Source: Pragia fontium DSM 5563 = ATCC 49100 (GTDB lineage Bacteria > Pseudomonadota > Gammaproteobacteria > Enterobacterales > Enterobacteriaceae). From it: a stretch of 64,000 bases of DNA. Positions 1-64,000 of the stretch are shown here, in pieces; positions within the stretch are counted from its first letter, which is position 1; each line of letters begins with the position of its first letter. Under the pieces are notes generated by a model. It did not search any database, had not been told where the DNA came from, and worked only from the letters and a program-made list of their open reading frames with translations. The position numbers and the translations under genes are program-made. The stretch spans positions 216,078 to 280,077 of the forward strand of contig NZ_FOLW01000003.1 in assembly GCF_900112475.1 (NCBI RefSeq), given 5' to 3'.

Positions 1-387
1 TTTGTTAGCAGAACTCAATCGTTGGGAGAGACGGGTGTTGGGGTCGTAGTAGCTTTAGCTACCGGAGCGCCCCTAACCCGGCTAGGCCCAACGCTCTCTA
101 TAGCTGAATACAGATGGTCTTCCGGCTGAGCACAATAGCCATATTCGCTCACTATTTTTACAGCCGACATTGTCACTTTTGCTGATTTAAAAAGTTTTGT
201 TAGCAGAACTCAATCGTTGGGAAAGACGGGTGTTGGGGTCGTAGTAGCTTTAGCTACCGGAGCGCCCCTAATCCGGCTAGGCACAACGCTCTTCATAGCT
301 GAATACAGATGGTCTTCCGGCTGAGCACAATAACCATATTCGCTCACTGTTTTTACAGCCGGAACATTCACGTTTGCTGATTTAAGA
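1..387. repeat. Tandem repeat, two 195-bp units
   Basis: Two head-to-tail copies (1-195 and 196-387) align without any length change and differ at scattered single bases. The left edge of the window cuts the array, so more units may lie outside. Each unit holds a 34-bp core (40-73 and 235-268) that can fold into a stem-loop and recurs at 12892-12925. On the minus strand each copy has a short open frame (15-170 and 210-401) ending at the same TGA. Most differences between the two copies would change the amino acid, so I see no sign of selection on a protein. A tandem array of a non-coding element is more likely than duplicated small genes. Confidence 0.85.
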
Positions 388-403
388 AGGTTTATCATCA
401 AGC

Positions 404-433
404 AAAGCTTCCCAAATAAATATGGGAAGCTTT
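404..433. terminator. Bidirectional terminator hairpin
   Basis: A 10-bp perfect stem (AAAGCTTCCC / GGGAAGCTTT) with a 10-nt loop has T-rich ends on both strands. It lies just past the stop codon of the minus-strand fimbrial-type gene and probably ends that transcript before the tandem repeat. Confidence 0.7.
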
Positions 434-452
434 TATCATGTGAAAAGAATCA

Positions 453-1019
453 CTACGGCATAACTGCAACATTGGCATAAACCACACCGCTATAATCCCC
501 CGGTTTATAAGCGTTATGCACTCGTTGCGATTCAAAGACGAACGCGATTTCTTGTTCTGCATAACCAACATGACGAGTCAGTAGATAGTCGTGCTGGGCA
601 CCAGAGTAAAGAAACGCCTTCTTACCGGTATGGTCGATAGTGGAAATTTTATATTCCATTTTATTCAGTTGAGCGCCAGAACTACTATTGAGGGTAAAAG
701 GCCGACCGGTGGCGGAATTGCCATCGTCCAACGTAAGCCTAACTTTGTCATCGGCGCTGCTGTTACTCCATAACCGTAGTGGCCTGATGCTAACGGTATC
801 AGCAGACAACGTTGCTGGAGCAGCATAAGGGCTACCGGACGGTATCAGATGGATATCCAATTGTGTGATGGGCGTTCCTTCCGGGGTGGTAATCATTGCG
901 CTGCCGGGCACCTGAGCGCTGATGTTAAAACGTGTATCATAGTTACCCGGGGAAACGGCTAAAGCGGCGGCGGCGTAAGTCATACCGATGAGAGTAGGTA
1001 GAAGAATTTTTATTTTCAT
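453..1019 (-). CDS. CS1-type fimbrial major-subunit-like protein
   Basis: A 188-aa secreted protein. It has a cleavable signal peptide (MKIKILLP followed by a hydrophobic Ala/Leu stretch, likely cut after about residue 22). The mature part is beta-rich with no internal transmembrane segment. The C-terminal Pro-Gly-Asp-Tyr-Ser-Gly-Val-Val block resembles the end of CS1/CFA/I and Burkholderia Cbl pilins (alternate chaperone-usher, alpha clade), where the last strand takes part in chaperone binding and donor-strand exchange. I infer a pilin or pilin-like adhesin subunit. No usher, chaperone or tip gene is visible. Partners, if any, would lie beyond the left edge, downstream on this strand. The family assignment rests on overall pattern and is tentative. 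Confidence 0.5.
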   Translation of the reverse strand: MKIKILLPTLIGMTYAAAALAVSPGNYDTRFNISAQVPGSAMITTPEGTPITQLDIHLIPSGSPYAAPATLSADTVSIRPLRLWSNSSADDKVRLTLDDGNSATGRPFTLNSSSGAQLNKMEYKISTIDHTGKKAFLYSGAQHDYLLTRHVGYAEQEIAFVFESQRVHNAYKPGDYSGVVYANVAVMP

Positions 1020-1163
1020 CGTTCATTACTCATATTGATAAGTTTAAATAAATTAATTCTGTCTGCGGCATCGGCCTGAAGAAATGCAAATGATGCGCAA
1101 TCAGGACGAGATGTAATCCATTTAATCTCTATCAATATGTAGTATAGATGAACTGCTGGGTTT

Positions 1164-2396
1164 TCAATTTTCGGGCTGAGTTTTTTTCCAGGCATCTAAC
1201 GCCGCGAGCCGACGTTGATTTAGTTGGGTTTTAATATCGGCACCGCTAAACCCGGCATCAATAATTTCTTTCACCGATACGCCATTGGCAACGGCGTAAG
1301 CCTGCTTCAGGTAATCGGCTTGAGGATAGGGTTTATTCTGCCAGCCGGCACGACCGCGATAATCTGCTTCGCTAACCAGTATCATTTGTTCCAGCCGCTG
1401 GGGTTTACGCCAAACATCAATAGCATTAAACAGATTAAGCATGGTTGAGGGGCGTAATTTATATACCGTATGGATTTGATCGTGAAATTCCGACATCAGA
1501 CGAGCCAGTTCTCGGGTGGTATTCGGGATTTTGTAACGTTGGCAGATATTTTCTACCAGCCTGACGCCCGCTAATCCATGACCGTGATGGTGAGGCCACA
1601 TCTCTTGTGGGGTCAAACCCTTACCGACATCATGCAACAGCGCTGAGAAACGTACGTCAATATCATCGCTGAGCTGTGCTGCCACTTCCAGTACCATTAA
1701 AACGTGAATGCCGGTATCAATCTCAGGGTGCCATTTCTCCGGAGCAGGTACACCAAACAGATTATCAATTTCCGGAAACAGGACCGCCAGTGCGCCGCAA
1801 TCTCTCAGGACTTGAAAGTATACCTGTGGGCATTGGGTCGCCAGCGCCTTTTCCGTCTCTTTCCAGACTCTTTCCGGCGTCAGGCTGGAAATTTCGCCAC
1901 CGTTCACCATCTCTATCATTAAGCGTTGGGTTTCTGGTGCGATGGTGAAGCCCAGATGGGCATAGCGCGCAGCAAAACGCGCAATCCTAAGTACCCGCAA
2001 TGGATCTTCACGAAAGGCTGGGGAGACATGACGCAAAATGCGTTGTTCAAGATCCTGCTGGCCGTGATAAGGATCGATTAAATTCCCATCGGGGTCTGAT
2101 GCAATGGCGTTAATAGTTAAGTCGCGGCGCAGTAAATCTTGTTCTAGCGTAACGTCCGGAGCGGCATAGCAAGTAAAGCCGGTATATCCGGGGCCTGATT
2201 TACGTTCAGTGCGCGCCAGCGCATGCTCATCATGGGTGGTGGGATGCAGAAATACCGGGAAGTCTTTCCCTACCTGTTGATAGCCCATGGCCAGCATTTG
2301 TTCTGGCGTTGCACCCACGACGACCCAGTCATATTCATGTACCGGTAATCCTAATAAGCGATCGCGGACGGCTCCGCCAACAAGATAGGTCTTCAC
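1164..2396 (-). CDS. cca: CCA-adding tRNA nucleotidyltransferase
   Basis: A 410-aa cytosolic enzyme that builds or repairs the 3' CCA end of tRNAs from CTP and ATP without a template. It aligns end to end with E. coli Cca (412 aa). The N-terminal nucleotidyltransferase fold starts with [12 protein letters not shown]. The metal-binding pair is Glu21 and Asp23 (EYDW), where E. coli has Asp-x-Asp. [10 protein letters not shown] and EDPLRVLR follow at about residues 91-142. The C-terminal half carries an HD phosphohydrolase motif (HDVGKG near 255) and a His cluster (HHHGHG), as in class II enzymes of this type, which also have 2',3'-cyclic phosphodiesterase and phosphatase activity. It lies downstream of ygiM on the same strand, separated by a hairpin, so it may be expressed partly on its own. 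Confidence 0.97.
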
Positions 2397-2447
2397 TGTC
2401 TCTCCGGAAAATCTTGGTTCAATAATATGTCAGGCTGTTTGACGTAA

Positions 2448-2473
2448 AACGCCGGACAAAGAGTGCCGGCGTT
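2448..2473 (-). terminator. Terminator after ygiM
   Basis: An 8-bp stem AACGCCGG / CCGGCGTT is followed on the minus strand by TTTTACG. It lies between the end of ygiM and the start of cca and would reduce read-through into cca. Confidence 0.6.
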
Positions 2474-2506
2474 GGTATCGGGTTAACTTAAACGATAAAA
2501 ATCAGA

Positions 2507-3130
2507 TTAGTTCATCCAGCGATCTTTTTTACGACGTGGGATCAGATAAGGCAGAATCAGACCTAACAGCAAACCAATGCCGGCAACACCGCCGCCGTAC
2601 ATAAACCATTGTTGAATAATGGTGCGCTGTTTGTCATCCAATTGCAGGCTGATATCGCTCACTTTTTTCTTCGCTTCAACCAGCTCATCTTTTAGCTTTT
2701 GATTTTCATCTTTTAGCCCATTGATAATGCCATCGCTGCTAGCGACCTTTTGCTGCATATCGGCGGTGCGCTGATTCCAACTGTTATCAATATTGGTTAA
2801 CTTATCGGTTAACTCTTTAACCTGTAGCTCCAGTGCAGGAACTTTCTCGCTCAGGCTAGGGTCGGTGCTCAGTTGTTCTAATGGGATCCAAGCGGTACGA
2901 CCTTTCGCGTCACGAATTTGTCCATACTTGGTTCCGCTATTCACAGCAAGCAGTTCGACTTTTTCACCGGCATTAATTGCGCCGGTAATACGGTGGTTGT
3001 CCGATGGACCACCGCGTAAATAGGTAATCAGATTATCGGAGATATATCTGGTTTCAGCCGCGGTTGCGGTAAATGCGGCAATACTAAGGGATGCCAATAA
3101 GGCGATAGTAATTGATCTTAATGTAAGCAT
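2507..3130 (-). CDS. ygiM: SH3-domain membrane protein YgiM
   Basis: A 207-aa inner-membrane protein of the TIGR04211 family. In order: an N-terminal signal sequence (about 1-25), a bacterial SH3 domain (about 26-95, containing YLRGGPSDNH and the RTAWIPLEQL end), a long charged coiled coil (about 100-168), one transmembrane helix (about 175-198), and a short basic tail, RRKKDRWMN. The SH3 domain should face the periplasm, where such domains often bind peptidoglycan. The exact role is unknown. E. coli has the same ygiM-cca pair. The region between it and ygiF holds the divergent promoters. Confidence 0.9.
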   Translation of the reverse strand: MLTLRSITIALLASLSIAAFTATAAETRYISDNLITYLRGGPSDNHRITGAINAGEKVELLAVNSGTKYGQIRDAKGRTAWIPLEQLSTDPSLSEKVPALELQVKELTDKLTNIDNSWNQRTADMQQKVASSDGIINGLKDENQKLKDELVEAKKKVSDISLQLDDKQRTIIQQWFMYGGGVAGIGLLLGLILPYLIPRRKKDRWMN

Positions 3131-3336
3131 TGTCGGTATTTTTATCTTCTCAGAAAAATGACGTATGTACGGATAGTAGAGCGTTCAGGGAGCTGGTGCA
3201 ATGTAAAAACCTTGTTACGTCTGAATAAAGGACATAAATCAGGTGGTTTTTTACCTCACCGATAGCGTAAATTACTACACTAATACCACGATAATTATCG
3301 TTTATTCCTCGAATGACTCTGACCGCGGAAACTATT

Positions 3337-4629
3337 ATGACCGTTGAAATAGAATTAAAGTTCATTGCCAGTCCTGCGGCTCTTGCCGCATTACCGGAAA
3401 AAATAACAGGCTGGAAGTGTGAAGCTCATGAAGTATTACAGCTCTCGAATACTTACTACGACTCAGAACTGGGGGTGCTGCGTTCCCATCGCTTTGGGTT
3501 ACGCGTCAGGGGATGCAATCAGACTTATGAAATGACGTTGAAGTCAGCTGGAAGCGTGGTCGGCGGTATCGCCCATCGTCAGGAATATAATATTGACTTA
3601 CCGGACGATAAATTAGATATCTCATTATTGCCGAAAGATGTTTGGCCTGATGATATGAATGTAGCAGAGCTGCAAGAGACGTTGAATCCACTGTTTACTA
3701 CCGACTTTAAACGAGAAACGTGGTTGATAAATTTCCAGCAAAGCCAGATAGAGATCGCCCTCGATCAGGGCATCATTCAAGCCGGTGAATTAAGCGAACC
3801 GATCGGTGAACTGGAAATGGAGCTTAAACAGGGCAATGCCGCGGATATGCTAGCGCTGGCGCAGCAACTGACTACCGTTGAGGGATTACGTCTTGGTAGC
3901 CAGAGTAAGGCCGCGCGTGGATACCGACTGCTAGCGGGTTCTGCTGAGCTACCTGAGGCTGAAATGGTAATATTGACGGTATCGGATAAAGCCAATACTG
4001 AACAGGGGCTGGAAGCAGCACTGGAATGGGCGCTGTCGTATTGGCAGCGTAATGAAGCCAATTGGTTTGACGGTGAAACGCAGGCTCAATATGGCGTCAG
4101 GCATGCTTTGACCACCATTCGTCAAATTCTGGTGGTTTTTGGCGGGATGATTCCGCGAAAAGCGACAACTTCGCTACGTGAACGTTTGGTAACGTTAGAG
4201 CAGCAGCTTGAAAGTAAACAGGACGTTGCTTCGATATGTGAGCAGCCCGGCTATTTGCAGTTAAAGCTAGCGGTGATGGCGTGGTTGATGAACAAAGGCT
4301 GGCGGTTGTTTATCGATGAGAAAGGTAAACAGAAGCTCTCTGGTTCCTTCAAACGTTTTGCCGATGTGATGATGTCCCGCTGCCGCTCTGAGTTGAAAGA
4401 GGCTTTCAATAAGCCGTTAACTAACGATGGCTATAACGATCAACAGCCGCGTCTTGAACGGCAAATCATCAATTTTTATCTGTTGTCTGGCGCCTATGAC
4501 CCAGAGCAGTCGCTGCCTTATATTGATGTCTGGCAGAAATTGTTTAATGCCGAGGGGGATCGCGATTTACTGCGTCGCAGTGCGATGGAACAACCGCTTT
4601 TCTGGCTGAATAGCTCTCAGCACGTATAA
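3337..4629 (+). CDS. ygiF: Inorganic triphosphatase YgiF (CYTH-CHAD)
   Basis: A two-domain cytosolic protein of 430 aa from the chosen start. The N-terminal CYTH domain (about 1-200) opens with EIELKF, the ExExK signature that binds triphosphate and metal in the tunnel. The C-terminal CHAD domain (about 215-425) is helical and rich in conserved His and Arg/Lys; CHAD domains bind polyphosphate. E. coli YgiF hydrolyses inorganic tripolyphosphate. An upstream in-frame ATG at 3313 exists. I chose the internal ATG because E. coli YgiF begins directly before EIELKF. glnE follows 35 bp downstream on the same strand, as in E. coli. Confidence 0.93.
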
Positions 4630-4664
4630 CCCGTTTTTTCTATTGGTTGTGTAAAGGATGCCCT

Positions 4665-7505
4665 ATGTTATCACTTTCCCCATTACTGGATGCTCAGCGG
4701 ATTAAACGACAGTCTGAATTGGAGCAGCGTTTGGCAGGTTCTGTTCAGTTTAGCCCGCAAGACGGTATGGCACTGGCTTTGAGCGACTTTGTTAGTGATG
4801 GCTTACTTCAACATCCTGAGTGGTGGCCGGAGTTCCATCTGATGGAACCTTCAGCCGATGACGCCCAACATTATGAAACTTGGTTGAACGCTGCGCTGGC
4901 GGAAGTGATAGATGAAGCCGAGTTGTTGCGGGTTTTACGCCTGTTTCGTCGCCGTATGATGATGCGTATTTCCTGGGCACAAAGCCTTAACCTATGTGAT
5001 ACCCAGCAGACCCTTAGTCAACTGAGCATATTGGCGGAAACCCTGATTATCGCCGCCAGAGATTGGCTATATCGCCTCTGCTGTCAGGAATGGGGTACGC
5101 CGATAAATGCAGAGGGTGTTGCACAACCGCTATTTATTCTGGGTATGGGAAAGCTGGGCGGCGGGGAACTGAATTTTTCTTCCGATATCGATTTGATTTT
5201 TGCCTATCCGGAAAATGGTGAAACTCAGGGAGGACGCCGTCAACTGGATAATGCCCAGTTCTTTACTCGTCTTGGCCAACGCCTGATTAAAGCGCTGGAT
5301 CAGATCACCCCAGAAGGCTTTGTTTACCGGGTAGATATGCGTTTACGACCTTTCGGTGATAGCGGGCCGCTGGTGTTTAGCTTTAATGCGCTGGAAGACT
5401 ACTATCAGGAACAAGGACGCGACTGGGAACGCTATGCCATGGTTAAAGCACGCATCATGGGCGATGGTCACGATGGCTATAGCGAGGAGCTTAAACGGAT
5501 GCTGCGGCCTTTTGTATTTCGCCGTTATATCGATTTTAGCGTGATCCAGTCGTTGCGTAATATGAAAGGCATGATTGCCCGAGAAGTCCGCCGTCGTGGT
5601 CTGGCGGATAACATTAAGTTAGGTGCGGGGGGGATCCGCGAGATTGAGTTTATTACTCAAGTTTTCCAGCTTATTCGCGGTGGTCGTGAGCCGAAACTAC
5701 AGGGTAATTCTCTGCTGCCGACTTTGCAGGTGATTGCTGATTTGGAGCTGCTAACCCGGGAAGAGACGGAGACGCTGGCCGGCGCTTATCTTTATTTGCG
5801 TCGGTTAGAAAACCTATTGCAGGCAATTGCCGATCAGCAAACTCAGACCTTACCTGATAATCCATTGGATCAGGCTCGACTTGCTGCCGGTATGGGATGC
5901 CCCGACTGGCCGACGCTATTAACGCAGTTGAGTGAATATATGTCTGCGGTCAGAGCCATCTTTGCTGACCTGATCGGCGATGATAGCCCTGATATAGAGG
6001 ACGATCCTGACTGTTTACGGTATAGCCCACTCTGGTTAGATGATTTTGATCCAGATGAACTATCACTGTTAATGCCCCAGTTAAATCAGGCATCTTGCTT
6101 ACAGTTTAGCGAGCATTTGCAGGCATTTCGTCATGATGTGGATAAGCGCTCGATTGGTCAGCGAGGCAGGGATGTGCTTGATAAGCTAATGCCTAGACTC
6201 CTGTCTGAGGTGGGTAAACGAGACGATGCTGACAGTGTATTACCGAGGCTGACGCATTTAATTCTTAGCATTGTTACTCGCACCACCTATCTGGAATTGT
6301 TGGTAGAGTATCCGCTAGCGATGACCCATCTTATTCGTCTGTGTGCGGCTTCCCCCATGGTCGCCAGTAAGCTGGCTCGCTATCCAATTCTGTTGGACGA
6401 ATTACTCGATGTGAATTCACTGTATCAGGCAGTACCGCTAAGCGCTTATCGCGACGAACTGCGGCAGTTTTTACTGCGGGTGCCGGAAGAGGACGAAGAG
6501 CAACGTCTGGAAGCGCTCCGACAGTTTAAGCAGACTCATTTACTGCGAATTGCCGCGGCGGATATTGCCGGAGCATTGCCGGTAATGAAAGTGAGCGATC
6601 ACTTAACTTATCTGGCGGAAGCGATTATCGATGCAGTCGTCCAGCAAGCCTGGTTCCAAATGACGGCTCGTTATGGTCAGCCAACTCACTTATACGATAG
6701 AGAAGGTCGCGGTTTTGCCGTGGTTGCCTATGGTAAGCTGGGGGGAATAGAGCTGGGTTATAGTTCCGATCTGGATTTGGTCTTTTTGGTGGATTGTCCT
6801 GAGCATATCAGTACCGATGGTCAGCGCAGTATTGATGGCCGCCAGTTCTACCTGCGCCTGGCACAGCGGATTATGCATCTGTTTAGTGCACGTATGGCCT
6901 CTGGCGTGCTGTATGAAGTGGATGCCCGGCTGCGTCCATCTGGAGAGTCTGGCTTGTTAGTGAGTACTATCAATGCATTTGAAGACTACCAGCGTAATGA
7001 AGCATGGACTTGGGAACATCAAGCGTTGGTACGGACCCGCATCGTTTACAGCGATCCCATTTTGCATAAAGCGTTCGATCGGGCTCGCCATGACATTCTG
7101 AGCCTTGAGCGTGATGAGCCCCAGCTCAAGCTGGATGTGCGTGAAATGCGTGAAAAGATGCGCAGTCATTTAGCGGACAAAGATCCTGATTTATTTGACT
7201 TGAAAACCGATGAAGGGGGTATCACGGATATTGAGTTTATCGCCCAATATTTAGTGTTGCGTTACGCTCACCAGCAGCCTCAGCTCACCCGCTGGTCGGA
7301 TAATGTGCGGATATTTGAACTGATGGCTAATTATCAGATTATGGATGAGCGAGAAGCGGCAGCGCTGACCCATGCGTATGTTTCTATGCGCGATGAAATT
7401 CATCGTCTGGCTCTGCAAGATAAGCCGGGTAAGGTATCGATAGCGCATTTTGCCGCGGAGCGTCAGCAGGTAAACCAAAGCTGGCAGAGATGGTTGGCAG
7501 AGTAA
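4665..7505 (+). CDS. glnE: Glutamine synthetase adenylyltransferase/deadenylase
   Basis: A 946-aa enzyme, equal in length to E. coli GlnE. It adds AMP to glutamine synthetase when nitrogen is plentiful and removes it when nitrogen is scarce, under control of the PII protein and glutamine. Two nucleotidyltransferase halves are visible. The N-terminal deadenylase has [16 protein letters not shown] near residue 160, and the C-terminal adenylylase has [16 protein letters not shown] near residue 690. Both keep the G-x11-DxD pattern. The ATG is preceded by AAAGGA at good spacing. A TTG 18 bp upstream is in frame but would put that Shine-Dalgarno sequence inside the gene. It probably forms an operon with ygiF. 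Confidence 0.97.
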
Positions 7506-7511
7506 AGCCTA

Positions 7512-7545
7512 CTCCTCAGTGATCGCGTTATTTTTCACTGAGGAG
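7512..7545. terminator. Shared terminator between glnE and lpxL
   Basis: A perfect 11-bp stem (CTCCTCAGTGA / TCACTGAGGAG) lies between the converging ends of glnE and the acyltransferase gene. The loop is T-rich. The stem is followed by CAAAAG on the plus strand, so termination may be stronger on one strand, but position and stem strength support a shared stop. Confidence 0.6.
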
Positions 7546-7551
7546 CAAAAG

Positions 7552-8484
7552 TTATTGATAGAGTGAAGGTTCACCTTCAGGACGAGTTTTAAAGCGGCGA
7601 TGTAGCCACATGTATTGCTCTGGTGCGATCAAAATTTGCTGTTCAATAGCCTTATTCATAAACGCCGCGGCGGCCACTTCATCTTTTTTAGGAAATCCTT
7701 CCAGCGGTGGCTGTACTATCAGGCTATAGCCGCTATTGTCTTCATTTCTCATGGGAATAAATGGCACTAATAGCGGGTCTGCGGCGCGCACCAGAATCGT
7801 GGTACCAATCGTCGTTGCCGCTTTTTCTACCGCAAAGAATGGCGCAAAAACGCTATTGCGTGGACCATAGTCATGATCCGGTGCATACCAGATAAGCTCG
7901 CCTTTCTTGAGGGAACGAATCATGCCCTTAATATCACGACGATCCAGCATATATTTATTAGAGCGCAGTCTGCCCCAAGTTTGCAGCCAGTCCATTAATT
8001 TGTTGTCGTGAGGGCGGTAAACGCCAACGCCGGGTCGATGTATGCCGATAATACGTGCCCCGAGTTCTAACGTCAGAAAGTGAATACCAATAACTAAAAC
8101 GCCGCGCTGTTCTGTTTTTCCGACATCTAAGTTATTGATACCTTTAATGGTACACCACTTTTCAATCCGCCAGTCAGGCCAAAACCAAGCCATGCCGGTT
8201 TCAAAGACCGCCAGACCCGTAGCTTCAAAGTTCTTAAGCATCCAGGCGGTATGCTCTTCCTCGGTCATATCAGGAAAGCACAGTTGAATATTGCTCTTGG
8301 AAATTTTTTTCCTGCGTTTCATAAAACGCATAGCAAAACGGCCTAAGCCTCGGCCCATACTATTAATCCAGGGATAGGGTAAGAGTACCAGCAAGTATAA
8401 GACACCTATGCCAAGCCACAGCAACCAATAACGTGGGTGTAAAAGGTCGCGGGTAAATTCCGGACGTATATGATTTTTTGACAT
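7552..8484 (-). CDS. lpxL: Lipid A acyltransferase, LpxL type
   Basis: A 310-aa inner-membrane enzyme of the lysophospholipid acyltransferase superfamily that transfers an acyl chain from acyl-ACP to Kdo2-lipid IVA in lipid A synthesis. It has one N-terminal membrane anchor (about 20-37) and the catalytic H-x4-E pair His135/Glu140 (HFLTLE). [20 protein letters not shown] and the terminal [13 protein letters not shown] are family signatures. LpxL, LpxP and LpxM are close paralogues. Blocks such as [12 protein letters not shown] and [13 protein letters not shown] match E. coli LpxL best in my memory, while other parts are LpxP-like, so chain-length specificity is uncertain. It is transcribed away from hldE, which makes the next step of LPS inner-core synthesis. 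Confidence 0.88.
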
Positions 8485-8608
8485 AACGATTCGAATCAGA
8501 AAATTATTGCCAATTAGTTTAGCGGTATTTTTAACGCATTCCTATTTTATGACGTGATTATGATAAACTGGCAAACAATATATGCGGTCTTTGTTTATGG
8601 AGTTTGGG

Positions 8609-10036
8609 ATGAAAGTCATGTTACCTGATTTTAGCCGTGCCAATGTAATGGTGGTTGGCGATGTTATGCTCGACCGTTACTGGCACGGGCCCGCCAGCCG
8701 GATCTCACCTGAGGCACCGGTGCCGGTGGTTAAGGTTAATGTGGTAGAAGATCGTCCGGGTGGTGCGGCTAACGTGGCAATGAATATTGCATCCCTGTGC
8801 GGTATTTCCCAATTGGTTGGTTTAACCGGTCAGGATGAAGCGGCGCGGGTATTGGATGCCAAACTCAACGAAGTTAACGTGAAATGTGACTTTGTGACGC
8901 TGGAATCCCATCCAACCATCACCAAGTTGCGCGTGCTTTCTCGCAACCAGCAGCTACTACGCCTCGACTTTGAAGAAGGTTTTGACAACGTTGATGCTCA
9001 GCCTATTTTAGATCGCGTACAGCGCGCACTGCCTCAACTAGGGGCTTTAGTGCTGTCTGACTATGCCAAGGGCGCGTTGACATCGGTTCAGTCACTGATT
9101 CAGCTTGGGCGTGAAGCGGGTGTTCCGGTACTGATCGATCCGAAAGGCGCTGACTTTGAGCGTTACCGTGGAGCGACATTACTGACGCCGAATCTGTCTG
9201 AATTTGAGGCGGTCGTTGGTCACTGTACAAGTGAAGAACAACTGGTAGAGCGCGGTATGGCGCTGATTGAACGGTTCGAGTTTAGCGCGCTGTTGATCAC
9301 TCGCTCTGAAAACGGTATGACGTTATTGCAGCCGGGTAAAGAGCCATTCCATATGCCAACTCAGGCTCAGGAAGTGTATGACGTTACCGGTGCAGGTGAT
9401 ACGGTAATTGGCGTATTAGCAGTGAGTCTGGCGGCGGGGCTATCGTTAGAAGAGTCCTGCTTTATGGCAAACGCTGCTGCCGGTGTGGTGGTCGGTAAAC
9501 TGGGGACATCGACGGTTTCGCCTATTGAGTTGGAGAACGCGATTCGCGGCAGAGCCGATACCGGTTTTGGCGTAATGGACGAACAACAGCTTAAGCAGGC
9601 GGTTGCTCATGCCCGCCAGCGCGGTGAAAAAGTCGTGATGACCAACGGATGTTTTGACATTCTGCATGCCGGTCATGTTTCTTACTTAGCCAATGCCCGT
9701 AAGCTAGGGGATCGTTTGATTGTCGCGGTTAACAGCGATGCCTCAACCCGTCGACTGAAAGGGGAGACCCGCCCGGTTAATCCGCTGGCTCAGCGTATGA
9801 TTGTGCTGTCGGCGTTGGAGTCCGTTGATTGGGTTGTCTCATTTGATGAAGATACGCCGCAGCGTCTGATTGCTGATATTCTGCCGGATCTGCTGGTGAA
9901 AGGCGGTGACTATAAGCCGGAAGATATTGCCGGAAGTAAAGAGGTTTGGGCTGCCGGAGGCGATGTGCGGGTATTGAATTTTGAAGATGGCTGCTCAACC
10001 AGCAATATCATTAAAACGATTAGAGAGCGTGGTTAA
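8609..10036 (+). CDS. hldE: Bifunctional heptose kinase/ADP-heptose synthase
   Basis: A 475-aa cytosolic fusion enzyme for the ADP-glycero-manno-heptose pathway that feeds the LPS inner core. The N-terminal ribokinase-type domain (about 1-318) phosphorylates heptose 7-phosphate at C1 and contains GGAANVAMN and the anion-hole/catalytic motif VTGAGDT. The C-terminal nucleotidyltransferase domain (about 344-475) carries [16 protein letters not shown] with the HxGH motif and adds AMP. E. coli HldE is 477 aa. An in-frame ATG exists at 8582, but the start at MKVMLPDF matches the E. coli N-terminus and has a GGAG-like site 6-8 nt upstream. yjeH begins 10 bp after the stop, which suggests co-transcription. 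Confidence 0.96.
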
Positions 10037-10046
10037 TCAGCAATAA

Positions 10047-11303
10047 ATGAGCGGCTTAAAACAGGATATCGGCTTAGTTCAAGGAATCGGGTTACTGTCG
10101 ACGTCATTGTTGGGTACCGGGGTTTTTGCCGTTCCAGCACTGGCGGCACAGATAGCGGACTCTGGTAGCCTGTGGGCTTGGCCGCTGCTGATTCTTTTAG
10201 TGTTCCCGATCGCTATTGCTTTCGCTGCATTGGGGCGCCATTTCCCTAATGCTGGCGGTGCCGCGCATTTTGTGAGTCTGGCATTTGGCCCTCATATGGC
10301 CAAGGTCACCGGATGGCTATTTTTATCGGTGATCCCGGTCGGTTTACCGGCAGCATTACAGATAGCTTCTGGTTTCTGGCAGGCGGCGTTTGGCTTGGAT
10401 CAGCTTGGATTACAGCTGGTGCAGCTAGCTACATTACTGACGATCTGGTTTTTGGGCATGCGCAGCGCCGGGTCGAGCGCCAATATTCAGGTGTTGATTG
10501 CTATTCTGATTGTGGCAATGGTGGTGGCTATTTGGTGGAAAGGGGGGATTACGCCTGCAACCATTGACTGGCCAGCGGTACAAACCTTATCGGCAAACTC
10601 GATGTTCAATGCACTGGCGGTGATGTTCTGGTGTTTTGTAGGGCTGGAGGCTTTCGCTCATTTGGCGGCAGAGTTTCGCAATCCTGAACGTGATTTTCCC
10701 CGGGCATTGCTCATTGGTATGTTAGTGGCCGGAGGCGTTTATTGGGGCTGTACCGTTGCGGTGTTAGCATTTCATGCCTACGGTGGTGACATGGCTGCTG
10801 CGGCATCTCTGCCATCGATTGTGGTTCAACTGTTTGGCTCCCATGCTTTGTGGGTCGCCTGCATTATTGGCTATTTAGCCTGTTTTGCCAGTTTGAATAT
10901 CTATACTCAAAGCTTTGCCCGCTTGGTTTGGTCACAAAACTATGAACATCGACCGAAAGCTTGGGTCGCGCAACTTTCCCGCTCTCGTTCTCCACTGAAT
11001 GCGCTGACGTTGGTATTATTGTGCAGCCTGATTGCTTCTCTGGCGGCCTATTATCTGACTTTGCCCCTCGATGCTTTAATTGTTTATGCTAACGGTATTT
11101 TTGTTTTTATCTACCTGCTGTGTATGTTGTCCGGCTGTCGACTGCTCAAGGGGCGTTCGAAAGTTATGGCCTTTATCGGTAGTGGATTATGTATTTTATT
11201 GCTGATTATGATCGGTTGGAAAACGCTGTATGCGATAGGGATGTTTATGGTCTTATGGCTGATTTTGCCTAAAGGAAGAGAACAATCGGTTAAGGCAGAA
11301 TAA
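10047..11303 (+). CDS. yjeH: Methionine/branched-chain amino acid exporter YjeH
   Basis: A 418-aa polytopic inner-membrane protein of the APC superfamily with about 12 hydrophobic segments and little soluble sequence. The N-terminus MSGLKQDIGLVQGIGLLSTS and the unwound first-helix motif GTGVFAVP match E. coli YjeH, which exports L-methionine and branched-chain amino acids. CWCF-like and FKNPERDFPRAL-like loop blocks are also recognisable (here FRNPERDFPRAL). In E. coli yjeH lies near groEL; here it follows hldE by 10 bp, so its location, and perhaps its regulation, differ. Confidence 0.92.
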   Translation: MSGLKQDIGLVQGIGLLSTSLLGTGVFAVPALAAQIADSGSLWAWPLLILLVFPIAIAFAALGRHFPNAGGAAHFVSLAFGPHMAKVTGWLFLSVIPVGLPAALQIASGFWQAAFGLDQLGLQLVQLATLLTIWFLGMRSAGSSANIQVLIAILIVAMVVAIWWKGGITPATIDWPAVQTLSANSMFNALAVMFWCFVGLEAFAHLAAEFRNPERDFPRALLIGMLVAGGVYWGCTVAVLAFHAYGGDMAAAASLPSIVVQLFGSHALWVACIIGYLACFASLNIYTQSFARLVWSQNYEHRPKAWVAQLSRSRSPLNALTLVLLCSLIASLAAYYLTLPLDALIVYANGIFVFIYLLCMLSGCRLLKGRSKVMAFIGSGLCILLLIMIGWKTLYAIGMFMVLWLILPKGREQSVKAE

Positions 11304-11354
11304 TTAACGGAGCAGGTATTTGCTCCGTCGATTCAATTGACGTTGTGGTGCTGA

Positions 11355-11606
11355 CTATTCCTGATTGTTTTTTGCTTCCAGTTCAGTCAAACGTTTTTCC
11401 AGTGCAGTCAATTTCTCACGGGTTCTCAGCAGAACCTGGGTCTGAATATCAAACTCTTCACGGCTAACTACATCGAGTTTAGCCAGTTGGTTTTGCAGCC
11501 CTTGACGGATTTTCTTCTCGACTTCATCGCCCAATTCACGAATGCCTTTAGGCATGGATTCGTGAATCTGTTTAGCTATCTGCTCAATTTTCTTCGGATC
11601 GATCAT
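11355..11606 (-). CDS. ubiK: Ubiquinone biosynthesis accessory factor UbiK
   Basis: An 83-aa acidic and basic, mostly coiled-coil protein, formerly YqiC. UbiK homologues form an elongated complex with UbiJ and assist the soluble Ubi metabolon in ubiquinone synthesis. The sequence [20 protein letters not shown] and the C-terminal heptad block [16 protein letters not shown] match E. coli UbiK. A longer open frame starts 27 bp upstream, but the family start is MIDPKK. It is shorter at the C-terminus than the E. coli protein. It converges with yjeH. A small inverted repeat, CGGAGCA/TGCTCCG, at 11308-11327 lies between them. Confidence 0.93.
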
Positions 11607-11759
11607 TCGTCTACCTTTGATGGTTGATGGCATCTGTATTTAGTCCCGTAAAAATGGGAGACAGGCTTTAGTTTATCGTCTGTTGAGTAGAGTATAAACA
11701 TTTGATTACCTTGTGTCTGCGTTGGTGCACATTATCCAATAAAGATTAGCGGCCAAAGA

Positions 11760-11788
11760 TTGCCCCTCATTTTAATAAGCGCTATAGT
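11760..11788 (+). promoter_or_regulatory. Sigma70 promoter for the ribB riboswitch
   Basis: TTGCCC (11760-11765) and TATAGT (11783-11788) are separated by exactly 17 bp. The -10 element ends 6-7 bp before the first bases of the riboswitch, so transcription should start near 11793-11795. Confidence 0.65.
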
Positions 11789-11794
11789 ATTCAG

Positions 11795-11960
11795 GCTTAT
11801 TCTCAGGGCGGGGTGAAAGTCCCCACCGGCGGTAAATCATCAGGTGTAACAGCCAAGTGAAAGCCCGCGAGCGCTTAACTTAGCCAACGCTAGGTTCAAG
11901 GTCAGCAGATCCGGTGTAATTCCGGGGCCGACGGTTATAGTCCGGATGGGAGAGAGTAAC
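11795..11960 (+). ncRNA. FMN riboswitch (RFN element) of ribB
   Basis: This segment follows the conserved RFN element almost base for base as known from the E. coli ribB leader. It starts with the CAGGGCGGGGTGAAAGTCCC block, has CACCGGCGGTAAATC, GCCCGCGAGCGC, GATCCGGTGTAATTCCGGGG and GCCGACGGT, and closes with GGATGGGAGAGAGTAAC. FMN binding folds the aptamer and lowers ribB expression. The following ~110 bp, with a CAGGCG-TTTA-CGCCTG hairpin at 11998-12013 and the GCCCTGATTCTGGTAA stretch, form the expression platform that in E. coli controls termination and ribosome access. The 5' part is also seen as the small RNA SroG in E. coli. Confidence 0.97.
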
Positions 11961-12071
11961 GATAACGGGTCGGGCATTCGCTCGCCTTACGTTATTCAGG
12001 CGTTTACGCCTGCTTCCAAAAGCTGCCCTGATTCTGGTAATCCATTTAAAAAATAAAGAGGTTATTTTACC

Positions 12072-12728
12072 ATGAATCAGACATTACTTTCCGAATTTGG
12101 TACCCCGATTGCTCGCATTGAACTGGCGCTGGACGCTTTACGCAATGGCCGTGGTGTGATGGTACTTGATGATGAAAACCGCGAAAATGAAGGCGACATG
12201 ATTTTTGCCGCTGAAACCATGACCGTTGAGCAAATGGCGCTGACCATTCGTCACGGTAGCGGTATTGTTTGTCTTTGTATCAATGAACAAATGCGTGAGC
12301 AGCTAGCGCTGCCAATGATGGTTCCGGCTAACTCTAGCCGCTACCAAACGGCATTTACCATTAGTATTGAAGCGGCTGAAGGTGTGACGACGGGTGTTTC
12401 AGCATCTGACCGTATTACCACTATTCGTGCTGCCGTTGCTGATGGAGCTACAGAAGCCAGTCTGCATAGCCCAGGGCATATTTTCCCGCTGTGCGCGCGT
12501 GATGGTGGAGTATTAACCCGCCGTGGCCACACTGAAGCTACCATTGATTTAGTCACTTTGGCTGGTTTTAAATCTGCTGGCGTGTTGTGTGAATTAACTA
12601 ACGATGACGGCAGCATGGCCAATGCTCCTCAGGTTATTAAATTTGCTAAGCAACACAATATGCCGGTAGTGACCATTGAAGATCTGGTTGCTTATATCGA
12701 GCTGAAGAACGCTAAGCAAGCTAGCTGA
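12072..12728 (+). CDS. ribB: 3,4-dihydroxy-2-butanone 4-phosphate synthase
   Basis: A 218-aa cytosolic enzyme that converts ribulose 5-phosphate to 3,4-dihydroxy-2-butanone 4-phosphate and formate, a branch of riboflavin synthesis. [16 protein letters not shown] near residue 33 provides acidic metal ligands, and [11 protein letters not shown] near 150 is the second active-site block. It is a stand-alone RibB without a C-terminal GTP cyclohydrolase II domain, and the length matches E. coli (217 aa). It is preceded by an AAAGAGG Shine-Dalgarno sequence inside the riboswitch platform. Confidence 0.98.
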
Positions 12729-12743
12729 TAGTTGGGAATAAAA

Positions 12744-12988
12744 AGAAGCCGCTAATGCGGCTTCCGATAAAGTCATTTAATTTGACTGCAGTGAATATTT
12801 CGTCCGTAAACAGAACGTAGGAATATTTACATTGTTTCACGGACGAGAGGGATGTTTTTGAGTTCTGTGGGCGTCAGGCCTACGATTCTTAGGGGCGCTT
12901 CGGCAGCTAAAGCTGCTACGACCCCAACAGAATCCTCTCCTTCCGTTTACGTTTTATCAGCAATCAGAGAAGCCGCTAATGCGGCTTC
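12744..12988. repeat. Duplicated terminator hairpin flanking a 203-bp insert
   Basis: The 21-bp sequence AGAAGCCGC-TAAT-GCGGCTTC, itself a perfect hairpin, occurs as a direct repeat at 12744-12764 and 12968-12988. The left copy keeps only the A-run and the right copy only the T-run of what looks like one bidirectional ribB/zupT terminator. The insert between them carries a 34-bp hairpin core (12892-12925) homologous to the tandem repeat at the window start, and an inverted pair CGTCCGTAAAC / GTTTCACGGACG. This fits a mobile element that duplicated its target. Two separately evolved terminators are the alternative. The right copy should stop ribB transcripts and the left copy zupT transcripts. 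Confidence 0.7.
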
Positions 12989-13003
12989 TTTTTTATCGGT
13001 TAA

Positions 13004-13771
13004 CTAGCCCACTGTCCAAATCTGCAATAGCATCAAGCTGAGTCCCATCACCGACATACCGCAAAGAATACCGTAGCTAGGGTTATTATGTGGATCAATC
13101 TCTTTGGCTAATGGCATAAGCTCGTCAACGGATAAGGCAACCATAATTCCTGCAACGGCGGACATAATTGAGGCCATTATTACTGGGGAAACGTTCGGAC
13201 CCAGCAGTAGGAAAGCAAACAGGCCTCCGGCAATTTCTGCCATTCCGGATAAACCAGCCCACAACAGAGCAGCACGTTTGGAACCGGTGGCTGCATACAC
13301 AGGACCAGCAACCGCTAATCCTTCTGGAATATTATGTATGGCTACGGCAAGGGCGATACCCAGACCGAGTTCCCAGTTGGTACTGGCGGTAACAAAAGTA
13401 GCAATGCCCTCAGGGAAGTTATGTAGGCTGATACCCAGCGTCAACAAAATAGCCGTTCGCTTCAGGTTTCTTGGTGCTTTCTGTCCTGGCATCAGATCGT
13501 GGGCATGCTGATGTGGCAGCAGACGATCCAGCAGAAAATAGCCCAGCAGCCCGGCAATAAACATGCTGTAGCCCAGTACTGGGGACATTCCCGGCGTATT
13601 CAGCGAGGCGGGAAGCATTTCCATCAGGGATATCAGCAGCATAATTCCGGCAGCGAAGCCGAGGGCGAAGGCCAGAACGCGATTGGAGGGCTTTTGGCCA
13701 ATGATGCCCAAGAATGCGCCGATAAATGTCGAGCCGCCAGCAAGTATAGTAAGAATAAGTGGAACCGACAT
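13004..13771 (-). CDS. zupT: Zinc transporter ZupT (ZIP family)
   Basis: A 255-aa inner-membrane ZIP-family importer with about eight hydrophobic segments. E. coli ZupT takes up Zn(II) and also Fe(II), Mn(II) and Co(II). The metal-site helices are clear: [10 protein letters not shown] near residue 118 and [11 protein letters not shown] near residue 145. [13 protein letters not shown] and the closing [19 protein letters not shown] match E. coli ZupT, which is also close to this length. A perfect 17-bp Fur-like palindrome lies 21 bp upstream of the start. Confidence 0.96.
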
Positions 13772-14088
13772 AAAACTTCTATCACCTCTATATGATAATT
13801 ATTATCATTTGCCGATAATAACAAACTCTGTAAAAATAACGAATATATCGCAACAATTTATTTGATAGGCAAGACAAATTACCGATTATTCAGTTTTTTT
13901 GACGATCTCTATCATGGTTATCTTCTGTTAAATTGCTGAATAAGGATTAACATATATTTCACTGTTTGGTTAGATTTATCTACCAGAATAATCCATCAAT
14001 GTTAATTATTGTCTTATCCTGATGTTGTAAGGAGACAGGTAACAGCTTGATGTATCGAATAACATGAGCAGAAAGCAGAGGAATTATC
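13772..14088. other. Divergent zupT-ygiD intergenic region
   Basis: This AT-rich stretch holds the upstream regions of both genes. Apart from the Fur-like palindrome near zupT and a GAGGAATT-type ribosome site before ygiD, I see no gene, RNA or repeat. Confidence 0.5.
13792..13808. promoter_or_regulatory. Fur-like operator upstream of zupT
   Basis: ATGATAATTATTATCAT is a perfect palindrome around its central T and fits the GATAAT-x-ATTATC arrangement of Fur boxes. It starts 21 bp before the zupT start codon, a position suited to repression. Regulation by Fur is inferred from the motif alone. Confidence 0.55.
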
Positions 14089-14871
14089 ATGAACAATAGT
14101 TTAATGCCAGCCCTGTTTCTGGGACATGGTAGCCCAATGAACGTGTTGGAGGAAAATGTCTACACTCAAACATGGCGTCAGCTTGGCGCGACATTGCCTA
14201 AACCAAAAGCTATTCTCGCGATTTCAGCACACTGGTATACCCGAGGTACCGCAGTAACGGCAATGAGCCAGCCAAAAACTATTCATGACTTTGGCGGTTT
14301 TCCTCAAGCGCTGTTTGACACGCAATATCCGGCACCGGGTTCGCCAGCGTTAGCTGAGCGGGTTCAGCAGCTATTAGCGCCAGTAGCCGTAATGTCTGAT
14401 AGCACTGAATGGGGATTAGATCACGGTACCTGGGGCGTGCTGATTAAGATGTACCCTGATGCTGACATCCCAGTGGTACAACTCAGCATTGACGGCACGC
14501 AGTCGGCGGAATATCACTATCAGTTGGGTAAAAAATTGGCTGAATTACGCCGTGAAGGCGTGATGATCGTGGGCAGCGGCAATGTGGTGCATAACCTGCG
14601 TATGGTTAAATGGCAGGGGGATCCGCAACCTTATGACTGGGCACTGCGTTTCGATGCCTTTGTACGGGATAACCTAAACGATGATAGTGATGATCATCCG
14701 CTGGTTAATTTTATGCAGCATTCTGATGCCGCCTTGTCTTGTCCAACGCCTGAGCACTATTTACCTCTGCTGTATATTTTAGGCGCTAAGCAACCGAGTG
14801 AGTCTATCACCATTCCGGTAGATGGCATTGAAATGGCGTCATTAAGTATGTTGTCGGTGCAGATAGGGTGA
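14089..14871 (+). CDS. ygiD: Extradiol dioxygenase YgiD (DODA family)
   Basis: A 260-aa cytosolic member of the LigB/DODA class III extradiol dioxygenases. E. coli YgiD cleaves L-DOPA at the 4,5 bond in vitro; the natural substrate is unclear. Candidate metal-binding histidines are seen in FLGHGSPMN (about residue 13), SAHWYTRG (about 47), GLDHGTWGVL (about 110) and SGNVVHNLR (about 168). The length matches E. coli (262 aa). It stands alone, with its own terminator downstream. The next gene converges on it. Confidence 0.92.
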   Translation: MNNSLMPALFLGHGSPMNVLEENVYTQTWRQLGATLPKPKAILAISAHWYTRGTAVTAMSQPKTIHDFGGFPQALFDTQYPAPGSPALAERVQQLLAPVAVMSDSTEWGLDHGTWGVLIKMYPDADIPVVQLSIDGTQSAEYHYQLGKKLAELRREGVMIVGSGNVVHNLRMVKWQGDPQPYDWALRFDAFVRDNLNDDSDDHPLVNFMQHSDAALSCPTPEHYLPLLYILGAKQPSESITIPVDGIEMASLSMLSVQIG

Positions 14872-14896
14872 TGGATAACAGAATTACAGATAAAAA

Positions 14897-14920
14897 AACG
14901 CCCTGATATTTCAGGGCGTT
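14897..14920. terminator. Bidirectional terminator, ygiD/ygiC
   Basis: The stem AACGCCCTGA / TCAGGGCGTT has a 4-nt loop. It is preceded by an A-run and followed by TTTT, so it can act on both strands between the converging genes ygiD and ygiC. Confidence 0.85.
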
Positions 14921-14934
14921 TTTATTCGTTAGAA

Positions 14935-16095
14935 TTAATCTAAAATAATATGCGGATAATAACGGGAAAGATCCTGAGTAATTAAGCTCCGATCTTCACG
15001 CAGGCCGATGCCGCAAGGTTCATCATTTACCAGCCAGCTGCCAATTAGCGTATAGCTATCATTGAAGCGCGGTAAGTGATGGAACTGCTGAATAATCATA
15101 CCTTCTTCGCCATAAGGGCCGTCAACCTTACACACTTCTTTGCCGTTTTCGATAATCTGAATATTGGCACCTTCCCGCGAGAACAGCGGTTTAGTGACAT
15201 AATGAGACAGCTCAGGATGTGCTTCACCGGAAAAATAAGCCGGCAGCAGGTTGGGATGATTAGGGAACATTTCCCACAGCAGAGGTAATAGTGCCTTGTT
15301 GGAAATAATGCTTTTCCATGCAGGTTCTAACCAGCGTACACCGGCATCTGCCAGCTTGGTGGAGAACACTTCACGGAACATAAACTCCCAAGGATACAGC
15401 TTAAACAGATTGCTGATCACTTGATCCTGAGGATCGGTAAACTGGCCTCTTTCTCCCAGACCAATTTCTTCAATATACAGAAACTCATTGGCCAGACCGG
15501 CTTCGTTAGCGCAATCTTGCAGATACTGGACAGTGCCACGGTCTTCTTCGGTATCTTCACAGCAGGCGAAATGCAGCAGGTTAAAACCGTGCAGGGCTTT
15601 TAGCTCGCTGAAACGCTCAATCAGCTTATCCTGCAGGCTGTTGAACTGGTCGGCATCGTGACGCAATTTACCGGCGTTAACCTGATCTTCCAGCCACATC
15701 CACTGGAAAAATGCGGTTTCATACAGAGAGGTTGGCGTATCAGCATTATTTTCCAGCAGCTTGGCCGGACTCTTGCCATCGTAGGCTAAATCGAGGCGAG
15801 AATAGAGTGACGGTTGTTGAGTGGTCCATGAATTGCGTACGAACTCCCAGCAATGGCGGGGAATCTGAAACTTGGTTAACAGCTCTTCGCTATTAACGAC
15901 TCTCTCCACCACCTGTAAGCACATTTGATGTAGCTCGGCGGTGGTGTTTTCCAGCTCTTCAATCTGGGCTAAGGTAAATTGGTAATAGGCATCTTCACAC
16001 CAGTACGGTTCACCGTACATGGTGTGGAAGTTAAAACCATATTCTGTAGCCACTTCGCGCCAGTTCGGGCGCTCAGCAATGGTTTGACGAATCAT
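14935..16095 (-). CDS. ygiC: Glutathionylspermidine synthase-like ATP-grasp protein YgiC
   Basis: A 386-aa cytosolic protein of the glutathionylspermidine synthase C-terminal-like family (ATP-grasp fold). It corresponds to the synthetase half of E. coli Gss without the amidase half. [25 protein letters not shown], read in parts near residues 255-280, and [11 protein letters not shown] near 312 are typical nucleotide-binding blocks, followed by [17 protein letters not shown] close to the C-terminus. E. coli YgiC matches in length and neighbour. The true substrate is not known. It starts 12 bp after the stop of ygiB, which indicates one operon. Confidence 0.92.
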
Positions 16096-16107
16096 TAAAA
16101 GTTAACC

Positions 16108-16785
16108 TTAACCGCCAAATGAACGGCCTTTGCTCGATGTTGATGAGTTATTCGTTGAGCTGCTGCTGCGTGACATGGCATTTTGCTTGGCTACCGACTC
16201 ACCAAAGCCGCCGCGGGTAATGGTTTTGGTGGTGGCTGGTTTAGGTGCAAGGGCGCTCTTGTCTACTTTCATGGTTCTGCCTGTGGTGGCATTACCGTAA
16301 TTACGGCCGGTAGAATCAACGAATTTACCGTTAGCCGGGCTGCTGGCAGACTTAGAGGTAAACAGAGGAGATTGACCGTAACCGCCACCCATCATGCGAC
16401 CCATCATGTAACCGGCCATTAAAGGCATCCACATGCTACCGCTTTGCTGAGGTTCAGCAGACATGCCTGCTTGTGCTGGCGCTGGTGCTTGAGTACATTG
16501 AGACTCGCCAAATTCAGCGACGCAATCTTCTTTGGTGGCATATTTAGGCGCAGTTTTAACCGCTTCTTCCAGAGCCTGATTATAAGCAATAGTACACTGG
16601 TCACCCATCGCCGGATTACTTTGTTTACATTCGTCCGCATTGGCGAAAAGAGATACGCTTTCGTCCGCTTGTTCGCAGCCTGACAGCATAAATACGGCAC
16701 TTACCGCCAACGCCACAGGCGCCAGGCGATAGGTACGAAATGATTTGCGGAAAGAGTCACGGTTTATTTGTTTAGTGCGCTTCAT
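16108..16785 (-). CDS. ygiB: DUF1190 lipoprotein-like YgiB
   Basis: A 225-aa DUF1190 protein. The N-terminal [20 protein letters not shown] is followed by a hydrophobic stretch and the sequence VFMLSGCEQ, a lipobox-like Cys, so it may be lipid-anchored in the envelope. The middle contains [20 protein letters not shown], and the C-terminal quarter is a low-complexity Ser/Thr/Asn/Gly tail ending in SFGG. All these features match E. coli YgiB (223 aa). It forms an operon with ygiC. In E. coli this pair is downstream of tolC in the mar/sox/rob-responsive tolC operon; here a terminator separates them from tolC. Confidence 0.92.
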
Positions 16786-17155
16786 TATTTATCAGTCCCA
16801 GAGTTAAATTCAAGATACCTACGCTGCATCGTCCTGCGTTTTGGAAAAAAGAACATGTGTGCATGTTGGTAATAAAAAATTGGCTGTACATGCACGGGTG
16901 ATTGTCCGTTTCAGGCAGGACAAGGCAGGGAAATTCCCTTTTAATAAACTACCGTTAGAATAGGCGAAATTAGAAACAAATTAAAGTAAAGAGACGCAGT
17001 TTCAACGGAATTGATTTCTGAGGTAGGGCAAAGTGTGCGCTGACTCTCGGTTTTGTTCCTGGTAGCCTGATGCTAGCGCTTAAAAATAAGCCCCTGAACG
17101 TTTGAAGTTCAGGGGCTATATGGACCAAACCAATCGGTTTTTTCAGCTCAAGGGA
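16786..17155. other. tolC-ygiB gap
   Basis: This 370-bp gap lies between tolC and ygiB on the minus strand. It contains the tolC terminator hairpin near its right end and probably a ygiB promoter. No open frame resembling the E. coli ygiA overlap or any other gene could be supported. Confidence 0.5.
17089..17117 (-). terminator. tolC terminator
   Basis: An 11-bp stem AGCCCCTGAAC / GTTCAGGGGCT with a 7-nt loop is followed on the minus strand by TTATTTTTAA. It lies about 40 bp after the tolC stop codon and should separate tolC from ygiB. Confidence 0.8.
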
Positions 17156-18505
17156 TTAATTGGTTTTAATCACCGGAATGGTAGTAACGGGTTTACCTAA
17201 AGAGCCGTTCAATTTGGTCAGATCGTTTTCATTCAGCGTACCTAAAGCATATTGAATGTTTAACTGATTAATCAGGTAATCATAACGTGCATTAGAGAGT
17301 TGCTGCTTGGCATTGTACAGGGTGGTTGTGGCGTTCAAGACGTCAACAATGGTACGAGTACCAACATCATAACCAGCCTGAGTCGCTTCCAGAGAGCTTT
17401 GCGCAGAAACGACGCTTTGTTGGTAAGCTTTCACTGAACTGATAGAAGCCGACACGTTATTGTAGGAAGAGCGTACGATTTGCACTACTGAGCGATGAGC
17501 CGCTTCCAGTGCTTCGCTAGCGCCGACATAGTTATACTGTGCCTGCTTAACGCGGGAGTTAGTTTGACCACCGCTAAACAATGGGAAACTTAACGTGACG
17601 CCTGCCGTGGTGCTACCACCGGTTGTAGTATCCGGTCCCATAGTACTTGTACCGCGGTAGTCAGTATTGGATAAACCGGTAGAGGCAGTCAGTGCAACCG
17701 TCGGCATATGACCGGTTTGCTGTAGCTTGATTTGATCGCGGGACAGATCTTGAGAAAGTCGGGCGGTCAACAGATTAAGGTTACGGCTCTCAGCTTCTTT
17801 TAGCAGGCTATTAACGTCATTAGGACGTTTAGTGCTGAAACGAGCGGTATCCAGTGAACTCAGCTCTGGATAGAACATACCGGAAATTTGACGCAGCACT
17901 TCCAGCGCGTTTTCCAGATTGTTGCGGGCGGTCACTTCGTTGGCCAGTGTTTGGTCATACTGTGCTTGGGCGTTCTGCACGTCAGTAATGGCTACCAGAC
18001 CGACATTAAAACGTTGACGAGCCTGATCCAACTGACGATAAAGGGCATCTTTCTGTGCTTCAGTTGTCGATAGGGTATCCAGACTACGCAAAACGTTGAA
18101 ATAAGCGGTTGCAGTATCCAGAATCAGCTTTTGCTGCTGAGCTTGATAAGATACATCCTGTACGCCAGCCTGCTTCTCAGTAATGTTCAACTGACGCCAT
18201 AATGACATATCAAAAATGGTTTGGCTTAGTTGCAAACTACCATTACCGACATCACTTTGGTTGCCGCTGTTGTCACGATAGCCGCGATTGATATTATAAC
18301 CGGCGTTTAAGCCCAACTGAGGAAGCAGAGCTCCGCGCGACTCACTAATTTTTTCATAGGCTGCATCACGGTCAGACTGAACCTTACGTAAGTCAGGGTT
18401 ATTGCTTTTAGCCTGTTGGTATACTTGTACCAAGCTGTCAGCGTAGCTTAATGAACTTAAGCCACCCAAGCTAAGACCAATAATCAAAGGAAGCAGTTTC
18501 TTCAT
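17156..18505 (-). CDS. tolC: Outer-membrane channel protein TolC
   Basis: A 449-aa outer-membrane efflux duct that forms a trimeric beta-barrel plus alpha-helical tunnel and serves tripartite pumps and type I secretion. It has a signal peptide at 1-23 (MKKLLPLIIG to SYADS). The two repeated outer-membrane-efflux-protein halves (about 25-230 and 240-430) each have long coiled helices, and QVYQQAKSNNPDLR opens the mature protein. It is shorter than E. coli TolC (about 493 aa) because the dispensable C-terminal tail is missing. The chosen ATG has AAGGAT 8 nt upstream. An extended frame to 18577 lacks a signal-peptide-like start. The YbhG-F-S-R pump in this window is a possible partner. Confidence 0.96.
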   Translation of the reverse strand: MKKLLPLIIGLSLGGLSSLSYADSLVQVYQQAKSNNPDLRKVQSDRDAAYEKISESRGALLPQLGLNAGYNINRGYRDNSGNQSDVGNGSLQLSQTIFDMSLWRQLNITEKQAGVQDVSYQAQQQKLILDTATAYFNVLRSLDTLSTTEAQKDALYRQLDQARQRFNVGLVAITDVQNAQAQYDQTLANEVTARNNLENALEVLRQISGMFYPELSSLDTARFSTKRPNDVNSLLKEAESRNLNLLTARLSQDLSRDQIKLQQTGHMPTVALTASTGLSNTDYRGTSTMGPDTTTGGSTTAGVTLSFPLFSGGQTNSRVKQAQYNYVGASEALEAAHRSVVQIVRSSYNNVSASISSVKAYQQSVVSAQSSLEATQAGYDVGTRTIVDVLNATTTLYNAKQQLSNARYDYLINQLNIQYALGTLNENDLTKLNGSLGKPVTTIPVIKTN

Positions 18506-18741
18506 GGGCGATCCTTGTTGTACAGCAATAATGTTGTTTTGACTGATTGTTACTGTCAGAAATAAATATAGTGACAAATTCTACCAGAGTATCTCTGATA
18601 ATAAAGGTAGCTTTATGTGCCATCATACTATTATTTACAGAATTTTTACGCGTTTTGGGCATTTATTGGTTGAAGTCAACGTATCTACCCAATCAAGATA
18701 GGCACTATCAAACCATTTATCGACTTAAAGAGAAAGAAATA

Positions 18742-19377
18742 ATGACGCTATCCACTCTTTCACCCGTTGAACTGGGTCAGCAAGACATAGAAATTATCTC
18801 GCAGAAGCCGCTTTATCGTGGTTTTTTCTCTCTCACCGAGTACCGTTTTCGCCATCGAAAGTTTGACGGTAGTATGAGCGGCGAAGTGATGAGGGAAATC
18901 TTTGAGCGCGGTCATGCCGGGGTTCTACTGGCTTATGATGCGATACGTGACAAAGTGGTACTGATAGAACAGATTCGTATTGCGGCACTGGAAACCAGCG
19001 ATACTCCGTGGTTGCTTGAATTGATTGCCGGCATGATTGAGCCTGATGAAGATATTGAACAAGTGGTTCGGCGCGAGGCAGTGGAAGAGGCGGGAATCCA
19101 TATTGGGCGCTGTAAGCCAGTGTTGAGCTATCTGTCCAGTCCGGGAGGAAGCAGTGAAAGAATGTCGATTATGGTGGGGGAAGTGGATTCATCCACCGCT
19201 TTTGGCATTCATGGCTTAGCTGAAGAGCATGAGGATATTCGGGTTCATGTGGTGACTCGAGAGCAAGCCTATCGCTGGGTAGAAGATGGAACCATTGATA
19301 ACGCCGCTTCAGTGATTGCGCTGCAATGGCTACAGCTGCATTACATTTCCCTACGACAAGAGTGGCAAAAATCGTAG
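18742..19377 (+). CDS. nudF: ADP-ribose pyrophosphatase NudF (AdpP)
   Basis: A 211-aa cytosolic Nudix hydrolase that splits ADP-ribose into AMP and ribose 5-phosphate. The Nudix box is complete near residues 97-119: GMIEPDEDIEQ followed by REAVEEAG. KPLYRGFFSLTEYRFRH and SSPGGSSERM match E. coli NudF (209 aa). The open frame extends upstream to 18547 into the tolC promoter region, but the family starts near MTLSTLSPVELG and an AGAGAAAG site precedes this ATG. It is divergent from tolC. In E. coli it leads the nudF-yqiB-cpdA-yqiA-parE cluster, and here a small extra gene follows it. Confidence 0.95.
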   Translation: MTLSTLSPVELGQQDIEIISQKPLYRGFFSLTEYRFRHRKFDGSMSGEVMREIFERGHAGVLLAYDAIRDKVVLIEQIRIAALETSDTPWLLELIAGMIEPDEDIEQVVRREAVEEAGIHIGRCKPVLSYLSSPGGSSERMSIMVGEVDSSTAFGIHGLAEEHEDIRVHVVTREQAYRWVEDGTIDNAASVIALQWLQLHYISLRQEWQKS

Positions 19378-19486
19378 TGATTATTCAGTACTCAAGAGGG
19401 TGGTTATTGGCTGCTCTCCATAGTCGCCTGTTAAATCATGCGGATACTGCTAATATAAAAAGAATAATCACTAAAGGGGCTCTCGT

Positions 19487-19825
19487 GTGGCGAATAAAAT
19501 TGTTGAAAATATCATCAGCAGCATCGAGCTAATCACCGATCCATGGATAGATTCTCAATTACATGACTTTTATCATAATGATGAAAATGTTGTGGAGTTT
19601 AGTTATGAGCTGATAGATAACAAATATTATATTAGCGTGATGCTGAAACAGCCTGACATTCATACTATTAAAATTCACTTTATGTCTTTAGTTTCACTGA
19701 TGCAGTACTCCTACTTTACCTTTTATTCCAGAAAGGCCAATGAGCATTTGGTGAGCTATAAGCTGATATCTGGCGGTAGTGATATGAAAGGCTTTTACTG
19801 CGAAATTAATTATGGGCATATTTAA
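19487..19825 (+). CDS. Hypothetical protein, 112 aa
   Basis: I do not recognise this protein. It begins with GTG preceded by AAAGGGGC at suitable spacing, which supports translation. It is acidic and aromatic-rich (many Tyr, Phe and His), has no signal peptide or clear membrane segment, and looks like a compact alpha/beta protein. The middle block HTIKIHFMSLVSLMQYSYF is the most hydrophobic part. It sits between nudF and yqiB, which are adjacent in E. coli, so it is an insertion in an otherwise conserved cluster. Its base composition is more AT-rich than its neighbours, which suggests transfer. An immunity-type or other accessory role would be speculation. Confidence 0.6.
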   Translation: MANKIVENIISSIELITDPWIDSQLHDFYHNDENVVEFSYELIDNKYYISVMLKQPDIHTIKIHFMSLVSLMQYSYFTFYSRKANEHLVSYKLISGGSDMKGFYCEINYGHI

Positions 19826-20100
19826 CACCTGCCGTTTATGTCTTGCGGTTGAGATTAATTAAGTCGGCGCTTTGACATTAAACCATGCAATATGTATGGA
19901 TATATCGTTGGGTTGCATCAGGTAAATTCGTCGTTTATTTACGATTTTCTATCAATTGATTCTTTATTTGCCCACGGTTTTTCCTTCATAATACGCCATT
20001 GATTTGAGACGGCAGTATAGATTTGTCATAGTTTATGGCCTGACATGTCTGGTATACCTTAGTGTAATAAGGTCAGTTTCATGATATTTAAAAGGGTAAT

Positions 20101-20526
20101 ATGAAAAAGCGGTATGTTCCTGACTTTCCGGCAATGATGCGTTTAACCGAAGTTAATTACGCTCAGTTGCGCCGATTAATTCCTCGTAGTGATACGTTAG
20201 GAAGTCGGGTGGGACTAGAGGTAGCAGGCACGACTTATCATATTGAAACGCTGGAATCGACCCGTTATACCTCACTGGTTTCGATTAAACAGGCGCACCC
20301 TAAAGTGAGCTATTGGAGCATGCCACAACTGAACGTTCGGCTGTACCATGATGCGTTAGTTGCAGAAGTGTGTTCTAGTCAACAGATCTTTAGATTTAAA
20401 GCAAGTTATGATTATCCTAATAAGAAATTGCACCAGCGGGATGAGAAACATCAAATCAATCAGTTTTTGGCGGATTGGTTACGTTTTTGTCTGATGAAAG
20501 GGACAATGTCAGTCCCGGTTTGTTAA
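20101..20526 (+). CDS. yqiB: DUF1249 protein YqiB
   Basis: A 141-aa cytosolic DUF1249 protein of unknown function. [15 protein letters not shown] and the run [20 protein letters not shown] are nearly identical to E. coli YqiB (140 aa), as is the N-terminal [11 protein letters not shown]. It has no recognised catalytic motif. It lies just upstream of cpdA on the same strand, the conserved order in Enterobacterales. About 275 bp of AT-rich DNA without a gene precedes it. Confidence 0.94.
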
Positions 20527-20576
20527 ACACTTAGAAAGCAGGAGCTTACTAACTTAAGCTTTTTGAAGGAAACCTC

Positions 20577-21404
20577 TTGGAAAGCCTTTTTCAACTCCCT
20601 CTGGCACGTGGGACCAGAGTGCGAGTTTTACAAATTACTGATACCCACTTATTCGCTGGTATGGATGAAACGCTGTTAGGCGTTAACACTCTGCAAAGCT
20701 ATCAGGCCGTATTAGAGGCGATTGCTGAACAAGGGCATGATTATCAATTAATCGTTGCGACAGGAGATCTGGCTCAAGATCGTTCCCTCGCTGCCTATCA
20801 GCGTTTTGCCGCCGGCATTGCCCACCTACCTGCTCCTTGCGTATGGCTACCGGGTAATCATGATTTCCAACCGGCGATGGTCGATGCCATGGCCGCAGCA
20901 GAGATTCTGCCTTCAAAACAGGTGTTGCTGGGCGATGACTGGTATCTGATTCTGTTGGATAGCCAGGTCTTAGGCGTCCCTCACGGTGAGTTGAGCGAAT
21001 ACCAACTGAATTGGCTGGATCATTCATTATCTCGCTATGCCGATCGCCATGCGTTAATCCTGTTGCACCATCATCCGCTGGCCTCCGGCTGTACTTGGTT
21101 GGATCAACATAGTTTGCGTAATGCCCATATGTTGGCAGAAGTGTTGGATAAACATCCGCAGGCAAAAACGCTGCTATGTGGGCATATTCATCAGGATCTC
21201 GATCTTGACTGGAATGGTCGACGGGTTCTGGCTTCTCCATCAACCTGCGTGCAATTTAAGCCCCACTGTACTAACTTTACTATTGATGAACTTGCGCCGG
21301 GCTGGCGTTATCTTGATCTATATTCTGATGGTTCGATTGACACTACGGTGTGCCGCCTTAACAGCGATGCATTCCGTCCTGATATGAACTCGGATGGTTA
21401 TTGA
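20577..21404 (+). CDS. cpdA: 3',5'-cyclic-AMP phosphodiesterase CpdA
   Basis: A 275-aa cytosolic class III calcineurin-like phosphoesterase that hydrolyses cAMP and so tempers CRP control. The di-metal site motifs are all present: DTHLF (about residue 22), GDLAQD (about 62), GNHDF (about 93), LLHHHP (about 163) and GHIHQD (about 202). The start is TTG, chosen because GAAGGA lies 6 nt upstream and the resulting [10 protein letters not shown] matches the E. coli N-terminus. The stop overlaps the yqiA start (TGATG), so the two are translationally coupled. Confidence 0.96.
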
Positions 21405-21985
21405 TGGCAACCCTGCTGTATATACATGGATTTAATAGTTCGCCGCAGTCGGCCAAGGCCGTCAGTTTTCAGCGCTGGCTGGCGGAGCACCATCCGCATA
21501 TTGAGATGCTAATTCCTCAAATTCCGCCGTATCCATCGGAGGCGGCTGAGTTGTTAGAGCAGATCGTGTTAGACCGGGTTGGAGAGCCGCTCGGCATTGT
21601 TGGCTCCTCATTGGGAGGCTATTATGCTACTTGGTTATCCCAATGTTTTATGTTGCCGGCGGTTCTGGTTAATCCTGCGGTTAAGCCGTATGAATGGTTG
21701 CAGGATTATATTGGGGAATATGAGAATCCCTACACCGGACAGCAATATGTGATAGAGTCACGCCATATTTACGATCTCAAAGTTATGCAAATTGATCCAC
21801 TAGAATCTCCGGATTTGCTATGGTTATTACAGCAGACAGGGGATGAAGTGCTTGATTACCGTCAGGCGGTCACTTACTACACTTCCTGTAGACAAACGGT
21901 AGAGTCAGGTGGAAATCACAGTTTTGTCAGCTTTGATCACTATTTTTCCCCGATTATTGATTTTTTAGGGCTTGCTGCGGCTTAA
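21404..21985 (+). CDS. yqiA: Alpha/beta-hydrolase esterase YqiA
   Basis: A 193-aa cytosolic alpha/beta hydrolase (UPF0227). The N-terminal [11 protein letters not shown] is the oxyanion-hole region and GSSLGGYYA near residue 70 is the nucleophile elbow with its catalytic Ser. GGNHSF near the C-terminus gives the catalytic His. E. coli YqiA has esterase activity on palmitoyl-CoA and p-nitrophenyl esters. The ATG overlaps the cpdA stop by one base; a TTG immediately upstream is in frame but not needed. parE follows after about 100 bp. Confidence 0.95.
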
Positions 21986-22089
21986 TAATACCGGCTTCAG
22001 CCTGCCAGCTATGGAAGGTAAGCCGGTTTACACCGATAATAAGCAATGATCGTTTTTATGCCCTAAAACTATTATCCAGAAGCTAAACA

Positions 22090-23979
22090 ATGAGCCAATC
22101 TAGTTATAATGCTGATTCCATTGAGGTTCTCAGCGGCCTTGAACCAGTACGTCGCCGTCCCGGCATGTATACTGATACCTCTCGCCCTAACCATCTTGGT
22201 CAGGAAGTGATTGATAACAGCGTTGATGAGGCGTTAGCCGGTCACGCACGTAAAGTCGAAGTGATTTTATACGAAGATCAGTCGCTGGAAGTGATCGATG
22301 ATGGTCGCGGTATGCCGGTAGATATTCACCCTGAAGAAGGGGTCACGGCAATCGAGCTGATTATGTGTCGTCTACATGCTGGCGGTAAGTTCTCTAACAA
22401 GAACTATCAATTCTCCGGTGGTCTGCACGGGGTCGGTATTTCAGTGGTTAACGCCCTGTCTACCCGCGTGGAAGTGACGGTGCGGCGCGATGCGCAGGTG
22501 TACAGCATCATTTTTGAAAACGGCGAAAAAGTACAAGACTTAACGGTTATTGGTACCTGCGGTCGCCGTAATACTGGTACCAGTGTGCATTTCTGGCCGG
22601 ATGGTAGCTTCTTTGACAGCCCAAGATTTTCTGTTTCCCGTTTGGTCCACGTACTGAAAGCGAAAGCGGTACTTTGTCCTGGCGTGGAAATTGTCTTTAC
22701 TGACAAAGTCAACGGTACTGAACAGCGCTGGTGCTATCAGGACGGCTTGACCGATTATCTGATGGAAGCGGTAAATGGTCTGGTTACGTTACCGGAAAAA
22801 CCGTTTGTTGGCGCTTTCTCCGGTGAAGTTGAAGCCGTTGACTGGGCGCTGCTATGGCTGCCTGAAGGCGGTGAAGTGCTAAGCGAAAGCTACGTTAACC
22901 TGATTCCTACCATGCAGGGAGGAACGCACGTTAATGGATTGCGCCAAGGGTTACTGGACGCGATGCGTGAATTTTGTGAGTTCCGTAATCTACTGCCGCG
23001 CGGTGTCAAACTCAGTGCGGAAGATATTTGGGATCGTTGCGCCTACGTGCTGTCACTTAAGATGCAGGATCCACAGTTCGCCGGGCAGACCAAAGAACGG
23101 CTCTCTTCCCGTCAAAGTTCGGCTTTTGTCTCCGGAATTATTAAAGACGCCTTTAGCCTGTGGCTAAACCAGAACGTACAGGCAGCGGAACAGCTGGCTG
23201 AATTAGCCATTTCCAGCGCTCAACAGCGTATGCGTGCTGCCAAGAAAGTGGTACGTAAAAAACTGGTTAGCGGCCCGGCTTTACCGGGTAAGCTGGCAGA
23301 CTGTTCTTCACAAGATTTAAGCGTGACAGAACTGTTTTTAGTGGAAGGGGACTCGGCAGGCGGTTCAGCTAAACAGGCACGTAGCCGTGAGTTTCAGGCC
23401 ATTATGCCGCTGAAAGGTAAAATTCTAAATACCTGGGAAGTGTCTTCCGATGAAGTACTGGCCTCGCAAGAGATTCACGATATCTCCGTGGCGATCGGTA
23501 TTGACCCTGATAGCGACGATCTCAGCCAATTGCGTTACGGCAAAGTCTGTATTCTGGCGGATGCGGACTCCGATGGTTTACACATCGCGACACTGATTTG
23601 TGCCCTGTTTGTGCGCCACTTCCGTAAGATGGTGGAAGAAGGTCACGTGTACGTTGCCATGCCGCCGCTGTACCGCATCGACTTGGGTAAAGAGGTGTAT
23701 TACGCGCTGGATGAAGAAGAGAAGGCCGGTATCCTCGAACAGTTAAAGCGCAAAAAGGGCAAACCAAACGTGCAGCGCTTTAAAGGATTGGGTGAAATGA
23801 ACCCTCTGCAACTGCGCGAAACGACTATGGACCCTAATACCCGCCGTCTGGTACAGCTAACGCTGGAAGACAGCGAAACTACCATGGCGCTGATGGATAT
23901 GCTGTTAGCGAAGAAACGTTCGGAAGATCGCCGTAACTGGTTACAGGAAAAGGGCGATATGGTGGAACTTGATGTTTAA
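22090..23979 (+). CDS. parE: DNA topoisomerase IV subunit B
   Basis: A 629-aa ATPase subunit of topoisomerase IV, which decatenates replicated chromosomes. The GHKL ATP-binding fold has IDNSVDEALAG (about 38) and GGLHGVG (about 112). The Toprim domain holds EGDSAGG (about 418) and the metal-binding DADSDG (about 495). The terminal KRSEDRRNWLQEKG block resembles E. coli ParE (630 aa). It forms A2B2 with ParC, whose gene begins about 70 bp downstream on the same strand. In E. coli the two genes are separated by plsC or other genes; here they are adjacent. Confidence 0.98.
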   Translation: MSQSSYNADSIEVLSGLEPVRRRPGMYTDTSRPNHLGQEVIDNSVDEALAGHARKVEVILYEDQSLEVIDDGRGMPVDIHPEEGVTAIELIMCRLHAGGKFSNKNYQFSGGLHGVGISVVNALSTRVEVTVRRDAQVYSIIFENGEKVQDLTVIGTCGRRNTGTSVHFWPDGSFFDSPRFSVSRLVHVLKAKAVLCPGVEIVFTDKVNGTEQRWCYQDGLTDYLMEAVNGLVTLPEKPFVGAFSGEVEAVDWALLWLPEGGEVLSESYVNLIPTMQGGTHVNGLRQGLLDAMREFCEFRNLLPRGVKLSAEDIWDRCAYVLSLKMQDPQFAGQTKERLSSRQSSAFVSGIIKDAFSLWLNQNVQAAEQLAELAISSAQQRMRAAKKVVRKKLVSGPALPGKLADCSSQDLSVTELFLVEGDSAGGSAKQARSREFQAIMPLKGKILNTWEVSSDEVLASQEIHDISVAIGIDPDSDDLSQLRYGKVCILADADSDGLHIATLICALFVRHFRKMVEEGHVYVAMPPLYRIDLGKEVYYALDEEEKAGILEQLKRKKGKPNVQRFKGLGEMNPLQLRETTMDPNTRRLVQLTLEDSETTMALMDMLLAKKRSEDRRNWLQEKGDMVELDV

Positions 23980-24050
23980 TATCGATATCTGAGCCCGGTT
24001 TCAACCCGGTGATTACGCTGAGTTAAAGCGGGAAAGGAAAGAGTAATTTT

Positions 24051-26327
24051 ATGAGTGATATAACTCACGACGGCGTGGAGCAACAACCGCTCCACCAGTT
24101 TACTGAAAATGCGTACCTCAACTATTCGATGTACGTCATTATGGACCGTGCCCTGCCGTTTATTGGGGATGGTCTGAAACCGGTACAGCGCCGCATTGTT
24201 TATGCTATGTCTGAGCTGGGGCTGAATGCCACGGCTAAGTTTAAGAAATCGGCGCGTACCGTCGGTGACGTATTGGGTAAATACCATCCACACGGTGACA
24301 GTGCCTGTTATGAAGCCATGGTGTTAATGGCTCAGCCATTCTCTTACCGCTATCCGCTGGTAGACGGTCAAGGAAACTGGGGGGCACCTGACGATCCTAA
24401 ATCGTTTGCCGCCATGCGTTATACCGAATCTCGCCTGTCAAAATATGCTGAGTTACTGCTTAGCGAATTAGGTCAGGGTACAGTGGACTATACGCCAAAC
24501 TTTGACGGCACGCTGCAAGAACCGAAGATGCTGCCGGCGCGCTTGCCGAATATTCTGTTAAACGGCACCACCGGTATTGCGGTGGGGATGGCGACGGATA
24601 TTCCCCCGCATAACGTCCGGGAAGTGGCGAATGCCACGGTGATGTTACTGGATAATCCAAAGGCAACGCTGGATGACGTGATGACCCTGATTCAGGGGCC
24701 AGACTATCCAACGGAAGCCGAGATCATTACGCCGCAGGAAGAGATCCGTAAAATTTACCAGAGCGGTAAAGGCTCCGTGCGCATGCGTGCGGTGTGGAAG
24801 AAAGAAGAGAGCGAAATCGTGATTACCGCGCTTCCTCACCAAACTTCCGGCGCTAAAGTGATGGAACAGATCGCCAATCAAATGCGCGCCAAAAAGCTGC
24901 CGATGATTGACGATTTGCGCGATGAGTCCGACCATGAGAATCCGACGCGTTTGGTGTTGGTGCCGCGCTCTAACCGCGTTGATATGGAACAGGTGATGAA
25001 TCATCTGTTTGCCACCACCGATCTGGAAAAAAGCTACCGTATTAACCTGAATATGCTGGGGCTGGATGGCCGTCCGTCGGTGAAGAATCTGGTTGAGATC
25101 CTCAGCGAATGGCTGGTGTATCGTCGCGATACCGTGACTCGCCGCCTGAATCACCGTTTAGAACGGGTATTAAAACGCCTGCATATTTTGGATGGCTTAC
25201 TGGTTGCCTTCCTCAATATCGATGAAGTGATTGAGATCATTCGTGCGGAAGATGAACCTAAGCCGGTATTGATGCAGCGTTTTAGCATTAGTGATACTCA
25301 GGCCGAAGCTATTCTGGAGCTGAAATTACGCCACCTTGCCAAACTGGAAGAGATGAAAATCCGCGGTGAGCAAGAAGAATTGGAAAAAGAGCGGGCGCAT
25401 TTACAAGGGCTGCTCTCTTCCGATCGTAAAATGAGCACGCTGATCAAGAAAGAAATTCTGGCGGATGCCGAAACTTATGGCGACAATCGTCGTTCACCGC
25501 TGGTGGCTCGCACTGAAGCCAAAGCGATGAGCGAACATGATTTTGTACCGTCTGAGCCAGTGACTATCGTGTTGTCTGATATGGGCTGGGTAAGAAGCGC
25601 CAAAGGCCATGATATCGAACCGTCGGGATTAAGCTACCGCGCAGGGGACAGCTTTAAAGCCGCTGCTCGCGGTAAGAGTAATCAGCCGGTGGTGTTTATT
25701 GATTCCACCGGCCGTAGCTATGCGTTGGATCCTCTGTCGCTGCCGTCTGCCCGTGGGCAGGGGGAACCGTTAACCGGCAAACTGACTCTGCCACCGGGAG
25801 CAACGATCGATCAGGTCTTAATGGCTGCTGACGATCAGAAACTGTTGATGGCTTCTGACGCCGGTTATGGCTTTATCTGTACCTTTGAAGATTTAGTGGC
25901 GCGTAACCGCAATGGTAAGGCGATGATTACCTTACCGGATAATGCTCGAGCGCTGCCTCCGCTGGATGTGAACAGTGAAGATGACTTGCTGCTGTCTATT
26001 ACCGCTGCAGGCCGAATGCTGCTGTTCCCGGTTGGGGATTTACCACAGTTATCCAAAGGTAAGGGGAATAAGATTATCTCCATTCCTTCGGCACAGGCCG
26101 CTGCCGGTGAAGATCGGATCGCCTATCTGTTTATCCTGACGGCGAAGTCATCGGTTACCCTGCATGTTGGTAAGCGTAAACTTCAACTGAGACCGGAAGA
26201 TTTGCAGAAATTCCGTGCGGAACGCGGTCGTAAAGGTACACTGCTGCCTCGTGGTTTGCAGCGTATTGACAGCATTGAGGTGGAAACACCGCCACAGCCG
26301 GGTGAAGATCCTGCTGTAGAAAGCTGA
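24051..26327 (+). CDS. parC: DNA topoisomerase IV subunit A
   Basis: A 758-aa DNA-cleaving subunit of topoisomerase IV. The N-terminal winged-helix/tower region carries the catalytic tyrosine Tyr124 in AAMRYTESR. The quinolone-resistance region [10 protein letters not shown] has Ser84 and Glu88, equivalent to E. coli Ser80 and Glu84, both in the drug-susceptible state. A coiled coil (about 365-460) leads to the C-terminal beta-pinwheel, which is more divergent. The length matches E. coli ParC (752 aa). A GGAAAGGAAAG site precedes the ATG. It is probably co-transcribed with parE, with a hairpin terminator downstream. Confidence 0.98.
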
Positions 26328-26355
26328 TATGTCGCTGAAAATAATTGATTGAATT

Positions 26356-26385
26356 ATAGGCTGTTTCTTTATTGGAGCAGCCTAT
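26356..26385 (+). terminator. parC terminator
   Basis: The stem ATAGGCTG / CAGCCTAT encloses a 14-nt loop and is followed by TTGTTTTAT, about 30 bp past the parC stop. Confidence 0.65.
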
Positions 26386-26593
26386 TTGTTTTATATGCAC
26401 CTGTTTTTATATCAAGCGTGGGTTAGCGTGGAATGCGAATCGTGATGGTTATTATATAACCGATAATTTTGCTGCTTTTCTGCGATGATTCATTGAGATA
26501 AAGTGTGTTTTTCTTTCATCAACTTGATATTGGAATCAGTGCGTTTTCTTTATAAGTGGGTATACTTACCGCTTATAAATGAGAGGGATTTAT

Positions 26594-27334
26594 ATGCTAG
26601 TAATTTTGCGTGCTTTGATCGTTATTCCGTTTTGTATTTTAGTCTGTCTACTTGGTTCAGTATATTGCCTTTTTAGCCCGCGTAATCCTCGTCATTCTTA
26701 TACTTTTGGGCGGTTATTTGGCCGTCTGGCGCCGATATTTGGTTTAAGCGTTGAAACCCGGGTTAATCCTCCGGTTAAAGCCGACGGTAACTGTATTTAT
26801 ATCGCTAACCATCAAAATAACTACGATATGGTCACTGCTGCCGCTGCGGTGCAGCCTAAAACGGTCACCGTGGGTAAAAAAAGTTTGTTATGGATTCCAT
26901 TCTTCGGCCCTTTCTACTGGCTGACGGGTAACATCCTGATCGATCGCAATAACAAAACCAAATCACGCGGCACGATTTATCAAATTGTTGAACAGATGAA
27001 AAAGCGCGATCTTTCGGTGTGGATGTTCCCTGAAGGTACCCGCAGCCGCGGTCGTGGTTTATTACCGTTTAAGACCGGTGCATTTCACGCGGCGATAGCC
27101 GCCGGCGTGCAGATTGTGCCGATTTGTGTATCCAATACCAGTAATAAAATTAACCTGAACCGTTGGAATAATGGGCATGTGATCGTTGAAATGATGTCGC
27201 CTATTGATACCAGCCAATATAATAAGGATCAGGTGCGTGAACTCGCTCAGCATTGCCATGATGTGATGGTAGAAAAGCTGGCGCAGTTGAATCAGGAAGT
27301 GGCCCAACGTGAGGCGAACGACCGGCAGCGTTAA
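26594..27334 (+). CDS. plsC: 1-acyl-sn-glycerol-3-phosphate acyltransferase
   Basis: A 246-aa inner-membrane enzyme that acylates lysophosphatidic acid to phosphatidic acid, an essential step of phospholipid synthesis. It has an N-terminal hydrophobic anchor (about 1-25), the catalytic H-x4-D pair His73/Asp78 (NHQNNYDM), the glycerol-phosphate-binding FPEGTRSRGRG (about 150), and PICVSNTSNK near 180. E. coli PlsC is 245 aa with the same blocks. The frame opens five codons upstream, but MLVILRALIV matches the family N-terminus and has GAGAGGGATT just before it. Confidence 0.96.
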   Translation: MLVILRALIVIPFCILVCLLGSVYCLFSPRNPRHSYTFGRLFGRLAPIFGLSVETRVNPPVKADGNCIYIANHQNNYDMVTAAAAVQPKTVTVGKKSLLWIPFFGPFYWLTGNILIDRNNKTKSRGTIYQIVEQMKKRDLSVWMFPEGTRSRGRGLLPFKTGAFHAAIAAGVQIVPICVSNTSNKINLNRWNNGHVIVEMMSPIDTSQYNKDQVRELAQHCHDVMVEKLAQLNQEVAQREANDRQR

Positions 27335-27384
27335 CCAATGCTTTAGGTATTGCTGGTTCACGACGGTGACTATTTGATGATTTT

Positions 27385-27410
27385 ACGCAGAGACAATAAT
27401 GTCCCTGCGT
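27385..27410 (+). terminator. plsC terminator
   Basis: The stem ACGCAGAGAC / GTCCCTGCGT has one internal mismatch, a 6-nt loop and a following TTTCT, about 50 bp after plsC. Confidence 0.65.
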
Positions 27411-27528
27411 TTTCTATTGTATATCGATAATCTGGCCATTTTATTTTTGGTGTAATGGGCCTGAGTATGGATAACCTGAAACAGATTGGGATAGCTCCCT
27501 TGAGTTGTGCTAAATAAAGGCTGTATTA

Positions 27529-28974
27529 ATGGTTGATAGATTGAATAAAAAAACGACGTCAATTAGTCGCCGTCGCTTATTGCAGGCGACCAGCGTGGCT
27601 TTAGGGGCAAGTATGCTGCCAAGTGTACCTGTTATGGCAGCGACACCGCAGGTTGCGTTACCGGTTCCTCCGTTGTTGGAAACTCGTCGTGGTCAGCCTC
27701 TTTATCTTTCTATGCAGCGAACGCACTGGGAGTTTATCGCCGGGGCCCGAGTGGCGGCCTGGGGATTTAACGGCCGATATTTAGGGCCAACGGTGAGAGT
27801 GCGCGATGGTGACGATGTTAAAATGGTCTACAGCAATCGCCTGAGTGAAGCCGTTGCTATTACCGTTAGCGGATTACAGGTACCTGGGATGTTAGTGGGC
27901 AACGGTGCTCGCATGATGTCACCCGGCGTAGATTGGTCACCGATTATTCCTATCCGTCAGCAAGCGGCGACCTGCTGGTATCATGCGATTACCCCTAATA
28001 AGATTGCCCCGCATATTTATAACGGTTTGGCGGGTATGTGGATTATTGATGATGCAATAACCCGTGGACTGAACATTCCTAACCAGTATGGTATTAACGA
28101 TTTCCCGGTGATTTTGCAGGATAAACACTTTGATGCTTTTGGTCAGCCGGAATATGCCGGTAATAATGAGTCCGGCTTTCTGGGAGATACTTTGCTGACC
28201 AATGGTGCCATCGGACCTTATGTTGAAGTCGGTCGGGGATGGGTACGCCTGCGTTTACTTAACGCATCTAATTCACGTCGCTATACGCTGAGCTTGAGTG
28301 ACAATCGGCCTTTCCATTTGATTGCCAACGATGGTGGTCTGTTACCGGCACCGATTAGTTTACCTCTGCTAAATCTGGCTCCGGGGGAGCGTCGTGAGGT
28401 CCTGATCGATATGTCGAAAGGCGAAGAGGTTTCAATTTCCGCTGGGCTGTCTGCCGGTGTGGTGGATCGGATACGTAGCTTCTTTGAACCATCAAGCATT
28501 CTTAATTCTTCTTTGGTATTAACCATTAAACCAACCGGGCTGATGGCGCTGGCTACGGATAAGCTGCCGGCTAGTCTGAAGCCGGTTGATGTATTGGATG
28601 GCAGTATTGCCCGTTCCCGCGAGTTTGTCTTAGGTGATGATGTACCGGGGATTAATGGCGCGATTTGGGATCCGCTACGCATCGATACTCAAGCGCTACA
28701 AGGGACATGGGAGCGTTGGACGATTAATGCGGCCAAACCTCAACCGTTCCATCTTCAGGGCGCCTCGTTCTTTGTCAGCGCGGTAAACGGCGCGACACCG
28801 CCTCAGGAAGAAAATGGCTGGAAAGATACCGTTTGGGTCGATGGTAAAGTTGAACTGCTGGTGAAGTTCAATCAATCTTCATCGCCGCATTTCCCGTTTA
28901 TGTACTATAGCCAGAATCTTGAAATGGCAGATCGGGGAAATATTGGGCAGTTGTTGGTGGAAGAAAGACTTTAG
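27529..28974 (+). CDS. ftsP: Cell division protein FtsP (SufI)
   Basis: A 481-aa periplasmic protein of the multicopper-oxidase fold that protects the divisome under stress in E. coli. The twin-arginine signal ISRRRLLQ is followed by a hydrophobic stretch and VMAATPQ, so it is exported folded by Tat. Three cupredoxin domains are expected. The usual copper-ligand His clusters of laccases are mostly absent (for example TCWYHAITPNK in place of a full HxH set), as in E. coli SufI, so it is probably not an oxidase. It follows plsC, as in E. coli, but a terminator lies between them. Confidence 0.94.
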   Translation: MVDRLNKKTTSISRRRLLQATSVALGASMLPSVPVMAATPQVALPVPPLLETRRGQPLYLSMQRTHWEFIAGARVAAWGFNGRYLGPTVRVRDGDDVKMVYSNRLSEAVAITVSGLQVPGMLVGNGARMMSPGVDWSPIIPIRQQAATCWYHAITPNKIAPHIYNGLAGMWIIDDAITRGLNIPNQYGINDFPVILQDKHFDAFGQPEYAGNNESGFLGDTLLTNGAIGPYVEVGRGWVRLRLLNASNSRRYTLSLSDNRPFHLIANDGGLLPAPISLPLLNLAPGERREVLIDMSKGEEVSISAGLSAGVVDRIRSFFEPSSILNSSLVLTIKPTGLMALATDKLPASLKPVDVLDGSIARSREFVLGDDVPGINGAIWDPLRIDTQALQGTWERWTINAAKPQPFHLQGASFFVSAVNGATPPQEENGWKDTVWVDGKVELLVKFNQSSSPHFPFMYYSQNLEMADRGNIGQLLVEERL

Positions 28975-28982
28975 GTGAATGA

Positions 28983-29004
28983 GGGGCGTTTACCCGAACG
29001 CCCC
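28983..29004. terminator. Possible terminator between ftsP and pgtA
   Basis: A strong GGGGCGTT / AACGCCCC stem with a 6-nt loop lies in the short gap between the converging genes ftsP and pgtA. There is no T-run on either side, so its role as a terminator is uncertain. Confidence 0.4.
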
Positions 29005-29066
29005 AAGACGATAGTAATTCTGTGTGATGTCCTATTAGCGGCCTTTATAGGCTTCTGAACGATACC

Positions 29067-30317
29067 TTAATAACGATAATCCATCTTATCAATCCCATAC
29101 TTCTTCATTCTCAAATACAGCTTTTTCCTCGGAATTTGAAAATACTCCGCCACATCGTTAATTCTTCCCTGATGGATATTCAGGGCTTCGATGATGATCT
29201 TACGCTCATAATTTTCGATGCGTTCATCCAGCGGGGTGGGGTCGGCATCGGTGGCTAAGGTATTGACGGGGCCGGCCATTGGTAGCACGCCAACGGCAAC
29301 CAGCTCGGCGGCATTAGCCAGTTCTCGCACATTACCGGGCCACGGGCGCGTGGTGAATTTTTTAACTAATGCCTCACTTAACTGAGGCTGTTGGCGATTC
29401 AGGCGCTTACAGGCATAGGCCAGATAGTGCCTGAATAACACTTCAATATCGCCGGGGCGTTTGTTCAGGGGAATACACTCAATTTGCGTCAATGAGAACA
29501 GGTAATACAGCTCAGGAATCAATTGCTGCTTAGCGGCCAGCTCTGCGGGAGGACATTGGCTGGTGACGATTAGGCGGAATTTTCGTTCCTGCTGCTGATC
29601 CTGTAGTTGAATCAATAAACGTTGATTGACCAACGTCAGACATTCGATATTTTTTAACAGCAAAGTTCCACCGTTGGCCTGCTTAGCCCACAGGTCAAGA
29701 GGCTGTTCGGTATCCGCGGTCAACTCCTCAACCACTAAGGGATTCTCCCGTTGTGGGCTGATACGATGAAGATATTTAGCGGCCAGCGTGCGCCCGGTAC
29801 CCAGCTCACCGTACAGACAAATAGGGAGCGTGGTTTCCGCCAGCGTTTCTAACTGTTGACGCAACTGGCGAATCCAACCGCTATGACCAATCAGATGCTC
29901 ACCTAACTGCTCTCGTCGCCATTTTCGCTGTTCGATTAGCAAGCGTCGTTCAGTTAAGGCCTTCTCGATTAACGTGAGTAACTGCTGAGGATTAACCGGC
30001 TTTTGCAGAAAGTCGTAGGCGCCTTTTTTGACCGCTTCAACCGCCATCGGTACATCGCCATGGCCAGTGATCAGTAAAATAGGCAGTTGGCTATCGGTAT
30101 TGTGCAACTGTTCAAGTAGGGTAATACCGGAAATTTCCGGCATATAGACATCGGTCAGAACAATACCGGGCCAATCTTCGGGCAGCAGGCCAGAAACCTG
30201 CTGTGGATCGCTACAGGTGTAAACCTGATAGCCTTCCTGTTGCAGCAGGGCGCTATAGGCTTCTAATACATCATGGTCATCATCAATAAGCAGAATAGAC
30301 TGTTGGTCGCTTAACAT
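29067..30317 (-). CDS. pgtA: Phosphoglycerate transport response regulator PgtA
   Basis: A 416-aa response regulator for phosphoglycerate uptake. The receiver domain (about 7-120) has the acidic pocket IDDDHD, phospho-acceptor Asp56 (LTDVYMP) and the conserved Thr/Lys positions. The central domain (about 140-350) resembles NtrC-type AAA+ activators but is degenerate: the Walker A Lys is Arg (GELGTGRT), Walker B reads GGTLLLKNIE in place of a Asp-Glu pair, and no GAFTGA loop is present. The C-terminal Fis-type helix-turn-helix (about 375-416, INDVAEYFQIPRKKLYLRMK) is intact. As I recall it, Salmonella PgtA is degenerate in the same way. It ends the pgtC-pgtB-pgtA operon, 1 bp from pgtB. An extended start upstream overlaps pgtB and is not needed. 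Confidence 0.93.
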   Translation of the reverse strand: MLSDQQSILLIDDDHDVLEAYSALLQQEGYQVYTCSDPQQVSGLLPEDWPGIVLTDVYMPEISGITLLEQLHNTDSQLPILLITGHGDVPMAVEAVKKGAYDFLQKPVNPQQLLTLIEKALTERRLLIEQRKWRREQLGEHLIGHSGWIRQLRQQLETLAETTLPICLYGELGTGRTLAAKYLHRISPQRENPLVVEELTADTEQPLDLWAKQANGGTLLLKNIECLTLVNQRLLIQLQDQQQERKFRLIVTSQCPPAELAAKQQLIPELYYLFSLTQIECIPLNKRPGDIEVLFRHYLAYACKRLNRQQPQLSEALVKKFTTRPWPGNVRELANAAELVAVGVLPMAGPVNTLATDADPTPLDERIENYERKIIIEALNIHQGRINDVAEYFQIPRKKLYLRMKKYGIDKMDYRY

Positions 30318-30318
30318 A

Positions 30319-32295
30319 TTACGGTTTCCTGAATTGAAGAATGACAAGAGCATGGTGGTCTAAGCTTGAGGCGATAAACAGCTCGCCCTGACATTGATGC
30401 ATAATTGAACGACTAATCGACAGGCCAATGCCCAATCCCACTGATTTATCGGTGGTGAACGGCGTTAGCAATTTATCCGCCAGATCCAGTGACCAACCTT
30501 TGCCGTTGTCATAAACATACAGCGTGACTGATTTATCATCTTCCTGTTGCTCAATCGTAATTTGAGGAGGCAGGCCAGAAACGGCTTCCAGCGCATTGGT
30601 CAGTATATTGACCAGCACCTGTTGAATCCGCACATCATCACCAAAAATAGGATGGATATGCTCGGGATAAGTCATTTTCGCCTGTAGTGGACGATGGCGT
30701 AAGGCCAGCAGTTCCCAGGAGGATTCAATAACCTGACGTAAATCCAGCTCACCCAATGATTGGTCACCATCGCGACGGCGGGCAAAATAACGTAGCCGTT
30801 TGATAATATTATCCATACGCTCAATCAATGAGCGCATCGTCAGCAAATAGTTCGTTACCGCTTGAGTATTGCGCTGTTCCAGCGCCCGGCCGATGCTATG
30901 TAAATACATCGACAGCGCATTCAGCGGCTGATTTACTTCATGAGCCAAGGTGGTCATGGTCTGACCTACCACTGCCAGTTTGGCGGTTTGAATCAGCTCG
31001 TCCTGTGCGGTTCTTAAATTATTTTCAATCACGATACGCTCACCAATTTCCTGCTCCAACTGATGCTTTTGTTGATTGATCTGCACAATGGTTTGACGCA
31101 ACAGATTGGCAATCCGCCCCAGTTCATCATTGCCGGAGAGGGGGATTTCCGCATCTAATTCTCCGTTGCTTAAACGGGCAACGGCGTCGTTTAACGCCTT
31201 AAAGCGATTGGTCATCCTTGGGCGAATAAACAGGTAATTGAGTAAAACCACAAACAGCAGGGCGGTAAGCATCGCGGCGACGATCAGCATGCCGCTGATC
31301 TGCATGATATTTTCTAACTTATGGTTGAAGGTTTGCAGCTGTAGATGGCTATTGCCTAACTGTTTTTCTAACTGTGAGCGTAGTTGGGTGAGCAGGATTT
31401 CTTTCTCGCCAACGGTTTTTTGCAGCATTTGCTGGGCGTGTTGATTATCCGCCAGCGCACCCGGTAAGTAATTTTTCGAGATACCCAACTCCAACAACGA
31501 ATACACCGTCTGGCGCAGGGTAACGGTACTGGTATGCTTTTCCAGCGCCAGAGCGCCATCATCGGTGAGTTGTTTGAGATAATTAAGATAGTTGATATGG
31601 CTGACCAGATTGCTTTCGTCTCTGTAGTCGGCTTTTAGCATTTCCCTCAGGGCTTCCACAATTTGTACTTCAGTGTGGGACAGGGCGAATACCAACTGAA
31701 GTTCATTTTGCACATTACGCAGAGATTGCTGCAAAGCCTGACTTTTTTCGGCGCTACTGGTTTGGCTCAATTGTTCCAACAGTGACGACTGTTGCCAGCT
31801 CAGATCCTGAGAAAGGGAACTGAGTTCATTGCTGAAATCATCGTGGAGCCAGTTAATGCGCGAAGAAATTTCATTTAGCTTCTCTTTCTCCAGATAGCTG
31901 TTGTACAAGGTACTGTCCAGATTATTCAGCAGCTGATAACTGGCATTAACCTGCTGATGTAGAGTACTTTGCCGCTCTTGATCCAGATGGGGGCTAATGG
32001 TTTGAATTTTTTGTAAACGCAGCTTTATTTGTTCCCGCAACTGCAATCGACTGCTGGTATTGGTGCTTTGTTGTAGTTCGTTAAACTCATTCACCAGTGA
32101 AGTCAGGTTTTCCTCAAACTGAAATGAGGCCTGAATTTTGGGGAAATAGTCGTCCAGCGCATAGCGTACTTGGGTATTTTGTACATTCCATGAGTAGAGG
32201 CTAACGATGCTGACAAACAGCGTCAGAATGGCGCTGAAGACAAAAGCCAGACGTAGGCTGGCACTGATGGTCAGACGATGTAGTAAACCGCTCAT
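30319..32295 (-). CDS. pgtB: Phosphoglycerate transport sensor kinase PgtB
   Basis: A 658-aa inner-membrane sensor histidine kinase. It has an N-terminal transmembrane segment (about 12-35), a large periplasmic coiled-coil sensor region (about 36-330) and a second transmembrane segment (about 333-356). HAMP follows, then a HisKA domain with phospho-acceptor His452 in LAHEVNQPLNA. The ATPase domain has an N-box in NILTNALEAV, the G1 box DNGKGWS and the G2 box GLGIGLSIS. In Salmonella, PgtB works with PgtC and PgtA to induce the transporter PgtP on phosphoglycerates. Its start overlaps the end of pgtC by 4 bp, which is typical of translational coupling. Confidence 0.95.
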   Translation of the reverse strand: MSGLLHRLTISASLRLAFVFSAILTLFVSIVSLYSWNVQNTQVRYALDDYFPKIQASFQFEENLTSLVNEFNELQQSTNTSSRLQLREQIKLRLQKIQTISPHLDQERQSTLHQQVNASYQLLNNLDSTLYNSYLEKEKLNEISSRINWLHDDFSNELSSLSQDLSWQQSSLLEQLSQTSSAEKSQALQQSLRNVQNELQLVFALSHTEVQIVEALREMLKADYRDESNLVSHINYLNYLKQLTDDGALALEKHTSTVTLRQTVYSLLELGISKNYLPGALADNQHAQQMLQKTVGEKEILLTQLRSQLEKQLGNSHLQLQTFNHKLENIMQISGMLIVAAMLTALLFVVLLNYLFIRPRMTNRFKALNDAVARLSNGELDAEIPLSGNDELGRIANLLRQTIVQINQQKHQLEQEIGERIVIENNLRTAQDELIQTAKLAVVGQTMTTLAHEVNQPLNALSMYLHSIGRALEQRNTQAVTNYLLTMRSLIERMDNIIKRLRYFARRRDGDQSLGELDLRQVIESSWELLALRHRPLQAKMTYPEHIHPIFGDDVRIQQVLVNILTNALEAVSGLPPQITIEQQEDDKSVTLYVYDNGKGWSLDLADKLLTPFTTDKSVGLGIGLSISRSIMHQCQGELFIASSLDHHALVILQFRKP

Positions 32296-33515
32296 TTCAA
32301 GGCTTCCAGCTGTTTAATGGCTAATCGCTGCTGCTGGAGGAAGAATTGCTGCCATGCCATAAGTTGGGACTCACGGAAGTCAGGTTGCTGTTCCAACTGG
32401 CTGAGATACTGCGGATCGGCAGCCTGCTCGGCGCTGACCGGAACCTGAGTTAACAGGGCTCTAATCTCGGGCAGCGGTCGCTTTAAATTCAGTTCAGCCT
32501 GATTTAGCGCTTTCCAGGCATCTTGTAGCTGGGTCAGGCGGAACGTTATCGCGGAATCAAACAGTAGCTGAACCAGCTTCTGGCGCTGAATAGTTAAAGG
32601 ATAATTCAGCGGCGGATGTTCCAGCAGTAAAGATTGCTGATGAGCCATCGGGTGATTCGGCGGTAAAGGGTAGACTGGATATTTACCCGAGTCTGAATCG
32701 CTCATAGCCTGCTGGCCAGATGGGCTAAGCAGAAAAGTAATAAAACGTCCCGCCTCAGACTGGTTGGTGCTGGTATGAGTTATTGCGATAAACATCGGGG
32801 CAGCACGCGAGGTGGGAAAATAGTTAAAACTCAGATTTGGGCTATTGAGTAATACATTCGCATAGTTATCGATCACCGGACCGGCGGCGCCTAAACCTGT
32901 GTTGATTTTATTGGCTACACCAAAACTGCGGGATGAAATGGTCGCCAGATTTCCGCTGACTTGTAAGAGTGAAGCCCAGCCCTGTTGCCAGCCACGTTGT
33001 TCCAGCAGGCTTTCAATCATCAGGTGAGTGGTGTCGGATCGGGACGGGCTACTCATGAGAATCATACCCTGATAGCGCGCATCGCCCAGATCTTCCCAGG
33101 TCTTCGGTGTGGGTAACCCTTTTTCCTGTAAACGGGTACGGTTGACCAGAATGCCATAGCCTGAAATAGCCACCGCAACGGTGGTGCTACGGATTGATTC
33201 GGGTACCAATCGACGGCTGTCTTCAATTTTATTTTCAAACAGGGATAGCTTGCCGCCATCTTGTAAACGTTGCATTAACATGGGCGATGAACTCAGCACC
33301 AGATCGATCTTTTCTCCCAGAGGATTATTAAGCAAACGTTCAAGAGAGGAGCTGGTGCGGTTAAGGGTACGGATACTCACCGCTTGAGGCTGTGTTTGCC
33401 ACTGGCCAATAATGTGTTCCGTTGCCTCCGGCGACAGCGTGGTGGCGATAACCAGCTCACTGCTGTGCGCAAGGGCTGATGTTAGCAACAGAATAAGTAA
33501 ATGCCAGCGGAGCAT
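32292..33515 (-). CDS. pgtC: Phosphoglycerate transport periplasmic sensor PgtC
   Basis: A 407-aa periplasmic protein with signal peptide MLRWHLLILLLTSALAHS. The body has the type 2 solute-binding fold (about 20-290), with SGYGILVNRTRL, TWEDLGDARYQG and MSSPSRSDTTH blocks as in iron- and anion-binding extracellular proteins, plus a helical C-terminal extension. In Salmonella PgtC is needed for induction of pgtP and probably presents the ligand to PgtB rather than serving an ABC importer; no permease gene is nearby. The start was set at MLRW because it gives a proper signal peptide; the frame opens 10 codons earlier. It is the first gene of the minus-strand pgt operon. Confidence 0.93.
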   Translation of the reverse strand: MLRWHLLILLLTSALAHSSELVIATTLSPEATEHIIGQWQTQPQAVSIRTLNRTSSSLERLLNNPLGEKIDLVLSSSPMLMQRLQDGGKLSLFENKIEDSRRLVPESIRSTTVAVAISGYGILVNRTRLQEKGLPTPKTWEDLGDARYQGMILMSSPSRSDTTHLMIESLLEQRGWQQGWASLLQVSGNLATISSRSFGVANKINTGLGAAGPVIDNYANVLLNSPNLSFNYFPTSRAAPMFIAITHTSTNQSEAGRFITFLLSPSGQQAMSDSDSGKYPVYPLPPNHPMAHQQSLLLEHPPLNYPLTIQRQKLVQLLFDSAITFRLTQLQDAWKALNQAELNLKRPLPEIRALLTQVPVSAEQAADPQYLSQLEQQPDFRESQLMAWQQFFLQQQRLAIKQLEALK

Positions 33516-34074
33516 GAAGGTTTCCTGTAATGACGAATGACCCACTTCAGTTATGCAGGGTCGTTATAGGCGAATAAAAAATAATAACTAACGTATTTAT
33601 GAAAAAGTGTCATTTAAATATGTGAGTAAGCTCAAATAATAATAAAATAAATTCAACGGATGCTATTATTTATTCGGTTTTATTTAACACATTTTATCCT
33701 AAAATTCATCTTGGTGGCGAGCTAAAAATATTAATGGTCACAAATTGACTCATGATTTTTATATTTTGGGTTATTTTTGACGCATTTCATTCTGTTGAAT
33801 ATAAAAATATCTCAGGTCATTATTATTCCACTGATATACCTCTGGGGAACGATCCCGCTTACCGCTCAGGATGCAGCATAAATCATGATGAGACCACAGC
33901 GAGCTTCGTTAGTTAGGTTTGTCAGATAACTCTATTATTTAATGGATGAATAATTCCGGCGTACATATTTAATTATTAGAACCAAGATTTTTTTATAGAA
34001 ATAACCGTCGGTTAGAACGGCTTATTTATATTCCGGATAACAATAAATTTAAAATAACAGTTTAAGGTAATGCT
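33516..34074. other. Divergent pgtC-pgtP control region
   Basis: A long AT-rich region separates the regulatory operon from the transporter gene and should contain both promoters and the PgtA-binding sites. I see no open frame of interest and no clear repeat. A GG-N10-GC pair at about 33842-33857 is a poor match to a sigma54 promoter. A GTTTAAGGTAA ribosome site lies directly before pgtP. Confidence 0.5.
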
Positions 34075-35463
34075 ATGCTATCTATACTGAAACCTAAGGT
34101 CGCGACACATAAAGTGCCGGAAGACCAAATACAAAGTACTTATAGTCGCTATCGTATTCAAGCGCTGTTCAGCGTATTTATTGGATACCTTTCCTATTAC
34201 ATTGTGCGTAATAACTTTGCCCTTTCAACCCCTTATTTAAAACAAGAACTCAACCTGACCGCGACGCAGATTGGTCTGCTTAGTAGCTGCATGCTGATTG
34301 CTTACGGGATCAGTAAAGGCATCATGAGTAGTCTGGCGGATAAGGCCAATCCAAAAGTCTATATGGCGGTGGGTTTGATTCTGTGTGCGCTGGTTAACGT
34401 CGGATTGGGCTTCAGCTTTGCCTTCTGGATGTTTGCCGTGTTAGTTATTTTAAACGGTTTCTTTCAGGGAATGGGTGTCGGGCCATCGTTTATCACCATT
34501 GCTAACTGGTTCCCACGTAGAGAGCGTGGCATAACGGGAGCGATCTGGAATATTTCCCATAACGTGGGTGGCGGTATTGTTGCGCCTATTATCGGGATTG
34601 CTTTTGCGCTGGTGGGTACCGAGCACTGGAAAATTGCCAGCTATATTGTTCCTGCTGGTATTGCTGTGATTCTGGCGATGGTGGTTCTGACCGTCGGTAA
34701 AGGTTCACCGGTGAGTGAAGGTTTACCGCCGTTAAATGAGATTGTAAAAGACGATTCACCGGTAGTGAAAATCAAAGGGGATAAGGCACCAGAAAATATG
34801 TCCGCCTTCCAGATTTTCTGTACCTATGTACTGAAAAATAAGAATGCCTGGTACGTTTCTTTTGTGGATGTGTTCGTCTATATGGTGCGTTTTGGCATCA
34901 TCAGTTGGTTACCGATTTATCTGTTAACCGTGAAGCATTTCAGTAAAACCGAAATGAGCGTCGCGTTCCTGTTCTTTGAATGGGCGGCTATTCCGTCAAC
35001 CTTGTTGGCCGGTTGGTTAAGTGACAAGCTGTTCCGTGGACGCCGCATGCCATTAGCGATTGTCAGTATGACGCTGATCTTCTTCTGCTTGGTGGGTTAC
35101 TGGCAAAGTAATTCTCTGCTGTTGGTGACCGTATTTGCCGCTTGCGTGGGTTGTCTGATTTATGTGCCGCAATTCCTAGCGTCAGTACAGACCATGGAAA
35201 TCGTACCGAGCTTTGCTGTGGGTTCAGCTGTGGGGCTGCGTGGATTCCTTAGTTATATTCTGGGGGCTTCATTAGGCACCAGCCTGTTTGGTGTGATGGT
35301 TGACCGTGTAGGTTGGGACGGTGGCTTCTACATGCTATTGGGTGGCGTGATCTGCTGTATTATTTTCTGCATATTAACTCACCGTGGAGCGCTGGAATTA
35401 GAGCGTGAAAGGGCAAAAGCGGCAGAAGATGAAGTGAATGACGCAGTGCCAGCGACGGCTTAA
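34075..35463 (+). CDS. pgtP: Phosphoglycerate transporter PgtP
   Basis: A 462-aa inner-membrane antiporter of the organophosphate:phosphate family (MFS; relatives GlpT, UhpT and UhpC) with 12 predicted helices. It takes up 2- and 3-phosphoglycerate and phosphoenolpyruvate in exchange for phosphate in Salmonella. YRIQALFSVFIGYLSYY and the family signature around NISHNVGGGIVAPI are clear. The two conserved phosphate-binding arginines are likely in YIVRNNFALS (about residue 46) and MVRFGIISWLP (about 268). The length equals that of Salmonella PgtP (about 463 aa). It is transcribed away from pgtCBA and is presumably their target. Confidence 0.96.
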   Translation: MLSILKPKVATHKVPEDQIQSTYSRYRIQALFSVFIGYLSYYIVRNNFALSTPYLKQELNLTATQIGLLSSCMLIAYGISKGIMSSLADKANPKVYMAVGLILCALVNVGLGFSFAFWMFAVLVILNGFFQGMGVGPSFITIANWFPRRERGITGAIWNISHNVGGGIVAPIIGIAFALVGTEHWKIASYIVPAGIAVILAMVVLTVGKGSPVSEGLPPLNEIVKDDSPVVKIKGDKAPENMSAFQIFCTYVLKNKNAWYVSFVDVFVYMVRFGIISWLPIYLLTVKHFSKTEMSVAFLFFEWAAIPSTLLAGWLSDKLFRGRRMPLAIVSMTLIFFCLVGYWQSNSLLLVTVFAACVGCLIYVPQFLASVQTMEIVPSFAVGSAVGLRGFLSYILGASLGTSLFGVMVDRVGWDGGFYMLLGGVICCIIFCILTHRGALELERERAKAAEDEVNDAVPATA

Positions 35464-35534
35464 TGCTGAATAGGTAATAATCTGTCATTTGTTAAACGGT
35501 CTCTATCGTGAGGCCGTTTACGTTCTATCTAAGT

Positions 35535-35658
35535 CGTCATTCCGGTGATATTTACAATTGATCGGTGCCGTCATCCCTGCGAAAGCGGGGACCTCGTTCT
35601 TAAGCCAAGCGTTGTCGTTAAGCGAAAACATTAGATTCCGGTTTTCACCGGAATGACG
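35535..35658. repeat. GTCAT-family repeat element, complete copy
   Basis: This 124-bp element has perfect 11-bp inverted ends: CGTCATTCCGG (35535-35545) and CCGGAATGACG (35648-35658). Its interior segment 35568-35623 is identical over 56 bp to 63102-63157. It contains no open frame and behaves like a non-autonomous dispersed repeat. It lies after pgtP. Confidence 0.8.
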
Positions 35659-35759
35659 AAGGGGGGAATGCGATCATATTCTGACTGAGTCACTAATAAG
35701 TGGAACAAATCGCTCACAAAATACCTACTTTAATCCTTTGAATCTCCAAATAAAAAATT

Positions 35760-35877
35760 TGTGGGGATCCTTCAGACAGAGCGAAAGCTAGGATCTCTCC
35801 CTTAAGCAAACATTCACATAGTGAATGTTTGCTTCTCCTACGGCTACGCGTTCCAGCGTTTGCTGGGATGACGGGAA
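35760..35877. repeat. GTCAT-family repeat element, inverted variant
   Basis: Read on the minus strand, this begins CGTCATCCCAGC and then GCTGGAACGCGTAGCCGTAG, the same order as at 62900-62935. An internal perfect inverted repeat, AGCAAACATTCAC with GTGAATGTTTGCT (35804-35833), forms a strong hairpin. The tail to about 35940 resembles the sequence at 54715-54755. Confidence 0.7.
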
Positions 35878-35963
35878 TAAAGACGGGATGGTGAAATTTA
35901 TCAGTCATTGTATACAGAATAAAAATACTTAAATGAATGCCCGCTTATTCTAAGACTATTATT

Positions 35964-36683
35964 TTATGCCTTATCCCCCAACAACACGGACTCCAGCGCA
36001 ATCTCAACCATCTGATTAAATGAAGTCTGCCGTTGTTCGGCACTCAGGTTGCCCGGCTGGCGTAGATGGTCTGACACGGTGCAAATACACAGCGCTTTAG
36101 CACCAAATTCAGCGGCGACGCCGTACAAACCAGCGGCTTCCATTTCGACGGCCAGAATGTTGAACTTCTCCATAATATCGAACATATCCGGGTTCGGAGA
36201 ATAAAACAGGTCAGCAGAAAAAATATTGCCTATCTGAACATCAATTTTTTGTTGCTGTGCGGCATCAACGGCATGGCGTAACAAACCATAGTCGGCCAGT
36301 GCGGCAAAATCATGGCCTTTAAAACGTTGGCGATTTACGCCGGAATCCGTTGAAGCACCCATACCAATCACGATATCGCGCAGTTTCAGATGACGATTGA
36401 TCGCACCGCATGAACCGACGCGGATCAGATGTTTAACGTCATACTCGGTAATCAGTTCTTTCGCATAGATTGAACAGGAGGGAATGCCCATTCCGTGTCC
36501 CATCACGGAGATTCGGCGGCCGCGGTAATAACCGGTAAAACCCAGCATATTGCGGGTATCCGTCACCAGTTTAGCCCGTTCTAGCTGGGTTTCGGCAATA
36601 TGTTTGGCGCGTAGTGGATCGCCGGGCATTAGAACCACATCGGAAAAGTCACCGCGTTCGGCATTAATATGAGGTGTCGCCAT
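35964..36683 (-). CDS. deoD: Purine-nucleoside phosphorylase, DeoD type
   Basis: A 239-aa cytosolic hexameric phosphorylase that splits purine (deoxy)nucleosides with phosphate into base and pentose 1-phosphate. It equals E. coli DeoD in length. Phosphate-binding residues fall in MPGDPLRAK (Gly20 and Arg24 region) and RVGSCGA (Arg87). EMEAAGLYG binds the ribose and TVSDHL holds the catalytic Asp204. Identity with E. coli DeoD is high but not of the order expected for the deoCABD copy, and deoC, deoA and deoB are not adjacent. It is probably a second, orphan paralogue, flanked by repeat elements. An AGGGAGAATTC ribosome site is present. Confidence 0.92.
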
Positions 36684-36782
36684 AGAATTCTCCCTGATTA
36701 AAAGATACGTTTCAGATTGCCATTATCAAAGGGACATCAGCAACCGAGTTAACCCAGAATTGTGGGCTAATTCCTGTAATTA

Positions 36783-37889
36783 TTAAGATATTTTGCGTCG
36801 GAACATCCAGTACGCCAGACTACCGGTGGTAACGGTAATGACCAACAGCGGCCACAGGCTGCCCCAGATAATCGAGAAATCGGCATCTTTCAGATAAATC
36901 TGTTTCGTGATATCGGTAAAATGGCGGATGGGGTTAATCCAAGTCAGATCCTGTAGCCAGACCGGCATATTTTCCACCGGTGAGACATAACCCGATAGCA
37001 AAATGGCCGGCATCATAAAGACGAATACCCCAATAAACGCCTGTTGCTGGGTGGCGCACAGGGAAGAAATCAACAGCCCAAAGCCAACCAACGATAGGGT
37101 GTAAATAAGCATAGTGCTGTAAAACAGCAGCAGAGAACCGGCAAACGGAATCTCATAACAGAAGATCCCCACCAGTAGTACGATGGAAGCCTGAAATATC
37201 GCCACAATCATCGCAGGAACGGCTTTACCGATAAAGATTTGCCAGGTGGTCAACGGAGAGACTAAAAGCTGCTCCAGCGTTCCCTGTTCCCGTTCCCGGG
37301 CAACAGATAGAGACGTCACGATTAATACGCCAATAGTGACAATCATGGCGATAAGCGACGGCACCACAAACCACTTATAGTCCAGATTGGGGTTATACCA
37401 GTTGCGAATCACCAGTTCACTGTTGTTTTGCTTTGGTATATTGGCGCTGAGTTCCAACTGATATTGTTTAATGATTTGCTGAATATAGTTAGCGGCAATT
37501 TGAGCGCTATTGGAGCGGCGTCCGTCGAGAATAATCTGCAACGGGGTAGTTTGCCCTGCGGCCAGGTTGCGTGAGAAATCGGCAGGAAAACGAACCAGCA
37601 ACAGCGCCTTTTGTTGATTGATGGTTGGCTCAATCTCCTGTGAACTGTGTAATAACAGCACTTGACTAAACGCGCTGGCTTTGGCGATACGCTGGGTCAG
37701 TTCTACCGACGCTTTACCGTTATCTTCGCTATAAACGGCAATGGTAGCATTGGTCACTTCCAGCGTGGCGGCAAAGGGGAACAAAATAACCTGCATCAAT
37801 ACCGGAAGCACCAGAATAACTCGGGTTTGTGGATCGCGCAGCAGCGACTGTAGCTCCTTGATGATGAGGGATAACAGTCGATGCAGCAT
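36783..37889 (-). CDS. ybhR: ABC exporter permease YbhR
   Basis: A 368-aa ABC-2 type permease, the same length as E. coli YbhR. It has one N-terminal membrane helix (about 20-40), a large periplasmic loop (about 41-170), and five helices in the C-terminal half. [34 protein letters not shown] and [17 protein letters not shown] are diagnostic. With YbhS and the ATPase YbhF it forms the YbhFSR exporter, linked in E. coli to tolerance of cefoperazone and chloramphenicol and to cation/tetracycline efflux. The internal ATG MLHRLL was chosen by homology. It is the last gene of the four-gene operon, and its start overlaps the end of ybhS only if the longer frame is used. Confidence 0.95.
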
Positions 37890-37909
37890 GGTGACGGTGT
37901 GTCCGGCCA

Positions 37910-39064
37910 TTAATCCAGCCTCCGTCGGGTTTTTAATGCCGTCAGTCCGATAAAGAAAATCGCCGAGGCAATTAAAAACAGAGTATTCATCAACAGGATT
38001 GGTCCGATATTTCCCGCCAGAAACAGAGTTTGTAGGGTATTCACAAAGTAGCGAGCGGGAATAATATAGGTCACAGCCCTGACCACCTGCGGCATACTGT
38101 CAATTTCAAAGATAAATCCGGATAGCATGACCGCGGGCAGAAAGGCAGCGTTTAATGCCACCATCGCCGCATTAAACTGATTGCGCGTCAGAGTCGAAAT
38201 CAAGAGCCCCATTCCCAGAGTGCTGGCTAAAAACAGGCTGCTAATGGCAAATAGGATCAGCAGCGAGCCCCGGTAAGGAACATTCATCACAAATACCGCG
38301 ACGATCACGCACAGCGCCATGGCGATCATGCCCAAAAAATAGTAGGGAATCAGTTTTGACAGGAGTAACTCTCCACGGGTTACCTGAGTGGAGAGCAGGG
38401 CTTCCATGGTACCGCGTTCCCACTCTCTGGCAATCACCAGTGAGGTGAGGATCGCGCCGATAACCGTCATGATGATAGTTATCGCGCCGGGAATAATAAA
38501 GTTGCGGCTGATGGCCGAAGGGTTAAACCAATAGCGCAGTTGGACATCAATCAGTCCTTGTGGTGTTTGACCATGATCGATGGCCACATTTTGCTGCCAT
38601 ATTTGCCAGATACCTTGGGCATACCCTTGAGCAAAGTTCGCGGTATTCGGTTCACTGCCGTCGGTAATAACCTGGATCGGTGCGGTATTTTCCGGACGAT
38701 ATTGCTGTTGAGCAAAGTCAGATGGAATGACAATCATGCTGCGGATTTCACCGGCTTGAAGCTTATGTATCAATTCCCGACGATCGGTACTGATGGTTGG
38801 GGCGATATAGGCTGAGCCGATAAAGGCATCAACCAGATGGCGGGCTTCCGGCGTTTGTTGCTCCATCAGAATACCCACTTTCAATTTGCTGGAATCCAGA
38901 TTAATACCGTAGCCAAAGATAAAGAGCAGCATCAGCGGAATGACAAAGGCAATAAGCCCACTGCTGGGGTCGCGCAGGATTTGGTAGGTCTCTTTACGGC
39001 ATAGGGCGATTAACCGCCGTAGCGAGAAAAAGGTATGGGGCTTTTTAGCGGAGGCGTTACTCAT
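37910..39064 (-). CDS. ybhS: ABC exporter permease YbhS
   Basis: A 384-aa ABC-2 permease paralogous to YbhR, with the same layout: an N-terminal helix with [17 protein letters not shown], an extracytoplasmic domain containing [12 protein letters not shown], then five C-terminal helices with [17 protein letters not shown] and [18 protein letters not shown]. The terminal LKTRRRLD matches E. coli YbhS. The start at MSNASAKK overlaps the ybhF stop by 8 bp, indicating coupled translation. The longer frame reaching 39145 lies inside ybhF and is unlikely to be used. Confidence 0.95.
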
Positions 39065-40811
39065 TCTGTCCTCCTTGATCGTAGCCCAGTACCAGATCGA
39101 TAAACGCTTGTTCCATGGTTGGGTTTGGATTTTCCGCGCTGGCAACTTGCTGCTTCAGATCGTCGGGTGAACCTGAGGCGATAATTTTCCCCCGATAAAC
39201 CAAGCCAATACGATCGCAATACTCAGCTTCATCCATAAAGTGAGTAGTGACCATTACCGTGACGCCTTTTTCTACCATACCGTTAATGTGCAGCCAAAAT
39301 TCTCGGCGGGTGATGGGGTCAACGCCAGAGGTCGGTTCATCCAGAAACAGAATGTCCGGTTCATGCATCAGGGCACAGGCGAGTGCCAGCCGCTGTTTAA
39401 ATCCTAACGGCAGGGAATTGGGTTCCTGATTAAGAATTGGGGTGAAATTAAAGGCTTTGGTCATATCGGCGATCTTGTTTTTTTGCCGTTGCCCGTACAA
39501 ACCATAGGCTCCCGAAAAAAACTTCAGATTCTGTGCAACGGTCAGGTTGCCATACAGAGAGAATTTTTGCGCCATATAGCCCAGATGCTGGCGGGCTTTG
39601 CCGGAACTGGTTTTTAAGTCCAGATTTAGCACCAGCGCTTTTCCGCCGCTGGGTACCAACAGGCCGCACATCATCTTAAAGGTGGTTGATTTACCTGCGC
39701 CGTTGGGGCCGAGTAGACCGAAAATCTCACCGCGTTTGACCTGAAAGCTAACATTATCCGTTGCTGCAAACGGACCAAATTTTTTGGTCAGAGATATTGC
39801 TTCAATCACCACATCCTGCGGGCTCCCTTCTACCGACGGCATAATCTGCCCCAGGGCGGATTCACTGGCGGGATTCCCCCCTAACAGGTCAATAAATGCA
39901 TCTTCAAAACGCGGTTCCGCTTCTTCGACTTTTGCCCCCGGCTGATGGAGTAATGCAGGGAGTTGCTGATGATCTTCTCCCTGTTTTAGGATCAAGCGCA
40001 CGGCTTTTCCCTGAATCACGCCATCGCTAACCTGTGGCAGAGTCAGCGCTTTTTGTAGCATCTTGCGGTTCGTGCCCTGAGTCGCAGCCATCAGTACACT
40101 ACGGCCGACCATGCGCTGGGTTAGCGTTTGTGGTGGGCCACTGAAGATGAGTTCACCTTCATTCATCAACATCACATGACGGCACTGTTCTGCTTCATCC
40201 AGATAGGAAGTGCTCCAAAGAATTAGCATGCCCTCATCCGCCAGCTCATGCACCATTTTCCACAGTTCGCGGCGGGATATAGGATCAACGCCGACGCCGG
40301 GTTCATCCAGCAGCAGAACTTTCGGTTGGCCGATTAGTGTACAGGCCAGGCCCAGTTTCTGTTTCATACCGCCGGATAGTTTTCCGGCTAAACGATCGGT
40401 AAAACGGGCAAGATCGGTAAAATTGAGCAGTTTTTCGAAGATGGTTGTACGTTCTTCACCGATAACGCTGCGTAAATCAGCATACAGATTCAGGTTCTCA
40501 AGGACTGACAGATCTTCATACAAACCAAATTTTTGCGGCATATAGCCTAATATGGCGTGAAGTTGACCATCATCTTGAAGGGGATCCAGCCCAATCACGC
40601 GAATGGTGCCCGCATCCGGCTTCAATAAACCGGCTAGCATACGCATTAGCGTGGTTTTCCCGGCTCCGTCCGGCCCGACTAAGCCCATAACGCCACCGCT
40701 GTCTATCTGCGTGGTCAGGCTGGCAACGGCGGGTTTGGTTAATCCACGGAAACTTTTCTCAACCTTGTCGAGCACAATACAGTGATGAGGTGTTGAGGAT
40801 GTATCCGTCAT
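39057..40811 (-). CDS. ybhF: ABC exporter ATPase YbhF (two ATPase domains)
   Basis: A 584-aa cytosolic protein with two fused ABC ATPase domains, as in E. coli YbhF (578 aa). Domain 1 (about 8-235) has Walker [10 protein letters not shown], signature LSGGMKQK and Walker [13 protein letters not shown]. Domain 2 (about 335-565) has Walker [10 protein letters not shown], a weaker signature LPLGFKQR and Walker [13 protein letters not shown]. It powers the YbhS-YbhR permease pair. The E. coli regulator cecR (ybiH), which precedes ybhG there, is not found beside this copy. Confidence 0.96.
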
Positions 40812-40820
40812 AACGATTCC

Positions 40821-41810
40821 TTAATGAGCGGGAAAGGTTATGGTGACGGGCATCCCCTGACGCAGATTATCATCGGGATCGGCAATAATAATGCGCAGGC
40901 GATAAACTAAATCGGTGCGTAGTTCCGGTGTTTCAACGCTTTTGGGCGTAAATTCTGCATTGGGCGAGACAAAACCAATAGTGCCGTGATAGGGCTTATT
41001 AGGGCGGGCATCGGTATAGATTTCCAGCTTAGTCCCCGGAACTGCCTTGGCTAAATTGACTTCATTGACATAGGCGCGTACCCAAACTGGATTCGTCAAT
41101 GATAGGCTGAATACCGTGTTACTGGCACTTAACATACTGCCCGGTTCAATGGCTCGGGTAAGAATGGTGCCTTCGGAAGGGGAGAGCAATGTGGTATCTG
41201 ACAGATTTAATTCAGCCTGTGCCAGAACGGCTTCGGCTTGAGAAAGGTTGGCTTTGGCTTCAGCAATTTCCTGTGGTCGATTACCGGTTTTAAACTGGGT
41301 CAATTTATCTTTGGCTGATTGCAATGTCGCTTGAGCTTGATTTCTGGCGCTGCGGGCATCATCCAACATATTGGCGGAAATAGACCGAGTTTTCCATAGT
41401 CCTAGCTGACGCTGATAAAAGCTTTCGGCATAATTATAAGCGGATTGACTTTGGTCAACGGCTGCTTTTACCTGTGCGATCTCTTCGGCACGATAGCCTT
41501 CCTGAACCAGAGAAAGACGAGCCTGCAATGACGCGACATTGGCTTTAGCCTGCTGTAGGGCATTGATATAGGGTGCATCATCTAATCGACCAAGGACTTG
41601 ACCCGGTTTAACCCGATCGCCTTCATCGACGTTTAGGGAAGCTAAACGGCCACCAACGCGAAAGTTCAGATTGACCGTTCTGATATCAACATTGCCATAA
41701 AGAGACAGCGTTTGATCTCGATTATTGCGATAGCTATTCCAGCCATACAGTGCACTCACGATGCAGATAATGGCTAACACAATGATAAAAATTATTTTTT
41801 TCTTATGCAT
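40821..41810 (-). CDS. ybhG: HlyD-type membrane fusion protein YbhG
   Basis: A 329-aa periplasmic adaptor anchored by one N-terminal helix (about 5-24). It contains a split biotinyl/lipoyl-like domain ([17 protein letters not shown] near 60 and its partner near 205), a long alpha-hairpin (about 85-190, Ala/Gln-rich coiled coil) and a beta-barrel domain (about 220-320, with [12 protein letters not shown]). It is expected to link YbhFSR to an outer-membrane channel such as TolC. It is the first gene of the operon, 9 bp before ybhF, and E. coli YbhG is about 332 aa. Confidence 0.95.
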
Positions 41811-42007
41811 AAGGCCAAGCTTCCGTCTCTATTTGACAATATTAACCGTGCCGTATAGTCATTAACGTTAGCATAAGGAGATGATGAATATGTATTTTAT
41901 TTAGTTGAAGGCTGAATTTGAGGTGTTTTGGTTGGAATAGAGAAAAATAATGTTTATAGAGAGCACCGCGGGTGGTGCTCTCTAAGGTCTACCGGAATGG
42001 CGGGAAC

Positions 42008-42439
42008 TTATCGGTAGTCTGGCCCAACCATGGAATATCTACCGCTTCCCAGCATCATAGTAATAACGGCCCCCAGAAAGAAAAACGCTTCAGATTCCAA
42101 TCCCCAGGCACCCACGTTAGTTAATGTGAAGAATTTCCCCATCCCTACCAGCAATGTGGCAACCAGCAGATTAATGGCGACCACTAAAGCTGCGGGGCGA
42201 GTGAAAATACCGAGAATGATTAAAATTGGCGCAGCGATTTCACCAATATAAGCACCATAGGCAATAAAATAAGGAAGGCCTTTGCTGACCAGAAGATCGC
42301 CAATCCAACCAACTCCGTGCTGTACTTTGGCGACACCGTGAAACAGGATAAGAATAGAGAAAGAGACTCTTAGCAGCAGTTTGCCACCATCTTGATGATC
42401 GGTTAGACGAGTAAAAAATTGGTTTAGTGTTTTAAGCAT
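42008..42439 (-). CDS. DoxX family membrane protein
   Basis: A 143-aa integral membrane protein of the DoxX family with four hydrophobic segments (about 22-40, 56-78, 80-103 and 112-130). ILFHGVAKVQHG, GEIAAPILIILGIFTRPAALVVA and the Gly-rich last helix are typical of DoxX. Relatives act in respiratory or redox-linked membrane complexes, but many have no known role. It does not look like a close copy of E. coli YphA. It stands alone between ybhG and the AT-rich region, with an AGGATTC-like site before the ATG. Confidence 0.85.
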   Translation of the reverse strand: MLKTLNQFFTRLTDHQDGGKLLLRVSFSILILFHGVAKVQHGVGWIGDLLVSKGLPYFIAYGAYIGEIAAPILIILGIFTRPAALVVAINLLVATLLVGMGKFFTLTNVGAWGLESEAFFFLGAVITMMLGSGRYSMVGPDYR

Positions 42440-42967
42440 AATAGGGAATCCTATATTAACGGTATAGATAACTATTTGAGTGGACTAACTTGTCTTATAT
42501 GAGGCTATCTCGAGCGTAATCAGCGAGTCTGAGACAAATTTCCCTCCCTGATAGCTTGAAGTATAGGTGAAGTTTTTTTGTTATCTAATCGCACTTTTCT
42601 TTATTTCCTCAAGTAAAATAAGCGGCTGCCTCATTAGAGGTAGTAATCAATATAAAAGATCACATTAAGTTGGTTTGTTGGTTTTTTAGATCGAGATAAT
42701 CATTAAATATATTGTGAATATTCCGTTTGTGCTGTGAAGGGAGCCATATTTCAGAGGAGGAACACATTAGAATGGCATCAGAGTTATTCCTAAATTTTGT
42801 TTTTACTATTTTAGAACATCGTAATTTTTAAGTTTTTTGGATTTATATTTATTTTTTTAAGCTGAAATATTGGTAATTATGACAGTATCTCTACTTACGA
42901 TATCGGATTATGCTATAGGAGAGTTAAAACTATTTTTAGTATATTGGGTAATAGTATCGAGGTAGAT
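42440..42967. other. AT-rich region upstream of the LuxR gene
   Basis: About 500 bp, clearly more AT-rich than the flanking genes. I find no coding sequence. A GGAGAGTTAAAA segment around 42917 and a GAGG directly before the LuxR-type ATG are the only translation-like signals. No convincing lux box was found. Confidence 0.45.
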
Positions 42968-43660
42968 ATGGGACCTTTTAAAAATGATAAAAGTATTAAA
43001 CTGTTTCTTGAGAAACAGTTACAAACATATGGGATAAGCCATTATTGTTATTTTTTATCTCCAAAATATGCCCATACCACACCGGCTATTTTATCTAATT
43101 ATCCAGATGAGTGGATTTCATGTTACATGGAATCAGAGCTTTATCACTATGATCCGGTAGTTTTGTATGCGAAACAAACCATTACTCCATTTGCATGGAA
43201 TGAACTGACTGAACCATGCCGATCCACTGGTAGCACGGAGATGAGCAGTTTTGCTTCACGCTATAGTGTGTTTGATGGCTACACTTTTGTTGTTCATGAT
43301 GCCAATAATTATCTGTCATTGCTGAGTTTGTGCAATATTGACGGTGACAGTTGTTTTTATGAAAAAATTCAAAAGCATCTGGCCGATCTTCAATTATTAT
43401 TAATTAATGTTCACGATCGCGTAAATAAAACAATTAATCTACTCCAACTTATTGAGAATAAAGACTCTATATTATCTTCCAGAGAGCTGGAAATATTGCA
43501 GTGGGTCAGCATCGGAAAAACATATATAGAGTCAGCCATTATTCTGGGTATCCGTGAGAGAACGATTAAATTTCATATGAAAAATATCGTAAATAAATTA
43601 AATGTTTCAAATGCTAAACACGCAATTAAAAAGGCGATTGAGTTAAATTTGTTGAATTAG
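42968..43660 (+). CDS. LuxR-type regulator with autoinducer-binding domain (solo)
   Basis: A 230-aa transcription regulator. The N-terminal half (about 1-155) fits the LuxR autoinducer-binding domain: DEWISCYMESELYHYDPVV supplies the Trp, Tyr, Asp and Pro that line the acyl-homoserine-lactone pocket in TraR (Trp57, Tyr61, Asp70, Pro71), and FAWNE supplies the Trp85 equivalent. The C-terminal helix-turn-helix (about 165-228) has SSRELEILQWVSIGKT and RTIKFHMKNIVNKL, with the invariant Glu, Leu and Gly. No luxI-type synthase is in the window, so it is a solo receptor like SdiA or a plant-signal sensor. ATG at 42968 was preferred over TTG at 42944 because GAGG is well spaced. The gene is AT-rich compared with its neighbours. 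Confidence 0.85.
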   Translation: MGPFKNDKSIKLFLEKQLQTYGISHYCYFLSPKYAHTTPAILSNYPDEWISCYMESELYHYDPVVLYAKQTITPFAWNELTEPCRSTGSTEMSSFASRYSVFDGYTFVVHDANNYLSLLSLCNIDGDSCFYEKIQKHLADLQLLLINVHDRVNKTINLLQLIENKDSILSSRELEILQWVSIGKTYIESAIILGIRERTIKFHMKNIVNKLNVSNAKHAIKKAIELNLLN

Positions 43661-44143
43661 TGTTGATTTATTTGAAGTCAATATCGCGATTCGCAGAAAA
43701 TAATCGAAACAGTGGGTTTTCCCATGTAATTTTTTTTTGCGAAATAAGTTTTTAGATGAGGCGTGAGCTTATCTAATTGATTTAAATGGATTTATTTCTC
43801 GTGTGTTAATCAAAAATGCTGGAGTGTAGTAAAAACAAGGAATTATCGTTACTTTCATTAATTGATTGATTTGTCAGGAGTATTAAGTATTTTAGCTGAA
43901 TGTACACCTGTACTTAAGTGGTAGTGTGGTTATCATTTCTCCCTGTGTCTAATGAGTAGTTAATTAGTCAGGTTAATCGAATTCATTTCAGAATGCTTCT
44001 CTGCTTTATGACCGTTTCGATTGGGATAAACTCGATACTTTTATCGATGGGTTTTATTTTTTAGAGTTTGTTGAATGCACGCATATTTTGTCGGTTGGTA
44101 AATGTACGCGCTGTATTAACCAGCGCGCGAAAATAGGAAGAGA
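43661..44143. other. AT-rich intergenic region after the LuxR gene
   Basis: No gene is supported here. An inverted pair TTAAGTA (43883-43889) / TACTTAA (43911-43917) spans a short GTACACCTGTAC palindrome-like core, which could be a regulator site or the LuxR-gene terminator. The rest is featureless and AT-rich. Confidence 0.4.
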
Positions 44144-44953
44144 CTACTCTGTGATGGTAAATGTTAGCGTGGATTGAGTGACGTATTCATCGCATTGGGT
44201 TTTATCTTCAAATGGGGATTTATACTCTACGGATGCTATCCAGTAGCCTGCTTTTAGGGGATAAATGTTTACCTTACCCTGCCCATCGGTTTTATTTAGA
44301 AATGCCTGAGCATGACTGTGGGTATGGCCGTGATGTTCATGCGGATCGCCAAATCCGGCAAAGGTGGCGCTAACAGCAATATTTTTCGCTGGTTTTCCAT
44401 CATAAAGTACTTGAATTGGAAATGGCTGACCGGGTTTTATCAGCGATGGATTGGCAAGGGGAATAATTTCCAATTTTTGCCCTTGGGGCTCACTGAGCAA
44501 CGCCATATTGTTGGCACGATCGACATCAATGATGGTTTTACCAAACATTGAAGCAACTTCACAGTATGAGGCATCGCTCATTTCGTTTCTGGACTGCTGC
44601 TTCCATCCCTTGGTATTTTTTGACCAGAAGGTCGGATTATAGGTTGCCAGAACCAGATAGCTTCCTTTAGTTATCGGTGTCTTACTGACAAACTGGTAGT
44701 TTTCATTTCCGGGCAGAAGTGTCAGTTCACCCGCCGCCCCAATCATTTTCATTGGCGCGAAGATATGTAAACGATCGGCCACGATCGGTTCTGCGGTAGG
44801 AAATTCATCACCATAGCCCATTTCAACGACGACCGTTTTTCCCGATTCAACGGTTGGTTGATTAACCCAGAGACTGTGGGATTGAGCGGCGGTGGTGTAT
44901 GCCAAAGGCAGTACTATTAATGCCATTCTTAGTATGTTTTCTATTCTTATCAT
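44144..44953 (-). CDS. DUF4198 periplasmic protein with His-rich loop
   Basis: A 269-aa exported protein. The signal peptide (about 1-26) ends near TAAQSHS, and the mature protein starts with HSLWVNQP, a conserved His start of the DUF4198 family. Family members are periplasmic, often lie beside metal (Ni, Co, Fe) uptake genes, and are thought to bind or deliver metals. A His-rich segment, HEHHGHTHSHAQ (about 205-216), sits between two beta domains, and TDGQGKVNIYPLKAGYW near 226 is a common end block. Fur-like and Zur-like sites lie about 100-140 bp upstream. I infer a role in iron or zinc handling. No transporter gene is adjacent. Confidence 0.75.
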   Translation of the reverse strand: MIRIENILRMALIVLPLAYTTAAQSHSLWVNQPTVESGKTVVVEMGYGDEFPTAEPIVADRLHIFAPMKMIGAAGELTLLPGNENYQFVSKTPITKGSYLVLATYNPTFWSKNTKGWKQQSRNEMSDASYCEVASMFGKTIIDVDRANNMALLSEPQGQKLEIIPLANPSLIKPGQPFPIQVLYDGKPAKNIAVSATFAGFGDPHEHHGHTHSHAQAFLNKTDGQGKVNIYPLKAGYWIASVEYKSPFEDKTQCDEYVTQSTLTFTITE

Positions 44954-45053
44954 ATGAATATCCTTTCATCTTCATGTTAATAGGCACCTGTTAAAGCAGG
45001 CTGACGTTTGAAACAGAGATCCTGAATCACTGCTGTTTCAGACGATGACTATA

Positions 45054-45070
45054 AATGATAATAATTATTA
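45054..45070. promoter_or_regulatory. Fur-like site upstream of the DUF4198 gene
   Basis: AATGATAATAATTATTA contains TGATAAT and ATTATTA as imperfect inverted arms around a central A, resembling a Fur box. It lies about 100 bp upstream of the DUF4198 start codon. Confidence 0.45.
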
Positions 45071-45073
45071 AGT

Positions 45074-45096
45074 GAAACGTTATAACATAACAATTA
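45074..45096. promoter_or_regulatory. Zur-like site upstream of the DUF4198 gene
   Basis: The segment reads GAAACGTTATA, then A, then CATAACAATTA. It matches 19 of 23 positions of the E. coli-type Zur operator as I recall it (GAAATGTTATA-x-TATAACATTTC). It directly adjoins the Fur-like site. Motif match only. Confidence 0.4.
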
Positions 45097-45227
45097 ATAA
45101 TTATTTTGATTAAGGGATAACTTAGGGATGGCGAGTCATTGCAACGAATAGAGGCGAACGATGTGGGAAGAATAGGGGGCTGGGGAATGTTGAATCGTCT
45201 GTAGCCGTGTTGAATCCAGGGATTTAG

Positions 45228-45275
45228 CGTCAGCAGGTCAATTCTTGTCCCGGAAGCAAAGATTGACCACTGACG
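45228..45275. terminator. Long hairpin at the end of torD
   Basis: Outer arms CGTCAG / CTGACG and inner arms GGTCAAT / ATTGACC form a long stem with small internal bulges, directly after the torD stop on the minus strand. No T-run follows, so it may protect the 3' end of the torCAD mRNA or act as a factor-assisted stop. The rest of 44954-45278 shows no gene. Confidence 0.45.
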
Positions 45276-45278
45276 GAT

Positions 45279-45953
45279 TCATTGAGGTAAATGTGGGGAA
45301 GGGACTATCTCTGCCAGCCATAGCCGATCGGACTGAATAAAATTGAGTGTAAGATCCGCTAAGGCAGCATAGAAACCAAATTTATCATGCTGCTGGCAGG
45401 CCGTGCTAAACGCGGGTAGCCAAACTAATAGCTGGCTAATTTGCTGTTGTTGGAGCATTAACAATTCATATTGGTTATCCATCTGTTCCGATGTGGCATA
45501 GGCCAGATGACTGAGTAGTTCAAGTATGATGGCCAGATGGTCTTCCGGTTCGTGGAATGCTTCATGGGTTTGTAGACCGAGCTTTGTTAGCAAATTCTGC
45601 ATATCGGCGGAACTCTGGCCGTAGTAGCGGGGATTATCTTTATTGATATGCATTGAGGCATAAGGCTGAGTTTCTACTGGCGTAGCCATTAAAAACAGGC
45701 TGGCAAAGTCAGCGGAGAGTTCCAAAATGGCGTCTGGCCTAATCGTCACTGCCTGTATCATTTGCTGAAATTGGCTAACGGAATTCTGCATCAGTGGCTC
45801 ATCTGACAATGCATTTAGCCATTGCTCGACGGGCTCTGATTGTAGATTATCAAGGGCGTTTTTATCCAGTTCGCTGGCAAATAGGCCGCTAAACCACGCA
45901 TATACGGCGGCACGTTGCTGACCGATTTGTCCGATCTCTTGTGATGCATTCAT
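45279..45953 (-). CDS. torD: TorA-specific chaperone TorD
   Basis: A 224-aa cytosolic, all-helical chaperone of the TorD/DmsD family. It binds the TorA signal peptide and core, helps insert the molybdenum cofactor and delays Tat export until folding is complete. The family motif is visible as EPEDHLAIILELLSHL (about 137-152), matching the E-P-x-D-H signature. It is longer than E. coli TorD (199 aa), mainly at the N-terminus. It is the last gene of torCAD, about 85 bp after torA. Confidence 0.92.
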   Translation of the reverse strand: MNASQEIGQIGQQRAAVYAWFSGLFASELDKNALDNLQSEPVEQWLNALSDEPLMQNSVSQFQQMIQAVTIRPDAILELSADFASLFLMATPVETQPYASMHINKDNPRYYGQSSADMQNLLTKLGLQTHEAFHEPEDHLAIILELLSHLAYATSEQMDNQYELLMLQQQQISQLLVWLPAFSTACQQHDKFGFYAALADLTLNFIQSDRLWLAEIVPSPHLPQ

Positions 45954-46038
45954 GCTATTTTTACCATCCTGCTAGACGTTATGGTTCACATAAACGGATA
46001 AGAGGCAGCGTAGCTACCTCCGTGAAGAAAGTTATCCA

Positions 46039-48561
46039 TTATGACTCAGGTTTTTCAACGTATTCACACTGAGCTACCATTTCTTTCGGCCCCATAAAGG
46101 CTGCCGTTTTTTGAGCACCGCCAGTGAAGCGTTCAATCTGAACCAGCGCGGTATGAGCCGACGTGGCCTGCGCCAGATCGGATGAGCCAATATCCAGCGT
46201 TAGCACGTTTGGATTACCGTAGCGGCATAGTCCTGCGTGTTCGCCATCCCAGATCGGATCGTACCAGGCTCCTTCATGCAGGCGGATTACGCCCGGCTTA
46301 TAGCGATCGGAAATCACCGCCCCTGCCAGTACCTGACCGCGCTGGTTAAATACTCTGACCACGTCACCATCCTGAATGCCTCTTGCGGCCGCGTCTTGCG
46401 GACTAAGATAAAGCGGTTCATGTCCGGCTACGGTGTAGTGCGCACGTAAGGTTTCTGACTCACAAAGCTGTGAGTGCAGGCGATAATCTGGATGGCACGA
46501 CTGTAAATGCAGTGGGAAATGCTCAGAAGCCGGGCCACCGTGGGAGCGCTCCGCTTTTTCAAACCACATTGGGTGCCCTTGGCAATTGGCATAATGAAAA
46601 TCGGCAATGGTCTTTGAATAGATCTCAATTAAACCGCTCGGCGTACCCAATGGTTCCAGATCGGGATCGTCACGGAAAGACTGATGGCGTACCCACAGGC
46701 TACCGCCCTCAAATTCAAGATACTCTTTTTCATTCCAAAAGGTATTGAAGTCAGGCATCGGGATAGACTTGCCTTTACCCTGCTGTACACCATCTTGATA
46801 AATACGCTTTAGCCAGCCCATTTCATCCAAACCTTCAGTAAAGGCGGCTTCACGGTCAAAGCGCTTACATAGATCTCGGAAAATATCGAAGTCGTTGCGA
46901 GATTCAAACTGTGGTGGCACAACCTGTTTCATTGAAATCAAACCGCGATTGGAATGGTTACCAAACTGGTCGATATCATTACGTTCAAACTGAGTGGTGG
47001 CAGGCAAAACAATATCGGCAAATCGGCAGGTAGAGGTCCAGTGATTATCCACCGAAATCACGGTTTCCAGCGTTTTCCAGCCTTCGCGCATCTTGTTATA
47101 TTCCTGATGGCGATGGAAGGGGTTAGTACCGGCAAAAACGCACATTTTTATCATTGGCAGGACAACGCGCTTACCATTCCAGTTGATGGTCGATCCAGGC
47201 TGTAGCATGGCATCAACAAAACGGGCGATAGGGATGGTACTGCTGTAGTTTTTGAAATCGCCGTTGTGGATTGGTGCCGTGCTGCTGGCACCGGAGAAAC
47301 CACCGAGAATCACTCCCTTGCGGGTAGGCATACCGGCACCGTTGTAATGCCAGCCGAAACCAAATCCGCCGCCTGGAAGGCCAATTTGGCCCAGCATCGC
47401 CGCCAGAACCACCACCATCCATGCCCATTGCTCACCGTGCTGCATGCGTTGGACGCACCACCCGGCAATAATCTGGGTTCTGTTGGCCGCCATTTGTCGG
47501 GCCAGTGCCCGAATGGTTTCTGCATCAATGCCGCATAGCGTTGCCGCCCATTGGGCGTCTTTAGGCTGCCCATCCGTTGAACCCAGCAGATAAGGTAAAA
47601 ATTGCTCAAAACCAACGCAGTATTCGCTGAGGAATTTTTTATCGTGCAGGCTTTCAGTGTAGAGGGTATGGGCAATAGCCAACTGCAATGGAACGTCGGT
47701 CTGTGGGTTCAGCGCAATATGCTGAACGTGCTCGCGACCCAAATAATCGTGGGTTGAGGAAACCGTTGGATCGACGCTGATCACCTTAATCTCACCGCTG
47801 GCGACTTTCTGTTTTAATTCTTCATAGTAGGCATATTCATCGTGATCCGGACACCACCATGCAACCTGTAGGTTTTTATAAGGATCGGATCCCCAAATGA
47901 CAATGGTTTTACTGTGTTGCAATACCAAGGGCCAGGACGTTTGTTGTTCATAAACCTCCATCGCGCCAACAACCCGCGGTAGAATGACCTGAGCCGCCCC
48001 GGTGGAGTAATCGCCGCCGGTTCCTACCGAAGTACCGTGTAGGCCGATAGCCCGGCTTAGCATCGCGCCGGGGTTATGTAACATCCCGGTAGATTGCCAG
48101 CCGCTGCTGGTGAGCAGGGCGGATGGACCATATTCCTTCTGGACTCGCTCCAACTCCTGATAAAACAAATCAAGGGCTTCATCCCAGCTTACGCGCACAA
48201 AGCGATTGTCGCCGCGCTGAGAAGTATCGCTCAAATGACGCTTGCGGAGCCAGTCCACGCGAACCATGGGATAACGAATGCGGGAAGTGGCGTAAACGTG
48301 ATCCGCCAGACCTGCAATCATTTTGGTTGGATGCTTATCCAGCTCGAACGGTAGTGCTTCGGTAAAACGACCATCAACGACTTTAGCCCGGATGGCTCCC
48401 CAGTGAGAGCCGGTTAATACCAGGCGCGCATCCTGTGCGTTGGCTCTGGCGGTATTGGGTACCAGCAGGGAAGGACTCAGCATACCCAGCGCGGTACAGG
48501 CGCCCAGTCCTGACAGGAAACGGCGTCGGGATAAGGTGATCGTATCGTGATTAAGCTTCAT
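46039..48561 (-). CDS. torA: Trimethylamine-N-oxide reductase TorA
   Basis: An 840-aa periplasmic molybdoenzyme of the DMSO-reductase family that reduces TMAO to trimethylamine as terminal electron acceptor. A twin-arginine signal peptide, LSRRRFLSGLG, ends near residue 40. The Mo-ligating serine is Ser186 in GGDYSTGAAQ. Cofactor-binding blocks WGSDPYKNLQ, GLPGGGFGFGWHYNG and CVFAGTNPFHRHQ follow, and the C-terminal domain has HLQSCHPDYRLHSQLCESE. E. coli TorA is 848 aa and very similar. There is no N-terminal Fe-S cluster motif, as expected. It takes electrons from TorC and needs TorD. Confidence 0.98.
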   Translation of the reverse strand: MKLNHDTITLSRRRFLSGLGACTALGMLSPSLLVPNTARANAQDARLVLTGSHWGAIRAKVVDGRFTEALPFELDKHPTKMIAGLADHVYATSRIRYPMVRVDWLRKRHLSDTSQRGDNRFVRVSWDEALDLFYQELERVQKEYGPSALLTSSGWQSTGMLHNPGAMLSRAIGLHGTSVGTGGDYSTGAAQVILPRVVGAMEVYEQQTSWPLVLQHSKTIVIWGSDPYKNLQVAWWCPDHDEYAYYEELKQKVASGEIKVISVDPTVSSTHDYLGREHVQHIALNPQTDVPLQLAIAHTLYTESLHDKKFLSEYCVGFEQFLPYLLGSTDGQPKDAQWAATLCGIDAETIRALARQMAANRTQIIAGWCVQRMQHGEQWAWMVVVLAAMLGQIGLPGGGFGFGWHYNGAGMPTRKGVILGGFSGASSTAPIHNGDFKNYSSTIPIARFVDAMLQPGSTINWNGKRVVLPMIKMCVFAGTNPFHRHQEYNKMREGWKTLETVISVDNHWTSTCRFADIVLPATTQFERNDIDQFGNHSNRGLISMKQVVPPQFESRNDFDIFRDLCKRFDREAAFTEGLDEMGWLKRIYQDGVQQGKGKSIPMPDFNTFWNEKEYLEFEGGSLWVRHQSFRDDPDLEPLGTPSGLIEIYSKTIADFHYANCQGHPMWFEKAERSHGGPASEHFPLHLQSCHPDYRLHSQLCESETLRAHYTVAGHEPLYLSPQDAAARGIQDGDVVRVFNQRGQVLAGAVISDRYKPGVIRLHEGAWYDPIWDGEHAGLCRYGNPNVLTLDIGSSDLAQATSAHTALVQIERFTGGAQKTAAFMGPKEMVAQCEYVEKPES

Positions 48562-48585
48562 TTTTTTCTCCTGAATCGTATGCGT

Positions 48586-49749
48586 TTATTGTTGTTTTTC
48601 AGTTGGCATATCTGATGCATTAACCTGTAAATATTTCAGTAAGATACGTTCTTCCTGGGTATTCAGGCTGGTAAATCCAAGCATACCTTTCAGGGTGCCG
48701 ATCCAGGCATTAGCGTCGTAGTGCTTAATGTCCGGTGCACCGTGGCATTGGTTACATGTGTTGTTATATAACGTTCCGGCATAGGTCCAGATAGGCTCGA
48801 CTTGATTAATCAGCTCACCTTTTTGGATCCAAGCGGTGGTGGTTAACTTGCTCCATTTGGTGCCGGTTTCCGGTACGACAACCTCTTCTTCTGCCTTGGC
48901 TCGGGTTTGTAGCTCACCTCTCAAGGTTGAGACGAATATACGTTTACCCGGTAGCAGAGACAGTACGCGGCGGCGGCCTTCGGTTTCAGTCCAGCCAGTG
49001 ATAGAGACTTCCAGCCAATCACCATCACGCTTTAATACTTTGATTTCGGAGGCTGGCAGCAGGGAACCTTCAGGCTCTTTATCACCTTTGCTGGCAAATA
49101 TTGGTTTCTGATTGAGGGTATATAGCGTTTCGCCGTCAGACTGTTTTTCGGCCATTTGAATCAGTGCTTCAAAGTCCTTTTTCAGCCCGCTGCTCATATC
49201 GGGCATTTTGTGGGCGATACCTTTGTGGCAGTCGATACAGCTTTGGTTATCTTTAGCGGCGATTTTCATCTGTTTGGCCGCTTCAGGATGTTGTTTAGCG
49301 TGATCCATCGCATCATAGTTGTGGCAGGTGCGACAGGTTGCAGAGTTGTTGGCTTTCATTCTCTCCCATTCCCGCGCCGCCAGCTCTGCTCGCTTCGCTT
49401 CAAATTTTTCCGGTGTATCAATCGAGCCAGTGATAAATTTCTGATAGAGATCGTTACTGGCTTCAATTTTCCGACCTATCGCGGAGAAAGTACCCGGCGG
49501 GATGTGGCAATCTTTACATTCAGCACGGACGCCAGAAGCATTGCTAAAGTGGGTCGTTTGCTGATATTCCTTATAGACGGTGCTTTCCATTTCATGACAG
49601 CTGATACAGAATTTTGTTGAACCGGTGATTTCTAAACCAGCGTGAGGAACCATAATCAGGGCGATGCCGATAATGGTACCGATGAGTAATAAACTTAGAA
49701 CGGACCATTTCTTACTCGGCTTTTTAAGAGCTAACCAAAGACGCTTCAT
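48586..49749 (-). CDS. torC: Pentahaem c-type cytochrome TorC
   Basis: A 387-aa inner-membrane-anchored cytochrome of the NapC/NirT family that passes electrons from menaquinol to TorA. An N-terminal transmembrane helix (about 18-37) is followed by four CxxCH haem sites (CISCH, CKDCH, CRTCH and CIDCH) in the N-terminal domain. A fifth, CNQCH (about 337), lies in the C-terminal domain, which in E. coli also binds the TorS system as part of autoregulation. The length matches E. coli TorC (390 aa). It is the first gene of torCAD, behind an array of Tor boxes. Confidence 0.97.
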   Translation of the reverse strand: MKRLWLALKKPSKKWSVLSLLLIGTIIGIALIMVPHAGLEITGSTKFCISCHEMESTVYKEYQQTTHFSNASGVRAECKDCHIPPGTFSAIGRKIEASNDLYQKFITGSIDTPEKFEAKRAELAAREWERMKANNSATCRTCHNYDAMDHAKQHPEAAKQMKIAAKDNQSCIDCHKGIAHKMPDMSSGLKKDFEALIQMAEKQSDGETLYTLNQKPIFASKGDKEPEGSLLPASEIKVLKRDGDWLEVSITGWTETEGRRRVLSLLPGKRIFVSTLRGELQTRAKAEEEVVVPETGTKWSKLTTTAWIQKGELINQVEPIWTYAGTLYNNTCNQCHGAPDIKHYDANAWIGTLKGMLGFTSLNTQEERILLKYLQVNASDMPTEKQQ

Positions 49750-49811
49750 GAATATTCCTTATTTTCCTCAGTAGGCGTTATTTTTATTATCTTTGGTATA
49801 CTAGCGGTTAT

Positions 49812-49895
49812 ATATGAATAGGGTTGTAGCCATAAATGAACAGACAAAAATAACAAATGAAAAAATAAAAATAATATATGAAAAAATATGAAAAT
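49812..49895. promoter_or_regulatory. Array of Tor boxes (TorR-binding decamers)
   Basis: Five decamers resembling the reverse complement of the E. coli Tor box CTGTTCATAT (that is, ATATGAACAG) all point the same way. They are 49812-49821 (ATATGAATAG, 9/10), 49834-49843 (AAATGAACAG, 9/10), 49855-49864 (AAATGAAAAA, 7/10), 49876-49885 (ATATGAAAAA, 8/10) and 49886-49895 (ATATGAAAAT, 8/10). Their starts are 22, 21, 21 and 10 bp apart, near whole helical turns. They lie between torC and torR, with the best two closest to torC. Confidence 0.7.
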
Positions 49896-49927
49896 AATTT
49901 TGGGGTATTCCCGAGGCAACCAAATCG

Positions 49928-50632
49928 ATGAAACAGTGGCATATTGCGGTAATTGAAGATGACGCGATAACGCGTGACAGATTAACCAGCTATTTTAAGC
50001 AGGAAGGGTATCAGGTCTCGGCGGCGGAAAATGCGGTGCAGCTAAAAGAGATAATGGTGTTGCAACGGATTGATTTAATTTTATTGGATATTAATTTACC
50101 TGACGAAAATGGTTTACTGTTAACCCGACAATTACGTGAACGCTCTGATATTGGGATTATTTTGGTGACCGGCAGAACCGACAGCGTCGATCGCATTGTT
50201 GGCCTGGAAATGGGCGCAGATGATTATGTCACTAAGCCTATCGAACTGCGGGAGCTTTCGGTCAGGGTTAAAAACTTGCTTTGGCGCATGGCTTTGGTGG
50301 AACAGGCCGAAATCAATAGTTTAACTCCCGATAACGATAAAGTGGTTCGCTTTGAACAGTATGTTCTGGATATTCCTAAGCGCCAACTATGGAATAATGA
50401 CCAACAGGTTAAGTTAACCCGTTCGGAGTTTGAACTGCTGCTGGCATTTACCCGTTACCCGCAGCAAGTGCTTAACCGCGAGCGTTTGCTGTCAATGATG
50501 ACACATCGTAATCATAGCCCGGATGAGCGCACTATTGATGTGTTGGTGCGGCGGCTACGTAATAAACTGCATGCCGATTTGTTTACCGCTATCCATGGTG
50601 AAGGTTACTTATTTGTCGCTGATGTAGAGTGA
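49928..50632 (+). CDS. torR: TMAO response regulator TorR
   Basis: A 234-aa OmpR/PhoB-type regulator. The receiver domain (about 5-118) has acidic residues in VIEDDAITR, phospho-acceptor Asp54 (LLDINLPDENG) and TKPIELREL with the conserved Lys. The C-terminal winged helix (about 140-230) has SEFELLLAFTRYPQQVLNRERLL and DVLVRRLRNKL. It activates torCAD and represses its own gene in E. coli by binding Tor boxes in the shared intergenic region, which are present here. Its 3' end overlaps the convergent torT gene by 28 bp. Confidence 0.96.
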   Translation: MKQWHIAVIEDDAITRDRLTSYFKQEGYQVSAAENAVQLKEIMVLQRIDLILLDINLPDENGLLLTRQLRERSDIGIILVTGRTDSVDRIVGLEMGADDYVTKPIELRELSVRVKNLLWRMALVEQAEINSLTPDNDKVVRFEQYVLDIPKRQLWNNDQQVKLTRSEFELLLAFTRYPQQVLNRERLLSMMTHRNHSPDERTIDVLVRRLRNKLHADLFTAIHGEGYLFVADVE

Positions 50633-51672
50633 ACTTCATACTCAGGACGAAATTCTCCCGGCGACAGTGAAGAGTGAATATCAAAGTCCGCCAGATTCTC
50701 TGGGGTTAGGGTTAAAATTTTTGGCCCGATATCCTGCAATAAGGGCTCTTTTTGCAGCAGCCTGATGGCCTGATCGACGCTTAATCTGCCCTGAAGTACC
50801 ATTTGATCGCTATTTGCCATTAATACGCGATGGCGTTTCAGCCCACGGTAGACCTCATGGGAAAGATAAAATGATACCAAATCCACGTTATCGGCCAGCT
50901 TGTGCAATTGTAGTTCTGGAATAGCGGCCTCAATAGCCACGGCGCTGCCAGCAATGAGATTAATATCCGGGTGTTGTTCCAGCATTTGCTGTAGCAAATT
51001 TCTCTGAGCCTCATGATCGTTATCACCCCAAGCGATATCGACAACCTCAATCGGGTGACCGGCAATTTCTTTATAGAAACCCTGCTCAACCAGATCGGTG
51101 CCGCCTCGGTTTTGCGGGCCGGGTAACAGTAATACCTTTAACGGATGATGTTGTGATCGTTGAGCAAGAAATTGCCCAACGTTGATGCCCATTTCACGCC
51201 ACGGCACCCCGACTCTGGCGGAAATACCCTGTGGAATCGTTTCATTGATCAATCCCAAGACCGGAATGTTACCGGCCAATGCAGTGAGCTGAGGATTGAT
51301 TCTGTCAAACGAGATGGCACCTAATAAAATGGCATCGGCTCCCCAATTGCGGCACTGTTGAATCTGTTCAAGTTGGGTCGCTAAGCTGTAATAACCCCCA
51401 GCGTCAAACACCTGTAATTCAATGTTTGAGAGGCGAGCCTGCTCCACCATGCCATAGTTGACGGATAGCCAATAGGAATCCTTAAGGTGGGGATAAAGCG
51501 CGCATAGCCGCCAGGCTTGTTTAGCCGTGACCGAACGATAAGACTGCTCTTCCGGCGGTGTTGAATAGGAGAATGGCGGCGACCAAACGTTAATACGGTT
51601 GCTGAAGCTATTGGCATAACAAACCGTAAAAAGCAGAGTAATGCCAAGAAGACGTATTAAATTACGCATCAT
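50605..51672 (-). CDS. torT: Periplasmic TMAO-binding sensor protein TorT
   Basis: A 355-aa periplasmic binding protein of the type 1 (LacI-like) fold that binds TMAO and docks on the TorS sensor domain. It has an N-terminal signal peptide (MMRNLIRLLG to about YANS). CALYPHLKDSYWLSVNYGM, LPGPQNRGGTDLVEQGF, GDNDHEAQRNLLQQML and SFYLSHEVYRGLKRHRVLMA closely follow E. coli TorT (342 aa). A longer frame uses GTG 15 bp upstream. Neither start has a strong Shine-Dalgarno sequence, and the signal peptide fits better from MMRNL. It lies between torR and torS, as in E. coli. Confidence 0.94.
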   Translation of the reverse strand: MMRNLIRLLGITLLFTVCYANSFSNRINVWSPPFSYSTPPEEQSYRSVTAKQAWRLCALYPHLKDSYWLSVNYGMVEQARLSNIELQVFDAGGYYSLATQLEQIQQCRNWGADAILLGAISFDRINPQLTALAGNIPVLGLINETIPQGISARVGVPWREMGINVGQFLAQRSQHHPLKVLLLPGPQNRGGTDLVEQGFYKEIAGHPIEVVDIAWGDNDHEAQRNLLQQMLEQHPDINLIAGSAVAIEAAIPELQLHKLADNVDLVSFYLSHEVYRGLKRHRVLMANSDQMVLQGRLSVDQAIRLLQKEPLLQDIGPKILTLTPENLADFDIHSSLSPGEFRPEYEVHSTSATNK

Positions 51673-51882
51673 GCTGTTGATCGCCACAAATTATAAATAG
51701 AGAGCCAGCTTATTTATTAATAAGCTGATTTGGCTTTAAAATAATCGATATATCATTTAGCAGCCAGCGTTATTTTGGATCAATAGTGTTGTGACAGATC
51801 CTTGTTAAAGGATTATGTGCAAATCATTCTCTGATACACTGCCGGAAATTAACTTAATATCACACCAAGCAGATCATCCTCT

Positions 51883-54624
51883 ATGTCATTAACCTATCGT
51901 TTATGGTTGGCCTTTGTATTAATGGCAATATTGTCATTAACCAGTGCGCTGATCGGTTGGGCAGGTTTTCGTCATATTAAGCAGATTGAACAACAGAGCA
52001 CCATTAATTTACTGCCGACGATGGATGCTGCCCGTCAGTTGAGTGAGTCGGGAGCCCATATCCTGTTTTCTGCCCAAGCGCTAAATGAAGTCACTTCGGA
52101 AACGGAGCTGGAGGCGCAGGGCAAGATTCTAACTACTCAGAGTATTCGCATTCGCCAACTGTTGGAAAGCTTACAGCAACTGGGTTTTGATACTACCGAC
52201 ATTGGACGGCAAGAACAGAAACTGGCAGACAACTTAAGCCTTCAGGGGACGTTGGTGCAGCAGAAACTGGAGCGGGAACGGCAAATTAGTCAAATCAATG
52301 AACGTATTGCATCGGCGGCCAATCAAATTTCAGAGCTGACGAAAAGTCAGGTGAATAATGCCAGAACCGAGGTGAGTGCGAATATTGCTTCCCTGTATGA
52401 CAATCTTGAGCGGCAGGATAAAACCCGGGTAGAGCAGGCGCTGGATCGGTTGGTGGAAGTGGATTTAGATCGTCAAAGCCGAATGACCGAGCTTCATGAA
52501 CAGTCGCTCACCGTGGCCTATTTACTTTCGCAGATTGCTAATACCAACGCTGAGAAAACGCTGGCGGATATTGAACCCCGATTTCGTCAGTTGGTTGATA
52601 TTGTTAAGCGTCGCTTGCAGTTTGTGGCCGATCCTCATCGTCGCTCCAATCTTCGGCTGCTGGCGTCTGATTTGGCGCTTTATCAGGAGCTGTTTCAACT
52701 TAAAAGACACAGTCTTGAGCTAAAGAAACAGCTGGATAATTCCAATCAATATAACCTCTTGTTGTTTTCGCAGTTTAACGGACAGTTAAACGCGCTGGTT
52801 CATCTGGTGAGTAGCCGAAATCAGCAGGCGTTACGGCAGGTTAGCTCCGCCAGAGAGACTAACCAAAATTTATTAATCGTGATGAGTATTGTCTCATTAA
52901 TCACGCTACTACTGATTTTGTGGCATATCGTTTGGCGTTCGGTGGCTCGTCCGCTAACGATTCAGACGGAAGCGCTCAAGCGTATTCTGAATGGGGATTT
53001 ACAAACGCCATTGCCCCAGACAATTTCCGCCAGTGAATTAAAGACCATTGGTCATCTGGTCGAACAGTTTCGTACCAATACGGTTTCTCTTCACCATCAG
53101 CAGCGTCATCTGGAAACGCTGGTGGATCAGCGAACGCAAGAGTTAAGCCAACTGGTGGAGCAACATACGTTAGCCAGAAAAGAAGCGGAAGTGGCTAACC
53201 GGGCGAAATCGACCTTTTTGGCGATGATGAGCCATGAAATCCGTACGCCGCTCAACGCGATTCTTGGCACCACTCAAATTTTGCTGCTTAAACCTCAGTC
53301 GCCGGAGAATACGTCAGCCATTAATACGATTCATGATAGCGGTGAGAATCTGTTATCTATCCTGAATGATATTTTGGACTACTCCTCGATTGAGTCAGGA
53401 AATATTGCCATTTGTCCTTCACCCGTTGCCCCTGCTCAACTGATACAACAGGCGGGGCAGTTGATGTCCGGTGCCGCGCAGAAGAAAGGGCTGGATTTGC
53501 GTCTGGAGATGGCGGCGGGCTTACCGGAGTATGTTAAGGCCGATCAGCAGCGGGTCTGGCAAATCGTCTGTAATTTACTGGGTAATGCCATTAAATTTAC
53601 CGATAGGGGAACGATTACTCTGTCGAGCTATGGCGATGCCGAACGGTGGAATATTTCGGTTAAAGATACTGGCATCGGTATTCCTTCTGAGAGTCAAAAA
53701 GCATTGTTCCAGCCTTTTACGCAATTGACGCACCGACGCGGTGGCACCGGTCTCGGCCTGACGATTTGCCAACGACTGGCCGAAGCCATGCAAGCCCAGC
53801 TTTACTTTGAGAGCCGACCGGGGGAAGGGAGTTGCTTTACCCTGAGTATTCCGGTTACTGAGGTGAGTGCGCCATTAGCGCTAAGCCCAGCGAATTCCGG
53901 GAGCGTTGTGAGCTATGCAGGAATGCAGGTTTTATTAGTCGAAGATAATTTATTGAACCAGAAAATTACCGCTGAACTGCTGTCCCAGCTTGGTTGCTCC
54001 GTAACGCCAGCGATTAATGGCGCAGAAGCGCTGGCCAAGGTGGCGCAATCTGCATTGACGTTTGATATGGCGCTGGTCGATCTGGATCTGCCGGATATGG
54101 ACGGCTTTACCCTGGCAAATGCTCTGCATCAGCGTTGCCCTGACTTACCCTTAACTGCATTTAGCGCCCATATTCAAAGTGAAGTCATCGAACGTTGTCA
54201 CCAGAGTGGGTTTATCGGATTTATCAGTAAACCTTTACGCTTAAGGGATTTGACGGATTATTTATCCCATCACCAGCCAGTGATGACCTCGCCTCAGTCA
54301 GAGGACAATAATCTGCTGGATAAACAGCAGTTCAGTGAGGATATTGCCTGTTTTGGTCGAGATAAACTTGCCCAATGGCTGCAGCTTTATCGACAGCAAA
54401 ATCTGCCGTTGATTGAACAATTGAAGGACAACCTTGCCAGCCAAGATACTGAAGCATCAGGCCGATTAGCCCATCAACTGAAAAGCAGCAGCCAGTCACT
54501 GGCGATGAGTGCGCTATCGTTATGCTTCGGGGATATTGAACAGGGCAAATGGGTCGATATTGATTATCTGGAGCGGTTAGTGGCGGATAGCTTAAGCGCT
54601 TTGGAAAAGGCGCTGGCTGAGTAA
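51883..54624 (+). CDS. torS: Hybrid TMAO sensor kinase TorS
   Basis: A 913-aa unorthodox sensor kinase of the inner membrane. It has two transmembrane helices (about 8-28 and 328-350) around a periplasmic helical sensor domain that contacts TorT, then HAMP and a coiled linker. The kinase has His451 (MMSHEIRTPLNA), an N-box CNLLGNAIKF and G-boxes DTGIGIP and GGTGLGLTI. The receiver has Asp733 (ALVDLDLPDMDG) and the phosphotransfer domain has His864 (LAHQLKSSSQ). The phosphate passes His-Asp-His to TorR. Length and order match E. coli TorS (about 914 aa). Confidence 0.97.
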   Translation: MSLTYRLWLAFVLMAILSLTSALIGWAGFRHIKQIEQQSTINLLPTMDAARQLSESGAHILFSAQALNEVTSETELEAQGKILTTQSIRIRQLLESLQQLGFDTTDIGRQEQKLADNLSLQGTLVQQKLERERQISQINERIASAANQISELTKSQVNNARTEVSANIASLYDNLERQDKTRVEQALDRLVEVDLDRQSRMTELHEQSLTVAYLLSQIANTNAEKTLADIEPRFRQLVDIVKRRLQFVADPHRRSNLRLLASDLALYQELFQLKRHSLELKKQLDNSNQYNLLLFSQFNGQLNALVHLVSSRNQQALRQVSSARETNQNLLIVMSIVSLITLLLILWHIVWRSVARPLTIQTEALKRILNGDLQTPLPQTISASELKTIGHLVEQFRTNTVSLHHQQRHLETLVDQRTQELSQLVEQHTLARKEAEVANRAKSTFLAMMSHEIRTPLNAILGTTQILLLKPQSPENTSAINTIHDSGENLLSILNDILDYSSIESGNIAICPSPVAPAQLIQQAGQLMSGAAQKKGLDLRLEMAAGLPEYVKADQQRVWQIVCNLLGNAIKFTDRGTITLSSYGDAERWNISVKDTGIGIPSESQKALFQPFTQLTHRRGGTGLGLTICQRLAEAMQAQLYFESRPGEGSCFTLSIPVTEVSAPLALSPANSGSVVSYAGMQVLLVEDNLLNQKITAELLSQLGCSVTPAINGAEALAKVAQSALTFDMALVDLDLPDMDGFTLANALHQRCPDLPLTAFSAHIQSEVIERCHQSGFIGFISKPLRLRDLTDYLSHHQPVMTSPQSEDNNLLDKQQFSEDIACFGRDKLAQWLQLYRQQNLPLIEQLKDNLASQDTEASGRLAHQLKSSSQSLAMSALSLCFGDIEQGKWVDIDYLERLVADSLSALEKALAE

Positions 54625-54682
54625 AGGAAGCGCAGGAGTATCAAAGAAATAATCAGCCTCCATATCTATCAGTTAACCCGAG

Positions 54683-54755
54683 ATCCCGGTTTGCACCGGG
54701 ATGACGGGATTCGAGTTACTGCATACCGAGTAAAAATGCTTAATTGAACGGAATT
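54683..54755. repeat. Short GTCAT-family repeat fragment
   Basis: A hairpin ATCCCGGT-TTGC-ACCGGGAT (54683-54702) leads into GACGGGATTCG and then GCATACCGAGTAAAAATGCT, similar to the tail at 35910-35935. It lies between the converging genes torS and acnA and may double as a terminator. Confidence 0.6.
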
Positions 54756-54788
54756 ACCCGATTAGACAGACATTTTTCTTCTATCGAA

Positions 54789-57461
54789 CTACAACATTCT
54801 ACGGATAACATAGTGCAGAATACCGCCGTTTTGGTAGTAGGTTAATTCATTGCCGGTATCAATACGGCACTGCGTATTGATCATGTCATGGTGACCGTCA
54901 GGATGAGTAATGGTGACGATAACCGTTTGCCCCGGCTTCAGGTCGGTTAATCCGGTAACGGTAATGGTTTCATCACCGGTTAACTTTAAGGTTTTACGCG
55001 TCACGCCCGGTGCAAATTCTAGTGGCAGAATGCCCATCCCAATCAGGTTAGAGCGGTGAATTCTTTCAAAGGACTCGGCAATAACTACCCGCACGCCTAA
55101 CAGCATCGGCCCCTTGGCCGCCCAGTCGCGGCTGGAGCCAGAGCCGTATTCTTTACCGACAATCACCGCCTGCGGAACGTTATCTTGCTGGTAGCGCATG
55201 GCGGCATCATAAATCGGCAGGGTTTCCTGAGTAGGAATATAGCGGGTGAATCCTCCTTCGACACCGGGAACCATTTCATTGCGAATGCGGATATTGGCGA
55301 ACGTACCGCGCATCATTACTTCGTGGTTACCCCGACGAGAGCCGTAGGAGTTAAAGTCTTTCGCTTCAATACCATGCTGACTGAGATAAAGTCCGGCCGG
55401 ACTGTTGGCCTTGATATTACCTGCCGGTGAAATGTGGTCGGTGGTGACGGAGTCGCCGAGTAGCGCCAGAATCCGCGCGCCGTGAATATCCTGTACCGGC
55501 TCCGGCTCTGATTGCATGGTGGTAAAGAAAGGCGGATGGCGGATATAGGTGGAATCCTCCTGCCAGTGATAGGTTTGGGATGGCTCAATCTTAATTGATT
55601 GCCACTCGGCATCGCCATCAAACACTTCGGCATACTCTTTGCGGAACATGCTGGCGTTGACCCCCTCAACTGCCAGAGCGATTTCCTGATTGGAAGGCCA
55701 AATATCCTTCAAATAAACCGGTTGGCCGTCTTTACCGACACCTAACGGATCGTGAGTCAGGTCGATTTTCATATTCCCGGCTAGCGCATAGGCTACCACC
55801 AGCGGCGGTGAAGCCAGCCAGTTGGTTTTCACCAGCGGATGGATACGCCCTTCAAAGTTTCGGTTACCGGATAGGACGGCGCCGACGGTGATATCACCTT
55901 GTTTAATTGCCGCTTCAATGGGGGCTAATAATGGACCGGAGTTACCAATACAGGTGGTACAGCCGTAGCCCACCAGATTAAATCCCAGCTTTTCCAGATA
56001 GGGGGTTAAGCCCGCACCGTTTAGATAATCGGTAACCACTTTGGAACCCGGAGCCAGTGAGGATTTCACCCATGGCTGGCGTTGTAGACCTTTCTCTACC
56101 GCTTTTTTCGCCAGTAGACCGGCAGCCATCATCACGCCGGGGTTGGAGGTATTGGTACAGGAAGTAATCGCGGCAATGGCCACCGCTCCCTGTTTTAATG
56201 GGAAGGTTTGTTGGTTAAGCGTAACGGCAACCTCCTCAACCCGTGGTGTACGGGCGGTGGTATCCAGCTCGGTATAGGCTTCAAATGCCTGTTTCACCTT
56301 GGTTAACAGGACCTTATCCTGCGGCCGTTTAGGTCCGGCAAGGCTGGCTTCTACCGTGGATAAATCCAGTGAAAGGGTGCTGGTAAATACCGGTTCATCA
56401 CCGGGGTTTCGCCACATTCCCTGCGCTTTGCTATAGGCTTCAACCAGCGCAATCTGTTGTTCACTGCGTCCGGTCAGGCGCATATAGCGCAGCGTTTCCT
56501 CGTCCACCGGGAAAAAGCCGCAGGTGGCACCAAATTCAGGTGACATATTGCCGATAGTCGCTCGGTCTGCCAGCGTTAAACGGGCCAGACCATCGCCATA
56601 GAATTCAACGAACTTACCGACCACGCCGTGTTGGCGTAGCATTTGGGTGACGGTTAACACCAGATCCGTAGCGGTGATCCCTTCCCGTAGTTGGCCGATC
56701 ATTTTAAATCCAACCACATCAGGAATCAGCATTGATACCGGCTGTCCTAACATGGCGGCTTCCGCTTCAATACCGCCGACGCCCCAGCCAAGAATACCCA
56801 GACCGTTAATCATGGTGGTGTGAGAGTCGGTACCGACCAGCGTATCGGGATAAACCATCAGCTTACCGTTCTGCTCTTCCTGCCATACGGTTTGCCCCAA
56901 ATACTCAAGGTTAACCTGATGACAAATACCGGTACCGGGAGGAACGACGCGAAAGCGACTAAAGGCTTTTTGCCCCCAACGCAGGAAGGCATAGCGTTCA
57001 TGGTTACGCTGCATTTCCAGCTTAACGTTGGCACTAAACGCGCCAGCGTTAGCGTAGTCATCAACGGTGACGGAGTGGTCAATCACCAGATCGGCGGGCG
57101 ATAGCGGATTCACTTTGCTGGCATCGCCACCGAGGCGTTGTACGGCTTCACGCATGGCCGCCAGATCGACAATTGCCGGCACGCCGGTAAAGTCCTGCAT
57201 TAATACGCGGGCAGGGCGGTAGGCGATTTCCCGGTCGGCATGGCCCGATTTCAGCCAGTCCACCAGCGCCGCCAGATCAGATTCCTGCACCGTATCACCA
57301 TCGATGAAACGCAGTAAGTTTTCTAACAGGACTTTAAGTGATTTCGGCAGGCGTTGAATATCGCCTAAACGAGTCGCGGCTTTGGGCAGACTATAATAAT
57401 AGTAATCCTGCCGGTCGACCGTCAGCTTCTCAAGGCTTTGTTGACGTAGGTCAGATGACAT
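54789..57461 (-). CDS. acnA: Aconitate hydratase A
   Basis: An 890-aa cytosolic 4Fe-4S enzyme that interconverts citrate and isocitrate in the TCA and glyoxylate cycles. It equals E. coli AcnA (891 aa) in length. Cluster cysteines are in [10 protein letters not shown] and [11 protein letters not shown] (about 435-505). Substrate-binding blocks include [12 protein letters not shown] and [14 protein letters not shown] near 775. AcnA is the stress- and stationary-phase aconitase, whose apo-form can bind mRNA in E. coli. A perfect GGAGGAG ribosome site precedes the ATG. The setting beside torS and a GntR regulator differs from E. coli. Confidence 0.97.
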
Positions 57462-57783
57462 AGCTCCTCCATTGATTATCGATATTACCGATATCTACCG
57501 GTAATAATTTTTTTGAAGTGCTGCATTGCTGTATTAAAGATAACACAAATATTTGACAACATTTGATTAACAAATTCGTTGATGGCGATTAATAGAATAG
57601 GTTTGATGTGAATTGTGCTTAATAGAAGAGTTGCGGATAATCATTTTCGCTGAATATCGATTCGTCACAGAAGTGAAAATTAACTGCAGTGATAGATCAA
57701 TCGCCATATAATCGATGATAGTATAACCGTCTCGTATTTAGAGTATCCCCCCTTATTAACCCGTTCTCGGTGGTTTGACTGAT
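57462..57783. other. Divergent acnA-GntR control region
   Basis: An inverted repeat, ATTACCG at 57484-57490 and CGGTAAT at 57499-57505 around an 8-bp centre, lies 23-44 bp before acnA and could be an operator. The rest is AT-rich promoter DNA with no gene. Confidence 0.5.
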
Positions 57784-58530
57784 ATGAATGATGTTCATGC
57801 AACGCTGATTAAACAGCTCTGTACTCGATTAACGGAGAAAGATAATACGCCGTTATATGTAAAGTTTGCCGATACGATAAAACAGGCGGTACATAGCGGT
57901 TTGTTGCCGCCGGGGAATGTGTTACCCGGTGAACGTGATTTCAGTCAACTGACCAGTGTTTCACGCATTACGGTGCGAAAAGCCATGGAAATGCTGGAAA
58001 AACAGGGTGCGGTTATTCGTTCTCGCGGTTACGGCACCCAAATCAGCGATAAGTTTGAGTATTCTCTGAAAGAAGCCAAAGGTTTCTCACATCAGGTGGT
58101 ATTACGTGGCAATAAACCGGATACCCGTTGGGTGAATAAGAGTATTGTCTCTTGTTCGGAAGAAGTGGCCAAGTTACTGGATATCGCGCCCGGTAGTGAT
58201 GTGTTTATGCTAAAACGTATTCGCTATGTCGATCAGGATCCGGTATCGATTGAAGAGTCTTATGTTCCGGTCGATCTTATTGATAATGTGGATGATATTG
58301 GCCTGTCTTTGTACGACTATTTTCGCAGTCGCCATATTATTCCTCAGCATACCAAAAGTAAGGTTAGCGCCAGTATGCCGGATAAGGAATTTCAGTCATA
58401 TATGAAACTGGATACCGTGATACCTGTGTTGGTGATTAAGCAAGTGGCATTCGATCGCCAGAATCGGCCGATTGAGTATAGCTATAACCTGTGCCGCAGT
58501 GATATGTACGTGTTTGTTTCAGAAGAGTAA
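57784..58530 (+). CDS. GntR/HutC-family regulator with UTRA domain
   Basis: A 248-aa transcription regulator. The N-terminal winged helix (about 20-88) has LPGERDFSQLTSVSRITVRK, the recognition helix region, and VIRSRGYGTQI at the wing. The C-terminal UTRA ligand-binding domain (about 100-245) has MLKRIRYVDQDPVSIEESYVP and RQNRPIEYSYNLCRSD, the usual effector-pocket blocks. Regulators of this class sense sugars, phosphosugars or amino acids. No dedicated catabolic genes lie beside it, so the ligand is unknown. ATG was chosen over TTG 9 bp upstream because CGGTGG is then well spaced. It is divergent from acnA. Confidence 0.88.
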   Translation: MNDVHATLIKQLCTRLTEKDNTPLYVKFADTIKQAVHSGLLPPGNVLPGERDFSQLTSVSRITVRKAMEMLEKQGAVIRSRGYGTQISDKFEYSLKEAKGFSHQVVLRGNKPDTRWVNKSIVSCSEEVAKLLDIAPGSDVFMLKRIRYVDQDPVSIEESYVPVDLIDNVDDIGLSLYDYFRSRHIIPQHTKSKVSASMPDKEFQSYMKLDTVIPVLVIKQVAFDRQNRPIEYSYNLCRSDMYVFVSEE

Positions 58531-58538
58531 AGTTGCTA

Positions 58539-58564
58539 TTAAGCCCCGTTTAAATGGGGCTTAA
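58539..58564. terminator. Terminator between the GntR gene and fldB
   Basis: A TTAAGCCCC / GGGGCTTAA stem with an 8-nt AT-rich loop lies directly after the GntR stop, between converging genes. The ends are AT-rich rather than pure T-runs. Confidence 0.6.
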
Positions 58565-58596
58565 GGTCGCATCATCATTAATGAATCAGCGGTGGA

Positions 58597-59115
58597 TTAC
58601 AGCAGCGCCTGCATTTCGCCAAGGATTTGCTCACACCAGTTTTCTATTCGTTCTTCACTCAGATCGTACTGCACCACTTCATCCAGCGCCAAACCGACAA
58701 ATTGGCTCCCCTCTGAGGTAACGGCTCGTTGGCTAATAAAGGTATAACCTTCAGTTGGCCAGTAGCCGATAAATTTCACCCCCAGCGGTTGGATTTGGTC
58801 GTGGAGCATGCCCAGAGCGTCGAGAAACCATTCACTGTAGCCGTCCTGATCGCCCATGCCGTACAGCGCCACAATTTTGTCCTGTAGATCGAGCTTCTGT
58901 AGATCGTCCCAGATCTTCTCCCAATCTTCCTGTAGTTCGCCAAAATCCCAGGTAGGGATGCCAAGAATCAGTATTGGATACTGTTCCATCAGCGTAACGG
59001 GATCGTCTTTAATATTATGTAGAACCACTAACTCTTCACCGAGTACATCGCGGATTTTTTCTGCTGCCATCTCGGTATAACAGGTGCTGGAACCATAAAA
59101 CAGACCAATCTTCAT
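58597..59115 (-). CDS. fldB: Flavodoxin FldB
   Basis: A 172-aa FMN-binding electron-transfer protein of the long-chain flavodoxin type. The phosphate-binding loop is [14 protein letters not shown] (about 9-22), the isoalloxazine loops are [13 protein letters not shown] (about 54) and [13 protein letters not shown] (about 95), and the long-chain insert is present. It follows E. coli FldB (173 aa) more closely than FldA. In E. coli fldB is SoxRS-regulated and lies beside xerD, as here, on the opposite strand. Confidence 0.95.
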
Positions 59116-59200
59116 GGTGTATATCGCTTTATTATGGGTAGAAGTTTGCCGGAAAGTATACCAGATAGGGTATGATCGGACATAATTAACCGAAGGTGTT

Positions 59201-60118
59201 ATGTCAGCAGGGGGAACGGTGTCGCAAGATAATTCGATTGTGATTGAACAATTTCTTGATGCGCTCTGGCTGGAGCGAAATCTGGCAGAGAATACGCTGG
59301 CGTCCTATCGGCTGGATCTCCGTGCTTTGACCGATTGGATGGTGGCTCATCATTTAACTCTGGAGCATGTTCAGGCGCTGGATTTACAATCTTTCCTGGC
59401 GGATCGAGTTGATGGTGGCTATAAGGCAACCAGTTCTGCTCGCATGCTGAGCGCGATGCGCCGCCTTTTTCAATACCTGTATCGCGAGAAGATACGGGCA
59501 GATGATCCTTCTGCGCTGCTGTCTTCTCCTAAGCTTCCTCAGCGTTTGCCGAAAGATTTAACGGAAAAACAGGTTGATACACTGCTACAAACGCCGGGAA
59601 CGGAAGACCCGATTGAATTACGCGATAAAGCAATGCTTGAAGTGCTGTACGCGACCGGTTTACGAGTATCTGAGCTGGTGGGATTAACCATCAGCGACGT
59701 TAGCCTGCGGCAGGGCGTGGTTCGTGCTCTCGGTAAGGGAGACAAAGAACGCTTGGTGCCGTTGGGGGAAGAGGCCGTATATTGGCTGGAACAATATCTT
59801 GAGTATGCTCGACCGTGGTTGATCAATGGCGGCACTCTAGATATTCTATTCCCCAGCAAACGTGGGCAAAAAATGACGCGTCAGACATTCTGGTACCGCA
59901 TCAAACATTATGCGGTTTTGGCCGGTATCGATAGTGAAGCCTTGTCTCCACACGTATTGCGTCATGCTTTTGCTACACATTTATTGAACCATGGTGCTGA
60001 CTTGCGTGTCGTACAGATGTTATTAGGTCATAGCGATCTGTCGACCACCCAGATTTATACACATGTAGCAACCGAGCGGTTGAAACAGTTACATCAACAG
60101 CACCATCCGCGTGCTTAA
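59201..60118 (+). CDS. xerD: Tyrosine recombinase XerD
   Basis: A 305-aa cytosolic recombinase that, with XerC, resolves chromosome dimers at dif under FtsK control. The SAM-like core-binding domain (about 10-95) precedes the catalytic domain with Arg (ATGLRVSEL), Lys (GKGDKER), [25 protein letters not shown] and the nucleophile Tyr286 (19 residues from the end, as in E. coli Tyr279 of 298). Two starts are plausible: ATG at 59201 behind GAAGG, used here, and GTG at 59219 behind AGGGGGA, giving 299 aa and closer to E. coli length. It leads the xerD-dsbC-recJ operon. Confidence 0.96.
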
Positions 60119-60154
60119 CTGGATGGGAATGGATTTCCCTCCAAAGGAAAAATA

Positions 60155-60892
60155 ATGAAGAAAGGTTTATGGCTATTTACGTTAGCGCTGACCGCTCTGG
60201 CTTCTGTCTCTCAGGCGGATGATGCGGCAATTAAACAGGCGTTACAGCAAAAGGTTGGGGCGACACAGATTGATATTCTGCCTTCACCGATTGCGGGGTT
60301 GCAAACAGTGTTAACGGAAGGTGGCGTCCTGTATGTTTCCAGCGATGGTAAACATATTTTGTCAGGGCCTTTATATGATATTAGTGGTCCAATGCCGGTG
60401 AATGCCACCAATGAGCAATTAGGGCCGATCTTATCTAAGCGCTTAGAAGCGCTGAAAGATGAAATGATTATCTATAAAGCACCGCAGGAAAAATATGTGG
60501 TCACGGTATTTACCGATATCACTTGCGGTTATTGCACCAAATTACACAAAGAGATGAGCGGTTATAATGATTTAGGTATTACCGTTCGCTATTTGGCATA
60601 CCCACGTCAAGGGCCAGACTCTGACGCTGAGAAGAAGATGGCCTCTATCTGGTGTGCGGAAGACCGTATGACTGCGTTTGATAACGCGATGACCGGTAAA
60701 GCGGTGAAGCCAGCTACCTGTAAGATCGATTTAAAGCGCCATTATGAACTGGGTTCGCTGTACGGTATTCAGGGCACGCCAGCCATTATTGTTGACGGGG
60801 CTACCGTAGTGCCGGGTTATAGCGCACCGAGCGATCTTAAAGCTTCGTTAGATGCCTATATCGCTCACAAGAACGTGGCTAAAGCCAAGTAA
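60155..60892 (+). CDS. dsbC: Thiol:disulfide isomerase DsbC
   Basis: A 245-aa periplasmic, homodimeric disulfide isomerase. It has a signal peptide (1-21), an N-terminal dimerisation domain (about 22-85), a linker helix, and a thioredoxin-fold domain with active site Cys124-Gly-Tyr-Cys127 (DITCGYCTKL) and cis-proline in IQGTPAII. A second conserved cysteine pair (IWCAED and ATCKID) forms the structural disulfide. It is somewhat longer than E. coli DsbC (236 aa) at the C-terminus. It lies between xerD and recJ, as in E. coli. Confidence 0.96.
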   Translation: MKKGLWLFTLALTALASVSQADDAAIKQALQQKVGATQIDILPSPIAGLQTVLTEGGVLYVSSDGKHILSGPLYDISGPMPVNATNEQLGPILSKRLEALKDEMIIYKAPQEKYVVTVFTDITCGYCTKLHKEMSGYNDLGITVRYLAYPRQGPDSDAEKKMASIWCAEDRMTAFDNAMTGKAVKPATCKIDLKRHYELGSLYGIQGTPAIIVDGATVVPGYSAPSDLKASLDAYIAHKNVAKAK

Positions 60893-60906
60893 GATTCTTC
60901 TAACGG

Positions 60907-60928
60907 GATCCACAGCACTTTGTGGATC
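60907..60928 (+). terminator. Hairpin between dsbC and recJ
   Basis: GATCCACA-GCACTT-TGTGGATC, an 8-bp perfect stem, is followed by TCGTTCTTCTTC. It may attenuate transcription between dsbC and recJ rather than stop it fully, since recJ lacks another obvious promoter. Confidence 0.5.
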
Positions 60929-60982
60929 TCGTTCTTCTTCTGCATACCGATAGTTAATATCCGGTTTAAGTACTCTTCAATT

Positions 60983-62713
60983 ATGAATAAAACGCAATTA
61001 CGCCGCCGTCCTCAGGTTGACAGCAGCGCTTTACCATCCAGTCTTTCGCCATTATTACGCCATCTTTATGCCTCCAGAGGGGTAACGGATGCCAGCCAAT
61101 TAGAGAAAGGGGCGAAAGCGTTGCTGGGTTATCAACAGTTGGATGGCATTCCACAGGGCGTTGATTTACTGGTTAACGCATTAAAAGAACATCGACAGAT
61201 TGTTATCGTCGGCGATTTTGATGCCGATGGTGCAACCAGTACCGCGTTAAGCGTTCTGGCACTGCGCAGTATGGGGTTTACCCGCGTGAGCTATTTGGTG
61301 CCAAATCGTTTTGAAGATGGTTATGGCCTGAGCCCGGAAGTGGTAGAGCAGGCCGCTTCTTTGGGCGCTGAACTGATCGTTACCGTCGATAATGGTATTT
61401 CATCCCATGCTGGCGTGGACAGGGCTCACGACAAAGGTATTCAGGTGCTGGTTACCGATCATCATTTGCCGGGAGAAACTCTGCCGGCAGCGGATGCGAT
61501 GATTAACCCGAACCTGAACGGCTGTGAATTCCCGTCTAAATCAATGGCGGGAGTTGGCGTTGCCTTTTATCTGATGTTGGCTCTACGGGCACGTTTACGT
61601 CAGGAAAAATGGTTTGAACAGCAGGGGATTGCTGAACCTAATTTAGCGGAACTATTGGATTTGGTCGCGCTGGGCACAGTAGCCGATGTGGTCGCACTGG
61701 ATGCCAATAACCGTATTTTGGTTTACCAAGGATTAAACCGTATTCGCGCTGGGCAGTGTCGCCCAGGGATTCGCGCGTTGCTGGAAGTCTCCAAACGCGA
61801 TGCGCGTCAACTGACGGCTAACGATATGGGATTCTCGCTGGGGCCTCGTCTCAATGCTGCCGGGCGGCTGGACAATATGTCTATCGGCGTTGAGCTATTG
61901 CTGTGTGATGATATGGTTGAGGCTCGAGCGATGGCCAGCGATCTGGATGCGTTAAATCATACTCGCCGTGAAATTGAAGCCGGTATGCAGGTTGAAGCGC
62001 TCACTTTGTGCGAACAGTTGGAGAAAAGCGCTGAAGCACTGCCTTACGGTTTAGCCATGTATCATCCGGAATGGCATCAAGGGGTGGTTGGCATTCTGGC
62101 ATCGCGTATTAAAGAACGTTTTTATCGCCCGGTGATTGCTTTTGCGCCTGCCGGTGACGGTATTCTAAAAGGTTCTGGCCGTTCGATTGCCGGACTGCAT
62201 TTGCGTGATGCCCTTGAACGTTTAGATACCATTCATCCCGGTTTAATCCTGCGTTTTGGTGGTCATGCCATGGCCGCAGGCTTGTCGATAGAAGAGTCCC
62301 GCTTTGATGAATTTCAGCGCTGTTTTGCTGAACTGATTGGTGAATGGCTGGAGCCTTCCGCGCTGGAAGGGGTGATCTGGAGTGATGGTGAGCTGGAAAA
62401 TGCCATGTTAACGCTGGAGACGGCGGAACAACTGCGCGACGGCGGCCCATGGGGACAGGCATTCCCTGAGCCGGTTTTTGACGGCGAGTTTAAAATTCTA
62501 CAGCAGCGGCTGGTGGGCGAACGTCATCTGAAAGTGACCGTTGAACCAGTTGGCGGTGGTGCGCTGTTGGACGGTATCGCATTTAATATCGATACCACCC
62601 AGTGGCCGGACGCCAGTATTAAACAGGTGACGATTGCTTATAAATTGGATATTAACGAGTTTCGCGGTAATCGAAGTGTGCAGTTGATGATTCAGCATTT
62701 GTGGGCGAAGTAA
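60983..62713 (+). CDS. recJ: Single-stranded-DNA 5'-3' exonuclease RecJ
   Basis: A 576-aa cytosolic nuclease of the DHH family used in RecF-pathway recombination, mismatch repair and base-excision repair. DHH motifs include VGDFDADGATSTALS (about 72), VTVDNGISSHAG, VTDHHLPG (about 160) and LGTVADVV. The DHHA1 domain has GRSIAGLHLRDAL and FGGHAMAAGLS (about 425), followed by the OB-fold with VGERHLKVTVEP. E. coli RecJ is 577 aa. The frame extends 21 codons upstream, but MNKTQLRRRP matches the family N-terminus. Confidence 0.97.
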   Translation: MNKTQLRRRPQVDSSALPSSLSPLLRHLYASRGVTDASQLEKGAKALLGYQQLDGIPQGVDLLVNALKEHRQIVIVGDFDADGATSTALSVLALRSMGFTRVSYLVPNRFEDGYGLSPEVVEQAASLGAELIVTVDNGISSHAGVDRAHDKGIQVLVTDHHLPGETLPAADAMINPNLNGCEFPSKSMAGVGVAFYLMLALRARLRQEKWFEQQGIAEPNLAELLDLVALGTVADVVALDANNRILVYQGLNRIRAGQCRPGIRALLEVSKRDARQLTANDMGFSLGPRLNAAGRLDNMSIGVELLLCDDMVEARAMASDLDALNHTRREIEAGMQVEALTLCEQLEKSAEALPYGLAMYHPEWHQGVVGILASRIKERFYRPVIAFAPAGDGILKGSGRSIAGLHLRDALERLDTIHPGLILRFGGHAMAAGLSIEESRFDEFQRCFAELIGEWLEPSALEGVIWSDGELENAMLTLETAEQLRDGGPWGQAFPEPVFDGEFKILQQRLVGERHLKVTVEPVGGGALLDGIAFNIDTTQWPDASIKQVTIAYKLDINEFRGNRSVQLMIQHLWAK

Positions 62714-62880
62714 GGTAGGTTATTTTGTTTGTAGTGGATTGATTTGGGCGTAAATTTCGGCCGTCAAAGATTCAGCGTATGGCTCAGCATGGACGTAACG
62801 GCCGAGCAGGGGAGCATTAGGGCGGATGCTTGAAGGCTCCCCAGAAAAATAAACTTGAATTCTTAACTATGGTTTATATT
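62714..62880. other. Structured intergenic DNA after recJ
   Basis: Two inverted pairs are visible: CGGCCGT / ACGGCCG (about 62758-62804) and GGGGAGC / GCTCCCC (62809-62842). They may fold as consecutive hairpins at the end of the recJ transcript. No T-run follows on the plus strand, and I see no gene here. Confidence 0.4.
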
Positions 62881-62899
62881 GTCATTCCCGCATTTATAC

Positions 62900-63054
62900 C
62901 GTCATCCCGGTGAAAGCTGGAACGCGTAGCCGTAGGCGAAGCAAACATTCACATAGTGAATGGCCCGAAGGGTGAGCGAAGCGAATCATCTCGCCCTTAA
63001 GCCGAGTGCGGACATTAAGCTAAAACCTGGATTCCGGTTTTCACCGGAATGACG
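62900..63054. repeat. GTCAT-family repeat element, complete copy
   Basis: The ends are CGTCATCCCGGTGAAA and TTTTCACCGGAATGACG, inverted copies with one mismatch over 15-16 bp. Inside is GAAGCAAACATTCAC, shared with the inverted copy near 35810. A 20-bp lead, GTCATTCCCGCATTTATACC, precedes it and is repeated almost exactly at 63083-63102. Confidence 0.8.
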
Positions 63055-63082
63055 GAGGGGGAAAGCTTGATTAGACCTATGT

Positions 63083-63157
63083 TGTCATTCCTGCATTTAT
63101 ACCGTCATCCCTGCGAAAGCGGGGACCTCGTTCTTAAGCCAAGCGTTGTCGTTAAGC
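63083..63157. repeat. GTCAT-family repeat, truncated copy
   Basis: This copy repeats the lead GTCATTCCTGCATTTATACC and then holds the 56-bp segment (63102-63157) identical to 35568-35623. It lacks the right inverted end and stops a few bases before the stop codon of the flavin reductase-MarR gene. Confidence 0.8.
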
Positions 63158-63163
63158 TAAAAC

Positions 63164-64000
63164 TTATGTTAACTCAATAATCCTCCTCAACACCTTCCTC
63201 AGCACCTCAACTTCCTCCTCACTAAACTCCCCCAACACCTCATTCTGCTGTTTTGCTGCGATATCCCACAGCATCTCCGCCTGTTCAACCCCCATTGGCG
63301 TCAGGCGATAGCCATTCTCGGTATTCGCTACCATTCCTTTACGCCGTAGGTTTTCCTCGGCTTCTTCGATTTCTCTGGCTGGCATGGCGACTTCGGTTAA
63401 CAGGCGATCCATATCCAGTTCGGCATCGTTTTCCAGCACCATTAGCATCCGGGCTTCACTGGTGCGTAAACCACTGGAGAGCTGTTTCGGCTGATAGCGG
63501 GTTTGATAGCTGCGTAATGCCTGCGTGAGCAGATAAAAGACGTTATGTCGTAGCCGTCCCTGCATATTGCTGGACGTGGCGCAGCACTGCTCCTTTTTTT
63601 GGAGCCGTGGGTAGGGCAGCACCATGGAATAAGCACCCTGATGGTAAAGCAGTGGCGCGCGGCCACAGTCATCGAATGCCACCACTTTGCCGATCATGAT
63701 CCAGTGATCGCCGCCGTCCACCTGCTGATATTGCTCGCATTGGAAACGCGCTGCACAATCATTGAGTAATGGCGCGCCACCCAATCCACATTCATGGATA
63801 ACACCGGCAAACTTATCTTCCTGAGCACGGGCAAACTGGTTCGACAGGTTTATTTGGTCGGCGGCCAGTACGTTAATCGCAAAGTGGCTGGCCTGCTCAA
63901 AGGTACTGTAGCTGGCGGAGCGTTTATCGATACTCCATAACACCAGCGGTGGATCTAACGAGACGGAGTTAAAACTGTTCGCCGTTACGCCAACTTTATT
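63164..64000 (-). CDS. Flavin reductase-MarR fusion protein (5' end outside window)
   Basis: Only the last 278 codons are in the window; the frame stays open through the right edge. The N-terminal part is an FMN-binding split-barrel flavin reductase: GVTANSFNSVSLDPPLVLWS is the flavin-binding block of the HpaC/C1 type, followed by FAINVLAADQ, and DHWIMIGKVVAF near the end of that domain. The C-terminal ~130 residues form a MarR-like winged helix (LRTSEARMLMVLEN, MPAREIEEAEENLRRKGMV, ENGYRLTPMG). The same domain order is known from the reductase component C1 of Acinetobacter baumannii p-hydroxyphenylacetate hydroxylase, where the MarR-like part senses the phenolic substrate. The partner oxygenase would lie outside the window. 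Confidence 0.82.
   Translation of the reverse strand, partial: NKVGVTANSFNSVSLDPPLVLWSIDKRSASYSTFEQASHFAINVLAADQINLSNQFARAQEDKFAGVIHECGLGGAPLLNDCAARFQCEQYQQVDGGDHWIMIGKVVAFDDCGRAPLLYHQGAYSMVLPYPRLQKKEQCCATSSNMQGRLRHNVFYLLTQALRSYQTRYQPKQLSSGLRTSEARMLMVLENDAELDMDRLLTEVAMPAREIEEAEENLRRKGMVANTENGYRLTPMGVEQAEMLWDIAAKQQNEVLGEFSEEEVEVLRKVLRRIIELT

Follow-up and report, generated by a model that had tools for sequence, protein, structure and literature searches.

A terminator-borne family of YPAL-like miniature elements in Pragia fontium and other enterobacterial genera carries a putative structured RNA and has IS1182-type ends

Between ribB and a zupT-like gene of Pragia fontium DSM 5563 a 34-base hairpin is found, with two reverse-oriented relatives at the left edge of the analysed stretch of 64,000 nucleotides (the window). 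This raises the question of what the hairpin belongs to, whether its fold is selected and how it was distributed. The sequences of the core at 12892-12925 and of the relatives at 40-73 and 235-268 are as given in the original prediction. By direct reading, each relative matches the copy at 12892 in 31 of 34 bases (noted earlier as about 30). The double change GCAGC/GCTGC versus GTAGC/GCTAC is present as well, and it is one of many both-sided changes across the full family. The outer GGGG/CCCC arm had been called constant, which is true only of these three copies; of the 24 own-genome cores, half have T-A or no pairing at its outermost position. The earlier description understated the observation. 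The drawn hairpin forms just the end of a rod with four helices, and the strand under selection is the reverse complement.

The existence of a dispersed element family, proposed from three copies, was borne out far beyond chance. With window positions 12780-12960 as query, 36 BLASTN matches were obtained in the genome. A structure-aware search, suggested together with the hairpin, was run with a covariance model built from 24 own-genome copies (R1). It gave 46 own-genome matches at E < 0.01 and further matches in other genera; the family comprises about 45 copies in P. fontium. R1 matches occurred in 27 of 295 genomes, belonging to 17 of the 154 sampled genera of the same bacterial family. Named holders are Serratia proteamaculans, S. 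quinivorans, S. inhibens, S. plymuthica and Yersinia artesiana. Genome contigs were also scanned with a DNA pattern, which was too loose and returned mostly chance matches but pointed to holders in Serratia and Yersinia. The elements gave no match in an Rfam scan, either at the gathering cut-off or at permissive E-values. A known Rfam RNA family was rejected as identity of the core, since no score exceeded the gathering cut-off. The features of the window are compiled in Table 1. The tandem array at its left edge (window 1-390 and G000:C13:215700-216080) contains at least three 195-bp units and is flanked by related hairpins; part of it is a run of N, which the third core, at G000:C13:215706, adjoins.

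Table 1 Coordinates of the element between ribB and the zupT-like gene and of the left-edge copies (window positions)
Feature	Position	Strand	Remarks
ribB	end 12728		neighbour of the window element
Left terminator hairpin copy GAAGCCGCTAATGCGGCTTC	12745-12764	none	preceded by A tract 12740-12744; same stem-loop single in relative G003
Inserted miniature element, 204 bp	12765-12968	none	between the two hairpin copies, between ribB and the zupT-like gene
Accessory hairpin A, CGTCCGTAAA...TTTCACGGACG	12801-12845	none	sequence varies among copies, arms stay complementary by eye
Conserved four-helix rod P1-P4	12872-12945	minus (functional strand)	contains the reported hairpin
34-base core	12892-12925	minus	P3 (GGGG/CCCC), conserved internal loop TCGTA / CGGAG(CG), P4, apical loop
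Right terminal repeat TTTATCAGCAATCAGA	12953-12968	none	degenerate form of the IS1182-type end
Right terminator hairpin copy (GAAGCCGCTAATGCGGCTTC)	12969-12988	plus	followed by T tract 12989-12994
zupT-like gene	13004-13771	minus	neighbour of the window element
Two 195-bp tandem element units	1-390	plus	array runs on left of the window
Core copy at the left edge (earlier 40-73)	11-103	plus (functional strand)	covariance-model match G000:C13:216088-216180
Core copy in the second 195-bp tandem unit (earlier 235-268)	206-298	plus (functional strand)	covariance-model match G000:C13:216283-216375

The 24 own-genome cores align almost gap-free. Their top-scoring covarying column pairs are nested Watson-Crick pairs, which outline a rod of the helices P1 (7 bp), P2 (6), P3 (5) and P4 (5), set apart by conserved internal loops. 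In this set 87% of the cells are paired and 16 of 23 pairs are changed on both sides, with 92 both-sided-change cells compared to 26.5 in shuffles. For 43 diverse cores from many genera, read on the opposite strand, 94.7% of the cells are paired and 17 of 23 pairs are changed on both sides; most of the 43 are from other genera, but the tests are not fully independent, as own-genome copies had served to derive the structure and 11 sequences are common to both sets. The controls for the 43 cores reached 77.3% (shuffles) and 40-48% (slid partners). Unpaired substitutions are thus not as common as paired ones, and selection for a folded structure, as originally proposed, is supported. A tree-aware null, in which each column's number of changes was replayed on the tree, was applied as well: among about 4465 column pairs, just two reach E < 0.05, both inside the structure. 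Restricted to the 23 proposed pairs, 14 pass (a figure derived by scaling from the all-pairs run).

At least two forms of the apical module exist (TCGTA/CGGAG, TCGAC/CGAAG), and the internal loop of the window copy has CGAAG where the family has CGGAG(CG). Long extra helices are inserted next to P3/P4 in L008, L292, L297, L110 and L111, with a z of -7.7 for L008. Among the copies, stems have been replaced as entire blocks and apical modules have been exchanged, as might be expected if the compensatory changes arose without selection, either by template switching perfecting quasi-palindromes (one arm copied from the other) or by gene conversion between copies. Such an origin appears very improbable to us, because the internal loops are asymmetric and stay conserved while the stems vary. 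Moreover, the strand-biased mismatches and the presence of GNRA and CUUG loops on one strand only, described below, are not predicted by arm copying. The core was kept folded through many paired mutations and hence probably works as RNA; the hairpin would be the tip of a putative structured RNA of about 75-95 nt with four stacked helices and conserved internal loops.

For 103 distinct cores, 17 G-U and 113 A-C cells were counted on the drawn strand and therefore 113 G-U and 17 A-C on the complement, counts that include changes inherited by whole subfamilies and are not independent events. As strand control served the FMN riboswitch upstream of ribB, whose strand is known; in the same group of genomes it gave 47 G-U and 5 A-C. 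An ordinary copy of this riboswitch is located upstream of ribB at window 11795-11961. Among 85 short-loop cores, the apical loops of the complement comprise 40 GNRA, 9 CUUG and another 30 TTTA, compared to no GNRA on the drawn strand. Of 91 cores, 83 fold more stably as RNA when read on the complement, for which the RNAalifold energy is -33.5 versus -15.3 for the drawn strand. From the G-U/A-C bias, the loop types, the RNA stability and the RNAalifold energies, the functional strand is the minus strand at 12872-12945 and the plus strand at the left-edge copies. A strand-symmetric cruciform and arm copying were rejected on this same asymmetry. Of the original proposal of an RNA or cruciform structure, the single-strand fold is favoured; the cruciform is less likely, since the two strands are not equivalent.

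The carrier of the core is, as judged from its sequence, a non-autonomous YPAL-like miniature element inside Rho-independent terminators. Its terminal repeat has the consensus CAGACTGCTGACAAAG and matches that of IS1182-family insertion sequences. The layout is A tract and hairpin, element, hairpin and T tract, and the hairpin with both tracts constitutes an intrinsic terminator. Duplicated flanks were found in 34 of the 45 elements with both ends recognisable; swapped flank pairs reached such a score in 0.25% of cases. Hairpins account for 30 of these 34 duplications, compared to 2.8% of shuffled ones. The duplications have a median length of 22, a terminator hairpin having about 18-29 bp. 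Two length classes of elements exist, measured as 127-147 bp and 214-289 bp in the survey of element ends, with about 132-134 bp and 213-245 bp as typical sizes. Compact elements of 132-134 bp (Serratia, G016, G022) contain little beyond ends and rod and lack accessory hairpin A; the elements of P. fontium and of relative G003 add a second hairpin. The ribB-zupT interval of G003 contains just one terminator, built on the same GCCGCTAATGCGGC stem-loop. Some decayed element-like sequence follows it, so that G003 provides an empty site for the hairpin and not necessarily a pristine interval. Other relatives have a single, different terminator in this interval. Some copies (L012, L025-L029, contig ends) follow the apparent 5S end of rRNA operons, at the rrn terminator.

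Four copies that are nearly identical (L047, L055, L056 and L057) occur at four sites, where three different hairpins served as targets. The neighbourhoods of L055 and L056 resemble each other and may derive from a segmental duplication; this does not apply to L047 and L057, which is suggestive of recent movement. Elements with the same ends but a different interior are also dispersed, and hence the core is not needed for movement. Two further short elements with IS1182-type ends at terminators, L280 (G176) and L286 (G119), resemble an enterobacterial REP sequence inside (GTAGGCCGGGTAAGGCG...). Thus, different cargos share the same ends.

Of 198 genomes of the family, 24 contain the 15-mer CAGACTGCTGACAAA, with 69 occurrences in total; the reversed control did not occur. 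Many matches begin short elements at terminators. In L279, L281 and L299 they begin a transposase gene, whose product belongs to the IS1182 family of transposases (NF033551, 498 bits against a cut-off of 270). The same end of 15-16 bp is found in IS1182-family sequences of G194, G095 and G203, on the Salmonella plasmid CP054717.1 and, with two mismatches, in ISEfa7 of Enterococcus; the ends of ISCfr1 are unlike the terminal repeat. These insertion sequences share with our elements the insertion at terminator hairpins and the duplication of the hairpin: the complete one in L302 has an exact 24-bp hairpin, AAACCTGCTTTTTCAAGCAGGTTT, on either side. They differ by a length of about 1.6 kb and a transposase gene, which our elements lack. 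In G203, a multi-copy IS1182 and near-identical core elements occur together, both flush in terminator hairpins. On the Salmonella plasmid (L358, CP054717.1, 14135-16750) the IS1182 lies between two different hairpins with no duplication; these unlike flanks suggest recombination between copies or loss of one side. IS1202, known for long duplications, was considered as partner and dropped, as the literature gave no link and the direct terminus search led to IS1182 instead.

Ends, target and duplication together indicate that the elements are most likely mobilised in trans by an IS1182-family transposase. No IS1182 gene or transposase was found in the genome of P. fontium or in G003, G016, G166, G178, G185 and G193, several of which are rich in the element. 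The mover is consequently absent from these genomes, lost, or located on a replicon outside the sequences searched.

DNA hairpins, too, tolerate G-T pairs and loops of the GNNA type. As single-stranded DNA could show similar preferences, action of the fold as RNA is inferred. The core might act instead as a strand-specific DNA hairpin, recognised by a transposase or host factor in replication or transposition, with no role as RNA; we regard this as unlikely. The strand preference and the GNNA loops would fit, and so would the lack of a sense/antisense bias relative to genes (see below). Furthermore, a Y1/HUH transposase family is present in this genome and the minus-strand tip often has GTAG before the hairpin, like REPs. 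However, the IS1182-type ends and the length of the duplications are indicative of a DDE transposase that works on duplex ends, same-ended elements with another interior are dispersed too, and no Y1 transposase was found in G003 and G016, both of which hold copies.

The elements were compared with known repeats. Earlier reports describe YPAL, or RU-2, as Yersinia palindromic sequences of 167-168 bp with intergenic location and a stable predicted fold (PMC2229807, PMC2759123, PMC2267715). There YPAL is a dyad-targeting, MITE-like repeat whose target duplications measure 3-26 bp and either span dyads or adjoin them, and an influence on upstream transcript stability was suggested (PMC2229807, citing De Gregorio 2006). 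The printed RU-2 begins with ttCAGACTGCTGACAAAc and ends with ctttgtcaataacctca, which is the same terminal repeat; the first 15 bases are the same. The YPAL-type termini CAGACTGCTGACAAA.../...TTTGTCA are present in our elements, with up to 3-4 mismatches in many copies. Variable-length target duplication at dyads or terminators is another common trait (here 34 of 45, 30 hairpins). In contrast, interior and fold differ: our elements carry a GGGAGAG...GGGGTCGTA...CGGAGCGCCCC rod, and in most cases the duplication is the whole terminator hairpin. Identity with YPAL itself was rejected, since a unit of about 167 bp with the YPAL interior was not found. By sequence comparison the elements form a sister group of YPAL.

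IS1272/TnSha1 of staphylococci, also of the IS1182 family, target hairpins and terminators with no primary sequence preference (PMC4923244, PMC5678879). IS1272 removes the stem-loop and leaves no duplication, whereas our elements duplicate it. ERIC, or RU-1 (PMC2229807), is likewise an enterobacterial MITE-like intergenic repeat with a strong fold. It has TA termini, which were not found here; our elements end with TGAG/CAGACTG... and their duplications are mostly hairpins of 18-29 bp, so an assignment to ERIC was rejected.

The REP/BIME and GTAG families (PMC3733652) are also small palindromic intergenic repeats, and in some of our copies GTAG stands by the hairpin. That the family is an ordinary REP element, a GTAG-tagged palindrome mobilised by a RAYT, is in our judgement the least credible explanation, although GTAG adjoins the apical hairpin on the minus strand in many copies and Y1_Tnp fragments occur in the genome. 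REPs are units of 20-40 bp without such terminal repeats, whereas the unit here has 132-245 bp, terminal repeats and a duplicated target; the enzyme is probably different. Many copies have GACTTGGC in place of GTAG. All own-genome Y1_Tnp matches lie at contig ends, as for a multi-copy IS200-like element and not a single RAYT gene. Assignment to a REP/RAYT system was rejected on the larger unit with its own ends and on the lack of GTAG in many copies. The Y1_Tnp (IS200-like) fragments number thirteen, L374-L380 among them, and probably represent a multi-copy IS breaking the assembly.

Among 66 copies with a gene on either side, as counted from open reading frames without curation, 40 are flanked by convergent genes, 24 by co-directional genes (functional strand sense in 12 and antisense in 12) and 2 by divergent genes. 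The equal numbers of sense and antisense copies argue against a fold that serves only the upstream gene and are unexpected for a host-beneficial 3'UTR signal. We propose that an IS1182-family transposase would recognise the hairpin of an intrinsic terminator and that insertion would duplicate the whole hairpin. Each flanking gene would retain a terminator on the far side of the element, and the element would become part of the 3' untranslated region. For each gene the duplicated hairpin has its T tract only on the far side; hence, the transcript should read into the element. It would pass the first hairpin, take in the element and end at the second. At convergent pairs, both strands of the element would be transcribed. 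The fold may act as RNA in cis, on transcript stability or by protein binding, and a cis-acting 3'UTR structure is the most likely predicted role of the core.

As explanation of the whole, YPAL-type MITEs mobilised by IS1182 and carrying a structured RNA are favoured with good confidence. With somewhat more reserve, we consider it rather probable that IS1182 transposases and their miniature derivatives, YPAL included, represent one enterobacterial system hiding in terminators with duplication of the hairpin. Through this system, at least 17 genera would have received a structured RNA not described before, whose apical modules are exchangeable and which also exists in long expanded forms.

In the accessible parts of the literature searched, the targeting of terminators and palindromes by the IS1182 family (IS1272, with loss of the stem-loop) and YPAL as a MITE-like repeat are already known. 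No link between YPAL and IS1182 was found there, including the repeat papers naming YPAL. As far as this literature goes, the shared ends and the duplication habit tying YPAL-type elements to IS1182 are new, and so is the strand-specific covarying fold carried by one branch of these elements. A candidate mover of YPAL-type elements is thereby proposed, where the literature searched gave none, and the pairing with IS1182 is testable. A hairpin copied to both sides leaves termination of both flanking genes possible, which is a tidy route to harmless mobile DNA. Furthermore, a covariation-supported structured element outside Rfam is added, present in dozens of 3' ends per genome and in several genera.

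A second dispersed repeat (CCGTCATCCCTGCGAAAGCGGGGACCTCG...), unrelated to the element, was observed in direct and inverted copies at window 35568-35890 and 62875-63163.
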